Part shown: one piece after another, positions 1 through 64,000 of the stretch
Layout of the letters: each line of letters opens with the position of its first letter
How positions within the stretch are numbered: the stretch's first letter is position 1
DNA from: Ferruginibacter sp.
GTDB lineage: Bacteria > Bacteroidota > Bacteroidia > Chitinophagales > Chitinophagaceae
Length of the DNA: 64,000 nt
NCBI GenBank assembly: GCA_014379625.1
Contig: JACMLJ010000065.1
Coordinates: 62,001-126,000 of the forward strand
Direction: 5' to 3'
Made by a program: the position numbers and the translations under genes
The notes under the pieces: model-generated
Seen by the model: only the letters and a program-made list of their open reading frames with translations
Told to the model about the DNA's origin: nothing
Databases searched by the model: none

Positions 1-493
1 TGAAAGAGATGAATTGGGTAACGAACTGGTTCCGGATTATTTAACGGGTGTAAAAGAAGGGGGTTTTTATGGCTGGCCATTTGCTTATTACGGGCAAAAT
101 CCTGATCCAAGGATGAAAAAAAATCCAAAACCAGAACTGGTTAGCAAAACAATTGTACCGGACCTTTCGCTTGGGGCGCATACCGCTTCACTGGGTCTGG
201 TATTTTATAACAAAAAAGCATTCCCATCTAAATACCATAACGGCGCATTCATTACACAACACGGTTCCTGGAACAGGAAAGAATTATCAGGTTACAAAGT
301 TGTATTTGTTCCATTTAAGAATGGCAGGCCGGCAGGGAAAATGGAAGATTTTTTAACCGGTTTCAAAGTGGACGGTTCTAAAGATAGCGAGGTGCGGGGC
401 AGGCCGGTAGGGCTGGCAGTATTAGGAGATGGTTCTATACTGGTATCTGATGATGTTAACAATATAATCTGGAGGATCAGCGCTGATAAGTAG
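1..493 (+). CDS. PQQ-dependent sugar dehydrogenase-like beta-propeller protein (C-terminal part)
   Basis: Partial gene: the reading frame is open from base 2 and enters from outside the window, so only the last 163 codons are present. The visible part has the glucose/sorbosone dehydrogenase signature: GGFYGWPFAYYG, then HTASLGLVFY, GAFITQHGSWNR, and a final GRPVGLAVLGDGSILVSDD blade ending in IIWRIS. Members of this family are periplasmic six-bladed propellers that oxidise sugars with PQQ, or are annotated L-sorbosone dehydrogenases. Substrate and cofactor use cannot be judged from the C-terminal end alone. Confidence 0.85.
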   Translation, partial: ERDELGNELVPDYLTGVKEGGFYGWPFAYYGQNPDPRMKKNPKPELVSKTIVPDLSLGAHTASLGLVFYNKKAFPSKYHNGAFITQHGSWNRKELSGYKVVFVPFKNGRPAGKMEDFLTGFKVDGSKDSEVRGRPVGLAVLGDGSILVSDDVNNIIWRISADK

Positions 494-620
494 GGGATTT
501 GCCCCGGGGTTGTGACAGCCATGCAGGTAAAGTATTTAAATTGACATTTAATTTCACGGTAACATGCTTCTGTTTCAAATGATGTACTTTCATTATAATT
601 TACCCTTTTAATATTACATC

Positions 621-1508
621 ATGTTTGAATCAGCGATTGAAAAAATTTCCGGCTTTACAAGGCCACTTCATACTATTTCACGAACCTACGGAGGATTAGT
701 TATTCCGGGATCCTCGACTTTCTTTTTTGTAAATGATAAAGGGGTGGCCATTACCTGTAAGCATGTAGCCAGTTTAATACCTGCTGCCGACGACATTAAT
801 GCCGCTTACCTTAAGTTTAAAAGGGAAAGGGATAAACTTGCAAATGATAGCAGGTACCATAAACTTTTAAAGGGGTTGGAAACAAAATATAAATATGATA
901 AAGAAACAACCGTTCAGTTAAAAAATAATTTTTTGAATTGTTTTGACAAACTGGAACAAATAACCTGTCATGTACATCCAACGTTAGACCTGGCGATCAT
1001 TGAATTCAAAGGCTTTGAAAAAATACTATACAACGGGCATGCAAGCTTTATAAAGAACAGCAGTAATATCAGGCAGGGTAAATATTTATGCAGGATCGGC
1101 TTCCCTTTTCCTGAATTTAATAATTTTAAACATAACCCTGCGTCAGACGATATTGAATGGACCAATACCGGAAATCCCAATTCACCCACCTTCCCTATTG
1201 ACGGGATCATTACCCGTTTTACCGGAGATGCAACAGAAGGAATTACCGGGATAGAAATGAGTACCCCGGGGTTAAAAGGCCAAAGTGGCGGTCCGCTATT
1301 TGATACGGATGGAAAAATTTACGGGATGCAGTTTGCCACCAACCATTTGCATTTAGGTTTCGACCTGCAGGACAAGGAAATAATGAACGGCGGTAAAAAA
1401 ACAAAAGTATCCAACTACCCGTTTTTACATGTAGGCATAGCAATACATGCAGATAAAATAAAAACATTCCTCCGCCAGCATGCAATTGACTTTACAGAAT
1501 CGGATTAA
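621..1508 (+). CDS. trypsin-like serine peptidase (S1/HtrA-type fold), no signal peptide
   Basis: A 295-residue protein with a complete chymotrypsin-type triad: His48 in ITCKHVA, Asp123 in TLDLAIIEF and Ser222 in GQSGGPLFD. The spacing fits the trypsin-2/HtrA peptidase fold, but there is no PDZ domain. An insert of about 60 charged residues lies between the His and Asp segments. I see no N-terminal signal peptide or membrane helix, so it is predicted to be cytoplasmic, unlike DegP/HtrA. The gene stands alone, with 127 bp to the preceding gene. Substrate unknown. Peptidase activity is well supported by the triad; the role is not. Confidence 0.8.
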   Translation: MFESAIEKISGFTRPLHTISRTYGGLVIPGSSTFFFVNDKGVAITCKHVASLIPAADDINAAYLKFKRERDKLANDSRYHKLLKGLETKYKYDKETTVQLKNNFLNCFDKLEQITCHVHPTLDLAIIEFKGFEKILYNGHASFIKNSSNIRQGKYLCRIGFPFPEFNNFKHNPASDDIEWTNTGNPNSPTFPIDGIITRFTGDATEGITGIEMSTPGLKGQSGGPLFDTDGKIYGMQFATNHLHLGFDLQDKEIMNGGKKTKVSNYPFLHVGIAIHADKIKTFLRQHAIDFTESD

Positions 1509-1689
1509 GGCAGATTTTAAAGTATTCATCTTTTAAAAAATTGCGTAAACCTTAAACCTGGATAGCAACCTTACTGTTTTGGTAAGCGAACGATTTGTAA
1601 TAGCTATTGAATTTGAGGTTCACCGGGTTAGTTTACAAATTGCTTACAAGAATTTTTATTCGTTAATTTTGTCAATAAAAAATTACTAT

Positions 1690-1872
1690 ATGGAACATAA
1701 AAATAAATTGGCGGCACTCAACAAAGAAGCCCTTGAAAAGCTGGAGGAATATATGAAAGAGAAAGGCAGCGTTGAGCAAAATGACAAGATAGACAGCGCA
1801 AAGAATGAATGGCAGGTGGCGTACAATAAATTAATGGAAACATTGCTGGTGCTGGAAAAACTGGAAATATAA
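1690..1872 (+). CDS. small hypothetical coiled-coil protein (60 aa)
   Basis: A short, highly charged, all-helical protein with leucine/alanine heptad spacing (KLAALNKEALEKLEEYMKEK and a C-terminal LMETLLVLEKLEI). The frame stays open upstream to 1579, but that extension is poor sequence and the natural start is the ATG at 1690, so 60 codons are taken. No family is recognised. It is followed at 2076-2100 by a hairpin that may end transcription. Confidence 0.5.
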   Translation: MEHKNKLAALNKEALEKLEEYMKEKGSVEQNDKIDSAKNEWQVAYNKLMETLLVLEKLEI

Positions 1873-2389
1873 TTTGCAGGGAAGAGGCCGCGGCCCTGTT
1901 ACCTATAAAAAAAATTAATGGGTGGTCAGGTGGTCGTATTTTAAAAATCACTATTTTTATTGTTCATCAAATAAAAAGGAGGTATTCATGCAATCTACAG
2001 ATCAGTCATGGGCAGCTCCGGTAACTTACAGTTAACCGAATGTTCAACAAATAATCTGCCGGCCTATGCCGCCGGAGACCATCAGTTTTGCTGATGGTCT
2101 TTAAATTTAATAGATGGGCCGGATTCCCGCCGGAGTTGACCGGTTTATCACCCGTCAAAATCAGGTGATTTTTAGAAAATCCGTTAAGCCTTGCAATTAA
2201 AATCACATTTTATGTGTAAATTAGTAATACCAATTATTAAAAAAATAGATCCATCATGCACGTGCCACCTATGATTTGAATAAAACACCACAGGCATAAA
2301 TATTCAACTGTACAATAAAACCCAGCCTGTAATGTTAATAAATCAATCAATCTTGGGGTTTTATTTAAAAAAGCAATATATTTCAGGCC
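1873..2389. other. 517-bp intergenic region with one strong hairpin
   Basis: No coding potential is seen. It contains a perfect 10-bp stem-loop at 2076-2100 (AGACCATCAG / CTGATGGTCT, loop TTTTG) followed by TTTAAATTT. Just before the desaturase gene is a promoter-like TTG (2353-2355), 21 bp, TATATTTC (2377-2384). Confidence 0.5.
2076..2109 (+). terminator. possible intrinsic terminator
   Basis: Perfect 10-bp inverted repeat with a 5-nt loop at 2076-2100, followed by TTTAAATTT. The T-tract is weak and interrupted. It would end transcription of the small coiled-coil gene. Confidence 0.45.
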
Positions 2390-3433
2390 ATGATTAGAAA
2401 AGACTCCTTTGTGTTCTCCGAATTATCGGAACCACATCGCTCAAGGACCAAAGAAATCCTGAAAAAACATCCGCAGATCAGGAAATTAATCGGCAAAAAC
2501 CCTTTAACCATTTTTGCGATCATCGGGTTGGTAGCATTCCAGGTGGTAATGGCCTGGTTATTATCCGGACAATCCTGGTGGATGGTGGTAGGGGCGGCTT
2601 ATTTATTGGGCGCATTTGCAGACCATGCATTGTTTGTAATGATACACGAATGTGCGCACCGGCTATTATTTAAAAAACCGGCCGCCAACAGGCTTGCGGG
2701 TATATTCGCTAATATGCCGCAACTCTTTCCGAGTTCAGTTTCTTTTGAAAGATACCATATCAAACATCACTCTTTCCAGGGCGTGCACGAACTAGACGCT
2801 GATTTACCTAATAAGTGGGAAGCAAAGCTGATCAATAATTATTTCATCGGCAAAGTGATATGGTTATTATTTTACCCGGTATTCCAGGTATTCAGAATTA
2901 ACCGGTTGAAGGAGATAAAACCTTTTGATGGATGGGTAGCGTTGAACTGGGCAGTACAAATTGCTTTTATATTACTTATTACTTTATTGCTTGGCCCAAA
3001 AGCGATCTCATTTTTATTACTTAGTTTTTTCTTTTCGATAGGGTTGCACCCTTTAGGCGCCAGGTGGATCCAGGAACATTATTTAACCCATGGAGAACAG
3101 GAAACCTACAGCTATTACGGCCCGCTAAATACCGTAGCATTTAATGTGGGATTTCACAATGAACACCACGATTTTCCTTCTGTACCCTGGAACAGGTTGC
3201 CCAGGGTGAGAGAAGGCGCACCTTCCTTTTACAATACCTTATTTTATCATACTTCCTGGACTAAATTATTTTTTCGCTTTTTATTTGATAAGGAAATTTC
3301 TTTGTTTTCAAGGATCATAAGAAATGATCGCGGCAAAGTTAAACTCACGGATGAATCGAAACCCGATGCTGAACTGGTGAATAGTGAATTAGTGGTATCA
3401 TCGGTAAAGCAGGCCTCCTTTCGTGAATCGTAA
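2390..3433 (+). CDS. membrane fatty acid desaturase, sphingolipid delta-4 desaturase (DES)-like
   Basis: A 347-residue integral membrane di-iron enzyme. All three histidine clusters are present: HECAH (86-90), HIKHH (123-127) and HNEHH (256-260). Hydrophobic segments lie around residues 42-80 and 185-220. The C-terminal block FNVGFHNEHHDFPSVPWNRL closely matches, from memory, eukaryotic dihydroceramide desaturase DES1 rather than the usual bacterial acyl-lipid desaturases. Members of the DES group introduce a double bond or hydroxyl at C4 of the sphingoid base. Many Bacteroidota make sphingolipids, so the function is plausible but is inference. The last 25 residues (after IIRNDRGK) form a low-similarity tail. 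Confidence 0.85.
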   Translation: MIRKDSFVFSELSEPHRSRTKEILKKHPQIRKLIGKNPLTIFAIIGLVAFQVVMAWLLSGQSWWMVVGAAYLLGAFADHALFVMIHECAHRLLFKKPAANRLAGIFANMPQLFPSSVSFERYHIKHHSFQGVHELDADLPNKWEAKLINNYFIGKVIWLLFYPVFQVFRINRLKEIKPFDGWVALNWAVQIAFILLITLLLGPKAISFLLLSFFFSIGLHPLGARWIQEHYLTHGEQETYSYYGPLNTVAFNVGFHNEHHDFPSVPWNRLPRVREGAPSFYNTLFYHTSWTKLFFRFLFDKEISLFSRIIRNDRGKVKLTDESKPDAELVNSELVVSSVKQASFRES

Positions 3434-3438
3434 ATATT

Positions 3439-3490
3439 TACCGGCGGATTCACCTTTCATTATTCACTATTGACCTTTCACCATTCACCT
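3439..3490. repeat. short imperfect tandem repeat (TTCACC/ATTCACTATTGACC type)
   Basis: Five or so imperfect 7-10 bp units of the type TTCACCTTTCATTATTCAC, between the desaturase stop and the SET gene. A related array lies at 17600-17634. Non-coding. Confidence 0.6.
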
Positions 3491-3507
3491 CCCCCGTTTA
3501 ATGTATT

Positions 3508-3924
3508 ATGACCAGGGAAGCATTATTAGCTGAATTAAACAGCGAAACCTATGTAATGATAAAGCCTTCCCCGGTAGAGGGTATTGGTGTATTTGCCATC
3601 CGGGATATCCCCAAGGGATGTTGCTCAATGTTTTCCAAACCAGGCGGAGAACAGGAAGAATGGTTAAAAATTCCCCGGCCAGAGATTGATCTTTTACCTC
3701 CGCATTCGAGGCAATTGATTGAAACCTATTGCCTCTATGATGATGACCATTATTTTGTACCGGAATATGGCTTTAAGAAAATGGACCTGGTGAATTTTCT
3801 TAATCATTCTGATACGCCGAATATCATTTCAATAAACGAGGGCGAATATTTTGAAGCAATAAGAAATATCGCAAGCGGCGAAGAACTGTTGGTTGACTAC
3901 GGCGAGCTGGTAACCGAAAAATAA
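3508..3924 (+). CDS. SET domain-containing protein
   Basis: A 138-residue protein that consists almost only of a SET domain. It starts with the usual KPSPVEGIGVFAIRDIPKG entry and contains the pseudoknot motif NFLNHS (residues 96-101) and the C-terminal catalytic region GEELLVDYGEL. SET proteins are S-adenosylmethionine-dependent lysine methyltransferases. The small bacterial forms have unknown targets. No pre- or post-SET zinc cysteines are present. It follows the desaturase by 74 bp on the same strand and may be co-transcribed. Confidence 0.85.
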   Translation: MTREALLAELNSETYVMIKPSPVEGIGVFAIRDIPKGCCSMFSKPGGEQEEWLKIPRPEIDLLPPHSRQLIETYCLYDDDHYFVPEYGFKKMDLVNFLNHSDTPNIISINEGEYFEAIRNIASGEELLVDYGELVTEK

Positions 3925-4010
3925 TTGTATAATTGGATTACCGCCCAATGTGTAGGGGTTTACTGACCCGCATGCCTGTGATTGATCTTTTGTAGTAATA
4001 TAATAAATGT

Positions 4011-4044
4011 AAAAAAAATACCTTCCACCGTTAAGGCGAAGGTA
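4011..4044 (-). terminator. intrinsic terminator of the VIT-domain gene
   Basis: Stem TACCTTC (4019-4025) / GAAGGTA (4038-4044). On the minus strand it is followed by a run of eight T (bases 4011-4018 are A on the plus strand). Confidence 0.75.
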
Positions 4045-4076
4045 TTGATCAAACTCCTACAAAATAACCAGAAAAC

Positions 4077-7000
4077 CTAAAGTGCTACCTCCCCAATAAA
4101 AACGGCGCCGCTTTTACCTTTTTCCATTTGCAGCGTAACGGTTCTCTTTTCTTCATTGGGCATGCCATAATGCAAATAAATTTCCGCCATTACGGTGGCA
4201 GGACCGGCAAGTGTAACCTGTGAGTTGCCGAAATAATTAATTTCAATCCTGTATTTCCCTTTCTGCGCGTTCTTTAGAATAAATTGTTCGGGGCCAAAGC
4301 CCTGTGTAAAGTCATCAGAAATTCTTCCGCCAACAGCCGTAGTTCTATGGTTGAACATACATTTTTCTTCATTGGGGTCGGTTACCGACAAGTCAATATC
4401 GGTATTGTTCATGTTCCAGTTCATTACCACCCTTAAGTCGACAGGCATCGCTTGTATCATCGTTTTGGGTATATCTTTCAGTTTCAATTTATTTGAATGC
4501 AATGTGATCAGCCTGTTTATTTCCATGAGGAATATTTCTTCAATTCCTGCGTAAATATTTCTCATTTCCTGGCTATAACTCCTGGTCATACCTTCGTATA
4601 ACTGGTTCAAAGCTTCCTGGTGATACCCTGCGTCTTCCAGTGCAAGCGCATAATCCCGGTAGCTTTGAGGGTCAAGCGGTCTAAGCTCGATCACTTTTTT
4701 GAAGGCGATCATTTCGGCTTCATAATCGCCGGTTTCTTTTAGTTTATAGCCGAGCATTTTGTACAATTCATAACTGCCGGTTTCCAGTTCGGCCAGGTTG
4801 CTTAAAATTTTAAGCCCTGTTTCCTTATCGCCTGTTTTTAAAAAATATCCGGCCACTTCAAAAAAATAAACCGGGTTATTCATATAATATTTTCTCAACT
4901 CCAGATATTTTTCATACCGACCGGCTTTGTCTGTTGATTTTAATATTTTGATATAGTCCGTAGTTTCAATATTGAATGACGGCCTAGTGGAAGTATTGAT
5001 TTGGGTGTTATTAATTAAATTAGTTTGCCCTACGCTGTCAGCAGAATGCTCCGATTTATTTTTAGTAGTAATCACAACAGCTCCGTTGGCAGCCCTTAGG
5101 CCATAGATTGCTGTAGCATTACCCCCCTGTAAAACCTCTGTCCGTTCAATATCATTCTCATCAACATTATTTTGATTGGTCACCCTGCCGTCAATAATAT
5201 ACAATGGGCCAGGCGTAGTAATGGAAGAAGTTGCGCCACGAATTGCTATATCGCTGTTTGCATTGGTTATCTGCACGCCGCTTAGTTTACCTGCCAGTTC
5301 CTGGCTTACAGCCGCCGACCTTGCAGAAGAAAGATTATTATCTATCGAAATGGATGTTACACTGCCTGTGAGGTTAACTTTTCTCTGTACACCATAACCA
5401 ACCACTACCACTTCCTCCAAAAGATCACCGGATTTTTGCATGGTTACATTTACTGTTGCGGCATTATTAACCCTGATTTCCCGGGAGATATACCCGGCCG
5501 CTGAATATTGCAATATTTCCCCATCTCTTACCTGCAACATATAATTGCCATTCCTGTCGGATTGCATCGCCGATCGTTTACCTTTTATGTTAATCGTTGC
5601 ACCGATAAGCGGGTTGTTGTCTTTTGCGTCCGCTACTTTCCCCCTGATAGTCTTGCTAACCCCTGTTGGATTGGGCTGCAAACGGGCAGCCCGTGGGTTT
5701 GTATTAGCCGAGGGTGGTAAAGGTTGCGGACTAGTAACAACTGTCTTTTTAACAACAGGAACAACAGGCTTTTTAACAGCGCGCCACCATTCTTTTAACT
5801 CTTCCATCATTTCAGTAGCGGCCTTCATGTTATCTTCTGTTTTCAAAGTTATTTCCCTGCTTCTTTGTTTTATCACCCGGTCGTATTCATTTCGTAATTC
5901 TGCCGGCGGCTCTATATTGTATTGCAGGTAATCGTTGATAGTTTCTAAAACTATCAGGGAAGTGTTACGGGTCACGATGCCAAATCTTTTTCCCAGGCTT
6001 TCAATGGATTGTTTGTTTTCATCGTACTGAATATCCAGTTCCGCAATTTTCTTTTGTGCGAATAGTTTGCTGATGTCGAAATTTTCACACAGTTGTTTAT
6101 CAGGTTCGATGGCTATTTTTTTAGTAATGGTAATTTTATTACCGTAGCCAAATTGCAAAATGATTTCTTTCAACTCCGGCGTAGCTATGCCCGCAGCGGA
6201 AAAACTATTGCCAACAGGCACCCGCATCGATGGATAATTTTCTTCCACATCGCTGTTTTGCTGTATACCCATAAAGCGAAGCGGTACCATGGTTAACTGG
6301 TTTAGCGAAGCAGCCAAACCACCGCTTTGCAGGTCAATTACCGCGCCACCTGTTTTTAAAGCAATATATTTCAGGTGGCTATAGTCTGCACTAGCTGCAC
6401 TGTTCAGGCAGTAGACAGGTTTGTTGCTAAGCTGCATATTAGTGTTACCAAATGTTTGGTGGCCATCACTCATCAATAAAAATTCATCGCCCGGCAGTTT
6501 GCCCAATTGTAAGCCGCCCAGGTTAGTAGCGCCATCATACTGAATGCTGTCAATGGCGTTTTTCAATTCGTTCCAGTTGCCCTTTTGAAGGGTATATTTT
6601 TTAGTGCTATAAATTTTATTACTGAATATTACCAGCATAAGGTTTGCTGTATTTACTTTTTTAAAGTAGGCATCCAGCAATGCTGTTTCCATTTTAATAT
6701 TTCGGTTACCGCCACTCAGCGATGCATCCCAAAGCAGGGTAATGTTTTGCGGCAACTGTTTTGGCTGTTCATTTTTTTCTAGTCTTGTGTTTATTAGGTA
6801 GTAGTATTTATTTTCAAATTCCTGCAGCATTACTTCGGTAGCGTCCAAAGGTTTTGGGATAGTGAAGGACAGGGAATACTCAGGTACATAATTTGTTTTG
6901 TGCAGGGAGGCTGTGTACACATTATTGCGTTTATCGAAATGAAGGTTACCGGGCAGTGCGGCATCAAAAACCGGCCGGGTAGCGCTTTGGATCACTTCTA

Positions 7001-7544
7001 TGTTGAAAGAAAAATCAGCAATGGTATCTTTTAAATTAAGCGGCATATAGTAGTGAAGCAATTCGTTTTCCATAATGGGCAGTTCCTCTTCATATCCAAT
7101 AAGCACTGTCCTGGAGCTATGTGCATTGATGGGGTAAATCCTGGTTCGGAAAGTATTGCCTTCTACTTTTTCCAAAAGTCCCGGGTCCACTCTTCTCCTT
7201 TCGATCGCTTCAAACACCGTGGCCCCTTTTCCCCGGTCAACAGCTACAGCTTCTCTCATTTTTCCGTTGATGTCAAGGGCATAACGGCTTACGGAGATGC
7301 CATCCTTTAATGGAAAATTGAGGGTACCTTCCAATATCCTCCCTGTATTATTTTTAAAAACCATTTGCCAGGATGTTTTGGCAACATTGCCGCAAATTTT
7401 TATGTCTATTTGCAGGTTTTGTAAAACTACCCCGTTGTTGCTTTTGCCATCTACGGTAAGTTGTGGTACCTGCGCGGAACTGATATTTAGCAATAACAAA
7501 AATAGAAGGGAGATAAGCGTGGAGCTGAATATTTTTTTTCTCAT
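4077..7544 (-). CDS. VIT/VWA-like + TonB plug + TPR + DUF2135 fusion protein
   Basis: About 1155 residues. The start is taken at the ATG at 7544, because a clear signal peptide (MRKKIFSSTLISLLFLLLLN...SSAQ) begins there; the frame is open to 7649. Domain order: VIT domain (about 30-150); a VWA-like fold with ITLLWDASLSGG (about 265-420); a Pro-rich linker; a carboxypeptidase-regulatory-like domain (about 630-705); LEEVVVVGYG and a TonB-dependent receptor plug (about 710-830) with GPLYIIDG and AIYGLRAANGAVVITTK; TPR-like helices (about 880-1000); and a C-terminal DUF2135 domain (about 1035-1155, WNMNNTDIDLSVTDPNEEKC). No TonB beta-barrel follows the plug. Probably periplasmic or on the cell surface. 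Function unknown; the plug may act as a protein-interaction module. Confidence 0.85.
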   Translation of the reverse strand: MRKKIFSSTLISLLFLLLLNISSAQVPQLTVDGKSNNGVVLQNLQIDIKICGNVAKTSWQMVFKNNTGRILEGTLNFPLKDGISVSRYALDINGKMREAVAVDRGKGATVFEAIERRRVDPGLLEKVEGNTFRTRIYPINAHSSRTVLIGYEEELPIMENELLHYYMPLNLKDTIADFSFNIEVIQSATRPVFDAALPGNLHFDKRNNVYTASLHKTNYVPEYSLSFTIPKPLDATEVMLQEFENKYYYLINTRLEKNEQPKQLPQNITLLWDASLSGGNRNIKMETALLDAYFKKVNTANLMLVIFSNKIYSTKKYTLQKGNWNELKNAIDSIQYDGATNLGGLQLGKLPGDEFLLMSDGHQTFGNTNMQLSNKPVYCLNSAASADYSHLKYIALKTGGAVIDLQSGGLAASLNQLTMVPLRFMGIQQNSDVEENYPSMRVPVGNSFSAAGIATPELKEIILQFGYGNKITITKKIAIEPDKQLCENFDISKLFAQKKIAELDIQYDENKQSIESLGKRFGIVTRNTSLIVLETINDYLQYNIEPPAELRNEYDRVIKQRSREITLKTEDNMKAATEMMEELKEWWRAVKKPVVPVVKKTVVTSPQPLPPSANTNPRAARLQPNPTGVSKTIRGKVADAKDNNPLIGATINIKGKRSAMQSDRNGNYMLQVRDGEILQYSAAGYISREIRVNNAATVNVTMQKSGDLLEEVVVVGYGVQRKVNLTGSVTSISIDNNLSSARSAAVSQELAGKLSGVQITNANSDIAIRGATSSITTPGPLYIIDGRVTNQNNVDENDIERTEVLQGGNATAIYGLRAANGAVVITTKNKSEHSADSVGQTNLINNTQINTSTRPSFNIETTDYIKILKSTDKAGRYEKYLELRKYYMNNPVYFFEVAGYFLKTGDKETGLKILSNLAELETGSYELYKMLGYKLKETGDYEAEMIAFKKVIELRPLDPQSYRDYALALEDAGYHQEALNQLYEGMTRSYSQEMRNIYAGIEEIFLMEINRLITLHSNKLKLKDIPKTMIQAMPVDLRVVMNWNMNNTDIDLSVTDPNEEKCMFNHRTTAVGGRISDDFTQGFGPEQFILKNAQKGKYRIEINYFGNSQVTLAGPATVMAEIYLHYGMPNEEKRTVTLQMEKGKSGAVFIGEVAL

Positions 7545-7650
7545 ACAGTTAATTTCGCTGTATGATGAACAATCTTTATGGATTACATACCTGCGTAAGA
7601 ATAAATTATTTAAGGGCATCGCACCCTGGCGTTGCTTTATCGCGGGCATT

Positions 7651-7680
7651 AAAAAATCCCCCTCAAAAATGAAGGGGACT
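7651..7680 (-). terminator. intrinsic terminator of groEL
   Basis: Minus-strand stem CCCCT...AGGGG around 7657-7678, followed by six T (7651-7656 are A on the plus strand). It sits 27 bp after the groEL stop. Confidence 0.75.
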
Positions 7681-7706
7681 TTAATATTATATACAAGGAG
7701 ACTGAA

Positions 7707-9347
<1,641 letters not shown>

Positions 9348-9350
9348 TTA

Positions 9351-9393
9351 ATTTGAAAATTTGAAAAATTTGAAAATTTGAAAATTTGAAAAC
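9351..9393. repeat. (ATTTGAAA)n short tandem repeat between groES and groEL
   Basis: Five units of ATTTGAAA(A) in a row. The same word recurs elsewhere in the window (inverted at 9990-10048; again near 22915-22943 and 34683-34711). Confidence 0.75.
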
Positions 9394-9446
9394 GTTAACA
9401 GCCTATGTGTTTAATTTTCACATTGAGCCATTGACACATCCTCACA

Positions 9447-9728
9447 TTAAACGATCGCGAGGATATCGCTTTCTCTCATGATCAGGTACTCTGCACCATC
9501 GATCGTGATTTCCGTACCTGCATATTTACCATATAAAACGGTATCACCTGTTTTTACAGTTACCGGTTCGTCTTTTTTACCCGGACCTGCAGCAAGCACA
9601 GTACCACGTTGAGGTTTTTCTTTTGCAGTATCAGGAATAATAATACCGCCTGCAGATTTTTCCTCCGCAGCCGCTGGTTTCACAATCACCCTGTCATGCA
9701 AGGGCGTAATGTTTAGCTTCTTAGCCAT
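9447..9728 (-). CDS. groS: co-chaperonin GroES (10 kDa)
   Basis: A 93-residue GroES starting at [16 protein letters not shown]. The frame is open 14 codons further upstream (9770), but that part is not GroES-like. The mobile loop ([20 protein letters not shown]) and the [19 protein letters not shown] core are intact. It caps the GroEL ring. It is the first gene of groES-groEL; a promoter-like sequence lies about 90-120 bp upstream. Confidence 0.97.
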
Positions 9729-9816
9729 AATTGTATTGATTTTGATTAGTTGAATATGTAAACCGTGCAAGTTTTGCAGGGCAGGCTTTGCAGCACTAAT
9801 ACCATACCAAACCTGT

Positions 9817-9849
9817 CAAAAAGAATAGTTGTCATAGTTTCAGCCAAAA
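9817..9849 (-). promoter_or_regulatory. putative groES-groEL promoter (Bacteroidota type)
   Basis: On the minus strand, ATTTTG (around 9844-9849) is followed after about 20 bp by TTCTTTTTG (9817-9825), close to the -33 TTTG / -7 TAnnTTTG pattern known for this phylum. One core position differs. Confidence 0.4.
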
Positions 9850-9989
9850 TAAATGACATATCGGGACTTTAATGAAAATAAGTCAGACAATACTCCTGCG
9901 GGGCAAGGAATTCTGTCAGTATTAACCATTAATTTGGAAATTACTCCTTTTAAAAATTAAAAAATTATTTGTACCCCATCCTTTAATAA

Positions 9990-10048
9990 TTTTCACATTT
10001 TTCAATTTTCACATTTTCCAATTTTCTAATTTTCACATTTTCTAATTG
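9990..10048. repeat. AT-rich short tandem repeat (TTTTCACA/AATTTTC units)
   Basis: Six to seven imperfect 8-10 bp units of the type TTTTCACATTTTTCAATTTT, directly upstream of nusB. It is the inverse-orientation relative of the array at 9351-9393. Confidence 0.7.
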
Positions 10049-10084
10049 AATGTTTACCTTCGCACTTCAAAAGTTCTTTACAAA

Positions 10085-11017
10085 ATGATCAGTAGAAGAA
10101 ATATCCGGGTTAAAGTGATGCAAAGCCTCTATACTTTAGACAGTTTCAACAATGATCTAAAACCCGGGCAGGCGGTTAATTTATTAAAAAAGCAAATAGA
10201 CCAATCGCGGCAGCTTTTTGTTTATCTCGTTTACTTTATCAGTGAAGTGGCCCGTTATGCAGAAAAAGATGCGCTAAAAAAAGCTTCCAAACACCTGCCT
10301 ACTCAAAATGACCTTCATATCAATACAAAAATTGCGGGCAATGAAATATTATGGAAAATATTGGAAGAGCCCGGGTATAAGGAAGCAATTGCCGAAACCA
10401 AACCGCAGCATTTTTCTGAAGAGGAATTATTGAGAAAAACTTACCTGGCATTGATAGCGTCAGAAGAATACAAGGATTATATAGCGGTCCAGGCAAGAGA
10501 TAAAAAAAACGAAAAAGATATACTGGAATTCATATTTACCGACCTCATGCTGCCCAACGAAAATTTTATCAGCCATGTGGAAGAACATTTTATTAACTGG
10601 GAAGATGACGCGGAGATGATGAATGTGTTAATCCAGAATTTTTTGCAAAAACCTACCAGTTATGATTTTAATGAAATTGTGAGCAGGGAAAAATGGGATT
10701 TTGCCAAAAGTCTTTTAGAAACCACCATTGAGAAAAAGGAACTAAGTATGGAGCTGCTGAAGCCCAAACTCAAAAACTGGGATGCGGAACGTATTGCAGC
10801 GCTTGACCTCATCATCATACAAATGGGCATCTGTGAGTTTTTGTTTTTTGAAACCATCCCGACTAAGGTAACCATCAATGAATATATTGACCTTGCCAAG
10901 GAATATAGCACGCCGCAAAGCGGGCAGTTTATCAATGGCATCCTGGATAATATTCACAAAGAACTGACCGCAGAAGGGAAAATTCAAAAGACAAGTTTTA
11001 AGAACAGCACTTTCTAA
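10085..11017 (+). CDS. nusB: transcription antitermination factor NusB (long Bacteroidota form)
   Basis: 310 residues, starting at MISRRNIRVKVMQSLYTLD; the open frame begins 13 codons earlier (10046). The first 20 residues match the NusB N-terminal helix (R..R..VMQ.LY). The true NusB helical bundle continues in the C-terminal third (RIAALDLIIIQMGICEFLFF, KVTINEYIDLAKEYSTPQSG, FINGILDNI). About 150 helical residues are inserted in between, which is usual in Bacteroidota and makes the protein about twice the E. coli length. NusB with NusE (S10) binds boxA RNA to prevent premature rRNA termination. Confidence 0.93.
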   Translation: MISRRNIRVKVMQSLYTLDSFNNDLKPGQAVNLLKKQIDQSRQLFVYLVYFISEVARYAEKDALKKASKHLPTQNDLHINTKIAGNEILWKILEEPGYKEAIAETKPQHFSEEELLRKTYLALIASEEYKDYIAVQARDKKNEKDILEFIFTDLMLPNENFISHVEEHFINWEDDAEMMNVLIQNFLQKPTSYDFNEIVSREKWDFAKSLLETTIEKKELSMELLKPKLKNWDAERIAALDLIIIQMGICEFLFFETIPTKVTINEYIDLAKEYSTPQSGQFINGILDNIHKELTAEGKIQKTSFKNSTF

Positions 11018-11046
11018 AATTGATAATTGATTAATTGATAATTGCC
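11018..11046. repeat. AATTGATAATTGATT-type short tandem repeat
   Basis: Three to four imperfect units of ATTGATAATTGATTA directly after the nusB stop. Non-coding. Confidence 0.6.
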
Positions 11047-11182
11047 ATGTTTTCCAGTTTTAAAAAACTGACGATTTGTTAAAGGCTTTTTTGTGCCGGG
11101 TCTTTTAGGGTTAGGGCGACAACAAAATGAAGTTTCAACAATAAGAAGAGGTCTCTTAACCAAAAGCTAAATAACAATTTGA

Positions 11183-11190
11183 TAATTTTG
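11183..11190 (+). promoter_or_regulatory. putative -7 box (TAATTTTG) of the DUF1573 gene
   Basis: Perfect TAnnTTTG element 18 bp before the GTG start, implying a very short 5' leader. No convincing -33 TTG is seen at standard spacing. Confidence 0.45.
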
Positions 11191-11207
11191 ACATTAAAAT
11201 ACATTCA

Positions 11208-11642
11208 GTGAAAAAACACCTTTTCTTTTTATTGGCAGTTGTCGCATTCATTTCATGTAATATTCGAAGAAATGACAAAGTAGTAGATGATGCGGTAAAA
11301 CAATCGGCAGATGCAATGCAGCACACCACTATGGTTCAGGTGATTGATAGTGTATATAATTTTGGCAAGGTAAGGGAGGGAGAAAAAGTAACTTTTAATT
11401 TCCGGTTTAAAAATATCGGGGGAAACCCATTGGTGATTACCAGTACATCTGCCAGTTGCGGATGCACTGTTCCGGAAAAACCTGAAAAGCCAGTCCTGCC
11501 GGGTGAAACGGGCTTTATAAAAGTAGTATTTAACAGCCAGGGAAGAACAGGCCACAATGAGAAAAATATTACGGTACTGGCAAATACTAATCCTGAGTTT
11601 CCACTACTGGTCTTAACCGGCGATGTTACGGGAGCAAAATAG
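11208..11642 (+). CDS. DUF1573 domain lipoprotein
   Basis: A 144-residue protein starting with GTG. A short signal segment ends in the lipobox FISC (Cys17), so it is probably lipid-anchored. The rest is a single DUF1573 Ig-like domain with the family motif YNFGKVREGEKVTFNFRF and the TSASCGCTVPEKP core. Such domains resemble ASPM-SPD-2-Hydin folds. Function unknown. In many Bacteroidota a DUF1573 gene sits next to yajC and coaE, as here: yajC starts 33 bp downstream. Confidence 0.88.
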   Translation: MKKHLFFLLAVVAFISCNIRRNDKVVDDAVKQSADAMQHTTMVQVIDSVYNFGKVREGEKVTFNFRFKNIGGNPLVITSTSASCGCTVPEKPEKPVLPGETGFIKVVFNSQGRTGHNEKNITVLANTNPEFPLLVLTGDVTGAK

Positions 11643-11675
11643 AAAAGTTTTTTTTTAATAATTAACAAATAACAC

Positions 11676-12020
11676 ATGCAATTACACGGAATTTTTTTAA
11701 ACATGGGCCAGGGTGCCCAGGGGGGAAGCAGCAGCTTTTCTTTAATTTTTATGGGCGCAATGATTTTAGTATTCTGGCTATTTATGATTCGTCCGCAGGC
11801 TAAAAAAGCAAAACAACAAAAAACATTTATCAGCGATCTTAAAAAAGGTGATAAAGTGGTTACTATTGCGGGAATTCATGGTACGATTAATAAAGTAAAC
11901 GAAGATGGCACATTGAGCCTGGAAGTTAGTCCGGGCAGTTACTTAAAGATCGAAAAAAGTACGGTAAGCATGGAAATGTCGGCTAGTCTTAATAAACCGG
12001 TAGCGGAAATAAAAGCCTGA
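11676..12020 (+). CDS. yajC: preprotein translocase subunit YajC
   Basis: 114 residues, one membrane helix (about 20-40, SFSLIFMGAMILVFWLFMIR) followed at once by the family motif RPQAKKAKQQ and the DLKKGDKVVTIAGIHGTI domain. YajC associates with SecDF-YidC at the inner membrane. It lies 33 bp after the DUF1573 gene and is followed by a strong terminator at 12177-12208, so the two genes form an operon. Confidence 0.95.
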   Translation: MQLHGIFLNMGQGAQGGSSSFSLIFMGAMILVFWLFMIRPQAKKAKQQKTFISDLKKGDKVVTIAGIHGTINKVNEDGTLSLEVSPGSYLKIEKSTVSMEMSASLNKPVAEIKA

Positions 12021-12176
12021 TAAAATCCCTGGCATCTGCCGGAATATATGCCTGGATGATTTTTCGGAGAGAAATGTTTTGGCCGCAGTTACAGGTAATC
12101 AGGATGGGCTTTAGAAAGTTGAATGAGTTGCAGTGATACGCCACTATTATCATTTCAATGCTTAATTAATATTTTT

Positions 12177-12208
12177 GACCGGTCATTTCCAGTGACCGGT
12201 TTTTTTTT
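12177..12208 (+). terminator. intrinsic terminator after yajC
   Basis: Perfect 8-bp stem ACCGGTCA (12178-12185) / TGACCGGT (12193-12200), loop TTTCCAG, then eight T. Confidence 0.9.
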
Positions 12209-12229
12209 GACAAAATATACATTTGATCC

Positions 12230-12820
12230 ATGATTATAAAAGTTGGCATCACCGGGGGGATGGGTAGTGGAAAAACTACCGTAGCAAAAATTTTTGAAGT
12301 GCTGGGGATACCCGTTTATTATGCAGATGATGCCGCGAAACGCCTGATGAATGAAGATGAGGATTTAAAAGAACAATTGCAACAACTGTTTGGGGAAGAG
12401 GCCTACCTGGATGGAATTTTAAACCGAAAATATATTTCCGGTCTTGTTTTTAACAATGATGAAAAACTTACCCTCCTCAATTCCATCGTTCATCCTGCTA
12501 CCCTTCGTGATGCCTCACAATGGATGCTACGTCAAAATACGGCTTATGCCATAAAAGAAGCAGCCCTGATTTTTGAAAGTGGAGCACAGCAACAATTGGA
12601 TTATGTGATTGGCGTGTATGCGCCTGTGCCGGTACGGATACAAAGGGTAATGAAAAGAGACGGCGTTACCGCGGAAGAAGTGAAAGCGAGAATGGAAAAA
12701 CAAATGGATGAAGCCACCAAAATGCGGTTATGCGATTATGTTATTACCAACGACGAACAGGATCTGGTGATACCACAGGTGATAAAAATACATGAGACTT
12801 TCATAGCTATGAAGCGGTAA
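12230..12820 (+). CDS. coaE: dephospho-CoA kinase
   Basis: 196 residues with the P-loop GGMGSGKT at residues 9-16, the acceptor-site segment YYADDAAKRLM, NSIVHPATL and the LID region RVMKRDGVTAEEVKARMEKQ. It phosphorylates dephospho-CoA, the last step of coenzyme A synthesis, in the cytoplasm. It begins 22 bp after the yajC terminator, so it must have its own promoter or depend on read-through. Confidence 0.96.
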   Translation: MIIKVGITGGMGSGKTTVAKIFEVLGIPVYYADDAAKRLMNEDEDLKEQLQQLFGEEAYLDGILNRKYISGLVFNNDEKLTLLNSIVHPATLRDASQWMLRQNTAYAIKEAALIFESGAQQQLDYVIGVYAPVPVRIQRVMKRDGVTAEEVKARMEKQMDEATKMRLCDYVITNDEQDLVIPQVIKIHETFIAMKR

Positions 12821-12873
12821 AAATCAGGGATAGCTATTCCAGAAGATGAGATGAGATCTCTAAAAAAGACAAC

Positions 12874-14520
12874 TTAGTGTCTCTCATACACCATCTCTCC
12901 ATTCACAAAAGTTTTTAAAACTTTTGTTTGCAGTATTTTCCCTGCATCCATATTTAACAGGTCCCCATCTAAAATTATGAAGTCCGCAAATTTTCCCATT
13001 TCGAGGCTACCCTTTTCTTTTTCTTCAAAATTGGCCTTTGCAGCCCAGATGGTCATGCCGCTCAGGGTTTGCTGCCTGGTTAGTGCATTCTCCATCTGAT
13101 ATCCCCCATCCGGCCAGCCTTTGTCATCCCTGCGGATACAGGCGGCGTAAAATGTTTTAAAAGGGCTGATATCTTCCACCGGGAAATCAGTACCCAGGGG
13201 GAGCCAGCCGTTTTGATTTAACAACTGCTTATATGCGTATGCCCCTTTTACTCTTTCAATTCCTAACCGTTCACCCGCCCAATACATATCCGATGTAGCA
13301 TGTGTGGGTTGCACCGATGGAATAATACTGTTGGCACCAAATAAATCAAAATCATTTACATTAACTACCTGTGCGTGTTCAATACGCCATCGCAGTTCAT
13401 TTTTACCCTTCAGGTATTTTGCATAGGTATTTAACATCACGCGGTTACCAGAATCACCGATGGCATGCGTACACATTTGGAAACCATTTTTGTAAATCTT
13501 AGCCGCTATCTCATCAAAGTGTTCCTTATTGCTTACCAAAAATCCATAGCTCTCCGGCTTGTCTGCATAGGGCGCCAGTAAGCAGGCTCCTCTTGAACCA
13601 AGAGCACCATCAACGTATAATTTAAAAGAACGAACATTCAAGCGGCCTGTTTTAATCATCCCTCTTTTAAATATTGCATCATAGTTATTTTTACTATCAC
13701 TCAACATTACGTATAAACGCATTTTAAGCTCACCTGAATTTTGTAATGCTTCAACCAGTTTTACATCATCATATTGTAAACCGCAATCATCAATCGTAGT
13801 TAATCCTGCGGCAAAACAATTGGCCTGGGCTTTCAGTAAGGCTTCTTTTTTTTGCTGCATGGCCGGTGCAGGTATCCTTGAACTAACCCATCCGATAGCA
13901 TTGTCAATTAATATACCTGTTAGCTTTCCATCCTTAGTCTCCAATTCGCCACCGGTTAATTTTACGCCCGGCTGTAATCCAGCGAGCGCCTTTTCATTGG
14001 CGATCGCTGCATGGCCGTCTATCCTGGTAAGAAAAACAGGACGGCCCGGAAAAAGCTGGTCTAATTTTTCCCTGTTTGGAAATTCCTTTAGTTCCCAATC
14101 ATTCTGATCCCAACCCCTTCCTGTTAACCATCCTTCTTTATGCGTTTTGGCATATTCTTTCAGTCGCCCCAGAATTTCCTCCCAGCTTTTGGTACCGGTA
14201 AGATCAACCGTTTGCAATCCAAGTCCATACCCCAGGAAATGCGCATGAGCATCTATAAAGCCAGGGTAGATAAATTTGCCCATTGCATCCAACAGCAATT
14301 TGGAAGAGAATTCTTTTTTTAACCGGGTTGTTGTACCGACAGCGATGATTTTTCCATCCTTTACCGCCATGGCTTCTTTTACCGAAAACTGTTTATCAAC
14401 GGTGTAGATTCGCGCATTGTACACCAGCAGGTCGGCGACAACTTTTTGAGATTTGGAGATGGTACTAATTATTAAAAAAAACAACGCTAATAATTTATAC
14501 ATAAATCTGGTTTTATTCAA
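12874..14520 (-). CDS. YtcJ-like metal-dependent amidohydrolase, exported
   Basis: 548 residues with an N-terminal signal sequence (MYKLLALFFLIISTISKSQ; the second ATG at residue 7 may be the real start). The amidohydrolase-3 domain is complete: YNARIYTVDK N-terminal sandwich, PGFIDAHAHFLGYG metal site, GWLTGRGWDQNDW, HAIGDSGNRV, RIEHAQVV and LGTDFPVE. The YtcJ group is annotated as exoenzyme-regulating or N-substituted formamide deformylase-like. The true substrate is unknown, and the signal peptide points to periplasm or outside. Confidence 0.9.
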   Translation of the reverse strand: MNKTRFMYKLLALFFLIISTISKSQKVVADLLVYNARIYTVDKQFSVKEAMAVKDGKIIAVGTTTRLKKEFSSKLLLDAMGKFIYPGFIDAHAHFLGYGLGLQTVDLTGTKSWEEILGRLKEYAKTHKEGWLTGRGWDQNDWELKEFPNREKLDQLFPGRPVFLTRIDGHAAIANEKALAGLQPGVKLTGGELETKDGKLTGILIDNAIGWVSSRIPAPAMQQKKEALLKAQANCFAAGLTTIDDCGLQYDDVKLVEALQNSGELKMRLYVMLSDSKNNYDAIFKRGMIKTGRLNVRSFKLYVDGALGSRGACLLAPYADKPESYGFLVSNKEHFDEIAAKIYKNGFQMCTHAIGDSGNRVMLNTYAKYLKGKNELRWRIEHAQVVNVNDFDLFGANSIIPSVQPTHATSDMYWAGERLGIERVKGAYAYKQLLNQNGWLPLGTDFPVEDISPFKTFYAACIRRDDKGWPDGGYQMENALTRQQTLSGMTIWAAKANFEEKEKGSLEMGKFADFIILDGDLLNMDAGKILQTKVLKTFVNGEMVYERH

Positions 14521-14632
14521 TTTGTTTATTTAGCATTTTCCGGCTGGGTGTGGTATATCTTTTCACCTATAGCACACAGGGCCTCACCCTGTTCTATTAT
14601 ATTTCGCCCTTGCAGGGCTACTCAATTTTTAT

Positions 14633-14670
14633 CACTTCTTAATTCTTAATTCTTGTTTCTTAATTCCTAA
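14633..14670. repeat. CTTAATTCTTAATTCTTG short tandem repeat
   Basis: Four imperfect TTCTTAA units running into the 3' end of the amidase gene, where they encode its last few codons. Confidence 0.5.
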
Positions 14671-16309
14671 ACTTCTCGGGGTGCTGCTTATTAAAATCCG
14701 TTGCATCCTGGTAAGCTTTGGCAACTGCGAGAATGGTCGCTTCATCATAGAGGTTGCCGACCAGGGTAATGCTATTGGGCAAACCCCTATCTGTAAAACC
14801 AATAGGAAATACCACTACCGGGTGCCCGGTAAGATTGGTGATCCTTAACTGGCTGCCTGCAAAACTTGGAACAATAAGTACATCATAATTTTTCATAAAC
14901 GCATGCATTGCTTCAATCAATGCGGAGCGGTGGCGGTTGGCATTGATGTATTCAACTGCAGGTATCGTGCGTGAAACCCTGAACCCGTTGGGCCAAAAGT
15001 TTTTATCCTGGCGCCTGATCAGGTCATCCCGATTGCTCCTCGTTAATTCATCAAAAGCGGCGGCAGATTCAGCGCTGAGGATAGGGCCTATTAAATTTAC
15101 AGGATAAATCAGTGAATCAGGAAAATCAACCGCCACGACATCTGCCCCCAAATTCTTATAAGTTTCTATTACCTTCCATTGCAAACCGTTTGTAGGTACA
15201 TCTTTAAAATAGTTGGCTGCATAACCGATCCTTAATTTTTTAAAATTTGCTTTACCGGTATAATTGAAGGAACGGTTAACCGCACTTGCATCTTTACCAT
15301 CCGTTCCTTTTAAATAATAGAATACCACTGCTGCGTCTTCTGCACTCCTGCAGATGGGGCCCGCTTTGTCGAGGCTCCAGCATAATACCATTGTCCCACT
15401 CCTGCTAACAGAACCAAAGGTAGGCCGCAAGCCGGTGGCGCCGCATGCATTCGATGGTGATACAATGGAACCCAGCGTTTCGGTACCAATCGCAAAGGGC
15501 AATAAACCTGCAACGGTAGCGGAAGCAGAACCTGCGGAAGACCCGCTTGAACCGCGGCTAATATCCCAGGGGTTGCGGGTTTTACCACCAAACCAAAGAT
15601 CGTTATACGCCAGTTCACCCAGTGTAAGTTTGGCACACAATACGGCGCCCGCCTGTTTTAGTTGTGTATACGCAAATGCATCGGCATCAATTACCTGGTC
15701 TTTATAGGGTACAGCACCCCAGGTTGTTTTGTACCCTTTAACCGCAAACAGGTCCTTCAATCCATAGGGAATACCGTGTAACGGTCCCCGGTAGTAACCC
15801 TTCTTTAATTCCTCATCAGCTTTTGTTGCCTGTTGCAGGGCAAGTTCTTCTGTAAGACTAATAACACATTCAAGGGTATCGCCCCATTTTTTTAAGCGGT
15901 CTATAAAAAAGCGGGTTAGTTCGAGGGAACTGATCCTTTTGTTTTTTATTAATGAAGCTAACTGAACAACAGAAAAAAATGCGAGTTCATTTTTATTTTT
16001 TGGCAGGACTACATTTGCCGGGATAGCCCAGTTGATCAATTGTTGTTTTGTTGGTATCACAAATCCAACCGGCGCAGGGCTAAACGCAAAAGGATAGCTC
16101 AGGCTATTGGAAATCGGAAGGCGGTGGACCTTTTGATAAAGAGCCGCATTGTCTTTTAAACCATCCAGCATCGAATCTTTTTCGGAACTTGTAAAACTAA
16201 GATCAAATAGGCGGGAGGCTGCTGTTACCGTATTGGTATCAATGGCAGACTGGGCTAAAATGGTGCACGGCAAAAGGGTTAGAAAGAGGACAATTAGTTG
16301 ATATAACAT
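14660..16309 (-). CDS. secreted amidase (amidase-signature family)
   Basis: 549 residues. A clear signal peptide (MLYQLIVLFLTLLPCTILAQ) is followed by a 100-residue leader and an amidase-signature domain. The Ser-cisSer-Lys triad is visible: Lys in HGIPYGLKDLF, the Gly/Ser-rich loop SRGSSGSSAGSASATVAG, and the nucleophile region GTETLGSIVSPSNACG. It hydrolyses amide bonds. It resembles GatA, but the export signal and absence of gatB/gatC argue against an aminoacyl-tRNA role. It lies in a minus-strand run with other single metabolic genes. Confidence 0.9.
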   Translation of the reverse strand: MLYQLIVLFLTLLPCTILAQSAIDTNTVTAASRLFDLSFTSSEKDSMLDGLKDNAALYQKVHRLPISNSLSYPFAFSPAPVGFVIPTKQQLINWAIPANVVLPKNKNELAFFSVVQLASLIKNKRISSLELTRFFIDRLKKWGDTLECVISLTEELALQQATKADEELKKGYYRGPLHGIPYGLKDLFAVKGYKTTWGAVPYKDQVIDADAFAYTQLKQAGAVLCAKLTLGELAYNDLWFGGKTRNPWDISRGSSGSSAGSASATVAGLLPFAIGTETLGSIVSPSNACGATGLRPTFGSVSRSGTMVLCWSLDKAGPICRSAEDAAVVFYYLKGTDGKDASAVNRSFNYTGKANFKKLRIGYAANYFKDVPTNGLQWKVIETYKNLGADVVAVDFPDSLIYPVNLIGPILSAESAAAFDELTRSNRDDLIRRQDKNFWPNGFRVSRTIPAVEYINANRHRSALIEAMHAFMKNYDVLIVPSFAGSQLRITNLTGHPVVVFPIGFTDRGLPNSITLVGNLYDEATILAVAKAYQDATDFNKQHPEKFRN

Positions 16310-16477
16310 GTTAGCTTTTTATTGCAAGTTAAACTAATGAAAAAACAAATGAACAGGCTACCCTGTATAAATCCCCAAGTCCAATTGCGATAATTACTAA
16401 ATGATAAAATAGTTTTTCATACCTCATAAAGCCTGTTAACTAAAAAATTTAAACAGTTGAAAATACGGCCTGGCAGG

Positions 16478-17392
16478 CTACAGGCCATGTTGCTTCATCA
16501 CTTTGCTAAAATCAGCCAGCGCAATTTCCGGCTCCGCAATTTCGGGATGCCACAATTTCTCCCATTCGAAACTGTAATAGCCTTTGTATCCTCCTTTTGA
16601 TAGGGCATCGATCGCCTCAAAAATGGGAACTTCCCCCTGTCCTAACATTGTATATTGAATTTTGTTATTCACAATTTTTGCATCCTTGATATGTGTGTGG
16701 CGAATGTATTTTTTTAATTTTTGATAAGCTTGCAAGGGTGGCTCTTTGGTTACGGTCCACATGTTTGAGATGTCCCAGATCAGGCCCACATTCGCATGAC
16801 TGGCAGACTGCATTATTTTTTCAAGATCATCGATCTTAACGAGGTCGCCATGCGATTCCATCAACACGGTTACACGGCTCCCTTTTGCATGATCACCCAG
16901 TTCCAGCAAGCCTTTTATTATCCAATCCATAGTTACACCCTTATCCTGGTCTTTTGGAAAGTTATTGGGAAATACGCGGATATACGGGCAATTTATTTCC
17001 TGCGCCAGGTCAATAAAGCGCCTTCCCTCCTCTAAATTTTTTTGCCTTTCCGCGCCTGCCGCAAAATGCAAGTTGGCAGAAGAACCAAGATCAACAAAAT
17101 GCAAGCCCTTATCCTTCATTATTTTTAGCGTAGCCGACCTGTTTTGGGCATTGCTGAATTCATTGCATTTTGTAAGGTCGAGCTGGCGCTGTATTCCACG
17201 TACCTCTATCCCGCTATAACCATGTTGCACTGCAAAATCTGTAATTTTTTGAAAGGTCCAGTCGGGGCAACCCAGGGTAGAAAAAGATAAAAGCTTTTGC
17301 TGTTTTTTTATATCAAACGAAGAACCGGCAAATGCCGTTGCCAGCAACACCGATGATGTTTGCAAAAACTGCCTGCGGGAAGAATGTTTCAT
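16478..17392 (-). CDS. sugar phosphate isomerase/epimerase-like TIM-barrel protein, Tat-exported
   Basis: 304 residues. The N-terminus (HSSRRQFLQTSSVLLATAFA) looks like a twin-arginine signal. The rest is an AP-endonuclease-2 / xylose-isomerase-like TIM barrel: GCPDWTFQKITDFAVQHGYS, GIEVRG, CPYIRVFPNNFP, VTVLMESHGD, NVGLIWDISNMW, RHTHIKDAKI and YYSFEWEKLW supply the usual metal ligands (E, D, H, E). It probably acts on a sugar in the periplasm, as an isomerase, epimerase or dehydratase partner. Exact reaction unknown. Confidence 0.85.
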   Translation of the reverse strand: MKHSSRRQFLQTSSVLLATAFAGSSFDIKKQQKLLSFSTLGCPDWTFQKITDFAVQHGYSGIEVRGIQRQLDLTKCNEFSNAQNRSATLKIMKDKGLHFVDLGSSANLHFAAGAERQKNLEEGRRFIDLAQEINCPYIRVFPNNFPKDQDKGVTMDWIIKGLLELGDHAKGSRVTVLMESHGDLVKIDDLEKIMQSASHANVGLIWDISNMWTVTKEPPLQAYQKLKKYIRHTHIKDAKIVNNKIQYTMLGQGEVPIFEAIDALSKGGYKGYYSFEWEKLWHPEIAEPEIALADFSKVMKQHGL

Positions 17393-17599
17393 GATGAATT
17401 ATTTTTTGTATGAGGTGTAAGTAAAATTACCAGTAAAGGTGCGGATTAATTTGTCAATGTTCAATGGTGAATTAATGGTATCTAATTAAGCTATTTTTTG
17501 CCTGTCTGTCACCCCCCGACCCTTCTCCATCCTTTGACAGACTAAGGACTTCGGGGAGTTTGACCCTGCTAATACGGATAGTAAAGGGCTTACACACAC

Positions 17600-17634
17600 A
17601 CTATTTCACATTGACCATTCACCATTCACCTGTT
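17600..17634. repeat. CATTGACCATTCACC short tandem repeat
   Basis: Three to four units of the TTCACATTGACCATTCACC type just past the hutU stop; same family as 3439-3490. Confidence 0.6.
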
Positions 17635-19320
17635 CTACCTCAACCGCTCCTTAATATCCAGCCGAAACTTCCTGGCATAATCCTTTGCCACATCATATCC
17701 CGCATCGGCATGACGGATCACTCCGATACCCGGGTCGTTGCGTAACACACGGCTAAGCCTATGCGCCGCTGCCGGTGTACCATCGGCAACAATCACCATA
17801 CCCGCGTGTATGCTATACCCCATGCCTACACCACCACCCTGGTGCAGGCTTACCCAACTTGCACCACCTGCTGTGTTTAGCAGTGCGTTCAATATTGGCC
17901 AGTCAGCTACGGCATCGCTGCCATCGGGCATCGCTTCGGTTTCACGATTGGGACTGGCTACAGAGCCGGTATCCAAATGATCCCTCCCAATAACGATAGG
18001 TGCTTTTACCTTTCCGGTGCGTACCAGTTCATTGAATGCGAGGCCGGCTTTTTCGCGGTCGCCCTGCCCTATCCAGCAAATGCGGGCGGGCAATCCCTGG
18101 AAGGCAATTTTTTCGCGGGCCAGGTCAAGCCAGCGTATCAATGATTTATTATCCGGAAAAAGATTTCGCATCAACTCATCAGTTACCCGGATATCCTCCG
18201 GATCTCCGCTGAGGGCCACCCAGCGAAACGGCCCCTTACCTTCGCAAAACAGCGGCCGTATGTAAGCAGGCACAAAGCCGGGAAAATCAAAAGCCTTCCG
18301 GGCTTCAATTTCCGGGGCGCCGTTCTTTATTGCCTGTTCATAGGCCCTTGCCCTGATATTGTTTCCATAGTCGAATGTAATGGCACCCATTTTTTGCAAC
18401 TGCAGCATGAGGTCAACATGCAGTTTCATGCTTTGGTAACTCAGTTCAGTGTATTGTGCGGGATCATGAATGCGCAGGTAACCGGCCTCCCCATTGCTGA
18501 GTGTATGCGGTATATAACCGATCAGCGGATCGTGTGCAGAAGTCTGGTCGGTAAGTGTATCCGGAACAATTTTTCTTTCTATCATTCTTTGTAAGAGAAG
18601 AACTGCATTACAAAGCACTCCAATACTTTTGGCAATACCGGTCGCCCTATACCTTAATGCCGCATCAATCGCCCCGTCAATATCATGGTGTTTCTCATCG
18701 AGGTATTTTGTTTCTATACGTTTGTCGATACGCCATTCTTCCACTTCGGCGATTAGGGCCACACCACCGTTCATGGTGATGGCCAGTGGCTGCGCGCCAC
18801 CCATACCACCAAGCCCCGCGGATACATTGAGGGTGCCCTTGAGTGTGCCGCCAAAATCTTTATTAGCCGCCGCGGCATAGGTTTCATAAGTGCCCTGCAC
18901 AATCCCCTGCGAGCCGATATAGATCCAACTGCCTGCCGTCATTTGGCCATACATCATCAGTCCCTTTTTTTCAAGCTCATCAAAATGCTCCCAGTTAGCC
19001 CATTTTGGAACTAATTGTGAGTTGCTGATCAAAATACGGGGCGCATCATTATGTGTTTTAAGCATGGCTACCGGCTTGCCGCTTTGTATCAGCAGGGTTT
19101 CATCATCTTCCAGGTCTTTCAATGCTTTAATGATAAGATCGAGGCTTTCAAAATTTCGGGCGGCTTTACCGCGGCCACCATAAACGATCAGTTCATCCGG
19201 GCGTTCGGCTACTTCGGGATTGAGGTTGTTTAATAACATTCTCAATGCTGCTTCGGGTATCCAGCTTTTGCAGGTGAGTTGAGTGCCGGTGGGGGTGGCG
19301 TATTTTATAGCGTCATACAT
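17635..19320 (-). CDS. hutU: urocanate hydratase
   Basis: 561 residues, normal length. Typical motifs: [13 protein letters not shown] near the N-terminus, the NAD-binding stretch [14 protein letters not shown], and the active-site cysteine region [12 protein letters not shown], with [15 protein letters not shown] near the C-terminus. It converts urocanate to imidazolone propionate using tightly bound NAD+. It lies 232 bp downstream of hutH on the same strand; hutI and a fourth hut gene are not in the window. Confidence 0.97.
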
Positions 19321-19342
19321 GTACTATGATTTGTAAGATTGT

Positions 19343-19380
19343 AGGATAATAGGATAATGGGATAATAGGATTATCGGATT
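19343..19380. repeat. GGATAATAGGATAATGGGATAATAGG short tandem repeat
   Basis: Four units of GGATAATA(T/G) between hutH and hutU. Confidence 0.65.
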
Positions 19381-19552
19381 TAGATCCCTTATCGCCTGAT
19401 GATCAATTTAGTTTTACACGGAGGGCGGAGTGCTGCTTTGCGCACAAAAGTACAAGAGTGAACTCCTTGTGGGCGCAGGCATACAGGGTGCACCGAAGCT
19501 TAACAAGGGATCCGCAGCCCGGATAATAAAAATAAATAGTGCGATCCATGCA

Positions 19553-21052
19553 TCAACTTAATACCGGTTCATCATGAATAAATTTAATCGCCTTAACCAT
19601 ATCATCATGCAGTATCCTGTCTGCTTCATTAAAACTTATCTCCTTTCTAAACGCTTCTACAATCGCTTCTAACTGTGGTGAACTTTGCAGCGGACGCCTG
19701 AACTCTAATGCCTGTACCGCAGTCAGCAACTCGATGGCCAGAACTTTTTCAACATTGTCAATTACCCGCTTGCATTTGGTGGCAGCGTTGGCGCCCATAC
19801 TTACATGATCTTCCTGGTTATTGCTGGACGAAATAGAATCAACACTTGCAGGGCTACACAACTGCTTGTTCTCACTTACGATACCAGCGGCAGTATATTG
19901 CGGTATCATAAAACCCGAATGAAGGCCGGACTGCTTTACTAAAAACATGGGCAGGTTATGCTGGCCGCTGATCAGTTGGTAGGTCCTTCGTTCCGAAATA
20001 TTAGCTAGTTCACTCATAGCGATCGCTAAAAAATCGAGTACTAACGCCAACGGCTGCCCGTGAAAATTTCCGCCGCTTAAAACCAGGTCATCATCCGGAA
20101 ATATATTGGGATTGTCGGTCACCGAATTGATCTCTTTTATAAAAACACTGAGCACATAATCGAAGGTATCCTTTGTAGCGCCATGCACCTGCGGTATACA
20201 CCTGAAGGAATAAGGATCCTGTATCTGCTGTTTTTTTTGCCCCGCTATCTGGCTGTCTTTTAATAATTCCCTTAACCTTGCGGCGGTATCCACCTGCCCC
20301 TTGTGCGCCCGGATGGAATGTATCTTTTCATGAAAGGGTTCAGCGATACAATCAAAGGCATCAAATGATATGGCGGCAATTATATCCGCCCATTTTAACA
20401 GGCGATCGGCCTGTATCAAATTATGCAATCCATACGCACTCATAAACTGTGTGCCATTGATCAGTGCAAGCCCCTCTTTGCTTTGCAATGGTATAGGTTG
20501 CCAGCCAAACTTTTGCATGGCTTCCAAAGCAGGCATTTTTTTTCCGGCATGAAACACTTTGCCCAAACCAATAAGGGGCAAGCTTAAATGGCTGAGTGGC
20601 GCCAGGTCGCCGGACGCCCCGAGTGAACCCTGTGTGTAGATAACGGGGAATACGTCATTGTTGTACATATCCATCAACCGCCTTACGGTATCTATCTGCA
20701 CACCGGAATTGCCATAGCTCAATGATTTTATTTTCAGCATCACCATCAGTTTAACAATGTCTTTGGGTACTTCCTCCCCCAATCCGCAGGCATGCGACTT
20801 TATTAAATTAGTTTGCAGTTCTTCTAATTGTGCCGCGCCAATTTTTACATTTTGCAGGTAGCCGAAACCGGTATTGATACCATAAAATATTGCTGAGCCG
20901 CTGTTCAATTTATTATCGAGGTAAGTGCGGCAGGCGGTGATCCTGAAATGGGCATCAAAAGTAATTGACACCAATTGATCGTAAGCGAGCAGGTTCTTCA
21001 CCTGTTGAAAATTGGTAGGGGCTTTATCTAATGGCAAATAATTATAACTCAT
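19553..21052 (-). CDS. hutH: histidine ammonia-lyase
   Basis: 499 residues. The Ala146-Ser147-Gly148 triplet in GSLGASGDLAPLSH forms the MIO electrophile. NGTQFMSAYGLHN and SSNNQEDHVSMGANAA are further family motifs. The enzyme deaminates L-histidine to urocanate, the first step of histidine degradation. The family also contains tyrosine and phenylalanine ammonia-lyases, but the neighbouring hutU supports histidine. Probably the first gene of a hutH-hutU unit. Confidence 0.95.
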   Translation of the reverse strand: MSYNYLPLDKAPTNFQQVKNLLAYDQLVSITFDAHFRITACRTYLDNKLNSGSAIFYGINTGFGYLQNVKIGAAQLEELQTNLIKSHACGLGEEVPKDIVKLMVMLKIKSLSYGNSGVQIDTVRRLMDMYNNDVFPVIYTQGSLGASGDLAPLSHLSLPLIGLGKVFHAGKKMPALEAMQKFGWQPIPLQSKEGLALINGTQFMSAYGLHNLIQADRLLKWADIIAAISFDAFDCIAEPFHEKIHSIRAHKGQVDTAARLRELLKDSQIAGQKKQQIQDPYSFRCIPQVHGATKDTFDYVLSVFIKEINSVTDNPNIFPDDDLVLSGGNFHGQPLALVLDFLAIAMSELANISERRTYQLISGQHNLPMFLVKQSGLHSGFMIPQYTAAGIVSENKQLCSPASVDSISSSNNQEDHVSMGANAATKCKRVIDNVEKVLAIELLTAVQALEFRRPLQSSPQLEAIVEAFRKEISFNEADRILHDDMVKAIKFIHDEPVLS

Positions 21053-21804
21053 GTGCGGGCGAGGTCAACTTGAAGAATCATGATAAATAATAACTTGCCC
21101 AAATGTAATCAAAACTTTATTCAATACAGGGTTACTCCGCTTAAATGTTGCACCCTGCAAAACAGTTATAGTTCAAATGAAGAAGGCAGGAATGGCCTGT
21201 TACCGGCAATAAAGATGAAGTAACGAGGTTATTACCCTTTTGCAGGAGGATGAATCATTCTATTTATTCGAAGCAACTATCAATACATGGATACTTATTT
21301 GCATAGAAAAATAAAAAGCTAAAACCTATTTTCCCTGCTTGGGATATGATTTATATTCAGTACTTTGTACGTCCAACTTCTTTTGCCCCTACGCTATATG
21401 TGACTGAGAGATGGCATTGCTTCTAAATAAAAGGAACGATCAAATAACTGAACAGGCCAGCGCCTGGTTTGCAGGATGACACAGGTATTGCCCGGATATT
21501 TCAAACAAGAAGCTCGTGCCCATGATGCTGTTTACACTGCTGCAAAGATAGCAACCAAATTACCGGATATGGATGATGCTCCAATTCTGGAAAACAACCA
21601 AAAGGATAGCTGTTTAAAAACACGAGTGTAGCCTGGGTATAATAAGTTGTGGGCAACAGGTAAAAACAATAATTTAAAAAAATTTATTCATACCAGTAAC
21701 ATCATTAATTTTTAAGGTTTTAAAACAAAGAACCTTTTAATGAGGAAACCAAATAGAAAAATTTAAGAAAGATCATTCAATAGTACCCTGTAAAACAAAT
21801 TCCA
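21053..21804. other. 752-bp region without a convincing gene; possible gene remnants
   Basis: A minus-strand TACATTTG (21100-21107) may be the hutH -7 box. On the plus strand, two short ORFs (21411-21479, and 21476-21631 with 51 codons) overlap in different frames and could be a decayed gene. Neither resembles a family I know. The last 150 bp are AT-rich. Confidence 0.4.
21100..21107 (-). promoter_or_regulatory. putative -7 box (TACATTTG) of hutH
   Basis: Perfect TAnnTTTG on the minus strand, 48 bp before the hutH start. The nearest upstream TTG is only 14 bp away, which is short. Confidence 0.35.
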
Positions 21805-22125
21805 ATGACTCAAACACTAAATCGGTTGCGAAAACTACAAATAACAGATGATGAAGAATTAAAACTTGAGTACTTTTTTTATACCAATACGCAGAACAAA
21901 GCTGCACAACTTGCGGCAGAAATGGAAAAATTACATTATACGGTCAAGCACGGAGTTTCGGCGGGTGACAAAAACCTTTTTATTGTTACCGGCTGGACAA
22001 CCAGAATGAAAATGTCAGACGAAATTGTCAGGAAATGGACCAATAAAATGTGTGAAACCGGTTATATATTTGATTGTGAATTTGATGGCTGGGAAACAAA
22101 TCCCGACCAGGATGATTCGGAATAA
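21805..22125 (+). CDS. RraB-like protein (ribonuclease E regulator family fold)
   Basis: 106 residues. The profile fits the RraB/DUF695-type fold: an acidic N-terminus followed by LKLEYFFYTNTQNKAAQLAA, a second strand LFIVTGWTTRMKMS, a helix with ETGYIFDCEFDGWET, and an acidic tail. In gammaproteobacteria RraB binds the RNase E scaffold and lowers its activity. Whether this applies in Bacteroidota, which lack that scaffold, is open. No linked RNase gene is seen. Family assignment is from motif memory. Confidence 0.65.
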   Translation: MTQTLNRLRKLQITDDEELKLEYFFYTNTQNKAAQLAAEMEKLHYTVKHGVSAGDKNLFIVTGWTTRMKMSDEIVRKWTNKMCETGYIFDCEFDGWETNPDQDDSE

Positions 22126-22180
22126 CATCTTAACCGGAAGCGAATTAATACCAGGTATGTATCATCTTTTTAATGATGAT

Positions 22181-22900
22181 CTATGATGTGAGATCCCTTA
22201 TTACAACGCTTGCGGCAATACATCCAAAAATAGCGGGCATATAAGAAATGGTACCAATGATGGATTTTTTAGGAAATGCTTTGGAACTAACTATTACTTT
22301 ATCCCGGTCAATCGCCTCGGGAGAGAAAACCACTTTTACCCCTGTTTGAATACCCAGTTCATGTAAATATTTTCGTACGTACCTGGCCAATTTGCAATTG
22401 TAGCTTTTTGAAATGTCAGCTACCTGAACCAGTGAGGGATCTGTTTTACCGCCTGCTCCCAAAGCGCTCACGATGGGAATATTATTATCCACGCAGGCTT
22501 TGATGAACCAAACTTTTGGGGTAAGCGTGTCAATGCAATCAACGGCATAATCATAGTTTCCATTTTTTATAATTTCTACCGTTCTGCCTTCCTGCACAAA
22601 TTCATTTAATACCGTTAATTGAATCTGCGGGTTAATATCCCTGATCCTTGCGGCCATCACAACTGCCTTGGAATAGTTTTGGGTACTATGCAATGCGGCC
22701 ACCTGGCGGTTGCAATTACTAAGGTCTACCAAATCCGCATCAGCAATGGTCATTTTTCCTACACCTGCGCGGGCAATCATTTCGGCACAAATGCCGCCTA
22801 CCCCACCAAGTCCTATCACGATCACATTTTTATTCATGAGTCCATTGGTTTTTTCGTCACCCAGCAAAAGCTGTGTCCTGCTCATCCAATAAGGGATCAT
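22181..22900 (-). CDS. tcdA: tRNA threonylcarbamoyladenosine dehydratase TcdA (ThiF family)
   Basis: 239 residues. A ThiF/MoeB/E1-type nucleotide fold with VIGLGGVGGICAEMIARAG, the DADLVDLSNCNRQ motif, and NYDYAVDCIDTLTPK, then SALGAGGKTDPSLVQVADIS. The short length and lack of a Cys-rich zinc site fit TcdA (formerly YgdL/CsdL), which cyclises t6A37 in tRNA. The start could be ATG 22900 or the ATG at residue 6. Confidence 0.92.
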   Translation of the reverse strand: MIPYWMSRTQLLLGDEKTNGLMNKNVIVIGLGGVGGICAEMIARAGVGKMTIADADLVDLSNCNRQVAALHSTQNYSKAVVMAARIRDINPQIQLTVLNEFVQEGRTVEIIKNGNYDYAVDCIDTLTPKVWFIKACVDNNIPIVSALGAGGKTDPSLVQVADISKSYNCKLARYVRKYLHELGIQTGVKVVFSPEAIDRDKVIVSSKAFPKKSIIGTISYMPAIFGCIAASVVIRDLTS

Positions 22901-23041
22901 ACTGTTAATTTAAAAATGAAAAAATTTGTAGATTTGAAAATGATTAAACCTGACCAAACTTCTGAATAACAATTGAATGGTTTGGAAACTATTCAATGTA
23001 ACTTCAGTATTGGCTTTAAATTGCGGCGCAAAAATCATGAT

Positions 23042-24052
23042 ATGCTTTATCAACTCAAAATAATTGTTTTTACCATTATACTTTCTGCTTGTTTTCAATG
23101 CCTGGCCGGACAAACTATTCAACTGCTCAGTTCCGGCGGCAAAACATCCATCCGTGGATTAAGTGTGGTGGATGACCGCATTGTTTGGGTAAGCGGCAGT
23201 AATGGTACTATCGGGAGATCAATTGACAGTGGTAATACATTTAAATGGATGGTTGTAAAAGGTTTTGAGCAAACTGACTTCCGCGATATTGAAGCATTTG
23301 ATGAAACCTCGGCCGTGATTATGGGTATTGCTGCACCGGCCTACATTTTAAGAACCGCAGATGGCGGCGAAAGCTGGAAAGTAGTGTATGAAAATAAAAC
23401 AAGCGGAATGTTTTTGGATGCAATGGAATTCTGGAACCTGCATAGCGGTATTGTAATAGGCGACCCCATAGATGGCAAATTTTTTATTGCCCGTACATTT
23501 GATGGCGGGATGAGTTGGAGAAATATTCCCCCGAAAAATTACCCTGCGGCGGATAGTGGCGAAGCATGTTTTGCAAGCAGTGGCACCAATATAAGAAAAC
23601 TGAATCAGCAGGAAGCGGTATTTGTAAGTGGCGGTTTAAGCGCTAATATATTTATCAGGGATAAAAAAATTTTACTGCCCATCATACAGGGGAAAGAAAC
23701 AACAGGCGCCAATTCCGTTGCAATAAAAAGTAGTAGAATAATGGTGGTGGTGGGTGGCGATTTTGCTAGCAAAGACTCCAATATCAAAAACTGTTATATC
23801 ACGAAAGATGCAGGCAAAAACTGGATTGCTCCATTAACGCCCCCGCATGGATACCGCAGTTGTGTAGAATGGCTGGGCAAAAAAAAATGGATCAGTTGCG
23901 GTTTAAACGGGGTTGACTTCAGTAAAGACGACGGCAATAACTGGAACTGGATCAGCAAAGAAAGTTTTCATGTGTGCCGTATGGCCAAAAAAGGAAAAGC
24001 TGTTTTTTTAGCGGGTGGGGGTGGCAGGATAGGAAAACTAAGTTTTAATTGA
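23042..24052 (+). CDS. YCF48/BNR-type beta-propeller protein, exported
   Basis: 336 residues from the ATG at 23042; the frame is open to 22973, but a signal peptide (MLYQLKIIVFTIILSACFQCLAGQ) starts here. It contains repeated BNR/Asp-box-like units (SIDSGNTFKWM, TADGGESWKVV, TFDGGMSWRNI, TKDAGKNWIAP, SKDDGNNWNWI), five in all, typical of YCF48-like and sialidase-type propellers. In Bacteroidota such proteins are usually annotated oxidoreductase or photosystem II stability factor by similarity only. No catalytic residues are recognised. Likely extracytoplasmic. Confidence 0.8.
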   Translation: MLYQLKIIVFTIILSACFQCLAGQTIQLLSSGGKTSIRGLSVVDDRIVWVSGSNGTIGRSIDSGNTFKWMVVKGFEQTDFRDIEAFDETSAVIMGIAAPAYILRTADGGESWKVVYENKTSGMFLDAMEFWNLHSGIVIGDPIDGKFFIARTFDGGMSWRNIPPKNYPAADSGEACFASSGTNIRKLNQQEAVFVSGGLSANIFIRDKKILLPIIQGKETTGANSVAIKSSRIMVVVGGDFASKDSNIKNCYITKDAGKNWIAPLTPPHGYRSCVEWLGKKKWISCGLNGVDFSKDDGNNWNWISKESFHVCRMAKKGKAVFLAGGGGRIGKLSFN

Positions 24053-24356
24053 TTCATTAATTTAACAATTGAAATGGCCATACCAGACAAACAAACAGCA
24101 TAAAAATATTGGAAAAGTATAAGTAAACTGAACGTACGAATCATATACCTTAATTTTGTTTTTAAAATTATCTTCCAAGATTATTGAGCATACATTTAAA
24201 AAACATTTTTTAATAATTGCCAGAGGATTTATCACCTTCTAATTGGCATGATTTTGGAAAATACAAAAATTAACATTTCTTTAGAATCCATTATTTGCTA
24301 ACCTTTTATGTTTTCAACAAATAAAGGAATTTTCAATAATAATAAAAAAAAACATC
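24053..24356. other. 304-bp AT-rich intergenic region
   Basis: No gene, repeat or strong hairpin seen. It presumably holds the promoter of the coiled-coil gene downstream. Confidence 0.5.
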
Positions 24357-25349
24357 ATGGCATTCGAAAATTTTCCATCGGCTGAAACCAGGCCGCCGGT
24401 ATCGCCTGAACCTAAAAAATCAGACTGGCGTACTTTTTTATCCATTGGCCTTGTGGTAGCCCTGCTGGGTACCTGGGGATATATAATCTGGGATAAAAGT
24501 AAAACCAAAGAAACCTTACAGTTAAAGGATAACGAATATGCCTCGGTAATCACCGAAAAAGACACACTGCAGAGTTTATTGGATGAGGCAACCTTACGTT
24601 ACGACCTTTTAAAAACTACCAACGCAAAAAAAGACAGCACTATAACCACTAAAGACAGGGAGATAGCGGAAAAGCGTTCACGAATTCAAAGCCTGTTATC
24701 AAAAACCAATGCCACCCAGGCTGAACTGGCAGAAGCCAAACGACTGATCGCTTCTCTTAATACAGATATACTGGACTATAAGGCACAAGTTGAGTTGCTA
24801 AGGGGCCAAAACGTGCAACTTACGCAGGAAAAAGAAGCCGTGACGCAGGAGAAAATTAAAGTAGAAAAAAATCTTGATTCAGTCAATACTGTTATCAAAG
24901 AAAAAGAAAGCCTCATTGATGTAGGTTCTACATTGCATGCCTCTAATTTTAATATTGCCGGTGTGAATGAAAGAAAAAGCGGTAAAGAAAAACAAACCAC
25001 TACGGCTAAAAAAGTAGATAAACTTCGTATTACGTTTGACCTGGATGAAAACCGTATTGCTTCATCGGGCCCCAAAGAACTTTATGTATCTATTACGGCC
25101 CCCGATGGAAGTCCGGTAGCGGTAGAAGCGCTGGGCTCAGGAAAGTTTACCACCCGGGAAGGAGAGGATAAATTCTTTACGCATAAGGTAGAAATAAACT
25201 ATACCCAGGGCCAGAAACAAACAGTAAGTTTTGACTGGAAACAAAATGCAAATTTTGCTACCGGCAATTATAAAATAGAAGTATTTCATAACGGATTCAA
25301 AATTGGCGAAGGGTTACGCAATTTTAAGAAGGGCGGGTTATTCGGTTAA
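24357..25349 (+). CDS. membrane-anchored coiled-coil protein with C-terminal beta domain
   Basis: 330 residues. A short cytoplasmic Pro-rich N-terminus is followed by one membrane helix (about residues 27-45, FLSIGLVVALLGTWGYIIW) and a long coiled coil (about 50-195, with many E/K heptads and KDREIAEKRSRIQSLL). The remainder (about 215-330) is an Ig-like beta domain (KLRITFDLDENRIASSGPKE ... GNYKIEVFHNGFKIGEG). No named family is recognised. By topology the coiled coil and the beta domain lie in the periplasm. Probably a cell-envelope structural or scaffold protein. Confidence 0.75.
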   Translation: MAFENFPSAETRPPVSPEPKKSDWRTFLSIGLVVALLGTWGYIIWDKSKTKETLQLKDNEYASVITEKDTLQSLLDEATLRYDLLKTTNAKKDSTITTKDREIAEKRSRIQSLLSKTNATQAELAEAKRLIASLNTDILDYKAQVELLRGQNVQLTQEKEAVTQEKIKVEKNLDSVNTVIKEKESLIDVGSTLHASNFNIAGVNERKSGKEKQTTTAKKVDKLRITFDLDENRIASSGPKELYVSITAPDGSPVAVEALGSGKFTTREGEDKFFTHKVEINYTQGQKQTVSFDWKQNANFATGNYKIEVFHNGFKIGEGLRNFKKGGLFG

Positions 25350-25463
25350 GTACCACCACTCCCGGGGACCGAGAGCCTGATGTATTAGACTCGCCGGTAT
25401 TTTTTCCGTTAGTGTCTGTAATGCTAACAAGGTATTCGAAGCATCCCCTTTGGCGGGCCGGGG

Positions 25464-28400
25464 TTATAATATAGCCCGTATACTTGCCCGGCCAATATGA
25501 ACCGTGCGGGCGGTGCCGGGCTTACGACCATCATACTGTATAGTCATTTCAATATTGCCCGCCAGCCGTTTTGTGTATTCGAGTGTCCATAAATAATTAT
25601 TGCCGGGCAGTAATCCATCTAACAGGATATAACCTACGGTAGAGTTAGGAGAGCCCCCTGTGGCATAGTTAAACTTAATCGCATTATAAGAAAACCTTGC
25701 GTTAATTGTACTGCTTGAAAGTACATTGTATTTGATCTCCGTGCTGATCATATTATTAACCGATTTTTCAAGAAAACCGATGGTGTTTTTTTTCTCATTG
25801 AAATTATAAGCTACAGTAACCCTGATATTTGTGCCGTTAATATAACTTAGGGAAGGTTCCGCTATTTTTTGTTGTACGAGATAATTCCTGTTATCAAACT
25901 TGGGTGTACCTAACTCATTGATTATTGAACGCAGGGTAAGATTGGTGGTAAACCGCCTGTTCAGGTTCCATCTTGCTTTAAATATAAGGTTACGAACTTT
26001 CCTGCTTTCCACGCCATAGGTCATTAACGACTTCCCGTTGGTAAGTCCGTGCGTAATATCCATTCCCCAACTGGTACTCGTTCGATTGAAAAAAATTGTA
26101 TTGGTCAGAAATGAATTTAAAGTAAGCAGCGTTGTATCTACCAATTGCTGGCCAAAGGGGTTGAACTGGAATTTTCCGGTGGCCAGGTCTTTTTTGAGTA
26201 TTTGTAATGATGAAGAGGTACTTGACCTGCCTATTATTTTCCTGAACCCTTTTGCAGCGCTGACATTGATCACCACTCCCGGATTAAGATCAACACTATA
26301 ATTGAACTGTACATAATTGGCTTTTACAAACTGGTTGGTGGGTGTATTAACCCTAATGAATTTTCTCTGGTCGGTAAAAACTGCAATCTCAAATTCATTC
26401 AGTTCCTTGATGCCGTTGCTATCGTAATCGTTCCAGGTGTACTCTCCCTGGCCGGCCGGTACTTCTACAAAGGTAAATTCCCTTTTCTGCTCCTGGCCCG
26501 CTCCTACTTCGTATAATACATTGCCGGTAACAAGCCCCTTCCATTCGTTTAAGAAATATTCAGCCCGCCCCAGCAGGCTTTCATCAGCTTTTTGCCGGCT
26601 TAGCTGCGCATTAAAAACCTGTAACTTACGGTAAGTGACATTCAGCTTAAGCTGGTGGTTTTCATTCTTTAACAGTTCGGTAAAAAACCCATAATTATCA
26701 CTCCGGTCTGCTTTTATAAGGTTTTTGCCCATCGGGTAATGATCATTCCGGGTAAAATAATTAACTCCCCATTTATTCAATTTTGATTCGTCAGATTTAA
26801 TGTATGCCTGCCATACATTAAAAGCAAAACTAAAGGGGGTCAGTGTATCGGTTGATTTATTTTGCTGCCGGTTATGTTCACCCAAATAGCTTAACCCCAC
26901 CTGGACATTGCGGTACCTGGGGAGCAGCTTACTAACATCAATGGCTGGCCGCAGATAACTACCGTTTTGAGATGGGGTATTATTGGTAGTTACACTTACC
27001 GTATTAGTGATCTTGAACCCCTTCACATGGGTGTAAAAATCGAGCTGGTGCCGAAAGCCATTGAATTTATCACTCCGGTTATAATTAACCAGTTCATATT
27101 TTAAACGGTTACCCGCTTTGTCATTAAGCCTAACCCCAAGATTGGTTAAATGCTGGTCGGCAGGACCAATGTCAAAAGGGAGACTCCAGTCCCTGTTGAA
27201 TTCTATATTTCTCAAACGCTCCAATGGCCTGAAACGGCTTTGCACATATTCGTATCCCGCATTGGTTTGTAACTGCAATGATTTTTTAAAGAGCCGGATT
27301 GCTTTACCCTCGTTTATAAATTGAAGTTTTGCGGCCACGGCATTATCATTGGATTTGTCTTTCGCCGAAAAAAGGTTCACATCATATGTGCTTGATGCGA
27401 ATTCTGCTTTTATCTTCGTCTTTTCGTTTAAAATATATTCTGCTCCTACAGTAACTACCCGCTGCTTTTTGGGTGTCACTAATAAAATTACCGGTTGCCA
27501 GTCTCCCTGCCTGCTGTTACTGGCATCCGGCTGCACCCATTTAAAAACCTTGCCATTGGTTGCATTAAACAATTGAACGTAATTTCCTTTACCGGGTCCC
27601 AGGTAAGAGAAGGCGACGGTATACAAGGTATCCAACGGGTTATCTGAAAATACAAAAATAGAGTCCCGCTGGTTAACATTAAACAAAACGAGCGCCTTTT
27701 TATAGAGTATTTTGCCGGTTGAAAAAGTATCCCTGGTGGCTTCCACATAAAAAGCGGTATCAATGCCATCTCCCACATCCGCCAAAAATTTTTTCTGATT
27801 GATATCCAGCGTTTGGTTAATGGATGAATTTTTTGCGTCCTGGTTTGAAAAAGCCGCGACACTGACGAGCAGTTTATTATTAAAATTTATTTCATTGTTT
27901 ACATAGATATTTGAATTCAGAAAATTGCGGTCTGCGTACTCAAATTCTACCTGTATCCGTTTGTCTTTGGTAATCATTCGTTTTGGGGTAAACGTTAGTT
28001 CCGCAGTATTGTAATTGATCACATAATCCTGGTCTTCGCCCCGCTGCAGCAATTCGCCATCCATAAAAACCCTTTCAGTACCGGCCAAAATTGTAAAAAA
28101 TAATTCATTGTTGGCGCCCTGCAAACGGTATGGTCCCTGGTTGCCCTCCTGCGGAATTAAAATATTCCGGTTAAATTTACCCTTGGCTACCGATCCGCTC
28201 AACAATAAAGAGTTACTGATCTTCTTACCGATCTTGTTATCAGTAATAAATGAAACGCCCTGTAAACGCTTGTAAAAATTGAGAAAATAATTTTTACTCT
28301 GGCGAATATCAATATCACCGAAATTAATTTGCCAGCCACGCTTTTTAACCTGTAAAAATACCCTGTCAAAATCGCGCAGGTCCTGTGTATTCCCATCGGG

Positions 28401-28958
28401 CTGAATCGGGATATTATTGTCTGTGACGGCGGCGGTTAATTCAAGGCTATCGCCGATAAAGCCATTCAGTTGCAGGTTGAGGTTAGAGTTCAATACGGCA
28501 TCCTGGCTGTTGCCAAAAGAAATGCCCCTTCCAAAACTACCATTGTAATTGATATCGCCAAAATCGAACAAGGCGTTGGTTTGCTTCCGGTTGTTCCTGT
28601 AAACAAATGGCTTTTCCAGGATAAAATTATCGCGGATGCTATCAAAATTAAAACGGCGGGCCACTGCATTTAATTTATATCGAAATACCCGGTAACTGAT
28701 TTGTACACTGTCGAAAACCGGTTGATTGATCCATACCAATGAAGCATTTATTTCATCGAGATGGTACTGTGAGGGTGCTACATTTAATATATTAACTGTC
28801 CCAGGTACCAGGCTTAGGGTATCTATTTTTTGGATACCATTGATCACCCGTATATACTTTGTGCGAAGGTTGGAAAGCGCCGATGGATTTATTTGTGCCA
28901 TTGATGATTGCACAATACACAGCAAAATCGGCACTAAATATATCCTTAGCGGTTTCAA
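25464..28958 (-). CDS. very large outer-membrane beta-barrel protein (SprA-like segment)
   Basis: 1164 residues with a signal peptide ([22 protein letters not shown]). The body is rich in alternating aromatic/polar strands and ends in a strand-like [11 protein letters not shown], as expected of an outer-membrane barrel. Around residues 290-350 is a block found in Bacteroidota surface barrels of the SprA kind: [58 protein letters not shown]. It is about half the length of true SprA (T9SS translocon, about 2400 residues), and I see no plug domain. Function unknown; exported barrel is well supported. Confidence 0.75.
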
Positions 28959-29372
28959 ATCAGTCTTTTATAAAAAATGAATAAAGTCCGGAACCCATTA
29001 GCCTGCACCACGGATGCACGAAATTACGCACATGTTCATTCATTATTTTGGTTCCGGCAATTTAAGCCCGGGCGGCCTGCTGTATCACTGAATGCCTTAG
29101 CAAACATCCCGTCACCGCGGATCATGTACTTAGCACCTGGAGCGGCCTTTTCAGCCGGAGAATAGAAACTGTATTTACTCTTCCCGTGACCGCCTATCAG
29201 TATTTAAAATATAAGACCTCCGTGCACCGGTTTTAGCTGCAATGAAAAATCACCCGGGTTCGTAAAGCCATCCAACATTTAAAGGGCCGGACACCTTGAA
29301 AGATCCGGTTAGCCCCAAACAAAAAACCCTCCGGCAAGGAAGGTTTTTTGTAATCTATTTTTAAATTAAAGT
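28959..29372. other. 414-bp intergenic region between barrel gene and sdhB
   Basis: No gene recognised. It contains a 5-bp hairpin CCGGA/TCCGG (29287-29308) and the sdh terminator at 29321-29349. Confidence 0.5.
29321..29349 (-). terminator. terminator of the sdh operon
   Basis: Long inverted repeat AAAAAACCCTCC / GGAAGGTTTTTT with one mismatch, loop GGCAA. The A/T arms give a T-run on the minus strand, directly after sdhB; it could work in both directions. Confidence 0.8.
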
Positions 29373-30122
29373 CTATGCTTCCGAACTTAATCCGGCGCTT
29401 AAATATTCCCTGTTCATCCTGGCAATATTAGCTACCGAAATACCTTTGGGACACTCCGCCTCGCAGGCATAGGTATTTGAGCAGTTACCAAAACTTTCTT
29501 TATCCATCTGTGCAACCATATTTAACACCCTTGATTCTCTTTCGGGCGCCCCCTGCGGTAATAAAGCCAACTGAGAAACTTTTGCACTTACAAACAACAT
29601 CGCGCTGCTGTTTACACATGCAGCTACACATGCTCCGCAACCGATACAGGATGCAGCCATAAATGAATTATCCGCATCTTTTTTATCAATGGGCAGCGAG
29701 TTGGCGTCGATGGCATTGCCCGTGTTTACCGAAATAAACCCCCCGGCCTGTATCACCCGGTCAAAGGCGCTACGGTCTACTATCAAATCCTTTATTACCG
29801 GAAAAGCCTTACTGCGCCATGGTTCTACTACAATGGTATCACCATCATTAAATGCACGCATGTGTAACTGGCAGGTAGTATTTTTTGTCCAAGGCCCATG
29901 GGCCCTTCCATTTATATGCATACTGCACTGGCCACAAATTCCTTCGCGGCAATCATGATCAAATGCTATCGGGTCATCTCCTGCTACAATCAACTGTTCG
30001 TTTAGCACATCAAACATTTCCAAAAACGACATTTCTGAGGAAATATCCTTTACCTGGTAAGATTCGAGGGTACCCGCCGCCTGGTTATTTTTTTGACGCC
30101 ATACTTTTAACGTCAGGTTCAT
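29373..30122 (-). CDS. sdhB: succinate dehydrogenase/fumarate reductase iron-sulfur subunit
   Basis: 249 residues from [13 protein letters not shown]; five more codons upstream (30137) are possible. Plant-type [2Fe-2S] site CREGICGQC plus a later Cys, then [4Fe-4S]/[3Fe-4S] sites [13 protein letters not shown] and CEAECPKG. It passes electrons from SdhA to the membrane cytochrome SdhC. Last gene of the sdhC-sdhA-glycosyltransferase-sdhB run, followed by a terminator. Confidence 0.96.
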
Positions 30123-30169
30123 GTTGTAATGTTCCATATTAAATTGATCTATGTTTGACCTATGTGAAA

Positions 30170-31057
30170 TTATATTCTTTTATAATTACTGTATTCAAAA
30201 GGGCGCCAGCCAAATTTTTTTGCTAAAAAATACAACAGGCGGTGTTTGGTATTTTTAAAATTCTTCTTTTTTACATCCCCGACAAATTTCCAGTCTTCCT
30301 TCCTTACTAATTCCTTCATCACGGAAGGGTGAGTTCCTTCAAAAAGCTCAACCGAATCAATATTTGAATAGTCGAATTGTTTATTCTTTTTCTCCAGTTC
30401 TGCCGCCCACTGATCATGTTCATTTTTTGCCACCCAATGCTGCCCGAAATCCTTATATTTTTGAAACATGGTAACGGGGTTTCGCACCCAGCCATAATGA
30501 AAAATATAGGCATCAATTAATTTCACCCTTAATTTTCTTCCGTCATCCCATCTAAATCCCTGTGCATCCTTAAAACTCCTGATGTTTTTATTATTTTTGA
30601 TCACACGGATCTCTTTTGAATACCATTTTCTGCCATCGCCAATAAACCGGTAACTGCCATAAAAATGATGATAGTGAAATAACAAACCATCAACTCTATT
30701 GTCATCCTTATATTTTTGCATGGCCTCAATGATAACCTCATGGTACTGCTCATGTACCACTTCATCAGCCTGTATGTAAAAGAGCCAGTCGGCATCTGCG
30801 GCAGTTGCGTCCATCGCCTTATTTGTTTCTACTGCCAGAACCCTGCCGCCCTCCCGTAAACTTTTATCCCAAACGGAATGTATAATTTTTATTTTATCAG
30901 ATGGAATGGATGCTACCAGGGCATTGGTGCCATCTTCAGAATCGCCGACGCAAACGATCATTTCATTTATCACCGGCAGTACCGAACAAATAGATTCCAC
31001 CACCGGGTAACCATATTTCACCGCATTTTTTACAAAAGTGAAGCCGCTTACTTTCAT
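30170..31057 (-). CDS. family 2 glycosyltransferase, inserted between sdhA and sdhB
   Basis: 295 residues. GT-A fold: [35 protein letters not shown], then the acidic metal/nucleotide motif [10 protein letters not shown]. The second half is unlike the classic GT2 enzymes but carries a conserved [20 protein letters not shown]. No membrane helix, so probably cytoplasmic. It starts 24 bp after sdhA and ends 47 bp before the chosen sdhB start, all on the minus strand, so it must be co-transcribed with the respiratory genes. Acceptor and sugar donor unknown. Confidence 0.85.
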
Positions 31058-31081
31058 AACGCTGCTCTATCCCAATAGAGT

Positions 31082-33058
31082 TTATTTATAACTTCTTTGA
31101 GTTGGTTTCACAATTTCAAATTCAAGCGGCTCTTTATTCAACTGCCAGTCGCTTTCACCTTTGTATTCCCATGCCGATACAAAACTAAAATTTTCATCAT
31201 CGCGTTTTGCTTCACCTTCTTCTGTTTGCGACTCTTCACGGAAATGCCCCCCGCAGCTTTCGTTCCGGCTAAGCGCATCTTTACACATCAATTCACCCAA
31301 CTCAATGAAGTCGGCTACCCTGCCTGCCTTGTCCAGCTCGGGGTTCATATTATTTACATCGCCGGGTATACGCACATCACTCCAGAATTCCTTCTTCAAT
31401 TCCTGGATTTCTATGATGGCTTCCTGCAAACCCTTCGCATTACGGGCCATGCCACATTTTTCCCACATGATCTTACCCAATCGTTTGTGAAAACTTTCCA
31501 CGGTTTGTTTTCCCTTGATATTCATCAATGTATTGATCCGGTCACTCACTGCTTTTTCGGTTTCGGCAAATGCGGGATGATCGGTAGAAATAGCAGCCGT
31601 ACGTATTTCATCTGCCAAAAAATTTCCTAATGTATAAGGAATTACAAAGTAGCCGTCTGCCAGTCCCTGCATTAATGCTGATGCACCCAGGCGGTTAGCA
31701 CCATGATCACTGAAATTTGCTTCACCCAGGGCATATAATCCTTTTACAGTTGTTTGTAATTCATAATCCACCCACAATCCGCCCATGGTATAATGCACGG
31801 CAGGGTATATCCTCATCGGCATTTCATAAGGATTTTCACCCGTTATCTTTTCATACATTTCAAATAGGTTTCCATATTTTTCTTCTATCACCGCCTTTCC
31901 TAATTTTACGGCATCCGCTTCGGAAGCTTCCGTATCACCCTGCTTTCCCTGTTCTATTTTACCATACCTTACAATCGCGTCTTTAAAATCGAGGTACACC
32001 GCCAGCTTCGTGGTGCCTACACCGTAACCTTCATCGCATCTTTCTTTAGCCGCCCTTGAGGCAACGTCACGGGGTACCAGGTTTCCAAATGCTGGGTACC
32101 TTCGCTCTAAGTAATAATCCCTTTCTTCTTCCGGTATGTCTATCGCCTTACGGTTTTCATCTTTCTTTTTTGGTACCCAGATGCGGCCATCATTGCGTAA
32201 ACTTTCACTCATCAGGGTTAGTTTACTTTGATATTCACCACTCATTGGAATACAGGTGGGATGTATCTGCGTAAAACAGGGGTTGCCAAAAAAAGCGCCT
32301 TTTTTATGTGCTTTCCATGCAGCGGTTACATTACTGCCCATGGCATTGGTACTTAAATAAAATACGTTTCCATAACCGCCGGTACATAACAGTACCGCAT
32401 GGCCGAAATGCTTTTCCAGTTCGCCGTTTACCAGGTTACGGGCTATAATCCCCCTTGCCTTATCATCGATCATCACAACATCCAGCATTTCATGACGGGA
32501 ATACATGGTAACATTCCCCAGTGCGATCTGTCTTTCCAGAGCACTGTAAGCACCCAACAATAATTGCTGACCGGTTTGCCCGGCAGCGTAAAAAGTGCGC
32601 TGCACCTGGGTTCCGCCAAAACTACGGTTACTTAACAACCCGCCATATTCCCTTGCAAAAGGAACGCCCTGTGCCACGCATTGATCGATGATAGCATTGC
32701 TTACTTCGGCCAGGCGGTGCACATTGGCTTCCCTGGCCCTGTAATCACCTCCTTTAACAGTGTCATAAAAAAGACGGAATACAGAGTCGCCGTCATTTTG
32801 ATAATTTTTAGCAGCGTTGATACCGCCCTGTGCCGCGATGCTGTGCGCCCTGCGCGGACTATCCTGGAAACAAAATGCTTTTACTTTATAACCCATCTCC
32901 CCCAACGAAGCCGCAGCAGATGCACCCGCGAGGCCGGTGCCCACTACAATTACTTCGAGCTTTCGTTTGTTAGCGGGATTTACCAATTTTACATGCCCCT
33001 TGTAATCACTCCACTTTTCATTCATTTCACCATTGGGAATTTTTGCATCGAAAGCCAT
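31082..33058 (-). CDS. sdhA: succinate dehydrogenase/fumarate reductase flavoprotein subunit
   Basis: 658 residues, the long form usual in Bacteroidota. N-terminal FAD-binding site [19 protein letters not shown], the histidyl-FAD region [18 protein letters not shown], the substrate-site [11 protein letters not shown], and the [21 protein letters not shown]-terminal FAD motif. It oxidises succinate to fumarate (or the reverse) at the inner membrane. It starts 52 bp after sdhC. Confidence 0.97.
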
Positions 33059-33110
33059 AGTATTGTCAATTAGATGATTAATTATATTCTGCCGGCAAAG
33101 CGCCCGGTAA

Positions 33111-33824
33111 TTAGTATATCCAGTTTAAATAAATTGCTACCGGCATCAATGCAAACAGCAGGCAAATAATTATTGAGTATCCAACCCCGACCGCCTTAAT
33201 AAGGGGTGTATATTTTTTATGATTCAGGCCAAAAGTCTGAAAGGCACTTTGAAATCCATGTAGTAAATGCCAGCACAAAGAAGTTACACCGAGTATATAA
33301 ACAACTACCACTAATAAATTGTTCTGAAATACCAGTTGCATTTCTTTATATAAATTATGTACTTCCTGGTTGTTATAATCAGCAAGCGTGGTAGGTTCAA
33401 GAGGGCGTATATCAGCTATTCCGCCAAACCTGGAAGGTGTCCAGAAATGATACAGGTGCAACACAAGGAAAATTAAGATCAATGTACCGAGCAAACCCAT
33501 GCTCCTGCTATACCATTTACTGTTGGCCTGCGGTTTATTTACAATGTATTTAACCGGGCGGGCGCTACTGTTTTGTTTCCACAGGATCAGGCCCTGTACA
33601 ATGTGCAAAAGCAGGAACACAAAAAGCCCGATCTCCACGGTACGGATAATAAGATTTGAGCCCATTAAGTGCCCCCAATGATTAAAGGTTTCGCCGTAAT
33701 CATTAAAAAAGATCATTGAATTAATACCGCAGTGTACAATCAAAAAGATAATCAGGAAAAGACCAGTAAGTCCCATGGTGATTTTTTTTCCTATAGAAGA
33801 TGCGAAGAAGTGTTTCCAGGTCAT
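33111..33824 (-). CDS. sdhC: succinate dehydrogenase cytochrome b subunit
   Basis: 237 residues with five predicted membrane helices, as in the single-anchor, di-heme b558 subunits of Bacteroidota and epsilonproteobacteria. Conserved His residues in helices: [30 protein letters not shown]. It anchors SdhAB and binds menaquinone and heme. It is first in the operon; a perfect minus-strand TAATTTTG lies 29 bp before the start. Confidence 0.94.
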
Positions 33825-33852
33825 ATAGAAGATGTTGAATTTTTTGGAGCCC

Positions 33853-33860
33853 CAAAATTA
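33853..33860 (-). promoter_or_regulatory. putative -7 box (TAATTTTG) of the sdh operon
   Basis: Perfect TAnnTTTG on the minus strand, 29 bp before the sdhC start. Several T-rich words upstream could serve as -33; spacing is uncertain. Confidence 0.45.
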
Positions 33861-33944
33861 CGTAAGGAATACTCAAAAAAATATTTAATTGTAAAATACT
33901 ACGCAAACGATGCCACTTTTTTGAACAATGCTTTGTTCCGGCCC

Positions 33945-34508
33945 TTATGTAAGCTGGTGCATCATCCAGTTATCAAGTTGCTGAAAAACAAGCTCGGGCT
34001 TTAACGTACGCCATTGCGGAAAATCCAGTAAGGCTACAAAATTGGTGAGCCGGGCTTTTTTAAAATCATACTGGCTTTGTTGGGGCATGTTTACTATTAC
34101 CACCCAGCCACCTTCTTCAGTTACCTGTTCTCTCCATTCTTCATAATAACTATCATCGCTGCTATGAAAGTTCAGCACATTTTCTGCAATCAGGATAAAC
34201 TTGCTGATCCCCTCCTTATACAAGAGATCGGTTACTTCCCTACGAAGCGCCATAATATCATTTTCTATCGCATCATTCCATTCTCCGATGAGTTCTATAA
34301 TGACAAAATTTTGTTCATAATCCGCGAACAATATCTTCATATACAAGGTACGCGAACCAAACTCATCCCACTGCGGATGTATATAATAATTGTAAACGGT
34401 ATGAATAAATTCAAACTCACTGTACACACGGCCATAAAAGGGGGATTGTGCATCTTCTTCTGCCGTATATAAATGCCGCCAGTTGTAGTAAGGTTCTATA
34501 TCCTGCAT
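33945..34508 (-). CDS. conserved hypothetical protein (187 aa)
   Basis: 187 residues with many Tyr, Trp and Asp/Glu, no signal peptide and no membrane helix. A YxxLYTAEEDAQSPFYGR N-terminus, a central LYMKILFADYEQNFVIIELIG beta segment, and FILIAENVLNFHSSDDSYYE followed by GGWVVIVNMP suggest an alpha/beta domain. I do not recognise a family. It is upstream of and codirectional with sdhC, but 120 bp with a promoter-like box lie between them. Confidence 0.75.
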   Translation of the reverse strand: MQDIEPYYNWRHLYTAEEDAQSPFYGRVYSEFEFIHTVYNYYIHPQWDEFGSRTLYMKILFADYEQNFVIIELIGEWNDAIENDIMALRREVTDLLYKEGISKFILIAENVLNFHSSDDSYYEEWREQVTEEGGWVVIVNMPQQSQYDFKKARLTNFVALLDFPQWRTLKPELVFQQLDNWMMHQLT

Positions 34509-34864
34509 GGATGAAATAATGAAATTTTAAAGACTGCAATAACAGATCATCGTTTTATTTTTCAAAATTAAATCATAACAATCAAAATATTTCCTTTAAA
34601 ATGATTTAAATCATTTTGATCATAATAAGACATACTAAATTAACCGGAGCGATTAAAACTAATGGAAAGTGCCTGAATTTCAAATGTGAAAATGTGAAAA
34701 TTTGAAAATGGCTCAATGCCAGGTAAGGCGCTAAAGCAAAAACGTGAGAACTTGTTGTCAGTTTTTTTTCCCTGGCGCTCAAACCATTTCGATCATATTA
34801 AAGGATATGAAAAAAGGCCACACATTACTGTGCGGCCTTCATTTATAAAAATATTATCCCGTGC
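34509..34864. other. 356-bp intergenic region with short repeat and terminator
   Basis: Contains AATGTGAAAATGTGAAAATTTG-type repeats (34683-34711) and the terminator of the T9SS gene. No gene. Confidence 0.55.
34811..34839 (-). terminator. intrinsic terminator of the T9SS protein gene
   Basis: Stem AAGGCCACACA (34814-34824) / TGTGCGGCCTT (34829-34839) with one mismatch; a T-run follows on the minus strand (34811-34815). Confidence 0.8.
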
Positions 34865-36094
34865 TTAGTTGATCACTATTTTTTCTGAAAATGCCAGTTG
34901 CTTTTTGTCGCTCAATACCTTAACCAGGTACATTCCCCTGGAGGTTTTACCGGTTACCCGGATAGTTTCTACCTGGCTTGATTTGGAGATGTTTACCACT
35001 TGTGACTGTAATGCTCTCCCTGAAATATCTGTCAGTATAATGGTGTATTTTCCGGCGGGTCGGTTGTCAAACAAAACATTAAACTGGGCGCCTGTTAAAG
35101 GGTTTGGAAAAACTTTTGTTTCACCGTTACCTGCCGGCAATACCCTTGATTTGATAAGGTCATACCTGGCAATATCATTGTACTCCTTTTGAAACAGCAA
35201 ATTACCATTTGCCAGGTCAGACGCATTGAATGCAGGTTCATTACTTTGCACTTTTGTAGCTGCCATGTCCTTCATATTTACTTTATACAAACCTTCCAAC
35301 ACATTGGCACTGCTAACTACCAGGTTACCCTCGTCATCCACCGCCGCACCGTTAGTAGTGAAATTTGCCGGTAAGCCGCTAATGGTTCCTGTTAGTGTAG
35401 CGATCCTACTGTTAATATCTACCGTAAAAACATTGTGATTAGCTGAAATGATCACTAATTTTCCAAATGCGTCGGCCACCATGTCGCCTCCCCAACCGGA
35501 GCATTTATTATGTATGGAAATTCTCTTATTGGTTTCAGCATCTGTTAAATTACCGAGGTCGGTTACTACGGGCTTTTTGGCCGTGCTAAAACGGATCAGG
35601 TGATTGGCATCGTTCGATAAAGCGTATCCGTAACCATCGGCTGCTATCACCATCCTGGTAATATGGTTTTCTTCTGACTGGTGAAAGTTATTGGAGGTTG
35701 TGGCTATTACATTTTTTTGAACCGTAGTGAAATTTGCGCCCTCTTTGCTTAAATCAAGGAAGCGAATGTCTGAAAAATGCATGGTTGCAAAATAGAGCCT
35801 GTTATTCCTGGTGTCGAGGGCGCAAGCCGCTACTCCCAAGCCCGTTGGCCTGTTATCGGTGTTTATTGAAGCTACCGTATTTTTATCCTGGTTAATGGTG
35901 GCGAAGGGGGTTTTTTCTGCTTCAAACAGGGTTTTGTCTACTTTACCCTTATTGATATCAACCTGTTTAATATCGGCCCAGAAAAAAATATTATTGGCCT
36001 TACCGGTAATGGCGTAAGTTTTGGAAGCCACCTGGGCGGTTGAAAAAAATGAAGTGGAAAGTAATGCTGCGGAAAGTAAAATTTTACATTTCAT
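34865..36094 (-). CDS. T9SS type A sorting-domain protein with propeller-like repeats
   Basis: 409 residues. Signal peptide MKCKILLSAALLSTSFFSTAQ; a middle of repeated YFATMHFSDIRFLDL / GYGYALSNDANHLIRFS / GKLVIISANHNVFTVDI blades suggesting a beta-propeller; and a C-terminal sorting domain (about 330-409: VFPNPLTGAQFNVLF ... ITD-like ISGRALQSQ ... GMYLVKV). The C-terminal domain directs export by the type IX system to the surface or outside. Function of the propeller unknown. It has its own terminator. Confidence 0.88.
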   Translation of the reverse strand: MKCKILLSAALLSTSFFSTAQVASKTYAITGKANNIFFWADIKQVDINKGKVDKTLFEAEKTPFATINQDKNTVASINTDNRPTGLGVAACALDTRNNRLYFATMHFSDIRFLDLSKEGANFTTVQKNVIATTSNNFHQSEENHITRMVIAADGYGYALSNDANHLIRFSTAKKPVVTDLGNLTDAETNKRISIHNKCSGWGGDMVADAFGKLVIISANHNVFTVDINSRIATLTGTISGLPANFTTNGAAVDDEGNLVVSSANVLEGLYKVNMKDMAATKVQSNEPAFNASDLANGNLLFQKEYNDIARYDLIKSRVLPAGNGETKVFPNPLTGAQFNVLFDNRPAGKYTIILTDISGRALQSQVVNISKSSQVETIRVTGKTSRGMYLVKVLSDKKQLAFSEKIVIN

Positions 36095-36304
36095 ATAAGT
36101 AGAATTTAGTTTGATTTGGAATATGAAATTAACTGATTAGGGGAATTTTTCCAAGTTATTTTTATGAATGGTGGCAATGCATCAATTTGTTAACTTACCC
36201 TTCACCGGACAATTTTTTAAAAAGGCTTCCTAATCTGCTGGTGTACAGTTAAACGTAAAATTATAAATGACGATTGTGCTCGCTGATCACATGTCTTTCA
36301 ACAA

Positions 36305-37168
36305 CTATTTGTTACCTGCTGCCTGCCCCGCCGTATGATATTTTATTAATCCATCCATTGGATTTTTCAATACTTTTCCCAACTGCAGTTCGTAGGTATT
36401 GCACATTTCTTTCAACACATCCTTAAAACCGAATGCTACGCTGCCAATAAAATTTACGGGCATGGTCCAGCTTTCCTTGTATTTGTAAACATGCTGAAAA
36501 AAAAATTCATTGAAGCTGTCTTCTATTATATTTTCTATCATAAAATGGCCCCGGTTTTCTGCCAGAAAAGGAACAAACCCTGCCAGGTACCGGTTTGGCA
36601 ACGGCATTTTATACACCGCTTCCAGTATTTCCACCGCATTGGTATTGTATTTCGCATTAAACCTGTCCATAAGGTCGGGATCGTACGTATTGTATAAATA
36701 ATACTGCACTACTTTTTTACCCAGGTAAGCCCCGCTGCCCTCATCCCCTAAAACGTAGCCGAGGCCGGGACTATTCTTAACAATCCGTTTCCCGTTGTAG
36801 AAGCATGAATTTGAGCCGGTTCCTAAAATACAGGCCACGCCTTTTTGGTTGCCACATAGTGCTTTAGCTGCCCCCATCAGGTCGTGGTCAACTTTTATCC
36901 GGGCATGGGTAAATACTTTCTGCAATGCATTTTTTACAATTTTAATATTATTTGGATTACTGCAGCCCGTACCATAATAAAATATTTCATCCGGTAAATT
37001 TTGCTTTAATTTAGTTTTCAGTTCCGTATTTACCAGTGTCTCAATTTGTTCGCCATTCAAAAAATAAGGGCTTATCCCCTGTGTGTAAAAGGTTTTCTTT
37101 CTATTTCCATCCAGCAAACACCATTCTGCCTTGGTTGAGCCACTGTCTGCTATTAATTTTATTGACAT
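36305..37168 (-). CDS. N-acetylglucosamine-kinase-like protein (BadF/BadG ATPase family)
   Basis: 287 residues of the ASKHA sugar-kinase fold: phosphate-1 loop LIADSGSTKAEWCLLDG, YYGTGCSNPNN, the catalytic-site DHDLMGAAKALCG, phosphate-2 motif ACILGTGSNSCFY, and LGDEGSGAYLGKK. Members of this group phosphorylate N-acetylglucosamine or related amino sugars in the cytoplasm. Eukaryotic-type NAGK and bacterial muramyl-sugar kinases are alternatives; the substrate is inference. Confidence 0.85.
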   Translation of the reverse strand: MSIKLIADSGSTKAEWCLLDGNRKKTFYTQGISPYFLNGEQIETLVNTELKTKLKQNLPDEIFYYGTGCSNPNNIKIVKNALQKVFTHARIKVDHDLMGAAKALCGNQKGVACILGTGSNSCFYNGKRIVKNSPGLGYVLGDEGSGAYLGKKVVQYYLYNTYDPDLMDRFNAKYNTNAVEILEAVYKMPLPNRYLAGFVPFLAENRGHFMIENIIEDSFNEFFFQHVYKYKESWTMPVNFIGSVAFGFKDVLKEMCNTYELQLGKVLKNPMDGLIKYHTAGQAAGNK

Positions 37169-37247
37169 AAATCCATTTTATATTTTTATTATTTAAAACC
37201 TCAAGTTAATTAAAAAAACACTAAAGCAGCATTCATAATATTTCATT

Positions 37248-37255
37248 TATTTTCG
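37248..37255 (+). promoter_or_regulatory. putative -7 box (TATTTTCG) of the S41 protease gene
   Basis: TAnnTTTG-like element with one change, 17 bp before the ATG at 37273. Confidence 0.35.
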
Positions 37256-37272
37256 TGTTTATAAGTGAATGT

Positions 37273-38859
37273 ATGAATAAAAAAATCCAGGTCTGGCTTC
37301 CCCTGCTTATAAGTATTGCAGTTATAGCGGGTATGTTAATAGGTTATAGATTGAGAGATACCCAACCAGGGAAAAGATTCTTTTCGTTTGATAAACCAAG
37401 GCCGTTGCAGGAAGTTATGAACCTTATCCAGAATAAATATGTGGACGAGGTAAAAATAACTGCATTAAGCGACTCCGCCATTATCGCGGTTTTGCATAAA
37501 CTGGACCCCCATTCTGTTTTTATCCCATCGGAAGAACTACAGGGTGTAAATGAAGATATTGCAGGCAATTTTTTTGGGGTTGGCATAGAGTTTAATATTT
37601 TTGAAGATACACTCCATGTATTAAATGTAATACCCGGCGGCCCCAGTTTTAAAGCGGGTATAAAGATCGGCGATAAATTCATACAGGTAAATGACAGTGT
37701 TATTGCCGGCAAAAAAATTACCACCGACCAGGTAAGAAAATTATTGCGCGGCGATCTTGGTACCAAAGCGGTAGTACAGGTCGTAAGAAAAGGGAACCAG
37801 CAATCCTTTACCATCGTTCGGGGGGTCATTCCCGTTAGCAGTGTAGACGCCAGCTATATCATTGGCAATGGAATAGGCTTCATCCGGCTCAATAAATTTT
37901 CGCAGGTTAGTTACCGTGAGTTTATGCAGGCCCTTGAGGATTTACAAAAAAAGGGGCTAAAAAAACTGATCCTTGACCTGAGAGGAAATGGAGGTGGTGT
38001 TTTGGATGAGGCCACCGCTATTGCCGATGAGTTTTTGGATGGCGATAAATTAATTACCTATACCTTAGGAAACCATATGCCAAAAAGAGAATACCGTTGC
38101 CAGCGGGAGGGCTTATTTGAAAAAGGCGAACTGGTACTGTTGGCAGATGAAGGTTCTGCGAGTGCAAGCGAGGTATTGATGGGGGCATTGCAGGATTGGG
38201 ACAGGTGCACGATTATCGGCAGGCGTAGTTTTGGGAAAGGCCTGGTACAGGAACAGTATGATTTAAGCGATGGAAGCGCACTCCGGCTTACGGTTGCCCG
38301 GTATTATACCCCCATTGGCCGGAGCATACAGCGCTCGTACACCAATGGAGAAAAAGCATATTATGAGGAGATCAATAACCGTTTTCGGGATGGGGAGGTT
38401 ATGAGTGCAGACTCAGTAAAAAATGACACGTCCAAAATATTCGCCACCAGGAATGGCAAAAAAGTATATGGCGGCGGCGGCATAACACCGGATATATTTA
38501 TACCGGTAGATACCACATCGTATAATGCCTCCCTTACAAAAATATATATAAAAGGTACCACCAGTGATTTTGCTTATCATTATTATTTGCAAAACGCTGC
38601 ACAGTTGTCAGGGTATATATCCCCTGGTGATTTCAGCAAAAACTTTACAGTCACCGATGAAATATGGAAACAGTTCACCATCATCGCCGCAAAGGATTCA
38701 ATTGTATTAACCGGTTTAAATGAAAAAGATAAAAAAGGCCTGGCCGCCCGAATTAAGTCAGCCCTTGCAAGGCAGATATGGCGCAACGAAGGTTTTTATG
38801 AAATAATGAATGAGGGCGATAATACCGTGAAAAAAGCGATTGAAATATTATCAAAATAA
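37273..38859 (+). CDS. C-terminal processing protease (S41, PDZ-containing)
   Basis: 528 residues from ATG 37273; the frame is open six codons further upstream. One N-terminal membrane segment (VWLPLLISIAVIAGMLIGY), a PDZ domain (about 85-175) with FGVGIEFNI and GIKIGDKFIQVND, then the S41 domain with LRGNGGGVLDEAT, the catalytic Ser in ADEGSASASEVLMGA and the Lys in GRRSFGKGLVQE. This is a Ser-Lys periplasmic protease that trims or degrades envelope proteins. The last 130 residues are a family-typical extension. A perfect terminator overlaps the stop codon. Confidence 0.95.
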   Translation: MNKKIQVWLPLLISIAVIAGMLIGYRLRDTQPGKRFFSFDKPRPLQEVMNLIQNKYVDEVKITALSDSAIIAVLHKLDPHSVFIPSEELQGVNEDIAGNFFGVGIEFNIFEDTLHVLNVIPGGPSFKAGIKIGDKFIQVNDSVIAGKKITTDQVRKLLRGDLGTKAVVQVVRKGNQQSFTIVRGVIPVSSVDASYIIGNGIGFIRLNKFSQVSYREFMQALEDLQKKGLKKLILDLRGNGGGVLDEATAIADEFLDGDKLITYTLGNHMPKREYRCQREGLFEKGELVLLADEGSASASEVLMGALQDWDRCTIIGRRSFGKGLVQEQYDLSDGSALRLTVARYYTPIGRSIQRSYTNGEKAYYEEINNRFRDGEVMSADSVKNDTSKIFATRNGKKVYGGGGITPDIFIPVDTTSYNASLTKIYIKGTTSDFAYHYYLQNAAQLSGYISPGDFSKNFTVTDEIWKQFTIIAAKDSIVLTGLNEKDKKGLAARIKSALARQIWRNEGFYEIMNEGDNTVKKAIEILSK

Positions 38860-38892
38860 TTAAGCCCCCAGTTGGGGGCTTAATTATTTTTT
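38858..38892 (+). terminator. strong intrinsic terminator after the S41 protease gene
   Basis: Perfect 13-bp stem AATTAAGCCCCCA / TGGGGGCTTAATT with a 2-nt loop as drawn (in practice a tetraloop), then ATTTTTTG. The arms overlap the stop codon. Confidence 0.92.
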
Positions 38893-39150
38893 GTAAACAA
38901 ATATTCTTGTTTACGTCTTGTGTGAAGAGGAATCTTTCACGGGTGATTAATAGCATTCTATAGGATATGGTGGATCATCAGCGAAGGGTAAAATTCCGTC
39001 AAAATCCTTTTGCAGTTTGTAGCAGGTCTTTCAATTATTTGTAGTTTTATTTCTACTTTTTAAAACCGGCCCAGTTTAATCCGTCACCAGTATCTGTTTA
39101 TTCAGGGTACCTTGAGAACAGTTTTATTAAATTCACCAAAATTTTGACAT

Positions 39151-40506
39151 ATGTGGCTCAATAATATTTTGGAAACGATTGGTAATACACCGCTGATCCA
39201 ACTCCATAAAATCACGAAGGACCTTCCCTGTACCGTATTGGCAAAAGTGGAATATTTTAACCCGGGCAACAGCATTAAGGACCGAATGGCGTTAAAAATG
39301 CTGGAAGTGGCGGAACAGGAAGGCAAAATTAAACCCGGTGGTACAATCATAGAAGGAACAAGTGGTAATACAGGTATGGGTCTTGCACTGGCAGCCTGTG
39401 TTAAAGGGTACAAATGCATTTTTACTACAACAGATAAGCAATCCAAAGAAAAAGCTGATATATTGAAAGCGGTAGGCGCCGAAGTAATTGTTTGCCCAAC
39501 CAATGTTGAACCGACAGATCCCCGGAGTTATTACTCTGTAAGCAAAAGACTGGCCGCCGAAGTTCCGGATAGCTGGTATGTAAATCAATATGACAATCTT
39601 GCTAACCGCCTTGCCCATTATGAACAAACCGGGCCGGAAATATGGGAACAAACCGAAGGAAGGGTAACACACCTTGTAGTTGCCACCGGTACCGGAGGCA
39701 CCATTGTTGGAGCGGGGAAATACCTCAAAGAAAAAAATCCTGCTATTAAAGTTTGGGCTATTGATAGTTATGGCTCTTTATTGAAAAAATATTTTGAAAC
39801 GGGTGAACTGGATCAGAAAGAAGTATATCCTTATATCAGCGAGGGCTTTGGGGAAGATTTTATACCCGCCAATTATGACATGAGCGTGATTGATGAATTT
39901 ACAAAAGTCACTGATAAAGATGGCGCCCTGATGGCAAGGCGGATCGCCAAGGAGGAAGGTATTTTTTGCGGGTACAGCGCAGGCAGTTGTTTGCAGGGTA
40001 TGTTGCAACTTAAAAGCCATTTGAAAAAAGATGACCTGGTGGTGTTGATTTTTCATGATCATGGGAGTCGCTATGTTGGTAAAATATACAACGACCAGTG
40101 GATGCTGGAAAGGGGTTTTTTAGAAATGAAAACCTTTAAAGACCTGATCAATGGCAGGGGAACCCAACGGCTGATCACGCTTACCCCTTTACAAACGGTG
40201 GCAGACGCAATAGCGTTAATGAAAAAATATGATATCGAAAATATACCGGTAATGCAGGAGGGAAATAATATCGGCGCAATTTCGGAGGGAGGCTTGTTCA
40301 ATAAGATACTGAACGATGCAGGGATTAAAACCCAAACCGTTTTATCTGTAATGGAAAAAGCCTATCCCGAAGTGGCTTTTGATACGCCTGTTGAACGCTT
40401 AAGTGTATTTATTAACCGGGAAAACGGCGCTGTACTGAGTAAGGATGAAACCGGGGCTTTTCATGTGGTCACCAAATATGATATTATCCAGAGCCTGGCA
40501 AAATAA
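39151..40506 (+). CDS. cbs: cystathionine beta-synthase (PLP domain plus CBS pair)
   Basis: 451 residues. Fold-type II PLP domain with the Schiff-base Lys43 in NPGNSIKDRM, the substrate loop EGTSGNTGMGLALAA and the phosphate loop GTGTGGTIVGAGKYL. The C-terminal 120 residues form two CBS repeats (TVADAIALMKKYDIENIPVM and a second ending in VVTKYDIIQSL). It condenses homocysteine (or acts as cysteine synthase) with serine; the CBS pair may be regulatory. A paralogous cysteine synthase role cannot be excluded. It has no close operon partner. Confidence 0.9.
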   Translation: MWLNNILETIGNTPLIQLHKITKDLPCTVLAKVEYFNPGNSIKDRMALKMLEVAEQEGKIKPGGTIIEGTSGNTGMGLALAACVKGYKCIFTTTDKQSKEKADILKAVGAEVIVCPTNVEPTDPRSYYSVSKRLAAEVPDSWYVNQYDNLANRLAHYEQTGPEIWEQTEGRVTHLVVATGTGGTIVGAGKYLKEKNPAIKVWAIDSYGSLLKKYFETGELDQKEVYPYISEGFGEDFIPANYDMSVIDEFTKVTDKDGALMARRIAKEEGIFCGYSAGSCLQGMLQLKSHLKKDDLVVLIFHDHGSRYVGKIYNDQWMLERGFLEMKTFKDLINGRGTQRLITLTPLQTVADAIALMKKYDIENIPVMQEGNNIGAISEGGLFNKILNDAGIKTQTVLSVMEKAYPEVAFDTPVERLSVFINRENGAVLSKDETGAFHVVTKYDIIQSLAK

Positions 40507-40727
40507 TACCCGCGTATACCTGGTTACCCGCTCAACGTTGATGAATGCTGCATTTCAGCGGTTCACTATTCATTATCTCATGCATAATAATGATGCTGAC
40601 CCGTATTTTTACAGCTACCATTTAGTATATCTCCCCAGGTAACCCATGAAGTTTTACGATATTTTTAGTATTTACTGCAGGGGTAAAAAAGGGCAATCTT
40701 GCGCTTGTTCAGCTGCCATAACCATCG

Positions 40728-40735
40728 CATCTTTG
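40728..40735 (+). promoter_or_regulatory. putative promoter of non-coding RNA copy A (TTG-N20-CATCTTTG)
   Basis: CATCTTTG at 40728-40735 matches TAnnTTTG except for the first T. A TTG sits at 40705-40707, exactly 20 bp upstream. The helix P1 starts five bases downstream at 40740, where transcription should start. Copy B has the same box at 41490-41497, with a weaker -33. Confidence 0.5.
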
Positions 40736-40739
40736 TGTC

Positions 40740-41322
40740 AGAAGTTGATTGATAGGAAATTAATAATATCAATCATATCCAAATATCCTGATAAACCAAA
40801 TAGTTAATAGTTTCAAATCCAACTATCGCTGAAAAGCAACAAATTATCCAATATCAGTCAACTTCTTATTTATTAAACCAAATGTGTTAACAGCATTTAA
40901 AATATAAATCCATACACTAAAGATTACTATTAAGATTTATCACCCTGTAGGAAAACTATACCAATATCCCAAGTCTATGCCGTAAAAAGCGATGATGACC
41001 AGAAAGACCAAAAAAAACAATATCCGGGTTTATGCCCTAAAAAGCGATGATGACCCAAAAAACCAATCCAATATCCCGGGTTTATGCCGTAAAAAGCGAT
41101 GATAGCCCAAAACCAAAAAGTTTAATATCCTGAGCCTATGCCCTAAAAAGCGATGATGGCCAAAGAAAAACAACACTGAAACCAGGAACAAATTATTACG
41201 GTAATCCATTCCGCCCCGGGAGCGATCCCATCCAGTATCCAAACCTTGAAAAACCAACAAAGTTGATCCCGGATTGCAACTTCCACAAACTATGAAAAAC
41301 TAATAGTTGTGGAAGTTTTTTA
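40740..41322 (+). ncRNA. predicted structured non-coding RNA, copy A (about 580 nt)
   Basis: 5' domain: bases 40740-40754 pair with 40852-40866 in a 15-bp helix (one G-U), followed after a two-base bulge by GGA (40755-40757) / TCC (40847-40849). Inside is a 6-bp hairpin ATAGTT/AACTAT (40800-40826). Then come CCTGTAG, four hairpin repeats (40963-41160), AACACTGAAACC (41172-41183) and a strong terminator ending at about 41322. Copy B keeps the P1 domain almost unchanged despite no coding function, which suggests selection on RNA structure. Not recognised as 6S, tmRNA, RNase P or SRP RNA. Transcription and ends are predictions. Confidence 0.6.
40963..41160 (+). repeat. four tandem hairpin repeats with covarying stems (51-56 bp period)
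   Basis: Units start at 40963, 41019, 41070 and 41124 with AATATCC, then a short stem 5' arm, the constant loop TATGCCsTAAAAAGCGATGAT and the 3' arm, then an A-rich spacer of 12-18 nt. Stem arms are GTC/GAC, GGGTT/GACCC, GGGTT/AGCCC and GCC/GGC: different bases, always pairable. Confidence 0.85.
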
Positions 41323-41325
41323 TTT
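41278..41325 (+). terminator. intrinsic terminator of RNA copy A
   Basis: AACTTCCACAA-ACTAT pairs with ATAGTTGTGGAAGTT (one bulged base), loop GAAAAACTA, then TTTTTATTTT. 15 bp of stem. Confidence 0.92.
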
Positions 41326-41501
41326 TATGAACTGCCCAAAACACCCACTCTACGGCAAACTCGTATAAATACCCGGGCTTTTAACGTAAACATCCCCAGG
41401 CACTTTACCGAAATAATACCAAATAGCCGGTAATTACTGAACCGGCAAAACAGGGCAATTTTGCGCTGGTTTAATATCCGCAACTATCGCATCTTTGCAT
41501 C

Positions 41502-41920
41502 AGAAGTTGATTGATAGGAATCAAAATATCAATCATATCCAAATATCCTGATAAACCAAATAGTTAGTAGTTTCAAATCCAACTATCGCTGAAAAGCAAC
41601 AACATCCAATATCAGTCAACTTCTTTTTAAATTTTATATAAGTGACTGAACAGACAAATGAATAACTTATTCCAATGAAAACCAATATCCGTATCCTGTA
41701 GAAAAGACTAAAAATCCTATCCGAAAGTAAAACCAGCTTATCCAACATCCTTAACTGTTGAACGACAGAAAGACCGACAAACACTGAAACCGGGAATAAC
41801 TAATTTCCGGAGAGCTAAACCTCAACGTTTTTTTGATCCACAACAAAATCGCCTTCGGGTTGATTTAAACACATTACTTCCACTTTTTTTGATCATTCAA
41901 ATAAATGTGGAAGTTTTTTA
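41502..41920 (+). ncRNA. predicted structured non-coding RNA, copy B (about 420 nt)
   Basis: Diverged tandem copy of copy A. P1 is 41502-41516 with 41610-41624 (same 15 bp, same G-U); GGA (41517-41519) pairs with TCC (41605-41607) after the same two-base bulge; the ATAGTT/AACTAT hairpin is kept. Within the loop only a few bases differ from copy A. CCTGTAGAAAA (41695-41705) matches copy A, but the hairpin repeat array is absent. AACACTGAAACC recurs at 41780-41791, and the terminator uses the same ACTTCCAC stem. Confidence 0.6.
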
Positions 41921-41925
41921 TTGGG
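41876..41925 (+). terminator. intrinsic terminator of RNA copy B
   Basis: ACTTCCAC (41876-41883) / GTGGAAGT (41907-41914), then TTTTTTATT. The same 8-bp core as in copy A, but with a larger loop of 23 nt. Confidence 0.8.
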
Positions 41926-42164
41926 GGTATGCTTTGTTGTTTTATTTTACTATACTTCATTCCATTGCAAATCTAAAATAAAAACTGTTGCACCCTGGCC
42001 CCTTCCCTGCTTCCCAAACAGGATATGCCCAAAAGAGATTATTTAAAATAGGCTTTTAATTTCTGCCCTAATTTCTACAACTCATGCCGGCAGGCACTGT
42101 GATTAAGATTTAAGTATCTTTATCACACTATCACTCCGCTACGGTGGAATAATAATATCCCTTC

Positions 42165-42203
42165 GGGCAATATCATTTAGTTAGCCCTGCAACTAAATTG
42201 CCC
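42165..42203. other. bipartite inverted repeat upstream of fbaA
   Basis: GGGCAA/TTGCCC outside and TTTAGTT/AACTAAA inside, 8-nt loop AGCCCTGC, with a 5-nt bulge on one side. Further small inverted repeats flank it (for example GGCTA/TAGCC at 42232-42256). Role unknown. Confidence 0.6.
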
Positions 42204-42383
42204 CGGCAGAGCGTTACTATATTCTATTTTCGGCTAAAGCCTCATTTTTTATAGCCAAAGTACGGGGCAATTAAAACCGTTAATTAAAGGACATTGCTTG
42301 TCGGGATTTGATCCGGAACCGAGGGCAAGGGGCATTTCAAAGTGTGGATTCAAATAACAATTTCATAAAAAGTCAAATTCACT

Positions 42384-42391
42384 TAATTTTG
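42384..42391 (+). promoter_or_regulatory. putative fbaA promoter -7 box (TAATTTTG)
   Basis: Perfect TAnnTTTG 17 bp before the ATG, with a TTTC about 20 bp upstream (42361-42364) as a possible -33. Confidence 0.5.
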
Positions 42392-42407
42392 CACAAAACA
42401 ACCAACT

Positions 42408-43475
42408 ATGAATAAATACAAAGCCGGAGTACTACACGGCGAAGAATTAGAAGCGCTATACAATGATGCAAAGGACAACCAATTTGCAATGCCTGCGGTC
42501 AACTGCATCGGAACAAACTCAATCAACGCGGTGTTAGAAACAGCTGCAAAGGTAAATTCCCCGGTAATTATCCAGTTCAGCAATAGTGGCGCACAGTTTT
42601 ATGCGGGTAAGGGAATGCCCAATGACAAATTGCAGGCAAATATTTCAGGCGGTATTTCGGGGGCATTACATATTCATAATGTTGCAAAATATTATGGCGT
42701 ACCCGTTGTGATCCATACAGATCATGCTGCTAAAAAATGGCTTCCCTGGGTGAGCGGCCTGATTGATGCAGGTGAACAATTTTATAAAGAAAAAGGCCAG
42801 CCACTTTTCAGCTCTCATATGCTTGATTTAAGTGAGGAACCCATTGAAGAAAATATCCAGACTTCTGTAGAATTTTTTAAAAGGATTGAACCATTGGGGA
42901 TGAGTATTGAAATTGAGTTGGGTGTAACGGGTGGTGAAGAAGACGGTGTAGATAACACGGATGTGGAAAATGACAAATTATATACCCAACCGCAGCACGT
43001 GGCCTATTCCTATACTGAATTAAGTAAGGTGGGCAAAATGTTTACAGTAGCCGCAGCTTTTGGCAACGTGCATGGTGTTTACAAACCCGGCAATGTAGAA
43101 CTACGTCCGGAAATTTTGCATAACAGCCAGGTATATATTGAAAAAGAATTAGGAACAGGATCTAAGCCTGTGTACTTTGTGTTTCACGGTGGAAGCGGGT
43201 CTCCGCAGAGCCAGATACGTGAGGCCCTGGGCTACGGCGCTATCAAAATGAATATTGACACAGACATGCAGTGGGCTTTTTGGGAAGGTATTTTAGATAA
43301 TTATAAGAAAAATGAAGCTTATATGCAGGGGCAGTTGGGCAATCCGGAAGGAGCAGATAAACCCAATAAAAAAAATTACGATCCACGGGCATGGTTACGC
43401 AAGGGTGAAGAGAGTTTCATTAAAAGATTGGAAGTGGCATTTGACGATCTGAATTGCATTAACAGGAACGCATAA
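42408..43475 (+). CDS. fbaA: fructose-bisphosphate aldolase, class II
   Basis: 355 residues, the type A class II group. Zinc ligands and phosphate site are visible: VVIHTDHAAKKW, ELGVTGGEEDGVDN, AAAFGNVHGVY, YFVFHGGSGSPQSQIREAL and GAIKMNIDTDMQWAFW. It cleaves fructose-1,6-bisphosphate to two triose phosphates in glycolysis and gluconeogenesis. A terminator follows at 43484-43515; the upstream region is unusual (see the ncRNA loci). Confidence 0.97.
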   Translation: MNKYKAGVLHGEELEALYNDAKDNQFAMPAVNCIGTNSINAVLETAAKVNSPVIIQFSNSGAQFYAGKGMPNDKLQANISGGISGALHIHNVAKYYGVPVVIHTDHAAKKWLPWVSGLIDAGEQFYKEKGQPLFSSHMLDLSEEPIEENIQTSVEFFKRIEPLGMSIEIELGVTGGEEDGVDNTDVENDKLYTQPQHVAYSYTELSKVGKMFTVAAAFGNVHGVYKPGNVELRPEILHNSQVYIEKELGTGSKPVYFVFHGGSGSPQSQIREALGYGAIKMNIDTDMQWAFWEGILDNYKKNEAYMQGQLGNPEGADKPNKKNYDPRAWLRKGEESFIKRLEVAFDDLNCINRNA

Positions 43476-43483
43476 AGTGGCAA

Positions 43484-43516
43484 CATCCCGACACTGGTTC
43501 GGGATGCATTTTTTTA
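43484..43516 (+). terminator. intrinsic terminator of fbaA
   Basis: CATCCCGA (43484-43491) / TCGGGATG (43499-43506) then CATTTTTTTAT. Confidence 0.85.
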
Positions 43517-43756
43517 TCAATTGTATGCCCTTGAGTTTGATCGGCAACGCAGGATAATTTATTTCTTTAGATTTTCCAAAGTATCATTCAACTTCTTTAT
43601 TTTCACAAATGGTTGAGCGTTGCATTTTTTAAACTTCCTGATTTTACCGTTTCCGTTTGGAAAGAATCGGGCAGGGCTTTTTTTAGATTTTTAATTTTAA
43701 AAAGATCCAAAAATCTTTCCCTGTTAAGGTGAATGAATTTTTGCTGAGTCAATCAT

Positions 43757-44668
43757 ATGATCAAAGAAGAAGATTTTGACGCTAATCTTGCCGGTGAGGA
43801 TGGAGAAACGGAGGAGACAAAACGAAGCTGGTTTAAGCGTATAAAAAAAGGTATCCTTACTCCCACAAAAGATAAGGCGGATGCACCGGAAGGATTGTGG
43901 ACCAAGTGCCCTTCCTGCAAATATACCTGTACGGTAAGCGAATTGAGGGAGAATTATTTTGTTTGTTCCAAATGTGATTATCATCACCGAATTGGCAGTG
44001 GTGAATATTTTGATATTCTATTTGATGATTCCCTGTATAAAGAATTATTTGACAATGTAGTGTCTAAAGATTACTTAGGCTTTGTAGACCTTAAGCCCTA
44101 CCACAAGAGATTAGAAGAAACCTATGCAAAAACAGATATTCATGATTCCATCACTGTAGCTCACGGTAAGGTAAATGGAAATGACCTGGTGGTGGCCTGT
44201 ATGGATTTTGAATTTATTGGAGGAAGCCTTGGCAGTGTGATGGGTGAAAAAATTTCCCGTGCCTGCGATTATTGTATCCGGCATAGCATTCCTTTTATGA
44301 TCATCAATAAAAGCGGTGGGGCCCGTATGATGGAGAGCGCTTTTGCATTGATGCAATTAGCTAAAACATCGGGAAAATTATCACAACTTACCGATAACAA
44401 AATTCCTTATATTTCGCTATGCACAGATCCTACTTTTGGCGGAACCACCGCATCTTTTGCGATGCTGGGCGATATCATCTGTGGCGAACCTGGCGCCCTT
44501 ATTGGCTTTGCAGGGCCCCGGGTGATTAAAGAAACCATTAAAAGAGACCTGCCCGAAGGATTTCAGCGAAGCGAGTTTCAACTGGAGCACGGTTTTTTAG
44601 ATTTTATAGTACACCGTAAAGAGCTGAAGGAAAAGATGGCTACTTTACTGGTATTGTTTAAGCAGTAA
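43757..44668 (+). CDS. accD: acetyl-CoA carboxylase carboxyltransferase subunit beta
   Basis: 303 residues. The N-terminal zinc ribbon is present ([10 protein letters not shown] ... [11 protein letters not shown]), followed by the crotonase-like carboxyltransferase core ([60 protein letters not shown]). With AccA it transfers the carboxyl group from biotin to acetyl-CoA, the first committed step of fatty acid synthesis. No acc partner genes are adjacent. Confidence 0.96.
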
Positions 44669-44999
44669 ACTACACCTGTTTTTTGAGATTCCCTTTTCGG
44701 GAAAACCGGCTTTATTATTTTGTACCAATGCGGCTATATGAAACTGTTCCCGCATCAAAAACAAAACTGCCTGGTAAAGAAATTATACATTAAATAACCA
44801 CCCATAATTATCTTACATTTAATTCCAGGAGATTCCCTGTTTGCGATAAGCAATTTTCCCGTAGGATAACGCAGAAAAGATACTTAACCCCATCTTACGG
44901 TAAGTGACGATTTATCCGGCTGCAAATGTTTTTACAAAATGGCCATCCGGAGAAATTGCATAGTGGTATAAACCAGTCAATATTTCAAAATATAATCAC
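44669..44999. other. 331-bp intergenic region, no feature recognised
   Basis: One weak hairpin TCCC/GGGA near 44690 might end accD transcription. Otherwise nothing is seen. Confidence 0.4.
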
Positions 45000-46529
45000 A
45001 TGAAAATACACAGATCATTCACCGGGTTATTAGTGCTGATAATATTATTTTTTAATACAGCCAGTGCGCAAAAAAACAAACCGCAACAAAATTTCAAACC
45101 CAGTTTTGAATCGTTCAAAGCATACAGGATACCCGAATGGTTCCGCGATGCAAAGTTCGGTATCTGGTCTCATTGGGGGCCGCAGGCTGTACCACGGCAG
45201 GGAGACTGGTATGCCCGAAATTTGTATATGCAAAATGGACCAAGCTGGGCGAGCAATACCTATAAATATCATTTGCAACACTACGGGCATCCATCAAAGT
45301 TTGGTTATAAAGACATTATCCCATTATGGAAAGCAGAAAAGTGGGACGCCGGGCAGTTGATGGCTTTGTTTAAAAAGGCAGGCGCTAAATATTTTGTGAG
45401 CATGGGTACGCACCACGACAACTTTTTTTTATGGAACTCCAAAATCCACAAATGGAACGCAGTGAAAATGGGGCCTAAAAAAGATATAGTGGGTATCTGG
45501 CAAAAAGCAGCTAAAAAAGAGGGGCTTCGTTTTGGCGTGTCAGAACACCTCGCAGCAAGTTATACCTGGTTCCAGGCCAGTCGCGGCGCGGATACTTCCG
45601 GGACATTAAAAGGAGTTCCTTATGATGGCAATGATCCGCAATACCAGGACCTCTATCATACAAAAGCAGCCCCTGCTGATAAAGGATGGTTAACTAAAAA
45701 CACCGAATGGCAAAAAGAGTGGTTAGCCAGGATAACGGAACTGGTGGATAATTATCATCCCGACTTATTATATTCCGACTGCGCATTTCCGTTTGACTCG
45801 ATCGGCAGGCAAATGGTGGCTCATTTTTATAATAGTAATATGGCAGTTAATAAAGGCAGGTTAGAGGCTGTGTATAATTGCAAACAAGCTTCGCAGGGTA
45901 TGTGGGCAGAGGATTTGGAACGGGGCGTAATGGATAGCATCGCAGCTTTTCCCTGGCAAACAGATACATCCATCGGCGATTGGTTTTACCGCGAAGGTCA
46001 AAAGTATAAATCAGCTTCGGAAATCATACAAATGCTGGTGGATATTGTAAGTAAAAATGGCAACCTGCTGATTAATATCGTTCAGACACCCGAAGGTGAT
46101 ATTGAGGCAGATATGATTAAAACCTTAGATGATATTGGTAAGTGGACTGCCATCAATGGCGAGGGCATTTATGGTAGCCGGCCATGGAAAGTTTATGGTG
46201 AAGGACCTTCGACTGTTCAGAAACAGGAAAAGGGCCAGTTTGCGGGTGTTAAAGATGTACGCAAATATCAACCGTCTGATGTTCGTTTCACTACCAAAAA
46301 CGGCAATTTATATGCTTTTCTTTTAGAAAAACCCGTAACAGATATCAGCCTTAAAACATTGGGCTTATCATCAGCCATAGCGCAAAAAGTTAAATCAGTT
46401 GAAATGCTTGGCTCAACAGAAAAAATAAGCTGGACACAAAATAACGATGCATTGGTAATTACCCAACCTGTAAATATTGCGATAAAACACGTAATGGGTT
46501 TTAAAATAAGTTTTTTACAAAATGAATGA
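45000..46529 (+). CDS. secreted alpha-L-fucosidase (GH29)
   Basis: 509 residues. Signal peptide (MKIHRSFTGLLVLIILFFNTASA). The GH29 barrel starts with WFRDAKFGIWSHWGPQAVP and runs through KYFVSMGTHHDNFFLW and FGVSEHLAASYTWF; the usual nucleophile Asp is in the PDLLYSDCAFPF segment (family form WFDG is changed to YSDC here). GLLINIVQTPEGDIE-like and YGSRPWKVYGEGP segments near the end are typical. It would remove terminal alpha-L-fucose from glycans outside the cytoplasm. No linked fucose-use genes. Confidence 0.92.
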   Translation: MKIHRSFTGLLVLIILFFNTASAQKNKPQQNFKPSFESFKAYRIPEWFRDAKFGIWSHWGPQAVPRQGDWYARNLYMQNGPSWASNTYKYHLQHYGHPSKFGYKDIIPLWKAEKWDAGQLMALFKKAGAKYFVSMGTHHDNFFLWNSKIHKWNAVKMGPKKDIVGIWQKAAKKEGLRFGVSEHLAASYTWFQASRGADTSGTLKGVPYDGNDPQYQDLYHTKAAPADKGWLTKNTEWQKEWLARITELVDNYHPDLLYSDCAFPFDSIGRQMVAHFYNSNMAVNKGRLEAVYNCKQASQGMWAEDLERGVMDSIAAFPWQTDTSIGDWFYREGQKYKSASEIIQMLVDIVSKNGNLLINIVQTPEGDIEADMIKTLDDIGKWTAINGEGIYGSRPWKVYGEGPSTVQKQEKGQFAGVKDVRKYQPSDVRFTTKNGNLYAFLLEKPVTDISLKTLGLSSAIAQKVKSVEMLGSTEKISWTQNNDALVITQPVNIAIKHVMGFKISFLQNE

Positions 46530-46537
46530 ACTGTGAT

Positions 46538-46571
46538 TTCGTAGGATCATGCCGCGGCCTGATCCTACGAA
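46538..46571. promoter_or_regulatory. perfect 12-bp inverted repeat between fucosidase gene and smpB
   Basis: TTCGTAGGATCA (46538-46549) / TGATCCTACGAA (46560-46571), loop TGCCGCGGCC. No T-run follows, so it is not a classic terminator. It lies about 15 bp before the smpB -7 box and could be an operator or RNA structure. Confidence 0.6.
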
Positions 46572-46583
46572 TACGATTAATTG

Positions 46584-46591
46584 TATTTTTG
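46584..46591 (+). promoter_or_regulatory. putative smpB promoter -7 box (TATTTTTG)
   Basis: Perfect TAnnTTTG located inside the open frame upstream of the TTG at 46607; supports a start downstream of it. Confidence 0.5.
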
Positions 46592-46606
46592 CAAAAAAAT
46601 AAAAAA

Positions 46607-47044
46607 TTGGAAATCAGCAACCGCAAGGCATATCACGAATTTTTTTTTGAAGGAAAATACATTGCCGGCCTGGTGCTTGCAGGAACAGAAATTAAAAGTT
46701 TACGGGCAGGCAAGGCCAGTTTCAATGATAGCTATTGTTATTTTGACAAAGGTGAATTGTATGTGAAAAGCCTGCACATATCTGAGTATAGCTTTGGCAC
46801 CTATAATAATCATGAGCCGATGCAGGAGCGAAAATTACTACTGAATAAACGGGAACTCCGCAAACTCGAAGCCAAGACAAAAGAGAAGGGATATTCGATC
46901 ATCCCGCTAAAAATTTTCCTTACGGAAAAAGGATTTTTTAAAATGGAAATAGGCCTGGGCAAAGGTAAAAAGATATATGACAAAAGGGAAAGTATCAAGG
47001 AAAGAGAAACAGACAGGGATATCAAAAGAAAATATGGCATCTAA
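46607..47044 (+). CDS. smpB: SsrA-binding protein SmpB
   Basis: 145 residues. Start chosen at TTG 46607 (LEISNRKAYHEFFFEGKYIA), where SmpB homology begins. The frame is open to 46526, but that part overlaps the fucosidase stop and would contain the promoter box. Motifs GLVLAGTEIKSLRAGKASFNDSY, the core LHISEYSFG, and the C-terminal tail KKIYDKRESIKERETDRDIKR are intact. SmpB carries tmRNA to stalled ribosomes for trans-translation. The ssrA gene is not seen in this window. Confidence 0.95.
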   Translation: MEISNRKAYHEFFFEGKYIAGLVLAGTEIKSLRAGKASFNDSYCYFDKGELYVKSLHISEYSFGTYNNHEPMQERKLLLNKRELRKLEAKTKEKGYSIIPLKIFLTEKGFFKMEIGLGKGKKIYDKRESIKERETDRDIKRKYGI

Positions 47045-47190
47045 ATTGTCCCACCCTCCTGCAACCTTTTGTTTGGTTGTAGGTTAGTGACACAGTGCTA
47101 ACCTCCTGAAAAAAGAATGTACCTTTACCAGGCGGATATATTCGGCGTTGTTTTAAAAACCAGGCATTCCATAAATTTTACACGATTACA

Positions 47191-48165
47191 ATGAACCAGA
47201 AGAATATCAGAATTGAGGTAATGAACTTTCTTGGCCAAAAGATTGATAGCATCATTGAAGAATTTTTAAAAAAGATAGATACCAACTGGCAACCAGCGGA
47301 TTTTTTGCCGGATAGTTCTTCAGAAAATTTTGGTGCAGAGATAAAGGAACTACAGGAGCAATGTAAAGAATTGCCTTACGATTACCTGGCGGTTCTGGTT
47401 GGAGATATCATTACAGAAGAAGCGCTACCTACCTACCAGAGCTGGCTGACGGATGTGGAGGGCATTGATAAAATGGAGCCCCAGGGATGGAGTAAATGGG
47501 TAAGAATGTGGACAGCGGAAGAAAACAGGCATGGTGATCTTCTCAATAAATTTATTTATTTGTCGGGCAGGATCAACATGAAACAAATGGAGATCAGTAC
47601 CCAATACCTGATCGCTGATGGCTTCGATATCGGAACGGGCAGGGATCCTTATAAAAATTTCGTATATACCTCCTTCCAGGAGATCGCTACTAATATCTCT
47701 CATCGACGAACAGCCACCATCGCCAAAACCCATGGTTGCGCCCAACTGTCTAAAATATGCGGCGTAATCGCCTCTGATGAAGCCAGGCATGCCAAAGCCT
47801 ATAAAAGTTTTGTAGCTAAAATATTTGAAATTGATGCCAGTGAAATGATGCTGGCATTTGAAGATATGATGCGTAAAAAGATTGTAATGCCCGCGCATTT
47901 TTTACGCCAGTCGGGCGAAAAGATCGGCCAGGCTTTTGATCATTTCAGCGATGCTGCCCAGCGCCTGGGGGTTTATACCAGTTGGGATTATACCGATATT
48001 TTAGAATCACTAATTAAAGAATGGAATATTGGAAATATCAGCGACTTAAACGGAAAAGCAGAAAAAGCAAGGGACTACCTGATGGCCCTACCCGACCGCT
48101 TTAGAAAAGTAGCAGGCAGAAGCCAGAAAGCGCCGCTTGAATACCAGTTTAACTGGATAAGGTAA
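47191..48165 (+). CDS. acyl-ACP desaturase (soluble di-iron)
   Basis: 324 residues of the plant-type, soluble stearoyl-ACP desaturase family. Both di-iron motifs are present: EENRHG in WTAEENRHGDLL (about 110-120) and DEARHA in VIASDEARHAKAY (about 195-205). It inserts a double bond into acyl-ACP (usually delta-9), giving unsaturated membrane lipids. No signal or membrane segment. It is unrelated to the membrane desaturase at 2390-3433. Confidence 0.92.
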   Translation: MNQKNIRIEVMNFLGQKIDSIIEEFLKKIDTNWQPADFLPDSSSENFGAEIKELQEQCKELPYDYLAVLVGDIITEEALPTYQSWLTDVEGIDKMEPQGWSKWVRMWTAEENRHGDLLNKFIYLSGRINMKQMEISTQYLIADGFDIGTGRDPYKNFVYTSFQEIATNISHRRTATIAKTHGCAQLSKICGVIASDEARHAKAYKSFVAKIFEIDASEMMLAFEDMMRKKIVMPAHFLRQSGEKIGQAFDHFSDAAQRLGVYTSWDYTDILESLIKEWNIGNISDLNGKAEKARDYLMALPDRFRKVAGRSQKAPLEYQFNWIR

Positions 48166-48322
48166 GCCCGCCTGCAAACCAAAGGGGATTCCTGGATCAT
48201 TAAACTGGTTGAAACTTTTCTATCATCATTGCCGGTAAAACTAATGCTTTCCACAGACATCATCTTCAGCAGGGGATGGTGCTTATCAGGGTTTAAGAAT
48301 AACTCCCCTTCATGGGATGAGG

Positions 48323-49750
48323 CTAACATTCACTCAAACTAATCGGGATATTTACCGCGAGTCCGCCATCTGCTGTTTCCTTGTATTTGCTGTTCATATC
48401 GAGAGCGGTGTTCCACATAGTTCTTATCACCCCATCCAAACTCACTTTGGCAAAATCGGGTGAACTTTGTAAGGCCAGCTGGCTTGCGGTGATTGCTTTG
48501 ATGGCCCCCATCGTATTTCGTTCAATACAAGGTATCTGTACTAAACCGCCGATCGGGTCGCAGGTTAATCCAAGATGATGCTCCATCGCTATTTCCGCTG
48601 CCATTAAAGTCTGCCGCTGTGTACCTCCCATACATTCTGTTAGGGCCGCCGCAGCCATTGCACTGCTTACGCCAATTTCGGCCTGGCAACCACCCATTGC
48701 AGCCGATATGGTAGCACCTTTTTTAAAGATACTGCCTATCTCTCCCGCAGTTAATAAAAATTGTATGATCTTTTCTTCGTTGCCACCATCACAAAAACTA
48801 ACATAATATTGAAGTACAGCCGGTATTACTCCGGCAGCGCCATTGGTAGGCGCTGTAACCACCCTTCCAAAAGAGGCATTTTCTTCATTGACTGCCAGGG
48901 CAAAACAACTTACCCAGTCTAATGTGTATTTAAAATCGTTTCCCCCCTCCCGTATGTGGGCTATCCAATTGTTGTACCCGGTGTACGTACGATCGTTCAT
49001 TAGCCGCTTATTCAACAGGAACCCGCGTCGTTTAACATTGAGTCCGCCTGGCAGGATGCCCTCTGTATGGCAGCCCCTGTAAATACATTCTTTCATCACC
49101 CGCCAGGTGTTCATTACCTGTTCACTTACCTCCTTTTCTGATCGCCAGGTTAATTCATTTTCCATCACCACTTCACTGATGCTCATACCCGTCTTCATAC
49201 ACCAGTGTAAAAGATCATTCGCTGTATTGATGGGGAAAGGCAGTGTGGGCTGGTTCTTCCCTTCATCCAACTCTCCTTCTTTTACTACAAAACCGCCGCC
49301 TATGGAATAATAGGTTTCGGCTAATGTTTCCTGGTTGCTCAAACGCACTAAAAAGGTTAATGCATTGGGATGAAAGGGCAATGATTCTGCAAATAAAAAT
49401 TCAATGTCAGCGGAAGGATCAAAATCGATTTCATGCCGGCCATTCAACAATAATTTCTTAGTGTCCCTGATATCATTCATTTTGGCGGCAATCCGGTTGA
49501 TATCAAAAGTTACCGGGTCATCGCCGCTTAAGCCCAACTGAACAGCAACATCGGTTCCGTGCCCTATACCTGTTTTTGCAAGTGAACCATATAGTAATAC
49601 TTCGATATTTTCTACGTACCGCAAAATGTTTTTTTCGTCCAGCGATCGTAAAAATCGCAAAGCAGCTTTCCAGGGTCCAAGCGTATGACTACTACTTGGC
49701 CCTATACCGATCTTGAACATATCAAATATGGAAATCGCTTCGTGGCTCAA
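48323..49750 (-). CDS. sdaA: L-serine ammonia-lyase (serine dehydratase), iron-sulfur type, single chain
   Basis: 475 residues, with the beta and alpha parts fused. [20 protein letters not shown] begins the ACT-less N-terminal domain; [39 protein letters not shown] and [18 protein letters not shown] hold the cysteines of the 4Fe-4S cluster. It converts L-serine to pyruvate and ammonia. It is the downstream member of a minus-strand run with the FKBP (gap 16 bp) and a small membrane protein. Confidence 0.95.
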
Positions 49751-49766
49751 AAGCTGGCATTTTTAT

Positions 49767-50252
49767 TTATTGAACATTGACCAGTTCTATAGTAAATATT
49801 AAATTAGAGTTGGCGGGTATAGAACCGTTAGACGAACTTCCATAACCTAATGAGGGTGGAATGTATAATGTAATAGATCCTCCTTTCCGGATCAGGGGAA
49901 TACCGATTTGCCATCCGGCAATTAATTGTCCCAGTGTAAATGATACGCCATTTGGGTTATTGGTATTGCTGTTTTCAAAAGTGGTGCCGTTTGTTAAACT
50001 GCCCACATACTTAACCGTTACATCAGAACACACACCTGGTGTACTGCCTGACCCGGCTACATTTACTTTGTAAAAAACACCGCTGGCATGTTGCGTATAC
50101 ACCAGTGAATTGGCATCAAGGTATGTTTTTAAGCTGCTGATTTCAGCGGCACTTGCTACTGCGGTGGTAGTAGTATAACCGCATTTATCAGATTTGCTGC
50201 AGGCTGCAAACACTAAAGGCAGGGCCAGCATAAAAAATAGTTTGGTTCGCAT
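49767..50252 (-). CDS. FKBP-type peptidyl-prolyl cis-trans isomerase lipoprotein
   Basis: 161 residues. Lipobox LVFAACSK (Cys18), so membrane-anchored after export. The C-terminal 95 residues are one FKBP domain (DVTVKYVGSLTNGTTFENSN, LGQLIAGWQIGIPLIRKGG, YIPPSLGYGSSSNG, NSNLIFTIELV) with the usual drug-site aromatics. It probably catalyses prolyl isomerisation of envelope proteins. Codirectional with sdaA (16 bp) and the small membrane gene (12 bp), so likely one operon. Confidence 0.93.
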   Translation of the reverse strand: MRTKLFFMLALPLVFAACSKSDKCGYTTTTAVASAAEISSLKTYLDANSLVYTQHASGVFYKVNVAGSGSTPGVCSDVTVKYVGSLTNGTTFENSNTNNPNGVSFTLGQLIAGWQIGIPLIRKGGSITLYIPPSLGYGSSSNGSIPANSNLIFTIELVNVQ

Positions 50253-50264
50253 GTTTGATTGTAA

Positions 50265-50609
50265 TTAATGAATATTTGTTTGATTGACAGATTTATTTTC
50301 TTTTGATTTTAATTCTTTATATAACTGTTCATTCATTTCCCATTTGTATTGCATCCTGAAATATGAATAAAAAAGCACTACCCCCATGGTTGCAATAACA
50401 GCGGTTACGAACATTCCCGGGGATGTTCCGGATATTTTCATATACCAGTCTGGTATGAAAACCCTTACCACTACCACCAACAAAATTATCGGAAGGCCAA
50501 ACAACAGCGCCATGGGAAATCCCCTCGTAATTTTACTAGTAAAAGTATTTTCAATTTCCCTGTTACGTTCCCAATAGCGAAGAAAGGCTATTTCTTTTTC
50601 GCTGATCAT
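50265..50609 (-). CDS. small two-helix membrane protein, unknown function
   Basis: 114 residues with an EKEIAFLRYWERNRE helix, two membrane helices (about 33-51 and 65-82) and a charged C-terminus (KWEMNEQLYKELKSKENK). No family recognised. It is upstream of the FKBP gene by 12 bp, on the same strand, so co-transcribed with it and sdaA. Confidence 0.75.
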   Translation of the reverse strand: MISEKEIAFLRYWERNREIENTFTSKITRGFPMALLFGLPIILLVVVVRVFIPDWYMKISGTSPGMFVTAVIATMGVVLFYSYFRMQYKWEMNEQLYKELKSKENKSVNQTNIH

Positions 50610-50692
50610 TTTGTAAAGTTAACCATTTAATAGATTGTAGTTTTGCAAATTGCTGAATATTAAGTAGGTTTGAATCTACCAAATATTTTTTT

Positions 50693-51580
50693 GTGAAAAT
50701 AGAACAACTCATCGTTCAATATCTGTACATCAGCAAACAAGTGACACTCCAGGGCATTGGTACTTTTAAATTGGATCCCCTGGTAGTTTTGCCAGCCGAA
50801 AATGACAAGGATAAAGGTTTTGAAATGCCGGAAAATGCTTTTCAGTTTGAATACAATTTAAAGGCTGGTGAAGATGAGGGATTAGTTAAATATATTGTAC
50901 AGCATACCAGGAAAATATTACCCCTGGCGTCCGCTGACCTTGACTCCTACGCTATCCTCGCAAAACAATTTTTGAATATCGGTAAGCCACTTGTTATAGA
51001 AGGCGTAGGAACTGTACAAAAAAATCAACAGGGAAATTACCAATTCACCCCGGGCCTTTTCATTACTCCTAAAATTGATGACTACCCAAAACAGTTAAGA
51101 GAAAAAAGAGATGAAAGTGTATCGTTTGAGAGCGAGGGCAAAACAAATCATAGCCGCAGAAATTTACAGGTTGCGATTGTTGTGCTTGTAGTGATCCTGT
51201 CGGGTTTAGGAATTTATTATTTACTAATGGATAAAAACCCAAACGAACGGGCACCATTAGCGCAAACAGTAGTCATAGCAGATACCGCCGCTGCGGATAC
51301 GCTTAAAGCACAAACAGATACCACAACAATGATTTCGGCCCCCGCCATTCCATCAGATAGCAATAGTTTTAAGATTGTACTAAAAACATACCCTTCGTCC
51401 GAATCGGCACAAAAAGCTTTTAAAAGACTCAGTACCTATGGCCACAAACTGGTAGTGCTGAAAGCAGATTCTTTGAATTACGAATTAGCCATGCCGTTTA
51501 AAAACCCCCTGTCAGATACCGCAAGGGCCAAAGATTCGCTGCGCAGGTTTTTTGGGGGTAAGCCTTATATAAAACTGTAA
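50693..51580 (+). CDS. HU-like (CCDC81-type) plus transmembrane plus SPOR domain protein
   Basis: 295 residues from GTG. The N-terminal part (about 1-145) has two HU/CCDC81-like domains (MKIEQLIVQYLYISKQVTLQ, GIGTFKLDP; later FLNIGKPLVIEGVGTVQKN), then one membrane helix (about 162-181, LQVAIVVLVVILSGLGIYYL), a Thr/Ala-rich linker, and a SPOR domain (about 226-295, FKIVLKTYPSSESAQKAFKR) that typically binds denuded peptidoglycan. Topology places the HU-like part in the cytoplasm and SPOR in the periplasm. Possibly links nucleoid or cytoskeleton to cell division; inference. Confidence 0.82.
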   Translation: MKIEQLIVQYLYISKQVTLQGIGTFKLDPLVVLPAENDKDKGFEMPENAFQFEYNLKAGEDEGLVKYIVQHTRKILPLASADLDSYAILAKQFLNIGKPLVIEGVGTVQKNQQGNYQFTPGLFITPKIDDYPKQLREKRDESVSFESEGKTNHSRRNLQVAIVVLVVILSGLGIYYLLMDKNPNERAPLAQTVVIADTAAADTLKAQTDTTTMISAPAIPSDSNSFKIVLKTYPSSESAQKAFKRLSTYGHKLVVLKADSLNYELAMPFKNPLSDTARAKDSLRRFFGGKPYIKL

Positions 51581-51660
51581 TGGGTGCATTTCTCAGATTA
51601 TCGCCCCTATGTAAGGCTCAGTAAGAGTGAACAGCCTTCCCGCTTAGTTGTGCATTGTTT

Positions 51661-52353
51661 ATGAAAAAGATACCTTTTCAAAAAGCTGTTCCCGTATTTT
51701 GGCTATTGGTATTGACCGAACTACTGGCAATCCAAACTGGTTCCTGGTGGCTGCATTATTTTACAAAACCATTGCTGATGCCAACACTGGTACTATTATT
51801 ACTTTGCCCAGGTGTTGCGGCAGGAAATACGAAAATAGTTGTTGCGGGCTTATTTTTTTCGTGGATGGGCGATGTATTCCTGTTATTTGAATCCCGTCAC
51901 ACGTTTTTTTTCATTGCAGGACTTTCCTGCTTTTTTATTACCCATGCCTGTTATATTGTTTACTTTCTTTCAACCCCGTCTGCAGCAGTATCCCTTTTGA
52001 AAAATCAACCGGGCTATATTGTGCTGATCCTGCTTTATGGATTCGGGCTTGTATGGTTACTGTTTCCATACTTGGGCGAACTAAAAATACCGGTAATCTT
52101 ATATTCAGCTGTTATTTGCTGTATGTTGCTTTGCAGCCTGCACATTTATTTAAAAGTACCATCGCCCGCTAACAGGTATTTTGTATCAGGCGCAGTGTTA
52201 TTTGTATTGTCGGATTCCCTGCTGGCGGTCAATAAATTTTACAATCCCCTGCCCTTTGCCGGTATCTTGATCATGCTCAGTTATTGTGCAGCACAGTATT
52301 TTATTGTAACAGGTGTCATAAAAAGCTATGAGAGAAGAAATCATTTTAAGTAA
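51661..52353 (+). CDS. lysoplasmalogenase (YhhN/TMEM86 family)
   Basis: 230 residues, about eight membrane helices, starting at ATG 51661 (a TTG two codons upstream is possible). Family motif WMGDVFLLF with an Asp, the HACYIVYF stretch and a second Asp near FVLSDSLLAVNKF fit YhhN-like proteins. The family hydrolyses the vinyl-ether bond of lysoplasmalogens in eukaryotes and some bacteria; plasmalogen use here is inference. Confidence 0.85.
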   Translation: MKKIPFQKAVPVFWLLVLTELLAIQTGSWWLHYFTKPLLMPTLVLLLLCPGVAAGNTKIVVAGLFFSWMGDVFLLFESRHTFFFIAGLSCFFITHACYIVYFLSTPSAAVSLLKNQPGYIVLILLYGFGLVWLLFPYLGELKIPVILYSAVICCMLLCSLHIYLKVPSPANRYFVSGAVLFVLSDSLLAVNKFYNPLPFAGILIMLSYCAAQYFIVTGVIKSYERRNHFK

Positions 52354-52436
52354 AAAAGTAATCCTGCCTGTAAGGCCATTTATTACCGAAGTTATTTCAT
52401 AAAGGATTACTCCCCTATATTAAATAAAAGCTTCAA

Positions 52437-52475
52437 AAATAAAGGCCGTCTTAAAATAATATTTTAAGACGGCCT
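52437..52475 (-). terminator. terminator between lysoplasmalogenase and T9SS genes
   Basis: Perfect 15-bp stem AGGCCGTCTTAAAAT (52443-52457) / ATTTTAAGACGGCCT (52461-52475) with a 3-nt loop. On the minus strand TTTATTTTTG follows, so it ends the minus gene; it may also stop the plus-strand one. Confidence 0.85.
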
Positions 52476-52595
52476 GGTGATTAAGGGGTATGGATTTAAA
52501 GAAATTAATTCTTATCAATAACCTCTGCTATTTTAAAAAGAATAAACTGCTCCGCTGCCCGCAACACGTGACGTTACAACTTAAGTCAGAATATG

Positions 52596-54488
52596 TTAGG
52601 GCACCATTATTTTTCCATGATATAGTTTTTCTCCCTGGCTTTGTACAGAAAGCAAATAAATTCCTTTCTGCAGCGGCTTCTTTATTTTATAAATGCTGGT
52701 TTCCCTGGTCAGGACTATCTTTTGAGAAGACATTTTTTTACCATCTAACCCATAGATTTCAATAGCACCATTACCGGCCATTGCGCCGGAAGTTTGAAGA
52801 TAAATGTAATTTCCATCCATATAGTGGCGGACCTTTAACCCCCCGTTTAAATTCAACTTCACTTGTATAGTATTGTAGGTATTGACTTGTCCGTCTTTGT
52901 CTGTTTGTGAAATGCGGTAATAGTTAGTGTTATATGGTTGCTGATCTGTAAAGGAATAATAGTGTTCAGCCGTTCCGGTTCCTTTTGTTGCATTTACCAT
53001 TGTCAGTACTTCAAAGCTTTGACCATCCATGCTTTTTTGAACGGTGAAGAAGCCATTATTCATTTCATCAGAAGTACCCCATTCAAGCAATACATTTTTT
53101 TGTACAGGCTTGCCCCTGAAATATAACCACTTAACAGGGAGCGGCCTGCAGTCACCAAAAGGTGAGATAACATTTATTGAAGAAGTACTACTTAAAGCCC
53201 CACCGGTGGTAAGTGCTCTTCCATTTATTAATACCCCTGTAGTTAAGGCAATTGCGCCGCTGTTGCACACAATTGTTCCGTTAAAAACCGAGTTGTCATT
53301 AATACCCACGGCGCCATCAACCATCCAATACACATTTTTTGCCTGTGTCCCGTTGATCAGCAATACTTTTGAATTAACACTTGTTTGAAGGGCCCCTTTT
53401 ATTTTTATCAGGAATACCGCATCGGCATTACCTTCCGCATTCAGGTAGAGTGAATCAGTAAATGTTGTAGCGCCATTCATGAGGTAAGTATGCGGAGTAA
53501 GCACCAGGTTTCTTCCAAACTGGGCAGGGTACAACAAAATAATATCTTCAGAGAGTGTGTTGAGGTAAGAATAGGCGGTAAGCAGGTCGGCTGCGGCCTG
53601 GCTGGTAGAGACATCGGGTATGGGATGAATCGTGCCATTAACCAGCAAAGGATTAAAGCCGGTGGTTAAACCCACATTTGTTCCCACATCACCCGTTAAA
53701 TTAGAGGTACCGTTATTGGTAACACCTCCGTTACCAGAAAATATTGCATAACAACCCGCGGAACCAAGGTTTGGAGCAGTTGGCCCCGCCAGTTGTACTT
53801 TTCCGCAGCCGGGTGGTGTATAGGCAAACACGCCATCAAGCGTTACTGCTCCTGTTGTCGAAAGTGCCCTGCCTTCCAACGTATCGTTTGTATTCAAATG
53901 AATTGCGCCATTGTTGGCAACAATGGTACCTTTCATAAAGGTTGCTGTAGCTATGTTTACTTCCCCCTCCACCTTCCAAAACACATTACAAGACTGTGCC
54001 CCATTGATCAATTTGACTTTGGAAGCAGCGTTTGCAGAAAAAGCTGCCCCGATTTTAAAAATAAATACGGCACCTGCATTGCCCTCCCCGTTTAAAATAA
54101 GGTTCCCGCTCAAAGTAGTTACTCCCGCTATGCTGTATACACCCTTGATAAGGGTGTCTCCGTTTCCAAGTAAAGGCGCCAGGAAAAAATCAGGAATTGC
54201 GCTATTCAATTGACCGTATGCTATTAGCAAATCTGATGCAGCCTGTCCACTTGCGCCATCACCATCGTGCATCACACCATTTACATTACCGAAACCAGTA
54301 CTGGATCCATTGTTAGTACCTACATTTCCTGTTACCTGAGAAATTCCGCTGTTGGTTACCGCTCCGTTACTGGTAAAAAGTTCAAAATTAGCCGCAGTGC
54401 CTAAATTAGGAGCCGTTTGGGCAAAATTTACATTTGAAAAAGATAAGAAACTAACTGCGGTTAAAATAAAGAGTAGATTTTTTTTCAT
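52596..54488 (-). CDS. T9SS protein with two ice-binding (DUF3494) domains
   Basis: 630 residues. Signal peptide MKKNLLFILTAVSFLSFSNVNFAQ, then two successive DUF3494/ice-binding-like beta-solenoid domains (about 25-230 and 240-450): each begins TAPNLG...FELF or CYAIF, with GNVGTNNG / GDVGTNVG, LIAYGQLN / LTAYSYLN, and repeated ILNGEGNAGAVFIFKIG / YLNAEGNADAVFLIKIK. A T9SS-typical beta domain (FRGKPVQKNVLLEWGTSDEM, about 455-545) and a C-terminal sorting domain (about 560-630) follow. Probably secreted to the surface; possibly ice binding or adhesion. Confidence 0.9.
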   Translation of the reverse strand: MKKNLLFILTAVSFLSFSNVNFAQTAPNLGTAANFELFTSNGAVTNSGISQVTGNVGTNNGSSTGFGNVNGVMHDGDGASGQAASDLLIAYGQLNSAIPDFFLAPLLGNGDTLIKGVYSIAGVTTLSGNLILNGEGNAGAVFIFKIGAAFSANAASKVKLINGAQSCNVFWKVEGEVNIATATFMKGTIVANNGAIHLNTNDTLEGRALSTTGAVTLDGVFAYTPPGCGKVQLAGPTAPNLGSAGCYAIFSGNGGVTNNGTSNLTGDVGTNVGLTTGFNPLLVNGTIHPIPDVSTSQAAADLLTAYSYLNTLSEDIILLYPAQFGRNLVLTPHTYLMNGATTFTDSLYLNAEGNADAVFLIKIKGALQTSVNSKVLLINGTQAKNVYWMVDGAVGINDNSVFNGTIVCNSGAIALTTGVLINGRALTTGGALSSTSSINVISPFGDCRPLPVKWLYFRGKPVQKNVLLEWGTSDEMNNGFFTVQKSMDGQSFEVLTMVNATKGTGTAEHYYSFTDQQPYNTNYYRISQTDKDGQVNTYNTIQVKLNLNGGLKVRHYMDGNYIYLQTSGAMAGNGAIEIYGLDGKKMSSQKIVLTRETSIYKIKKPLQKGIYLLSVQSQGEKLYHGKIMVP

Positions 54489-54846
54489 GGTTTGGATTTA
54501 ATTTCCGGTTAAATATAATATCACAAAGTTGGCCCCCTTTGCAGGATTATTTGTTACATAACTATGATTAAATTTTACATAATTCATACTTTTCCGCGAT
54601 TGTTCCTGCGCGACTACCTGTGGTAATTTTCAAGAATGGCGCAGTCATTTTTTTAACAGGGTATTATAGTCAGTTAAGCAGTAAAAAGGGGTCTAACTCA
54701 ATATAACACAGGTTCCAAGACTATCTTGATGATTCAATTGACTAAATTCTATATATCAAAATTATTAGCGATATCCCTGAACTCCTTTAACTTATTGAAC
54801 GCATGCAACCCTCTTGAAATTTAAGCTGTCATCCATTAAACAGATT
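54489..54846. other. 358-bp divergent intergenic region
   Basis: No gene, repeat or strong structure recognised; must hold the promoters of the two flanking divergent genes. Confidence 0.4.
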
Positions 54847-55257
54847 ATGAAATCCTCCACTTTTTTTTTAGTCGCATTAATATTTTTGGTTATGGCTGCC
54901 TGTAAAAAACAGACCCATCCACTGAACGAAAATTATATTCCGGTAAATAAGTGCCAGTCATATACTATCAGTGGAAACACAGTTACCGTTTGCCTGGATT
55001 CCGTTATCCAGGATTCGCGTTGTCCGGCGGATGCCGTTTGTATATGGCAGGGAATAGCGGCTGCACGCTTCGCAGTAAACACAGCAAATACAGATCACTT
55101 GATTAGGTTGGCCACTACCAAACTGGCGGGATATAATCGGGACACTACGATTGCAGGTTTCAAAATTGAATTTATCGCCCTGTTGCCCCAAAATAAACTG
55201 GCCAGCCCCGTTGATTACAATGAATATATTGCGGAAGTAAAAATCACGAAGCCTTAA
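54847..55257 (+). CDS. small lipoprotein, unknown function
   Basis: 136 residues from ATG 54847, chosen because the signal peptide and lipobox VMAACKK follow; the frame begins at 54814. The mature part has three Cys (CQSYT, CLDSV, RCPADAVCIWQG) and two beta repeats. RCPADAVCIWQGIAAARF is a recognisable motif of a small Bacteroidota lipoprotein group, unnamed to me. Convergent with the metZ-like gene (15 bp apart). Confidence 0.75.
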   Translation: MKSSTFFLVALIFLVMAACKKQTHPLNENYIPVNKCQSYTISGNTVTVCLDSVIQDSRCPADAVCIWQGIAAARFAVNTANTDHLIRLATTKLAGYNRDTTIAGFKIEFIALLPQNKLASPVDYNEYIAEVKITKP

Positions 55258-55272
55258 TTTATAATAAGGTTA

Positions 55273-56436
55273 CTAACATTTTTCAAGCGCCTGAAATATA
55301 TCTCCTAAGATATCATCAACATGCTCCAGCCCCACCGAAATGCGTATAAGGCCCGCCGTTATGTTAGTCGCCAACCGTTCTTCTTCGGTTAGTTTAGCGT
55401 GGGTGGTACTGGCCGGATGAGAGGCAATACTGCGGGTGTCACCCAGGTTGGCAGTAAGGGATAGCATTTGCAGGCTATTCAAAAATGTACGGCCGCTTTC
55501 CAGTCCGCCGGTTAAATCAAAACACACAATACCACCGCCATTTTGCATTTGCCTGGTTGCAATGTGATACTGCGGATGGCTGGGCAGGAAGGGGTATTTT
55601 AAAAAACTTATTTTAGGATGATGCTCAAGCGCCTTCGCGATGTGCAGTGCATTCTTTGCATGCCTTTCCATACGCACGTCAAGTGTTTCGAGGCTCTTGC
55701 TTAATACCCAGGCATTAAAAGGAGATAGGGCTGGTCCGGTGCTGCGGCAGAATAAATAGATTTCCTGTATGAGTTCTTTTTTGCCTACAATAACACCTCC
55801 CAGTACCCGTCCTTGGCCATCGAGCCATTTGGTGGCGGAATGAACCACCAGTTGGGCCCCAAAATCAATAGGGCGCTGGTTGACGGGCGTGGCAAAACAA
55901 TTATCTACATTTAAAATAAGCTTGTATTTTTTGGCCAGGGCGCTTACCCTTTCAAGATCAATGATCGCCAGGCCGGGGTTTGTTGGCGTTTCGATATAGA
56001 TCATTTTTGTGTTGGGCCGTATGGCCGCCTCCCATTCATCCGGTTTATCGGCACTTACATAACTGAATTCAATCCCGTAATTGGGCAAATATTTTTTGAT
56101 CACCGAATGTGTACTCCCAAAGATGGAATTGCATGACAGGAGGTGGTCACCTTTTTTCAGGAGCGCCATAAATGAAGCAAATACCGCACTCATACCGGAA
56201 GAAGTTGCATAGCCGGCTTCGGCGCCTTCAAGCGCTACCATTTTATCTGTAAATTCTTTTACCCCGGGATTACTAAACCGGCTATAAATATTATCATCGG
56301 TTTCATCCGCGAAAGCTGCCCTCATTGCTTCGGCGTCATCAAAACAAAAACTACTGGTAAGAAACATGGGGGTGGAATGTTCCATTTCGCCGGTGTGTGC
56401 AGTTTGTATGCGGATGGCTTTTGTTATCGGGTTCAT
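55273..56436 (-). CDS. PLP transsulfuration enzyme, O-succinyl/O-acetylhomoserine sulfhydrylase-like
   Basis: 387 residues, Cys/Met-metabolism PLP family. YSRFSNPGVKEFTDKMVALE, GMSAVFASFMALLKKGDH, the PLP-lysine in LVVHSATKWLDGQGRVLGG and RSTGPALSPFNAWVLSKSLE match the MetZ/MetC-like group. It would use O-acetyl- or O-succinylhomoserine with sulfide (giving homocysteine) or act as cystathionine gamma-synthase. The metX gene 0.8 kb away supports O-acetylhomoserine as substrate. The upstream leader (56437-56754) shows no riboswitch I can recognise. Confidence 0.9.
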   Translation of the reverse strand: MNPITKAIRIQTAHTGEMEHSTPMFLTSSFCFDDAEAMRAAFADETDDNIYSRFSNPGVKEFTDKMVALEGAEAGYATSSGMSAVFASFMALLKKGDHLLSCNSIFGSTHSVIKKYLPNYGIEFSYVSADKPDEWEAAIRPNTKMIYIETPTNPGLAIIDLERVSALAKKYKLILNVDNCFATPVNQRPIDFGAQLVVHSATKWLDGQGRVLGGVIVGKKELIQEIYLFCRSTGPALSPFNAWVLSKSLETLDVRMERHAKNALHIAKALEHHPKISFLKYPFLPSHPQYHIATRQMQNGGGIVCFDLTGGLESGRTFLNSLQMLSLTANLGDTRSIASHPASTTHAKLTEEERLATNITAGLIRISVGLEHVDDILGDIFQALEKC

Positions 56437-56754
56437 GTTAGGTGTTTAAAACCATCCCCACCCTTTCCCGACCAAGAGAAAAAATGAAAGGATGCCCATT
56501 CCTGCTCTCCTAAAAGGGAAGGAGGCGGAGTGGCAGTTTAAAAATAATAATACTTACATCCTTGCCGAAAGGAAGAAATTTGAATGGAGCGGTTGAAAAT
56601 TAAAAGAACTAAGTATTTTATCAGTGAATTAGACCGTACACCCACTCTATAGCGTACTATGATATCGAATGACGATTTAATTTGTGTTACTTGAAACCGG
56701 AATTTGTAAATAACTTTAAAACTCACCCGGGAACCCGCCTTTACTGACTGTGGG
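56437..56754. other. 318-bp intergenic region upstream of the metZ-like gene
   Basis: No gene. I searched by eye on the minus strand for SAM riboswitch features and saw none; nothing else recognised. Confidence 0.35.
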
Positions 56755-57195
56755 CTAAATTTCCTTAGGAGCAGGGGCATTCACCCTTACCTCCCAGCTT
56801 AAATTGGTTCCGCCGCGCCTGAGTGTTTCCGCCACGGAACAATATTTTTTCATAGATAATTCGCAGGCCCTTTCTGCCTTGTCAATATCAATATCACCAG
56901 TTAGGTTGAACACAATTTTTACATTTTGCCAAAGGGAAGGATCATTACCGCTTTCCCGCTCTCCTTCTATCTTCATGGAAAACTGATCGATCACCTGCCG
57001 CTGCTTTTTTAAAATCATCACAATATCAATTCCACTGCATCCCCCCATCCCCATCAATAATACCTGCATCGGGCGAATCCCGAAGTTTACGCCCCCGCTT
57101 TCCGGGCTGGTGTCCATTTGTATAGCATGGCCGTTGGCATCAGACGCTTCAAAGCCGAAATCGCCTTCTATTCTATTTACATTTATTTCTATCAT
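56755..57195 (-). CDS. OsmC family protein
   Basis: 146 residues. The OsmC/Ohr fold signature GMGGCSGIDIVMIL carries the reactive Cys. Partner segments: GFEASDANGHAIQM and CSVAETLRRGGTNLSWEVRV. Such proteins reduce organic hydroperoxides with thiols, although the second catalytic Cys here (in ELSMKKYCSVAETL) places it among the YhfA-like OsmC group of unclear function. Divergent from metX, 70 bp apart. Confidence 0.88.
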   Translation of the reverse strand: MIEINVNRIEGDFGFEASDANGHAIQMDTSPESGGVNFGIRPMQVLLMGMGGCSGIDIVMILKKQRQVIDQFSMKIEGERESGNDPSLWQNVKIVFNLTGDIDIDKAERACELSMKKYCSVAETLRRGGTNLSWEVRVNAPAPKEI

Positions 57196-57265
57196 TTCGC
57201 AATATTTTTACAAATATAATTGCTGCAAGCCTTTACTTTGTATTTTTTACCTGTATACTTACTGA

Positions 57266-58276
57266 ATGGAGTTTTTTCATTACCCGAATCATATCAAACT
57301 GGAAGGTGGCAGCTCATTAAACGAACTAACCATTGCTTATACCACTTATGGCAAAATGAACGCGGATAAAAGCAACGTAGTATGGATCTGTCATGCGCTC
57401 ACGGCCAATTCAGATGCCGCAGACTGGTGGAATGGGGTGGTGGGAAAAGACCATGTAGTTGACCCTGAAAAGTATTTTATTGTTTGCGATAATATACTGG
57501 GCTCCTGCTATGGAACCACAGGACCACTGAGTATCGATCCTGTTACCAAAGCGCCATATTATAGTTCCTTTCCTTTAATTACGATCAGGGACATGGTAAA
57601 TGCGCATATCCTTTTACGCCGGCACCTGGGAATTGAAAAAATATTTTTGCTGATGGGCGGCAGTATGGGTGGGTACCAGGCAATGGAATGGTGTATAATG
57701 GAAAAAGATATCATTGAGCATTTATTTTTACTGGCAACTTCGCCCACCGAAAGCGCCTGGGGCATTGCCACCCATGCAACCCAGCGGCTGGCGATTGAGG
57801 CAGACTGTACCTGGCTTTCACCATCAAGGGAGGCCGGTGCAAAAGGGCTAAAAGCGGCAAGGGCAATCGGTATGCTTACCTACCGCAATTACAGGATAAT
57901 GGTGCAGCAACAGTCTGATCCCGATTTTGAGAAACTGAATAACTATAAAGCTGCCTCCTATATCAGTTACCAGGGCGATAAATTAGTACAGCGTTTTAAT
58001 GCTTACAGTTACTGGCTGCTTACCAGGAGTATGGACAGTCACCATATTGGCAGGGGAAGGGGCGGTCATGTAGAACGGGTTCTGATGGGCATTACACAAA
58101 AAACCCTCATCATCGGCATCAGCAGTGATATTCTTTGCCCGGTGGCGGAGCAACAATTTCTTACCGATCACCTTCCCAATGCAACCCTCATTGTAATTGA
58201 TTCAGATTATGGTCATGATGGCTTTATGGTAGAATCGAAAATTATATCCCAACACCTGGCCGGGTGGCTGAGTTAA
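57266..58276 (+). CDS. metX: homoserine O-acetyltransferase MetX
   Basis: 336 residues of the alpha/beta-hydrolase MetX family. HALTANSDAADWWNG oxyanion region, DNILGSCYGTTGPLS, nucleophile Ser in LLMGGSMGGYQAMEW, and Asp and His in ISSDILCPV and DSDYGHDGFMVE. It acetylates homoserine with acetyl-CoA, making the substrate for the metZ-like enzyme at 55273-56436. Some members prefer succinyl-CoA; the residues that decide this cannot be judged by eye. Confidence 0.94.
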   Translation: MEFFHYPNHIKLEGGSSLNELTIAYTTYGKMNADKSNVVWICHALTANSDAADWWNGVVGKDHVVDPEKYFIVCDNILGSCYGTTGPLSIDPVTKAPYYSSFPLITIRDMVNAHILLRRHLGIEKIFLLMGGSMGGYQAMEWCIMEKDIIEHLFLLATSPTESAWGIATHATQRLAIEADCTWLSPSREAGAKGLKAARAIGMLTYRNYRIMVQQQSDPDFEKLNNYKAASYISYQGDKLVQRFNAYSYWLLTRSMDSHHIGRGRGGHVERVLMGITQKTLIIGISSDILCPVAEQQFLTDHLPNATLIVIDSDYGHDGFMVESKIISQHLAGWLS

Positions 58277-58280
58277 GGTC

Positions 58281-58315
58281 GCCGGATTTTTTGTATAAAG
58301 TGTATCCGGCCTTTT
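58281..58315 (+). terminator. weak terminator after metX
   Basis: GCCGGAT (58281-58287) / ATCCGGC (58304-58310), then CTTTT. Large loop. Confidence 0.45.
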
Positions 58316-58341
58316 GAAAGCCGGTCAACTTTTACATACAC

Positions 58342-59217
58342 TTATTTTAATTGCGCCAAATTAAAAAGTTCGTACCATTCTTCTTGGGATAGTTTTATTT
58401 CAGCAGCCGTTGCCGCATTTTTAATTCTTTCTTCATTGAGCGAGCCTATTATTGGCAGAGTTCCCAATTGCATTAACCAGGCTACTGCAGTTTGTTCAAT
58501 ATTGGCCTTGTGTTTTAACCCTATCTCCAATAATTTCGACCTCAGTAATTCCGATTTCGGATCCGATCCATTTAGTATCCTTCCCCCCGCCAAAGGGGCC
58601 CAGGCCAGCGGTTTACTATACCGTTGTTTAATAAAATCCAGCCTTCCGTCTTCAATTGCGGATATGTTTAACAAATTCAATTCAACATGATTGGTTACAA
58701 TGGGTACTGTTAAATAAGAGGCCAGTTGCTGGTGCTGGAATACACTGAAATTAGAGACCCCGATACTTTTAATTTTACCCTGCTTCACCAACTGCATTAA
58801 TGCTTTGGCGGTAGATTCAAGCTCGCTTAAATGATCCACATGGTCCAGTAAAAAAACATCTAAGTAATCTGTGCCCAGGCGTTGCAGTGAATTATTTACA
58901 CTGCTGGTGATATGATCTGCGGATGTATTGTAATAAGTGAACCCGTTAGCCGACTTGCAAATACCACATTTACTGAACAGCACAACCTGCTCCCGCTTAA
59001 AGGAATTATTTTTTAAGACTTCCCCGAAATATTTTTCAATCGTAAAATCACCATAGATATCCGCATGATCAAAAGTGTTGATACCCAACTCCAGGCAAAG
59101 ATGTACGATCGTCTCAATTTTCGCTACGGTTTCATTGCCTTCATCCTTCCACCGCCAAAATCCATAAATTGCTTCCGAAACTTTTGGACCCGAATCACTT
59201 AAGTATACATTTTTCAT
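58342..59217 (-). CDS. aldo/keto reductase
   Basis: 291 residues from MKNVYLSDSG; a further 12 codons upstream are open. TIM-barrel AKR with the catalytic tetrad visible: Asp in INTFDHADIYGD (Asp and Tyr), Lys in VVLFSKCGI, and His in LLDHVDHL. NAD(P)H-binding IGSLNEERIKNAATAAEI near the C-terminus. It reduces aldehydes or ketones; physiological substrate unknown. YdhF-like group by the RWKDEGNETV start. Confidence 0.92.
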   Translation of the reverse strand: MKNVYLSDSGPKVSEAIYGFWRWKDEGNETVAKIETIVHLCLELGINTFDHADIYGDFTIEKYFGEVLKNNSFKREQVVLFSKCGICKSANGFTYYNTSADHITSSVNNSLQRLGTDYLDVFLLDHVDHLSELESTAKALMQLVKQGKIKSIGVSNFSVFQHQQLASYLTVPIVTNHVELNLLNISAIEDGRLDFIKQRYSKPLAWAPLAGGRILNGSDPKSELLRSKLLEIGLKHKANIEQTAVAWLMQLGTLPIIGSLNEERIKNAATAAEIKLSQEEWYELFNLAQLK

Positions 59218-59472
59218 AATGTTGCTACAATTTAATACCACCTCACTATGCAATAAAGCGCGGAAGCTATTTCATCAAACCTTTATCATTCAGGCCGGAT
59301 AAAGAACTTCGTGAGCGGATAGCTGCAATTTACAGAAATTGGTATGCAAATTTAATATCGGACAAAATAAATGTTGAAAACGGGAATGATTACCTGCGAA
59401 TTTGCAAAACAAAAAAGGGCAGTATAAAAATACCGCCCCTGACGATTGATTGCAATTAAACACTAAAAAAAG

Positions 59473-59543
59473 ACGCCACGGATGGATTCGAACCATCGTA
59501 AAAAGTTTTGCAGACTTTAACCTAACCGCTCGGCCACGTGGCT
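59473..59543 (-). tRNA. tRNA-Cys (GCA)
   Basis: 71 nt without encoded CCA. Minus strand: T8, D arm GCCG-AGCGGTT-AGGT, anticodon stem AAAGT/ACTTT with loop CTGCAAA (anticodon GCA), T arm GATGG-TTCGAAT-CCATC, acceptor GCCACG/CGTGGC, discriminator U73 as in tRNA-Cys, then a T-run. The first acceptor pair is A1-G72, a mismatch. Confidence 0.88.
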
Positions 59544-59593
59544 GTGTAAACTTTTAATAGTTTCTCTTTTTTGATCATTCAACTATTAGCTGC

Positions 59594-60361
59594 TCACGTT
59601 TTTTTTTGACCCGCTTTCCTTCGCAGGTCTAAATTCTGAAAATAAAACACCCGCACCGTATGCAGGTTCCTGTATCTATTACCAGCAGCCAGTTGCTGAA
59701 ACAGGTTCATGTAGCCTACCTGTATATTACTGTGTTCATCTGCCTGGTATTTGAATCCCAAAAAGAAGCGGTTCTGGTCAAAATAATTATTTACTATTTG
59801 CTTACCGAAATTGATATGCACTTCATCATTTACAACTAGGGATAAACTATTGGGCACGATGCCTTTTTTACTGAAAGGTACATCGTACCAAAAATTGTAG
59901 CGTATTTTGAAATTAAAATTATTGCCATCCGCCAGTGTGGAATCATTTAAAATTTTCCTCCGGTACCGCTCTTCCAGCCTGAACCATTGCATCATTCTTT
60001 TTTTACCATACTTAGTGTGCCACTGGATTTGCTGCCAGGGGCGATGTTCCGGCTGCGTTATTTTTTTGTGCGCATCAGCGGGATAAATACTGATATAAGC
60101 ATACCCTGCGGTAAGTTTTGTTACATCATTTACATAATAGGTTAAACCCAGTCGCACAATGCTTTGTGAAAAATTATTGACAAATTCTTCTTTGGTACGC
60201 AAATGAAGATCGGCCCAGATACCCCATTTATTGCTTAGCCTTGCCTGGTTAAAATAACCCAGCCAAACCTGGTTGATATCTTCAGTGCTTTTGGCGCTTT
60301 GTGCTTTTGTTGACAAAGCAAGGACCATCACCCCGAGACAGCATAAAATAATTCTTCGCAT
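59594..60361 (-). CDS. DUF2490 outer-membrane beta-barrel protein
   Basis: 255 residues from MRRIILCCLGVMVLALSTKA (signal peptide); the frame is open 13 codons further upstream. It has repeated amphipathic strands (WLGYFNQARLSNKWGIWADL, RLGLTYYVNDVTKLTAGYAY, WFRLEERYRR, FNFKIRYNFWYDV, NRFFLGFKYQADEHSNIQVG) and aromatic strand ends, as in DUF2490 barrels. Function unknown. It starts 63 bp after the TonB receptor gene on the same strand, so the two probably form a unit. Confidence 0.85.
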   Translation of the reverse strand: MRRIILCCLGVMVLALSTKAQSAKSTEDINQVWLGYFNQARLSNKWGIWADLHLRTKEEFVNNFSQSIVRLGLTYYVNDVTKLTAGYAYISIYPADAHKKITQPEHRPWQQIQWHTKYGKKRMMQWFRLEERYRRKILNDSTLADGNNFNFKIRYNFWYDVPFSKKGIVPNSLSLVVNDEVHINFGKQIVNNYFDQNRFFLGFKYQADEHSNIQVGYMNLFQQLAAGNRYRNLHTVRVFYFQNLDLRRKAGQKKT

Positions 60362-60424
60362 TGTATTATTATTTTGGTTGAAAAACAGAAGATCCTCCAT
60401 CCCCCGCTTAAACAGATGAAAGCG

Positions 60425-63355
60425 CTAATGGTTCGGTGTAAACAACCCTTCCACAGTAACAGCCACATAATACAAAGCCCCAATTGTTGGCCCCCCTGCG
60501 TATTGAAGCCGCCTGTTATTCAGCACATTGGTACCGCCTATTTTAATGGTAGATTTTACCTTAGGAACCCGGTAGGTAACCTGGGCATCTATATTGTTGA
60601 TAGGATCAATTTCGCCTGTTACCAGCGGACTTTCCCAAAGGAAACTATTCTGCCATTTCCATACAATATTAAACCCTACGTTCCGGGTTATGGCCCTGTT
60701 ACCGAATGATAAGTTAGCCGTCCAGTCTGGCGTATTGAACCCTGTTATAAACAGATCCGGCGTAGGATTACCCTTGATTTTATTATAATTCAGGTTCCCG
60801 GAAAAGGTAAAGGTTTTATAAAAATTATACGTTAAGCCAAGGGAAGATCCATAGGTAGTATACTTATTTTTAGCGTTGGTATAAACCCGGTAGCGTTCCT
60901 GTCCTTTACTGGCGGCGTTACCGTTACCTGCTGTGGTTGCATCCCGGTTCCTGTCTACCATCGCAATCACTCCAGCATCCGAACCGAGGGTTTCACCAAT
61001 TGGCACAAATACCTGTACCTGTCCAAGAAAGCCGTCATAGATATTTGTGTAAGCATCAAAATCAATAAATAGTTTGTTGTTAAATAACCCGCTCTTATAA
61101 CCAACTTCAAAGGAATTAATTCCTTCGGGGCGACCATCCGGCAAATCACCAGGTTGTAGTAAATTTTTATTGGCCAGGGCTGCGGCATCCGAATTACCGG
61201 CCAGCCTGACGGCCGCATTAAAGGCAGCTACTGACGATTGGGTATAGCTATTTTCGCGGTAACCTAATCCCTCATTAATCACGGGCAAAATGCCAACTCT
61301 TTTTACCCGGCCATTATTTACATAAGATAAAGCCTCAAACAATGCAGGGAAACGATACCCCTGCTGGAAAGTAAAACGGAAATTGTGTTTTTCCTTTAGG
61401 GTATACACTGCCGCCAGGCGGGGCGTTAGTTTGGTAGAAAATTCAGGATTATAATCCGCACGCAAGGAGCCCCATAATTTCAGGTGCTCGTTGAATAATG
61501 TTTTGGTTAATTGTAAAAATCCACCGAATTTTTTGTAGTAGGTATTGCTGCCAAAACTCCCATCTGCCAACGCGGAATTTCTATCGGCAATGGGTCTTTT
61601 AAAATCAACAAAATTATTTCCATCAGGGATTAATTCATACGCACGGGCATCGGCTCCCACCAACAAGCTGAAATATTTTACCTGCTTCGTAAGATCCAAC
61701 TGACCTTCGATATGGTATAAATTACTTTTTTGTACCAGGGCCGCGCCACCGGTTGCAGGCGCATTTGGAATAGTTCCGGATTTGATATCCCAGTTATTGA
61801 TCTGTACGATGGAATCTCTTACGGTGTTAAACCGTTGTGTACCGGGAACAACCCTGCTGGCATCAGCCTGCTGGCGGGCATATTGAGTTGCCGCCACAAG
61901 GTTGGCAGAAGTTAACGCGCCACCATGATCTGTAGCATAGGCATTTAAAGCTGCTTTATATTTGGCACCCCAAACGCCAGCACTGCCACCTGAGTACAGG
62001 TCTAAATTATCAGCCAATGGCTTTACATTATAAGAGTCCCCTGAATTTTCCCTTGAGGTATAAGCCTTAACAGTGAAGTTGCTTCCCTTTAATTCCAACT
62101 GGTGATTTTGTACCACTACATTATCCAGTTTAATTTTATTTCCTCTCTGGAAAAGTCCATCCATTTTACCCCGCCGGTAAGTGTAGGTTAACTCTGTAGC
62201 CGGCCTGATCTTCCAGTGTAGCGCAAGATCAAATTTAAGGTTATCCACTTTGGGATCAACCAGGTCTTTTTCCCAATAACCTGTGCGGGCAACCGCCAAT
62301 GTACGGTTTGCAACGCCATCAATATTTAAACCGGTAACAGATACGGTATTACTTAACTGCAGGGCATCATCGCCATATTTATTCCACCCGTCAAAAACTA
62401 AATTATTGGCCCCGCTTAATACCGGGTATGCAGGGTTAGCAGTGTTCCTGTTATTGGGATTTTGGTCCAGCCGGGTGTCCGATATCCAGTCTGTGCCACT
62501 CAGGTAACCAGCATTGATCTTAAAGGCGAATTTATTATTGAATGCCCTGGCATAGCGTATAGCTGTTTCAGTTAGTAAGGCGGGTGAATGATCGGTACCA
62601 TCCACATGGTTTACCCCGATACGCTGAAAAACACTTAACCCCTGTGTTGTAAAAGGATTTTTTGTGATAAGGTTCGACATACCATTAATAGCATTCATAC
62701 CATATAAAGCTGAGGCGGCGCCGGGTGTTATTTCAATACTTTGGATATCCAGTTCGGTTGGCCCGATGGCATTGCCCAGCGGTACACCCAATGTAGCCGC
62801 CTGCATATCGATCCCATCTACCAACTGCATAAACCGAAAATTATTGGGAATATTAAAGCCCCGAGTATTGGGCACTTTAAATGTGATGGAGGAAGTGGTT
62901 AATTGTACCCCCTTTACATTGCCCAACGCATCGTAAAAGGATGCGGCAGGGGTTTCCTTTAACGCCCTGATGTCTAATTTATCGATACTCACCGGAGATT
63001 TTAAGATTTTTTCTGAGGTCCGGCTTGCAGTAACCACCACTTCATTTGCAAGAAATGTCTGGCTGGTTAACTGTATCGCCAGTTTGGAATTCAGGTTTCT
63101 GATCTCAATTTCCTGCGGTGAAAAACCTACGGAAGAAATAACTACCCTGAACGGGAATTTCTGATTGATTACCAAAGAAAACCTGCCTGTTGAATCAGTA
63201 ATGGTTCCTTTGGACGCACCCTTTACCGATATGCTCGCGGCAGCCAGCCCTTCCTGATTTTCTCCCACTACCCTGCCGCTTAAAATAGCGCTACCGTTGA
63301 GCTGTGCTGAAACTATCACTGGTATTAAAAATATGATTACTAATAAATTTTTCAT
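60425..63355 (-). CDS. TonB-dependent outer-membrane receptor
   Basis: 976 residues. Signal peptide, carboxypeptidase-like regulatory domain (about 20-105: LSGRVVGENQEGLAAASISV), plug (about 110-230: EVVVTASRTSEKILKSPVSI, IEITPGAASALYGMNAINGM) and a 22-strand beta-barrel ending in YYVAVTVEGLFTPN. Unlike SusC there is no LEEVVVVGYG and no adjacent susD, so it is more like a siderophore/cofactor-type receptor. The substrate is unknown. An Rrf2-like palindrome 124-143 bp upstream may control it. Partner gene downstream: DUF2490. Confidence 0.93.
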   Translation of the reverse strand: MKNLLVIIFLIPVIVSAQLNGSAILSGRVVGENQEGLAAASISVKGASKGTITDSTGRFSLVINQKFPFRVVISSVGFSPQEIEIRNLNSKLAIQLTSQTFLANEVVVTASRTSEKILKSPVSIDKLDIRALKETPAASFYDALGNVKGVQLTTSSITFKVPNTRGFNIPNNFRFMQLVDGIDMQAATLGVPLGNAIGPTELDIQSIEITPGAASALYGMNAINGMSNLITKNPFTTQGLSVFQRIGVNHVDGTDHSPALLTETAIRYARAFNNKFAFKINAGYLSGTDWISDTRLDQNPNNRNTANPAYPVLSGANNLVFDGWNKYGDDALQLSNTVSVTGLNIDGVANRTLAVARTGYWEKDLVDPKVDNLKFDLALHWKIRPATELTYTYRRGKMDGLFQRGNKIKLDNVVVQNHQLELKGSNFTVKAYTSRENSGDSYNVKPLADNLDLYSGGSAGVWGAKYKAALNAYATDHGGALTSANLVAATQYARQQADASRVVPGTQRFNTVRDSIVQINNWDIKSGTIPNAPATGGAALVQKSNLYHIEGQLDLTKQVKYFSLLVGADARAYELIPDGNNFVDFKRPIADRNSALADGSFGSNTYYKKFGGFLQLTKTLFNEHLKLWGSLRADYNPEFSTKLTPRLAAVYTLKEKHNFRFTFQQGYRFPALFEALSYVNNGRVKRVGILPVINEGLGYRENSYTQSSVAAFNAAVRLAGNSDAAALANKNLLQPGDLPDGRPEGINSFEVGYKSGLFNNKLFIDFDAYTNIYDGFLGQVQVFVPIGETLGSDAGVIAMVDRNRDATTAGNGNAASKGQERYRVYTNAKNKYTTYGSSLGLTYNFYKTFTFSGNLNYNKIKGNPTPDLFITGFNTPDWTANLSFGNRAITRNVGFNIVWKWQNSFLWESPLVTGEIDPINNIDAQVTYRVPKVKSTIKIGGTNVLNNRRLQYAGGPTIGALYYVAVTVEGLFTPNH

Positions 63356-63478
63356 TGTTAATAATTGTTGATTTTGGTTTGATTTTATATTTTATTGTAC
63401 ACTTTGTAAGAAGATCATTTACAACAACATCGGGATGCGGAATATTTTATCATTATATAATTTTGATTTTTTTTGTCT

Positions 63479-63498
63479 ACTAATTTAGTGGACTAAAT
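63479..63498. promoter_or_regulatory. double palindrome, Rrf2/IscR-like operator
   Basis: Two overlapping inverted repeats: ACTAATTTAGT (63479-63489) and ATTTAGTGGACTAAAT (63483-63498, 7+2+7 perfect). The core resembles IscR/Rrf2-family sites. Located between the TauE/SafE gene and the TonB receptor. Confidence 0.5.
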
Positions 63499-63512
63499 AA
63501 GTAAAAAAATAG

Positions 63513-64000
63513 TTACAGCATTTTTGATAATATTTTTAAGCTCCAGATGATCACCAGGATACCCAACAAAATAAAAGATGTTTTACGGGGCAACTTCCCT
63601 GCCAGCCTGGCCGCCAGCGGAGCGGCAATAAACCCGCCCAGTATTAAGGCTATGATGGTTTGCCAATGGCTAACCCCTAGTAACGTGAAAAAGGTAAATG
63701 CACTGGCAAGGGTAACAAAAAACTCGGTTAAACTAACCGTGCCAATCACAAACCGGGGGCTGCGGCCTTTGGTAATAAGTGTAGTGGTAACAATAGGCCC
63801 CCAACCTCCCCCACCAAAAGAATCTAAAAATCCACCCAGGCCGGCAAGCGGCCCATAGTGCCTGAATTTTTTTGGCTGGTTCAATTTACGGAATGCATTC
63901 AGGAATATTTTAACTCCGAGGAATAAGGTATAGGCCGCCATAATCGGTCGGATATAACTGCTGTATTTCTCCCCGAGGAAAACCAACAATAAAGCCCCGG
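63513..64000 (-). CDS. TauE/SafE family membrane transporter (partial, N-terminus outside)
   Basis: Only the C-terminal 162 codons are present; the frame runs off the window end. GLGGFLDSFGGGGWGPIVTTTLITKG and the second hydrophobic repeat (WQTIIALILGGFIAAPLAARL, FILLGILVIIWSLKIL) fit the sulfite-exporter TauE/SafE (DUF81) family. Members export sulfite or organosulfur compounds; in Bacteroidota they often lie in sulfate-assimilation clusters. Any start inside the window is not the real one. Confidence 0.9.
   Translation of the reverse strand, partial: GALLLVFLGEKYSSYIRPIMAAYTLFLGVKIFLNAFRKLNQPKKFRHYGPLAGLGGFLDSFGGGGWGPIVTTTLITKGRSPRFVIGTVSLTEFFVTLASAFTFFTLLGVSHWQTIIALILGGFIAAPLAARLAGKLPRKTSFILLGILVIIWSLKILSKML

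Follow-up and report, generated by a model that had tools for sequence, protein, structure and literature searches.

A multi-copy family of putative regulatory RNAs in Chitinophagaceae with a covarying closing helix and an array of AUCC motifs

The window analyzed here, a stretch of 64,000 nt of Ferruginibacter sp. DNA, carries two predicted RNA genes, at positions 40740 and 41502, that each show, as read from the sequence, a promoter of the Bacteroidota type and a terminator (Table 1). In both copies a 15-bp helix, P1, pairs the probable start of the RNA with a site some 110 nt further on; its arms are 15 nt long and 93% complementary, with one G-U pair. The first-pass annotation had read the locus as a pair of paralogous genes for structured non-coding RNAs, about 580 and 420 nt in length, and this reading is supported, as far as sequence allows, by the lack of an Rfam match, by covariation and by the shortness of the open reading frames. 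The elements that it had named in both copies lie in the sequence where it had placed them, and their layout goes far beyond chance, since it recurs in 138 catalogued copies (hereafter the main set) and P1 covaries. A conserved GGA/TCC extension of the helix turned out not to be a family feature, the GGA after the 5′ arm not being conserved, while the ATAGTT/AACTAT hairpin is present in the window copies but forms no conserved block in a 73-row alignment. Three features are added to those already noticed: a motif array, additional promoter elements and a local hairpin (HP1), present in most main-set copies, that competes with P1 for the 5′ arm. A consensus terminator scan listed neither of the window terminators, and a fold-based scan that covered the first one found it; long or bulged loops probably explain their absence from the consensus scan. 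The 54-nt repeats (AATATCC...TATGCC.TAAAAAGCGATGATG.CC) occur in copy 1 only of the two, and related words are found in a congener (L005).

Table 1. Coordinates of the elements of the two RNA genes, numbered from the first nucleotide of the window.
Feature	Copy	Position	Strand	Basis or remark
Upstream promoter elements TTACGA and GTATTTAC	1	40654-40659 and 40668-40675	+	conserved columns -86..-81 and -72..-65 in 137-138 copies
Palindromic element AGGGCAATCTTGCGCT	1	40690..40705	+	adjoins/overlaps -33 TTG box; family profile approximately AGRGCAATnnTGCTCTTG
-7 box CATCTTTG, TAnnTTTG type	1	40728..40735	+	column conservation in 138 copies
P1 5′ arm; probable RNA 5′ end	1	40740..40754	+	start inferred from -7 box; family P1 covariation
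TATCAATCA, local partner of 40746-40754 (HP1)	1	40767..40775	+	exclusive with upper P1
A/C-rich loop with ATCC motifs	1	40776..40851	+	
P1 3′ arm	1	40852..40866	+	followed by T-rich tract 40867-40875
Four 54-nt repeats of the 3′ domain	1	40952..41166	+	repeat detection
Terminator hairpin and T-run	1	~41279..41326	+	fold-based scan; stem -11.5 kcal/mol
Palindromic element AGGGCAATTTTGCGCT	2	41452..41467	+	sequence, family profile
-7 box CATCTTTG	2	41490..41497	+	
P1 5′ arm	2	41502..41516	+	
TATCAATCA, local partner of 5′ arm (HP1)	2	41527..41535	+	
P1 3′ arm	2	41610..41624	+	followed by TTTTA
3′ domain with ATCC/AAACC motifs	2	41625..41875	+	read from sequence; family statistics
Terminator hairpin and T-run	2	~41876..41922	+	read from sequence

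A blastn search of the window genome (5.65 Mb in 99 contigs, 94% complete) found the two window copies only, and the 5′ region matched 64 of 195 Chitinophagaceae genomes with E-values up to 0.01; many of the weak matches are short and may be due to chance. The exact 5′-end pattern occurred in at least 118 stretches in named genomes; among the 80 matches listed, all but one were labelled Bacteroidota or subgroups thereof, mostly Chitinophagaceae or unclassified, the genera including Ferruginibacter, Flavisolibacter, Terrimonas, Niastella, Flavihumibacter, Pseudobacter, Flavitalea and others, and the lone outlier was an actinobacterium-labelled contig whose match is without a 3′ arm. The resulting catalogue comprises 138 copies in which both arms of P1 are present (37 from blastn loci and 101 from exact-pattern loci), with a core of 87-213 nt (median 118). 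Sixteen other 5′ matches were without a recognized 3′ arm; several lie at a contig edge, a few are chance matches and a few appear to be real, with a 3′ arm that is diverged or distant. Homologs were found with a covariance model in 107 of 294 sampled Chitinophagaceae genomes (E 1e-4), at 1-10 copies each and in places in tandem arrays (e.g., G605:C81 and G627:C27); at most 8-11 candidates were scored per genome, so that high copy numbers may be lower bounds. In the order-level search (E 1e-3) 58 of 396 genomes matched, every one of them from Chitinophagaceae, and in the phylum-level search the seven strong genomes out of 395 also all belonged to this family. A wider spread in the phylum was rejected, as the four weak matches elsewhere (E 0.0035-0.0053) equal the chance expectation for 395 genomes at E 0.01. 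Phage or plasmid carriage was likewise rejected, since window copy 1 had no match in plasmids or phages; the 30 viral-contig matches to the 5′-arm pattern (L253-L282) are all without a 3′ arm, lie in apparent coding sequence and are chance resemblance. Searched against Rfam (release 15) at the gathering score, the window yielded tRNA only, relaxed thresholds around the RNAs gave three chance-level matches only (E above 1), and neither the window nor 20 loci gave a match of the RNA to a known class, as the first reading had expected. A literature search, with subscription journals mostly outside its coverage, found no published work on this RNA. The RNA almost certainly represents a new, apparently undescribed family.

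Across the family the site with which the probable RNA start pairs in P1 lies about 118 nt downstream, and whole cores fold to P1, its base forming in 138 of 138 copies and its upper half in 137. No P1 covariation was seen in a first alignment, which was biased in that its members had been picked by a nearly invariant 5′ arm. Because this alignment could not judge P1 covariation, divergent copies were fetched: 40 stretches around lower-scoring copies gave 46 matches with an E-value of 1e-5 or better, none of which is in the 138-copy catalogue, and four weak rows (E above 1e-5) were excluded from the P1, motif and fold statistics of this set. The results showed that 93.3% of the P1 cells are paired in the 46 divergent copies, compared with 52% at most when the arms were slid. 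Two-sided changes occur in 7 of 15 P1 pairs and in 35 cells, against 3.6 and 12.3, respectively, in shuffles, in an alignment that was fitted to the structure model; 0 of 500 shuffles reach the observed values, odds that do not amount to probabilities, given that shuffles lose kinship while the slid controls keep it. In a structure-blind MAFFT alignment of each end, such changes were seen in 34 cells (6.9 in shuffles) and in 7 of 13 pairs (2.0 in shuffles). Compensatory P1 changes, on which the earlier reading had been staked, are present in the divergent copies in both alignments, and P1 is, judging from these sequence comparisons, a real RNA helix. In the main set the sequence of the P1 arms hardly varies, partly because the copies were found by the 5′ arm; such near-invariance exceeds what a pure closing helix would need, and it would fit recognition of the helix or base-pairing in trans as well.

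Upstream of the RNA the family promoter comprises the TAnnTTTG box, a TTG at -33 within AGRGCAATnnTGCTCTTG, an A-tract at -55, GTAWTTAC at -72 and TTACGA at -86. In the -7 box columns over the 138 copies the A is conserved in 97% and the TTTG in 98-100%, of which TTTG belonged to the search pattern and the A did not. Exact matches to AGNGCAANNNTGCNCT occur in the window genome at two sites only, 40690-40705 and 41452-41467, both of them RNA promoters, and two of the four strict-palindrome matches in G622 adjoin RNA copies. The strict palindrome had no match in G045, which carries ten copies of the RNA, and in G126, G104 and G004 it matched away from the RNA copies listed for them. Being overly strict or overly local, the pattern does not prove a private operator. 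The promoter elements are presumably protein sites.

The upper half of the P1 5′ arm also pairs with TATCAATC just downstream in most main-set copies. This hairpin, HP1, has 94.2% of its cells paired in the 73-row alignment, and the first 45 nt of copy 1, which hold the HP1 region, fold at -8.2 kcal/mol; an HP1/P1 switch is possible. One form of such a switch would be a conditional attenuator, in which nascent HP1 (GATTGATA/TATCAATC) would hold the 5′ arm until the emerging 3′ arm allowed P1 to displace it and, with the T-tract, to terminate transcription, giving a short RNA and otherwise a long one. In keeping with this, HP1 and P1 use identical bases, a local helix of at least 8 bp is found in 112 of 138 copies as against 29 of 138 with one loop shuffle each, the first 50 nt are stabler than shuffled sequence (mean z -1.8 in 133 main-set copies), and the eight positions that follow the 3′ arm are 60-94% T. 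However, the 46 divergent copies have a weak HP1 (mean z -0.5), HP1 covariation is small (three double-change cells in one pair), whole-core folds contain the P1 base in 138 of 138 copies and HP1 in one, an A/U-rich P1 with a loop of about 90 nt would be a poor terminator on general grounds, and another terminator lies downstream in 79 of the 105 copies tested. We consider attenuation quite improbable.

The loop enclosed by P1 consists of 45% A, 22.6% C, 9.8% G and 22% T and is near-unstructured (mean -0.048 kcal/mol per nt and mean z about 0 over 137 loops). A protein-coding gene was rejected, the longest ATG frame having a median of 10 amino acids against 23 in shuffles (133 copies). Counted over the loop, the 3′ arm and the 200 nt that follow, 131 copies contain 1071 ATCC words (about 8 per RNA), compared with 376 in one dinucleotide shuffle; the conserved 3′ arm contributes about one ATCC per copy to this count. 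The spacings between ATCC words favor 5-8 and 19-28 nt, and ATATCC, TCCAAT and AAACCA are enriched over the shuffle as well. A rigid 25-nt repeat unit was rejected, since the profile aligned on TATCC was loose and only A-rich afterwards. A downstream terminator was detected in 79 of 105 testable copies, with 78 different hairpins among the 79, and in these 79 copies the density of ATCC per kb declines from 37.0 in the loop without its arms to 19.1 up to the terminator and 4.5 beyond it, a contrast that would be blurred, not sharpened, by some doubtful terminator calls (a few lie far downstream, e.g., L012 and L029); GGAT stands at 0.3, 1.3 and 2.2 per kb in the matching zones of the same copies. 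The 46 divergent copies, which provide an independent repeat in that no copy is in the catalogue that yielded the motifs, have 28.9 ATCC per kb in the loop, 15.9 in the next 150 nt, 4.7 at 400-650 nt and 4.9 upstream. The motif array (AUCC/AAUAUCC, AAACC) is strand-specific and fades at the terminator. Mimicry of mRNA leaders by the array was rejected, as ATCC stands at 3.7 per kb in 388 predicted leaders, whose gene starts are longest-frame guesses, against 4.8 further upstream and 3.2 in coding sequence; AACC is slightly raised in these leaders (7.2 against 4.6 per kb).

An array of this composition might capture the termination factor Rho, the RNA then being a rut-like one with unstructured, C-over-G sequence and spaced YC dinucleotides. 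The excess of C (22.6%) over G (9.8%) in the unstructured loop and the short ATCC spacings agree with this, but what recurs is the specific word AUCC/AAUAUCC and not general C-richness, and terminator hairpins are present downstream, so that we hold Rho binding to be very unlikely. A base-pairing regulatory RNA or RNA sponge, whose AUCCAAUAUCC and GAAAAACC words would pair with several complementary targets in the way of FopS-type multi-copy seed sRNAs, is an unlikely reading with more in its favor, namely G-poor, accessible sequence and short motifs that are identical in main and divergent copies. On the other hand, about eight degenerate ATCC words per RNA are unusual for seeds, a search of 98 genomes gave no Hfq above the cut-off (a protein that Bacteroidota sRNAs may do without), and ATCCAA is preferred, where pairing with the 16S 3′ end would want ATCCAG. 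The base-pairing reading would also suit multi-copy paralogs, as in FopS (PMC11697453).

The genomic setting varies among the copies. The nearest upstream gene encodes a cystathionine beta-synthase-like protein, as in the window, in 71 of 137 copies (tandem copies counted apart); the window protein scores 471 bits, under the 510 of the equivalog cut-off. On the downstream side the closest gene codes for a periplasmic binding protein of BtuF type in 45 of 137; the remaining copies have mixed neighbors or a contig end. Because the neighbors of other copies vary or the contig ends, the RNA is not the leader of one gene. Downstream of window copy 2 lies a class II fructose-bisphosphate aldolase gene (42408-43475), where many relatives have the BtuF-type binding protein. 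The 5′ domains of copies 1 and 2 have an identity of 0.98, against 0.83 between copy 2 and the second copy of a congener (G193). For the 3′ domains the order is reversed, copy 2 reaching a local score of 106 (z 36) with the second G193 copy and of 32 (z 4.4) with copy 1, while in this domain copy 1 shows relatedness to the G126 copies (scores 116 and 112); by the cruder measure of global identity the order held but stood out less (0.80 against 0.69, with shuffled sequence at 0.69 and 0.78 at maximum). This 5′/3′ mosaic, drawn from three genomes only, suggests gene conversion of the 5′ domain rather than recent duplication. The selection on an RNA that had been invoked for the near-unchanged 5′ domain accounts for conservation across the family, whereas the near-identity of the two window copies also looks like gene conversion.

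Possible protein partners were searched for in 98 Chitinophagaceae genomes. Hfq was over the cut-off in 0 of the 98, which led us to reject an Hfq-dependent sRNA; two weak sub-cut-off matches, both in RNA-bearing genomes (G003 and G091), lie within frames of 229-242 amino acids. CsrA/RsmA was found in 0 of 98 as well, with controls matched in 3 genomes, and a Csr-type RNA with GGA words in hairpin loops was rejected on this ground and on the 2.8 GGA per kb in the loops. Ro60/TROVE proteins occur in 9 of 98 genomes, namely in 9 of the 63 others and in 0 of the 35 RNA-bearing ones; Ro60 and the RNA are never in one genome, perhaps reflecting different clades. RRM proteins were found in 91 of 98 genomes and in all 35 RNA-bearing ones, at least two in each. 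The mean is 4.4 there and 2.3 in the remaining 63 genomes, of which 7 have none, and in a size-matched subset it is 4.2 against 2.8, both comparisons ignoring kinship. As a link to a partner this excess is suggestive only and may reflect nothing but shared ancestry.

The copies are best explained as a family of putative trans-acting non-coding regulatory RNA genes, present at 1-10 copies per genome within Chitinophagaceae. CsrB/RsmZ RNAs titrate CsrA/RsmA from mRNA targets, and by analogy the present RNA may be a protein-titrating one that works in the same mode on another protein without being a CsrB/RsmZ member, a proposal that we hold to be about evenly poised between right and wrong. The motif array would bind several copies of a sequence-specific RNA-binding protein and draw it off its mRNA targets, with P1 protecting the 5′ end and presenting the array. 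As neither Hfq nor CsrA was found in the sampled relatives, the putative partner would be of another kind, the leading candidates being RRM-type proteins. How much RNA is made would depend on the conserved promoter elements, and the T-rich tract behind P1 may yield a short form of about 130 nt beside the long RNA. We further propose, more tentatively and with doubt outweighing confidence, a global post-transcriptional circuit of the Chitinophagaceae' own, in which an operator-controlled multi-copy RNA would titrate a Bacteroidota RNA-binding protein via the new word AUCC/AAUAUCC, in place of Hfq/CsrA, and a co-transcriptional HP1-P1 exchange would set the amount of array. To our knowledge, post-transcriptional regulation in Bacteroidota without Hfq or CsrA is largely open. 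A covariation-supported RNA family without an Rfam 15 match, present in about a third of sampled Chitinophagaceae genomes (107 of 294), offers a handle here, as the clear repeated word of so widespread an RNA can serve as bait for the protein, and the protein can then lead to the regulon. For Bacteroides, FopS and RbpB are a recent answer (PMC11697453).

Among known systems, the long closing helix and the duplicates are shared with 6S RNA, as the first-pass annotation had remarked in offering a 6S-like role as an alternative. 6S RNA has two long duplex arms around a central bubble, but in the present family a near-unstructured loop takes the place of the second duplex and bubble, the core length varies widely (87-213 nt), and the 6S families gave no Rfam match in the window or at 20 loci. 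In favor of a 6S role, no recognized 6S RNA was found elsewhere in 39 relatives: the general 6S model (RF00013) matched 0 of 39, with controls matched in 5 genomes, and 6S-Flavo (RF01685) also matched 0 of 39 in a search in which no control matched either. A 6S RNA of Chitinophagaceae is extremely unlikely, and the 6S-like role was dropped on account of the unstructured loop and the failure of either model to match. In Y RNA the start of the molecule pairs, in a conserved helix, with a distant arm that a U-rich tract follows, and the partner is Ro60; the present RNA shares this start-to-distant-arm helix and the tract, and a Y RNA was rejected given Ro60/TROVE in none of the 35 RNA-bearing genomes. 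With CsrB/CsrC and RsmX/Y/Z it has in common paralogs, stand-alone genes and single-stranded arrays of short words. The CsrB/RsmZ word is GGA, whereas that of the present family is AUCC/AAACC (2.8 GGA against 35.8 ATCC per kb in 138 loops), and, unlike in CsrB/RsmZ, the 5′ end pairs in a long-range helix with the distal side of the loop; CsrA was not found in the 98 genomes. FopS/GibS is a multi-copy paralogous sRNA family of Bacteroidaceae, bound by the RRM protein RbpB, reportedly deposited in Rfam, where the present RNA found no match, and built of a single-stranded 5′ stretch (the seed) followed by a terminator hairpin (PMC11697453). Like FopS, the RNAs described here are multi-copy paralogous sRNAs of Bacteroidota; they are set apart from the layout published for FopS (PMC11697453) in that their probable 5′ end lies inside P1, a helix that FopS lacks.
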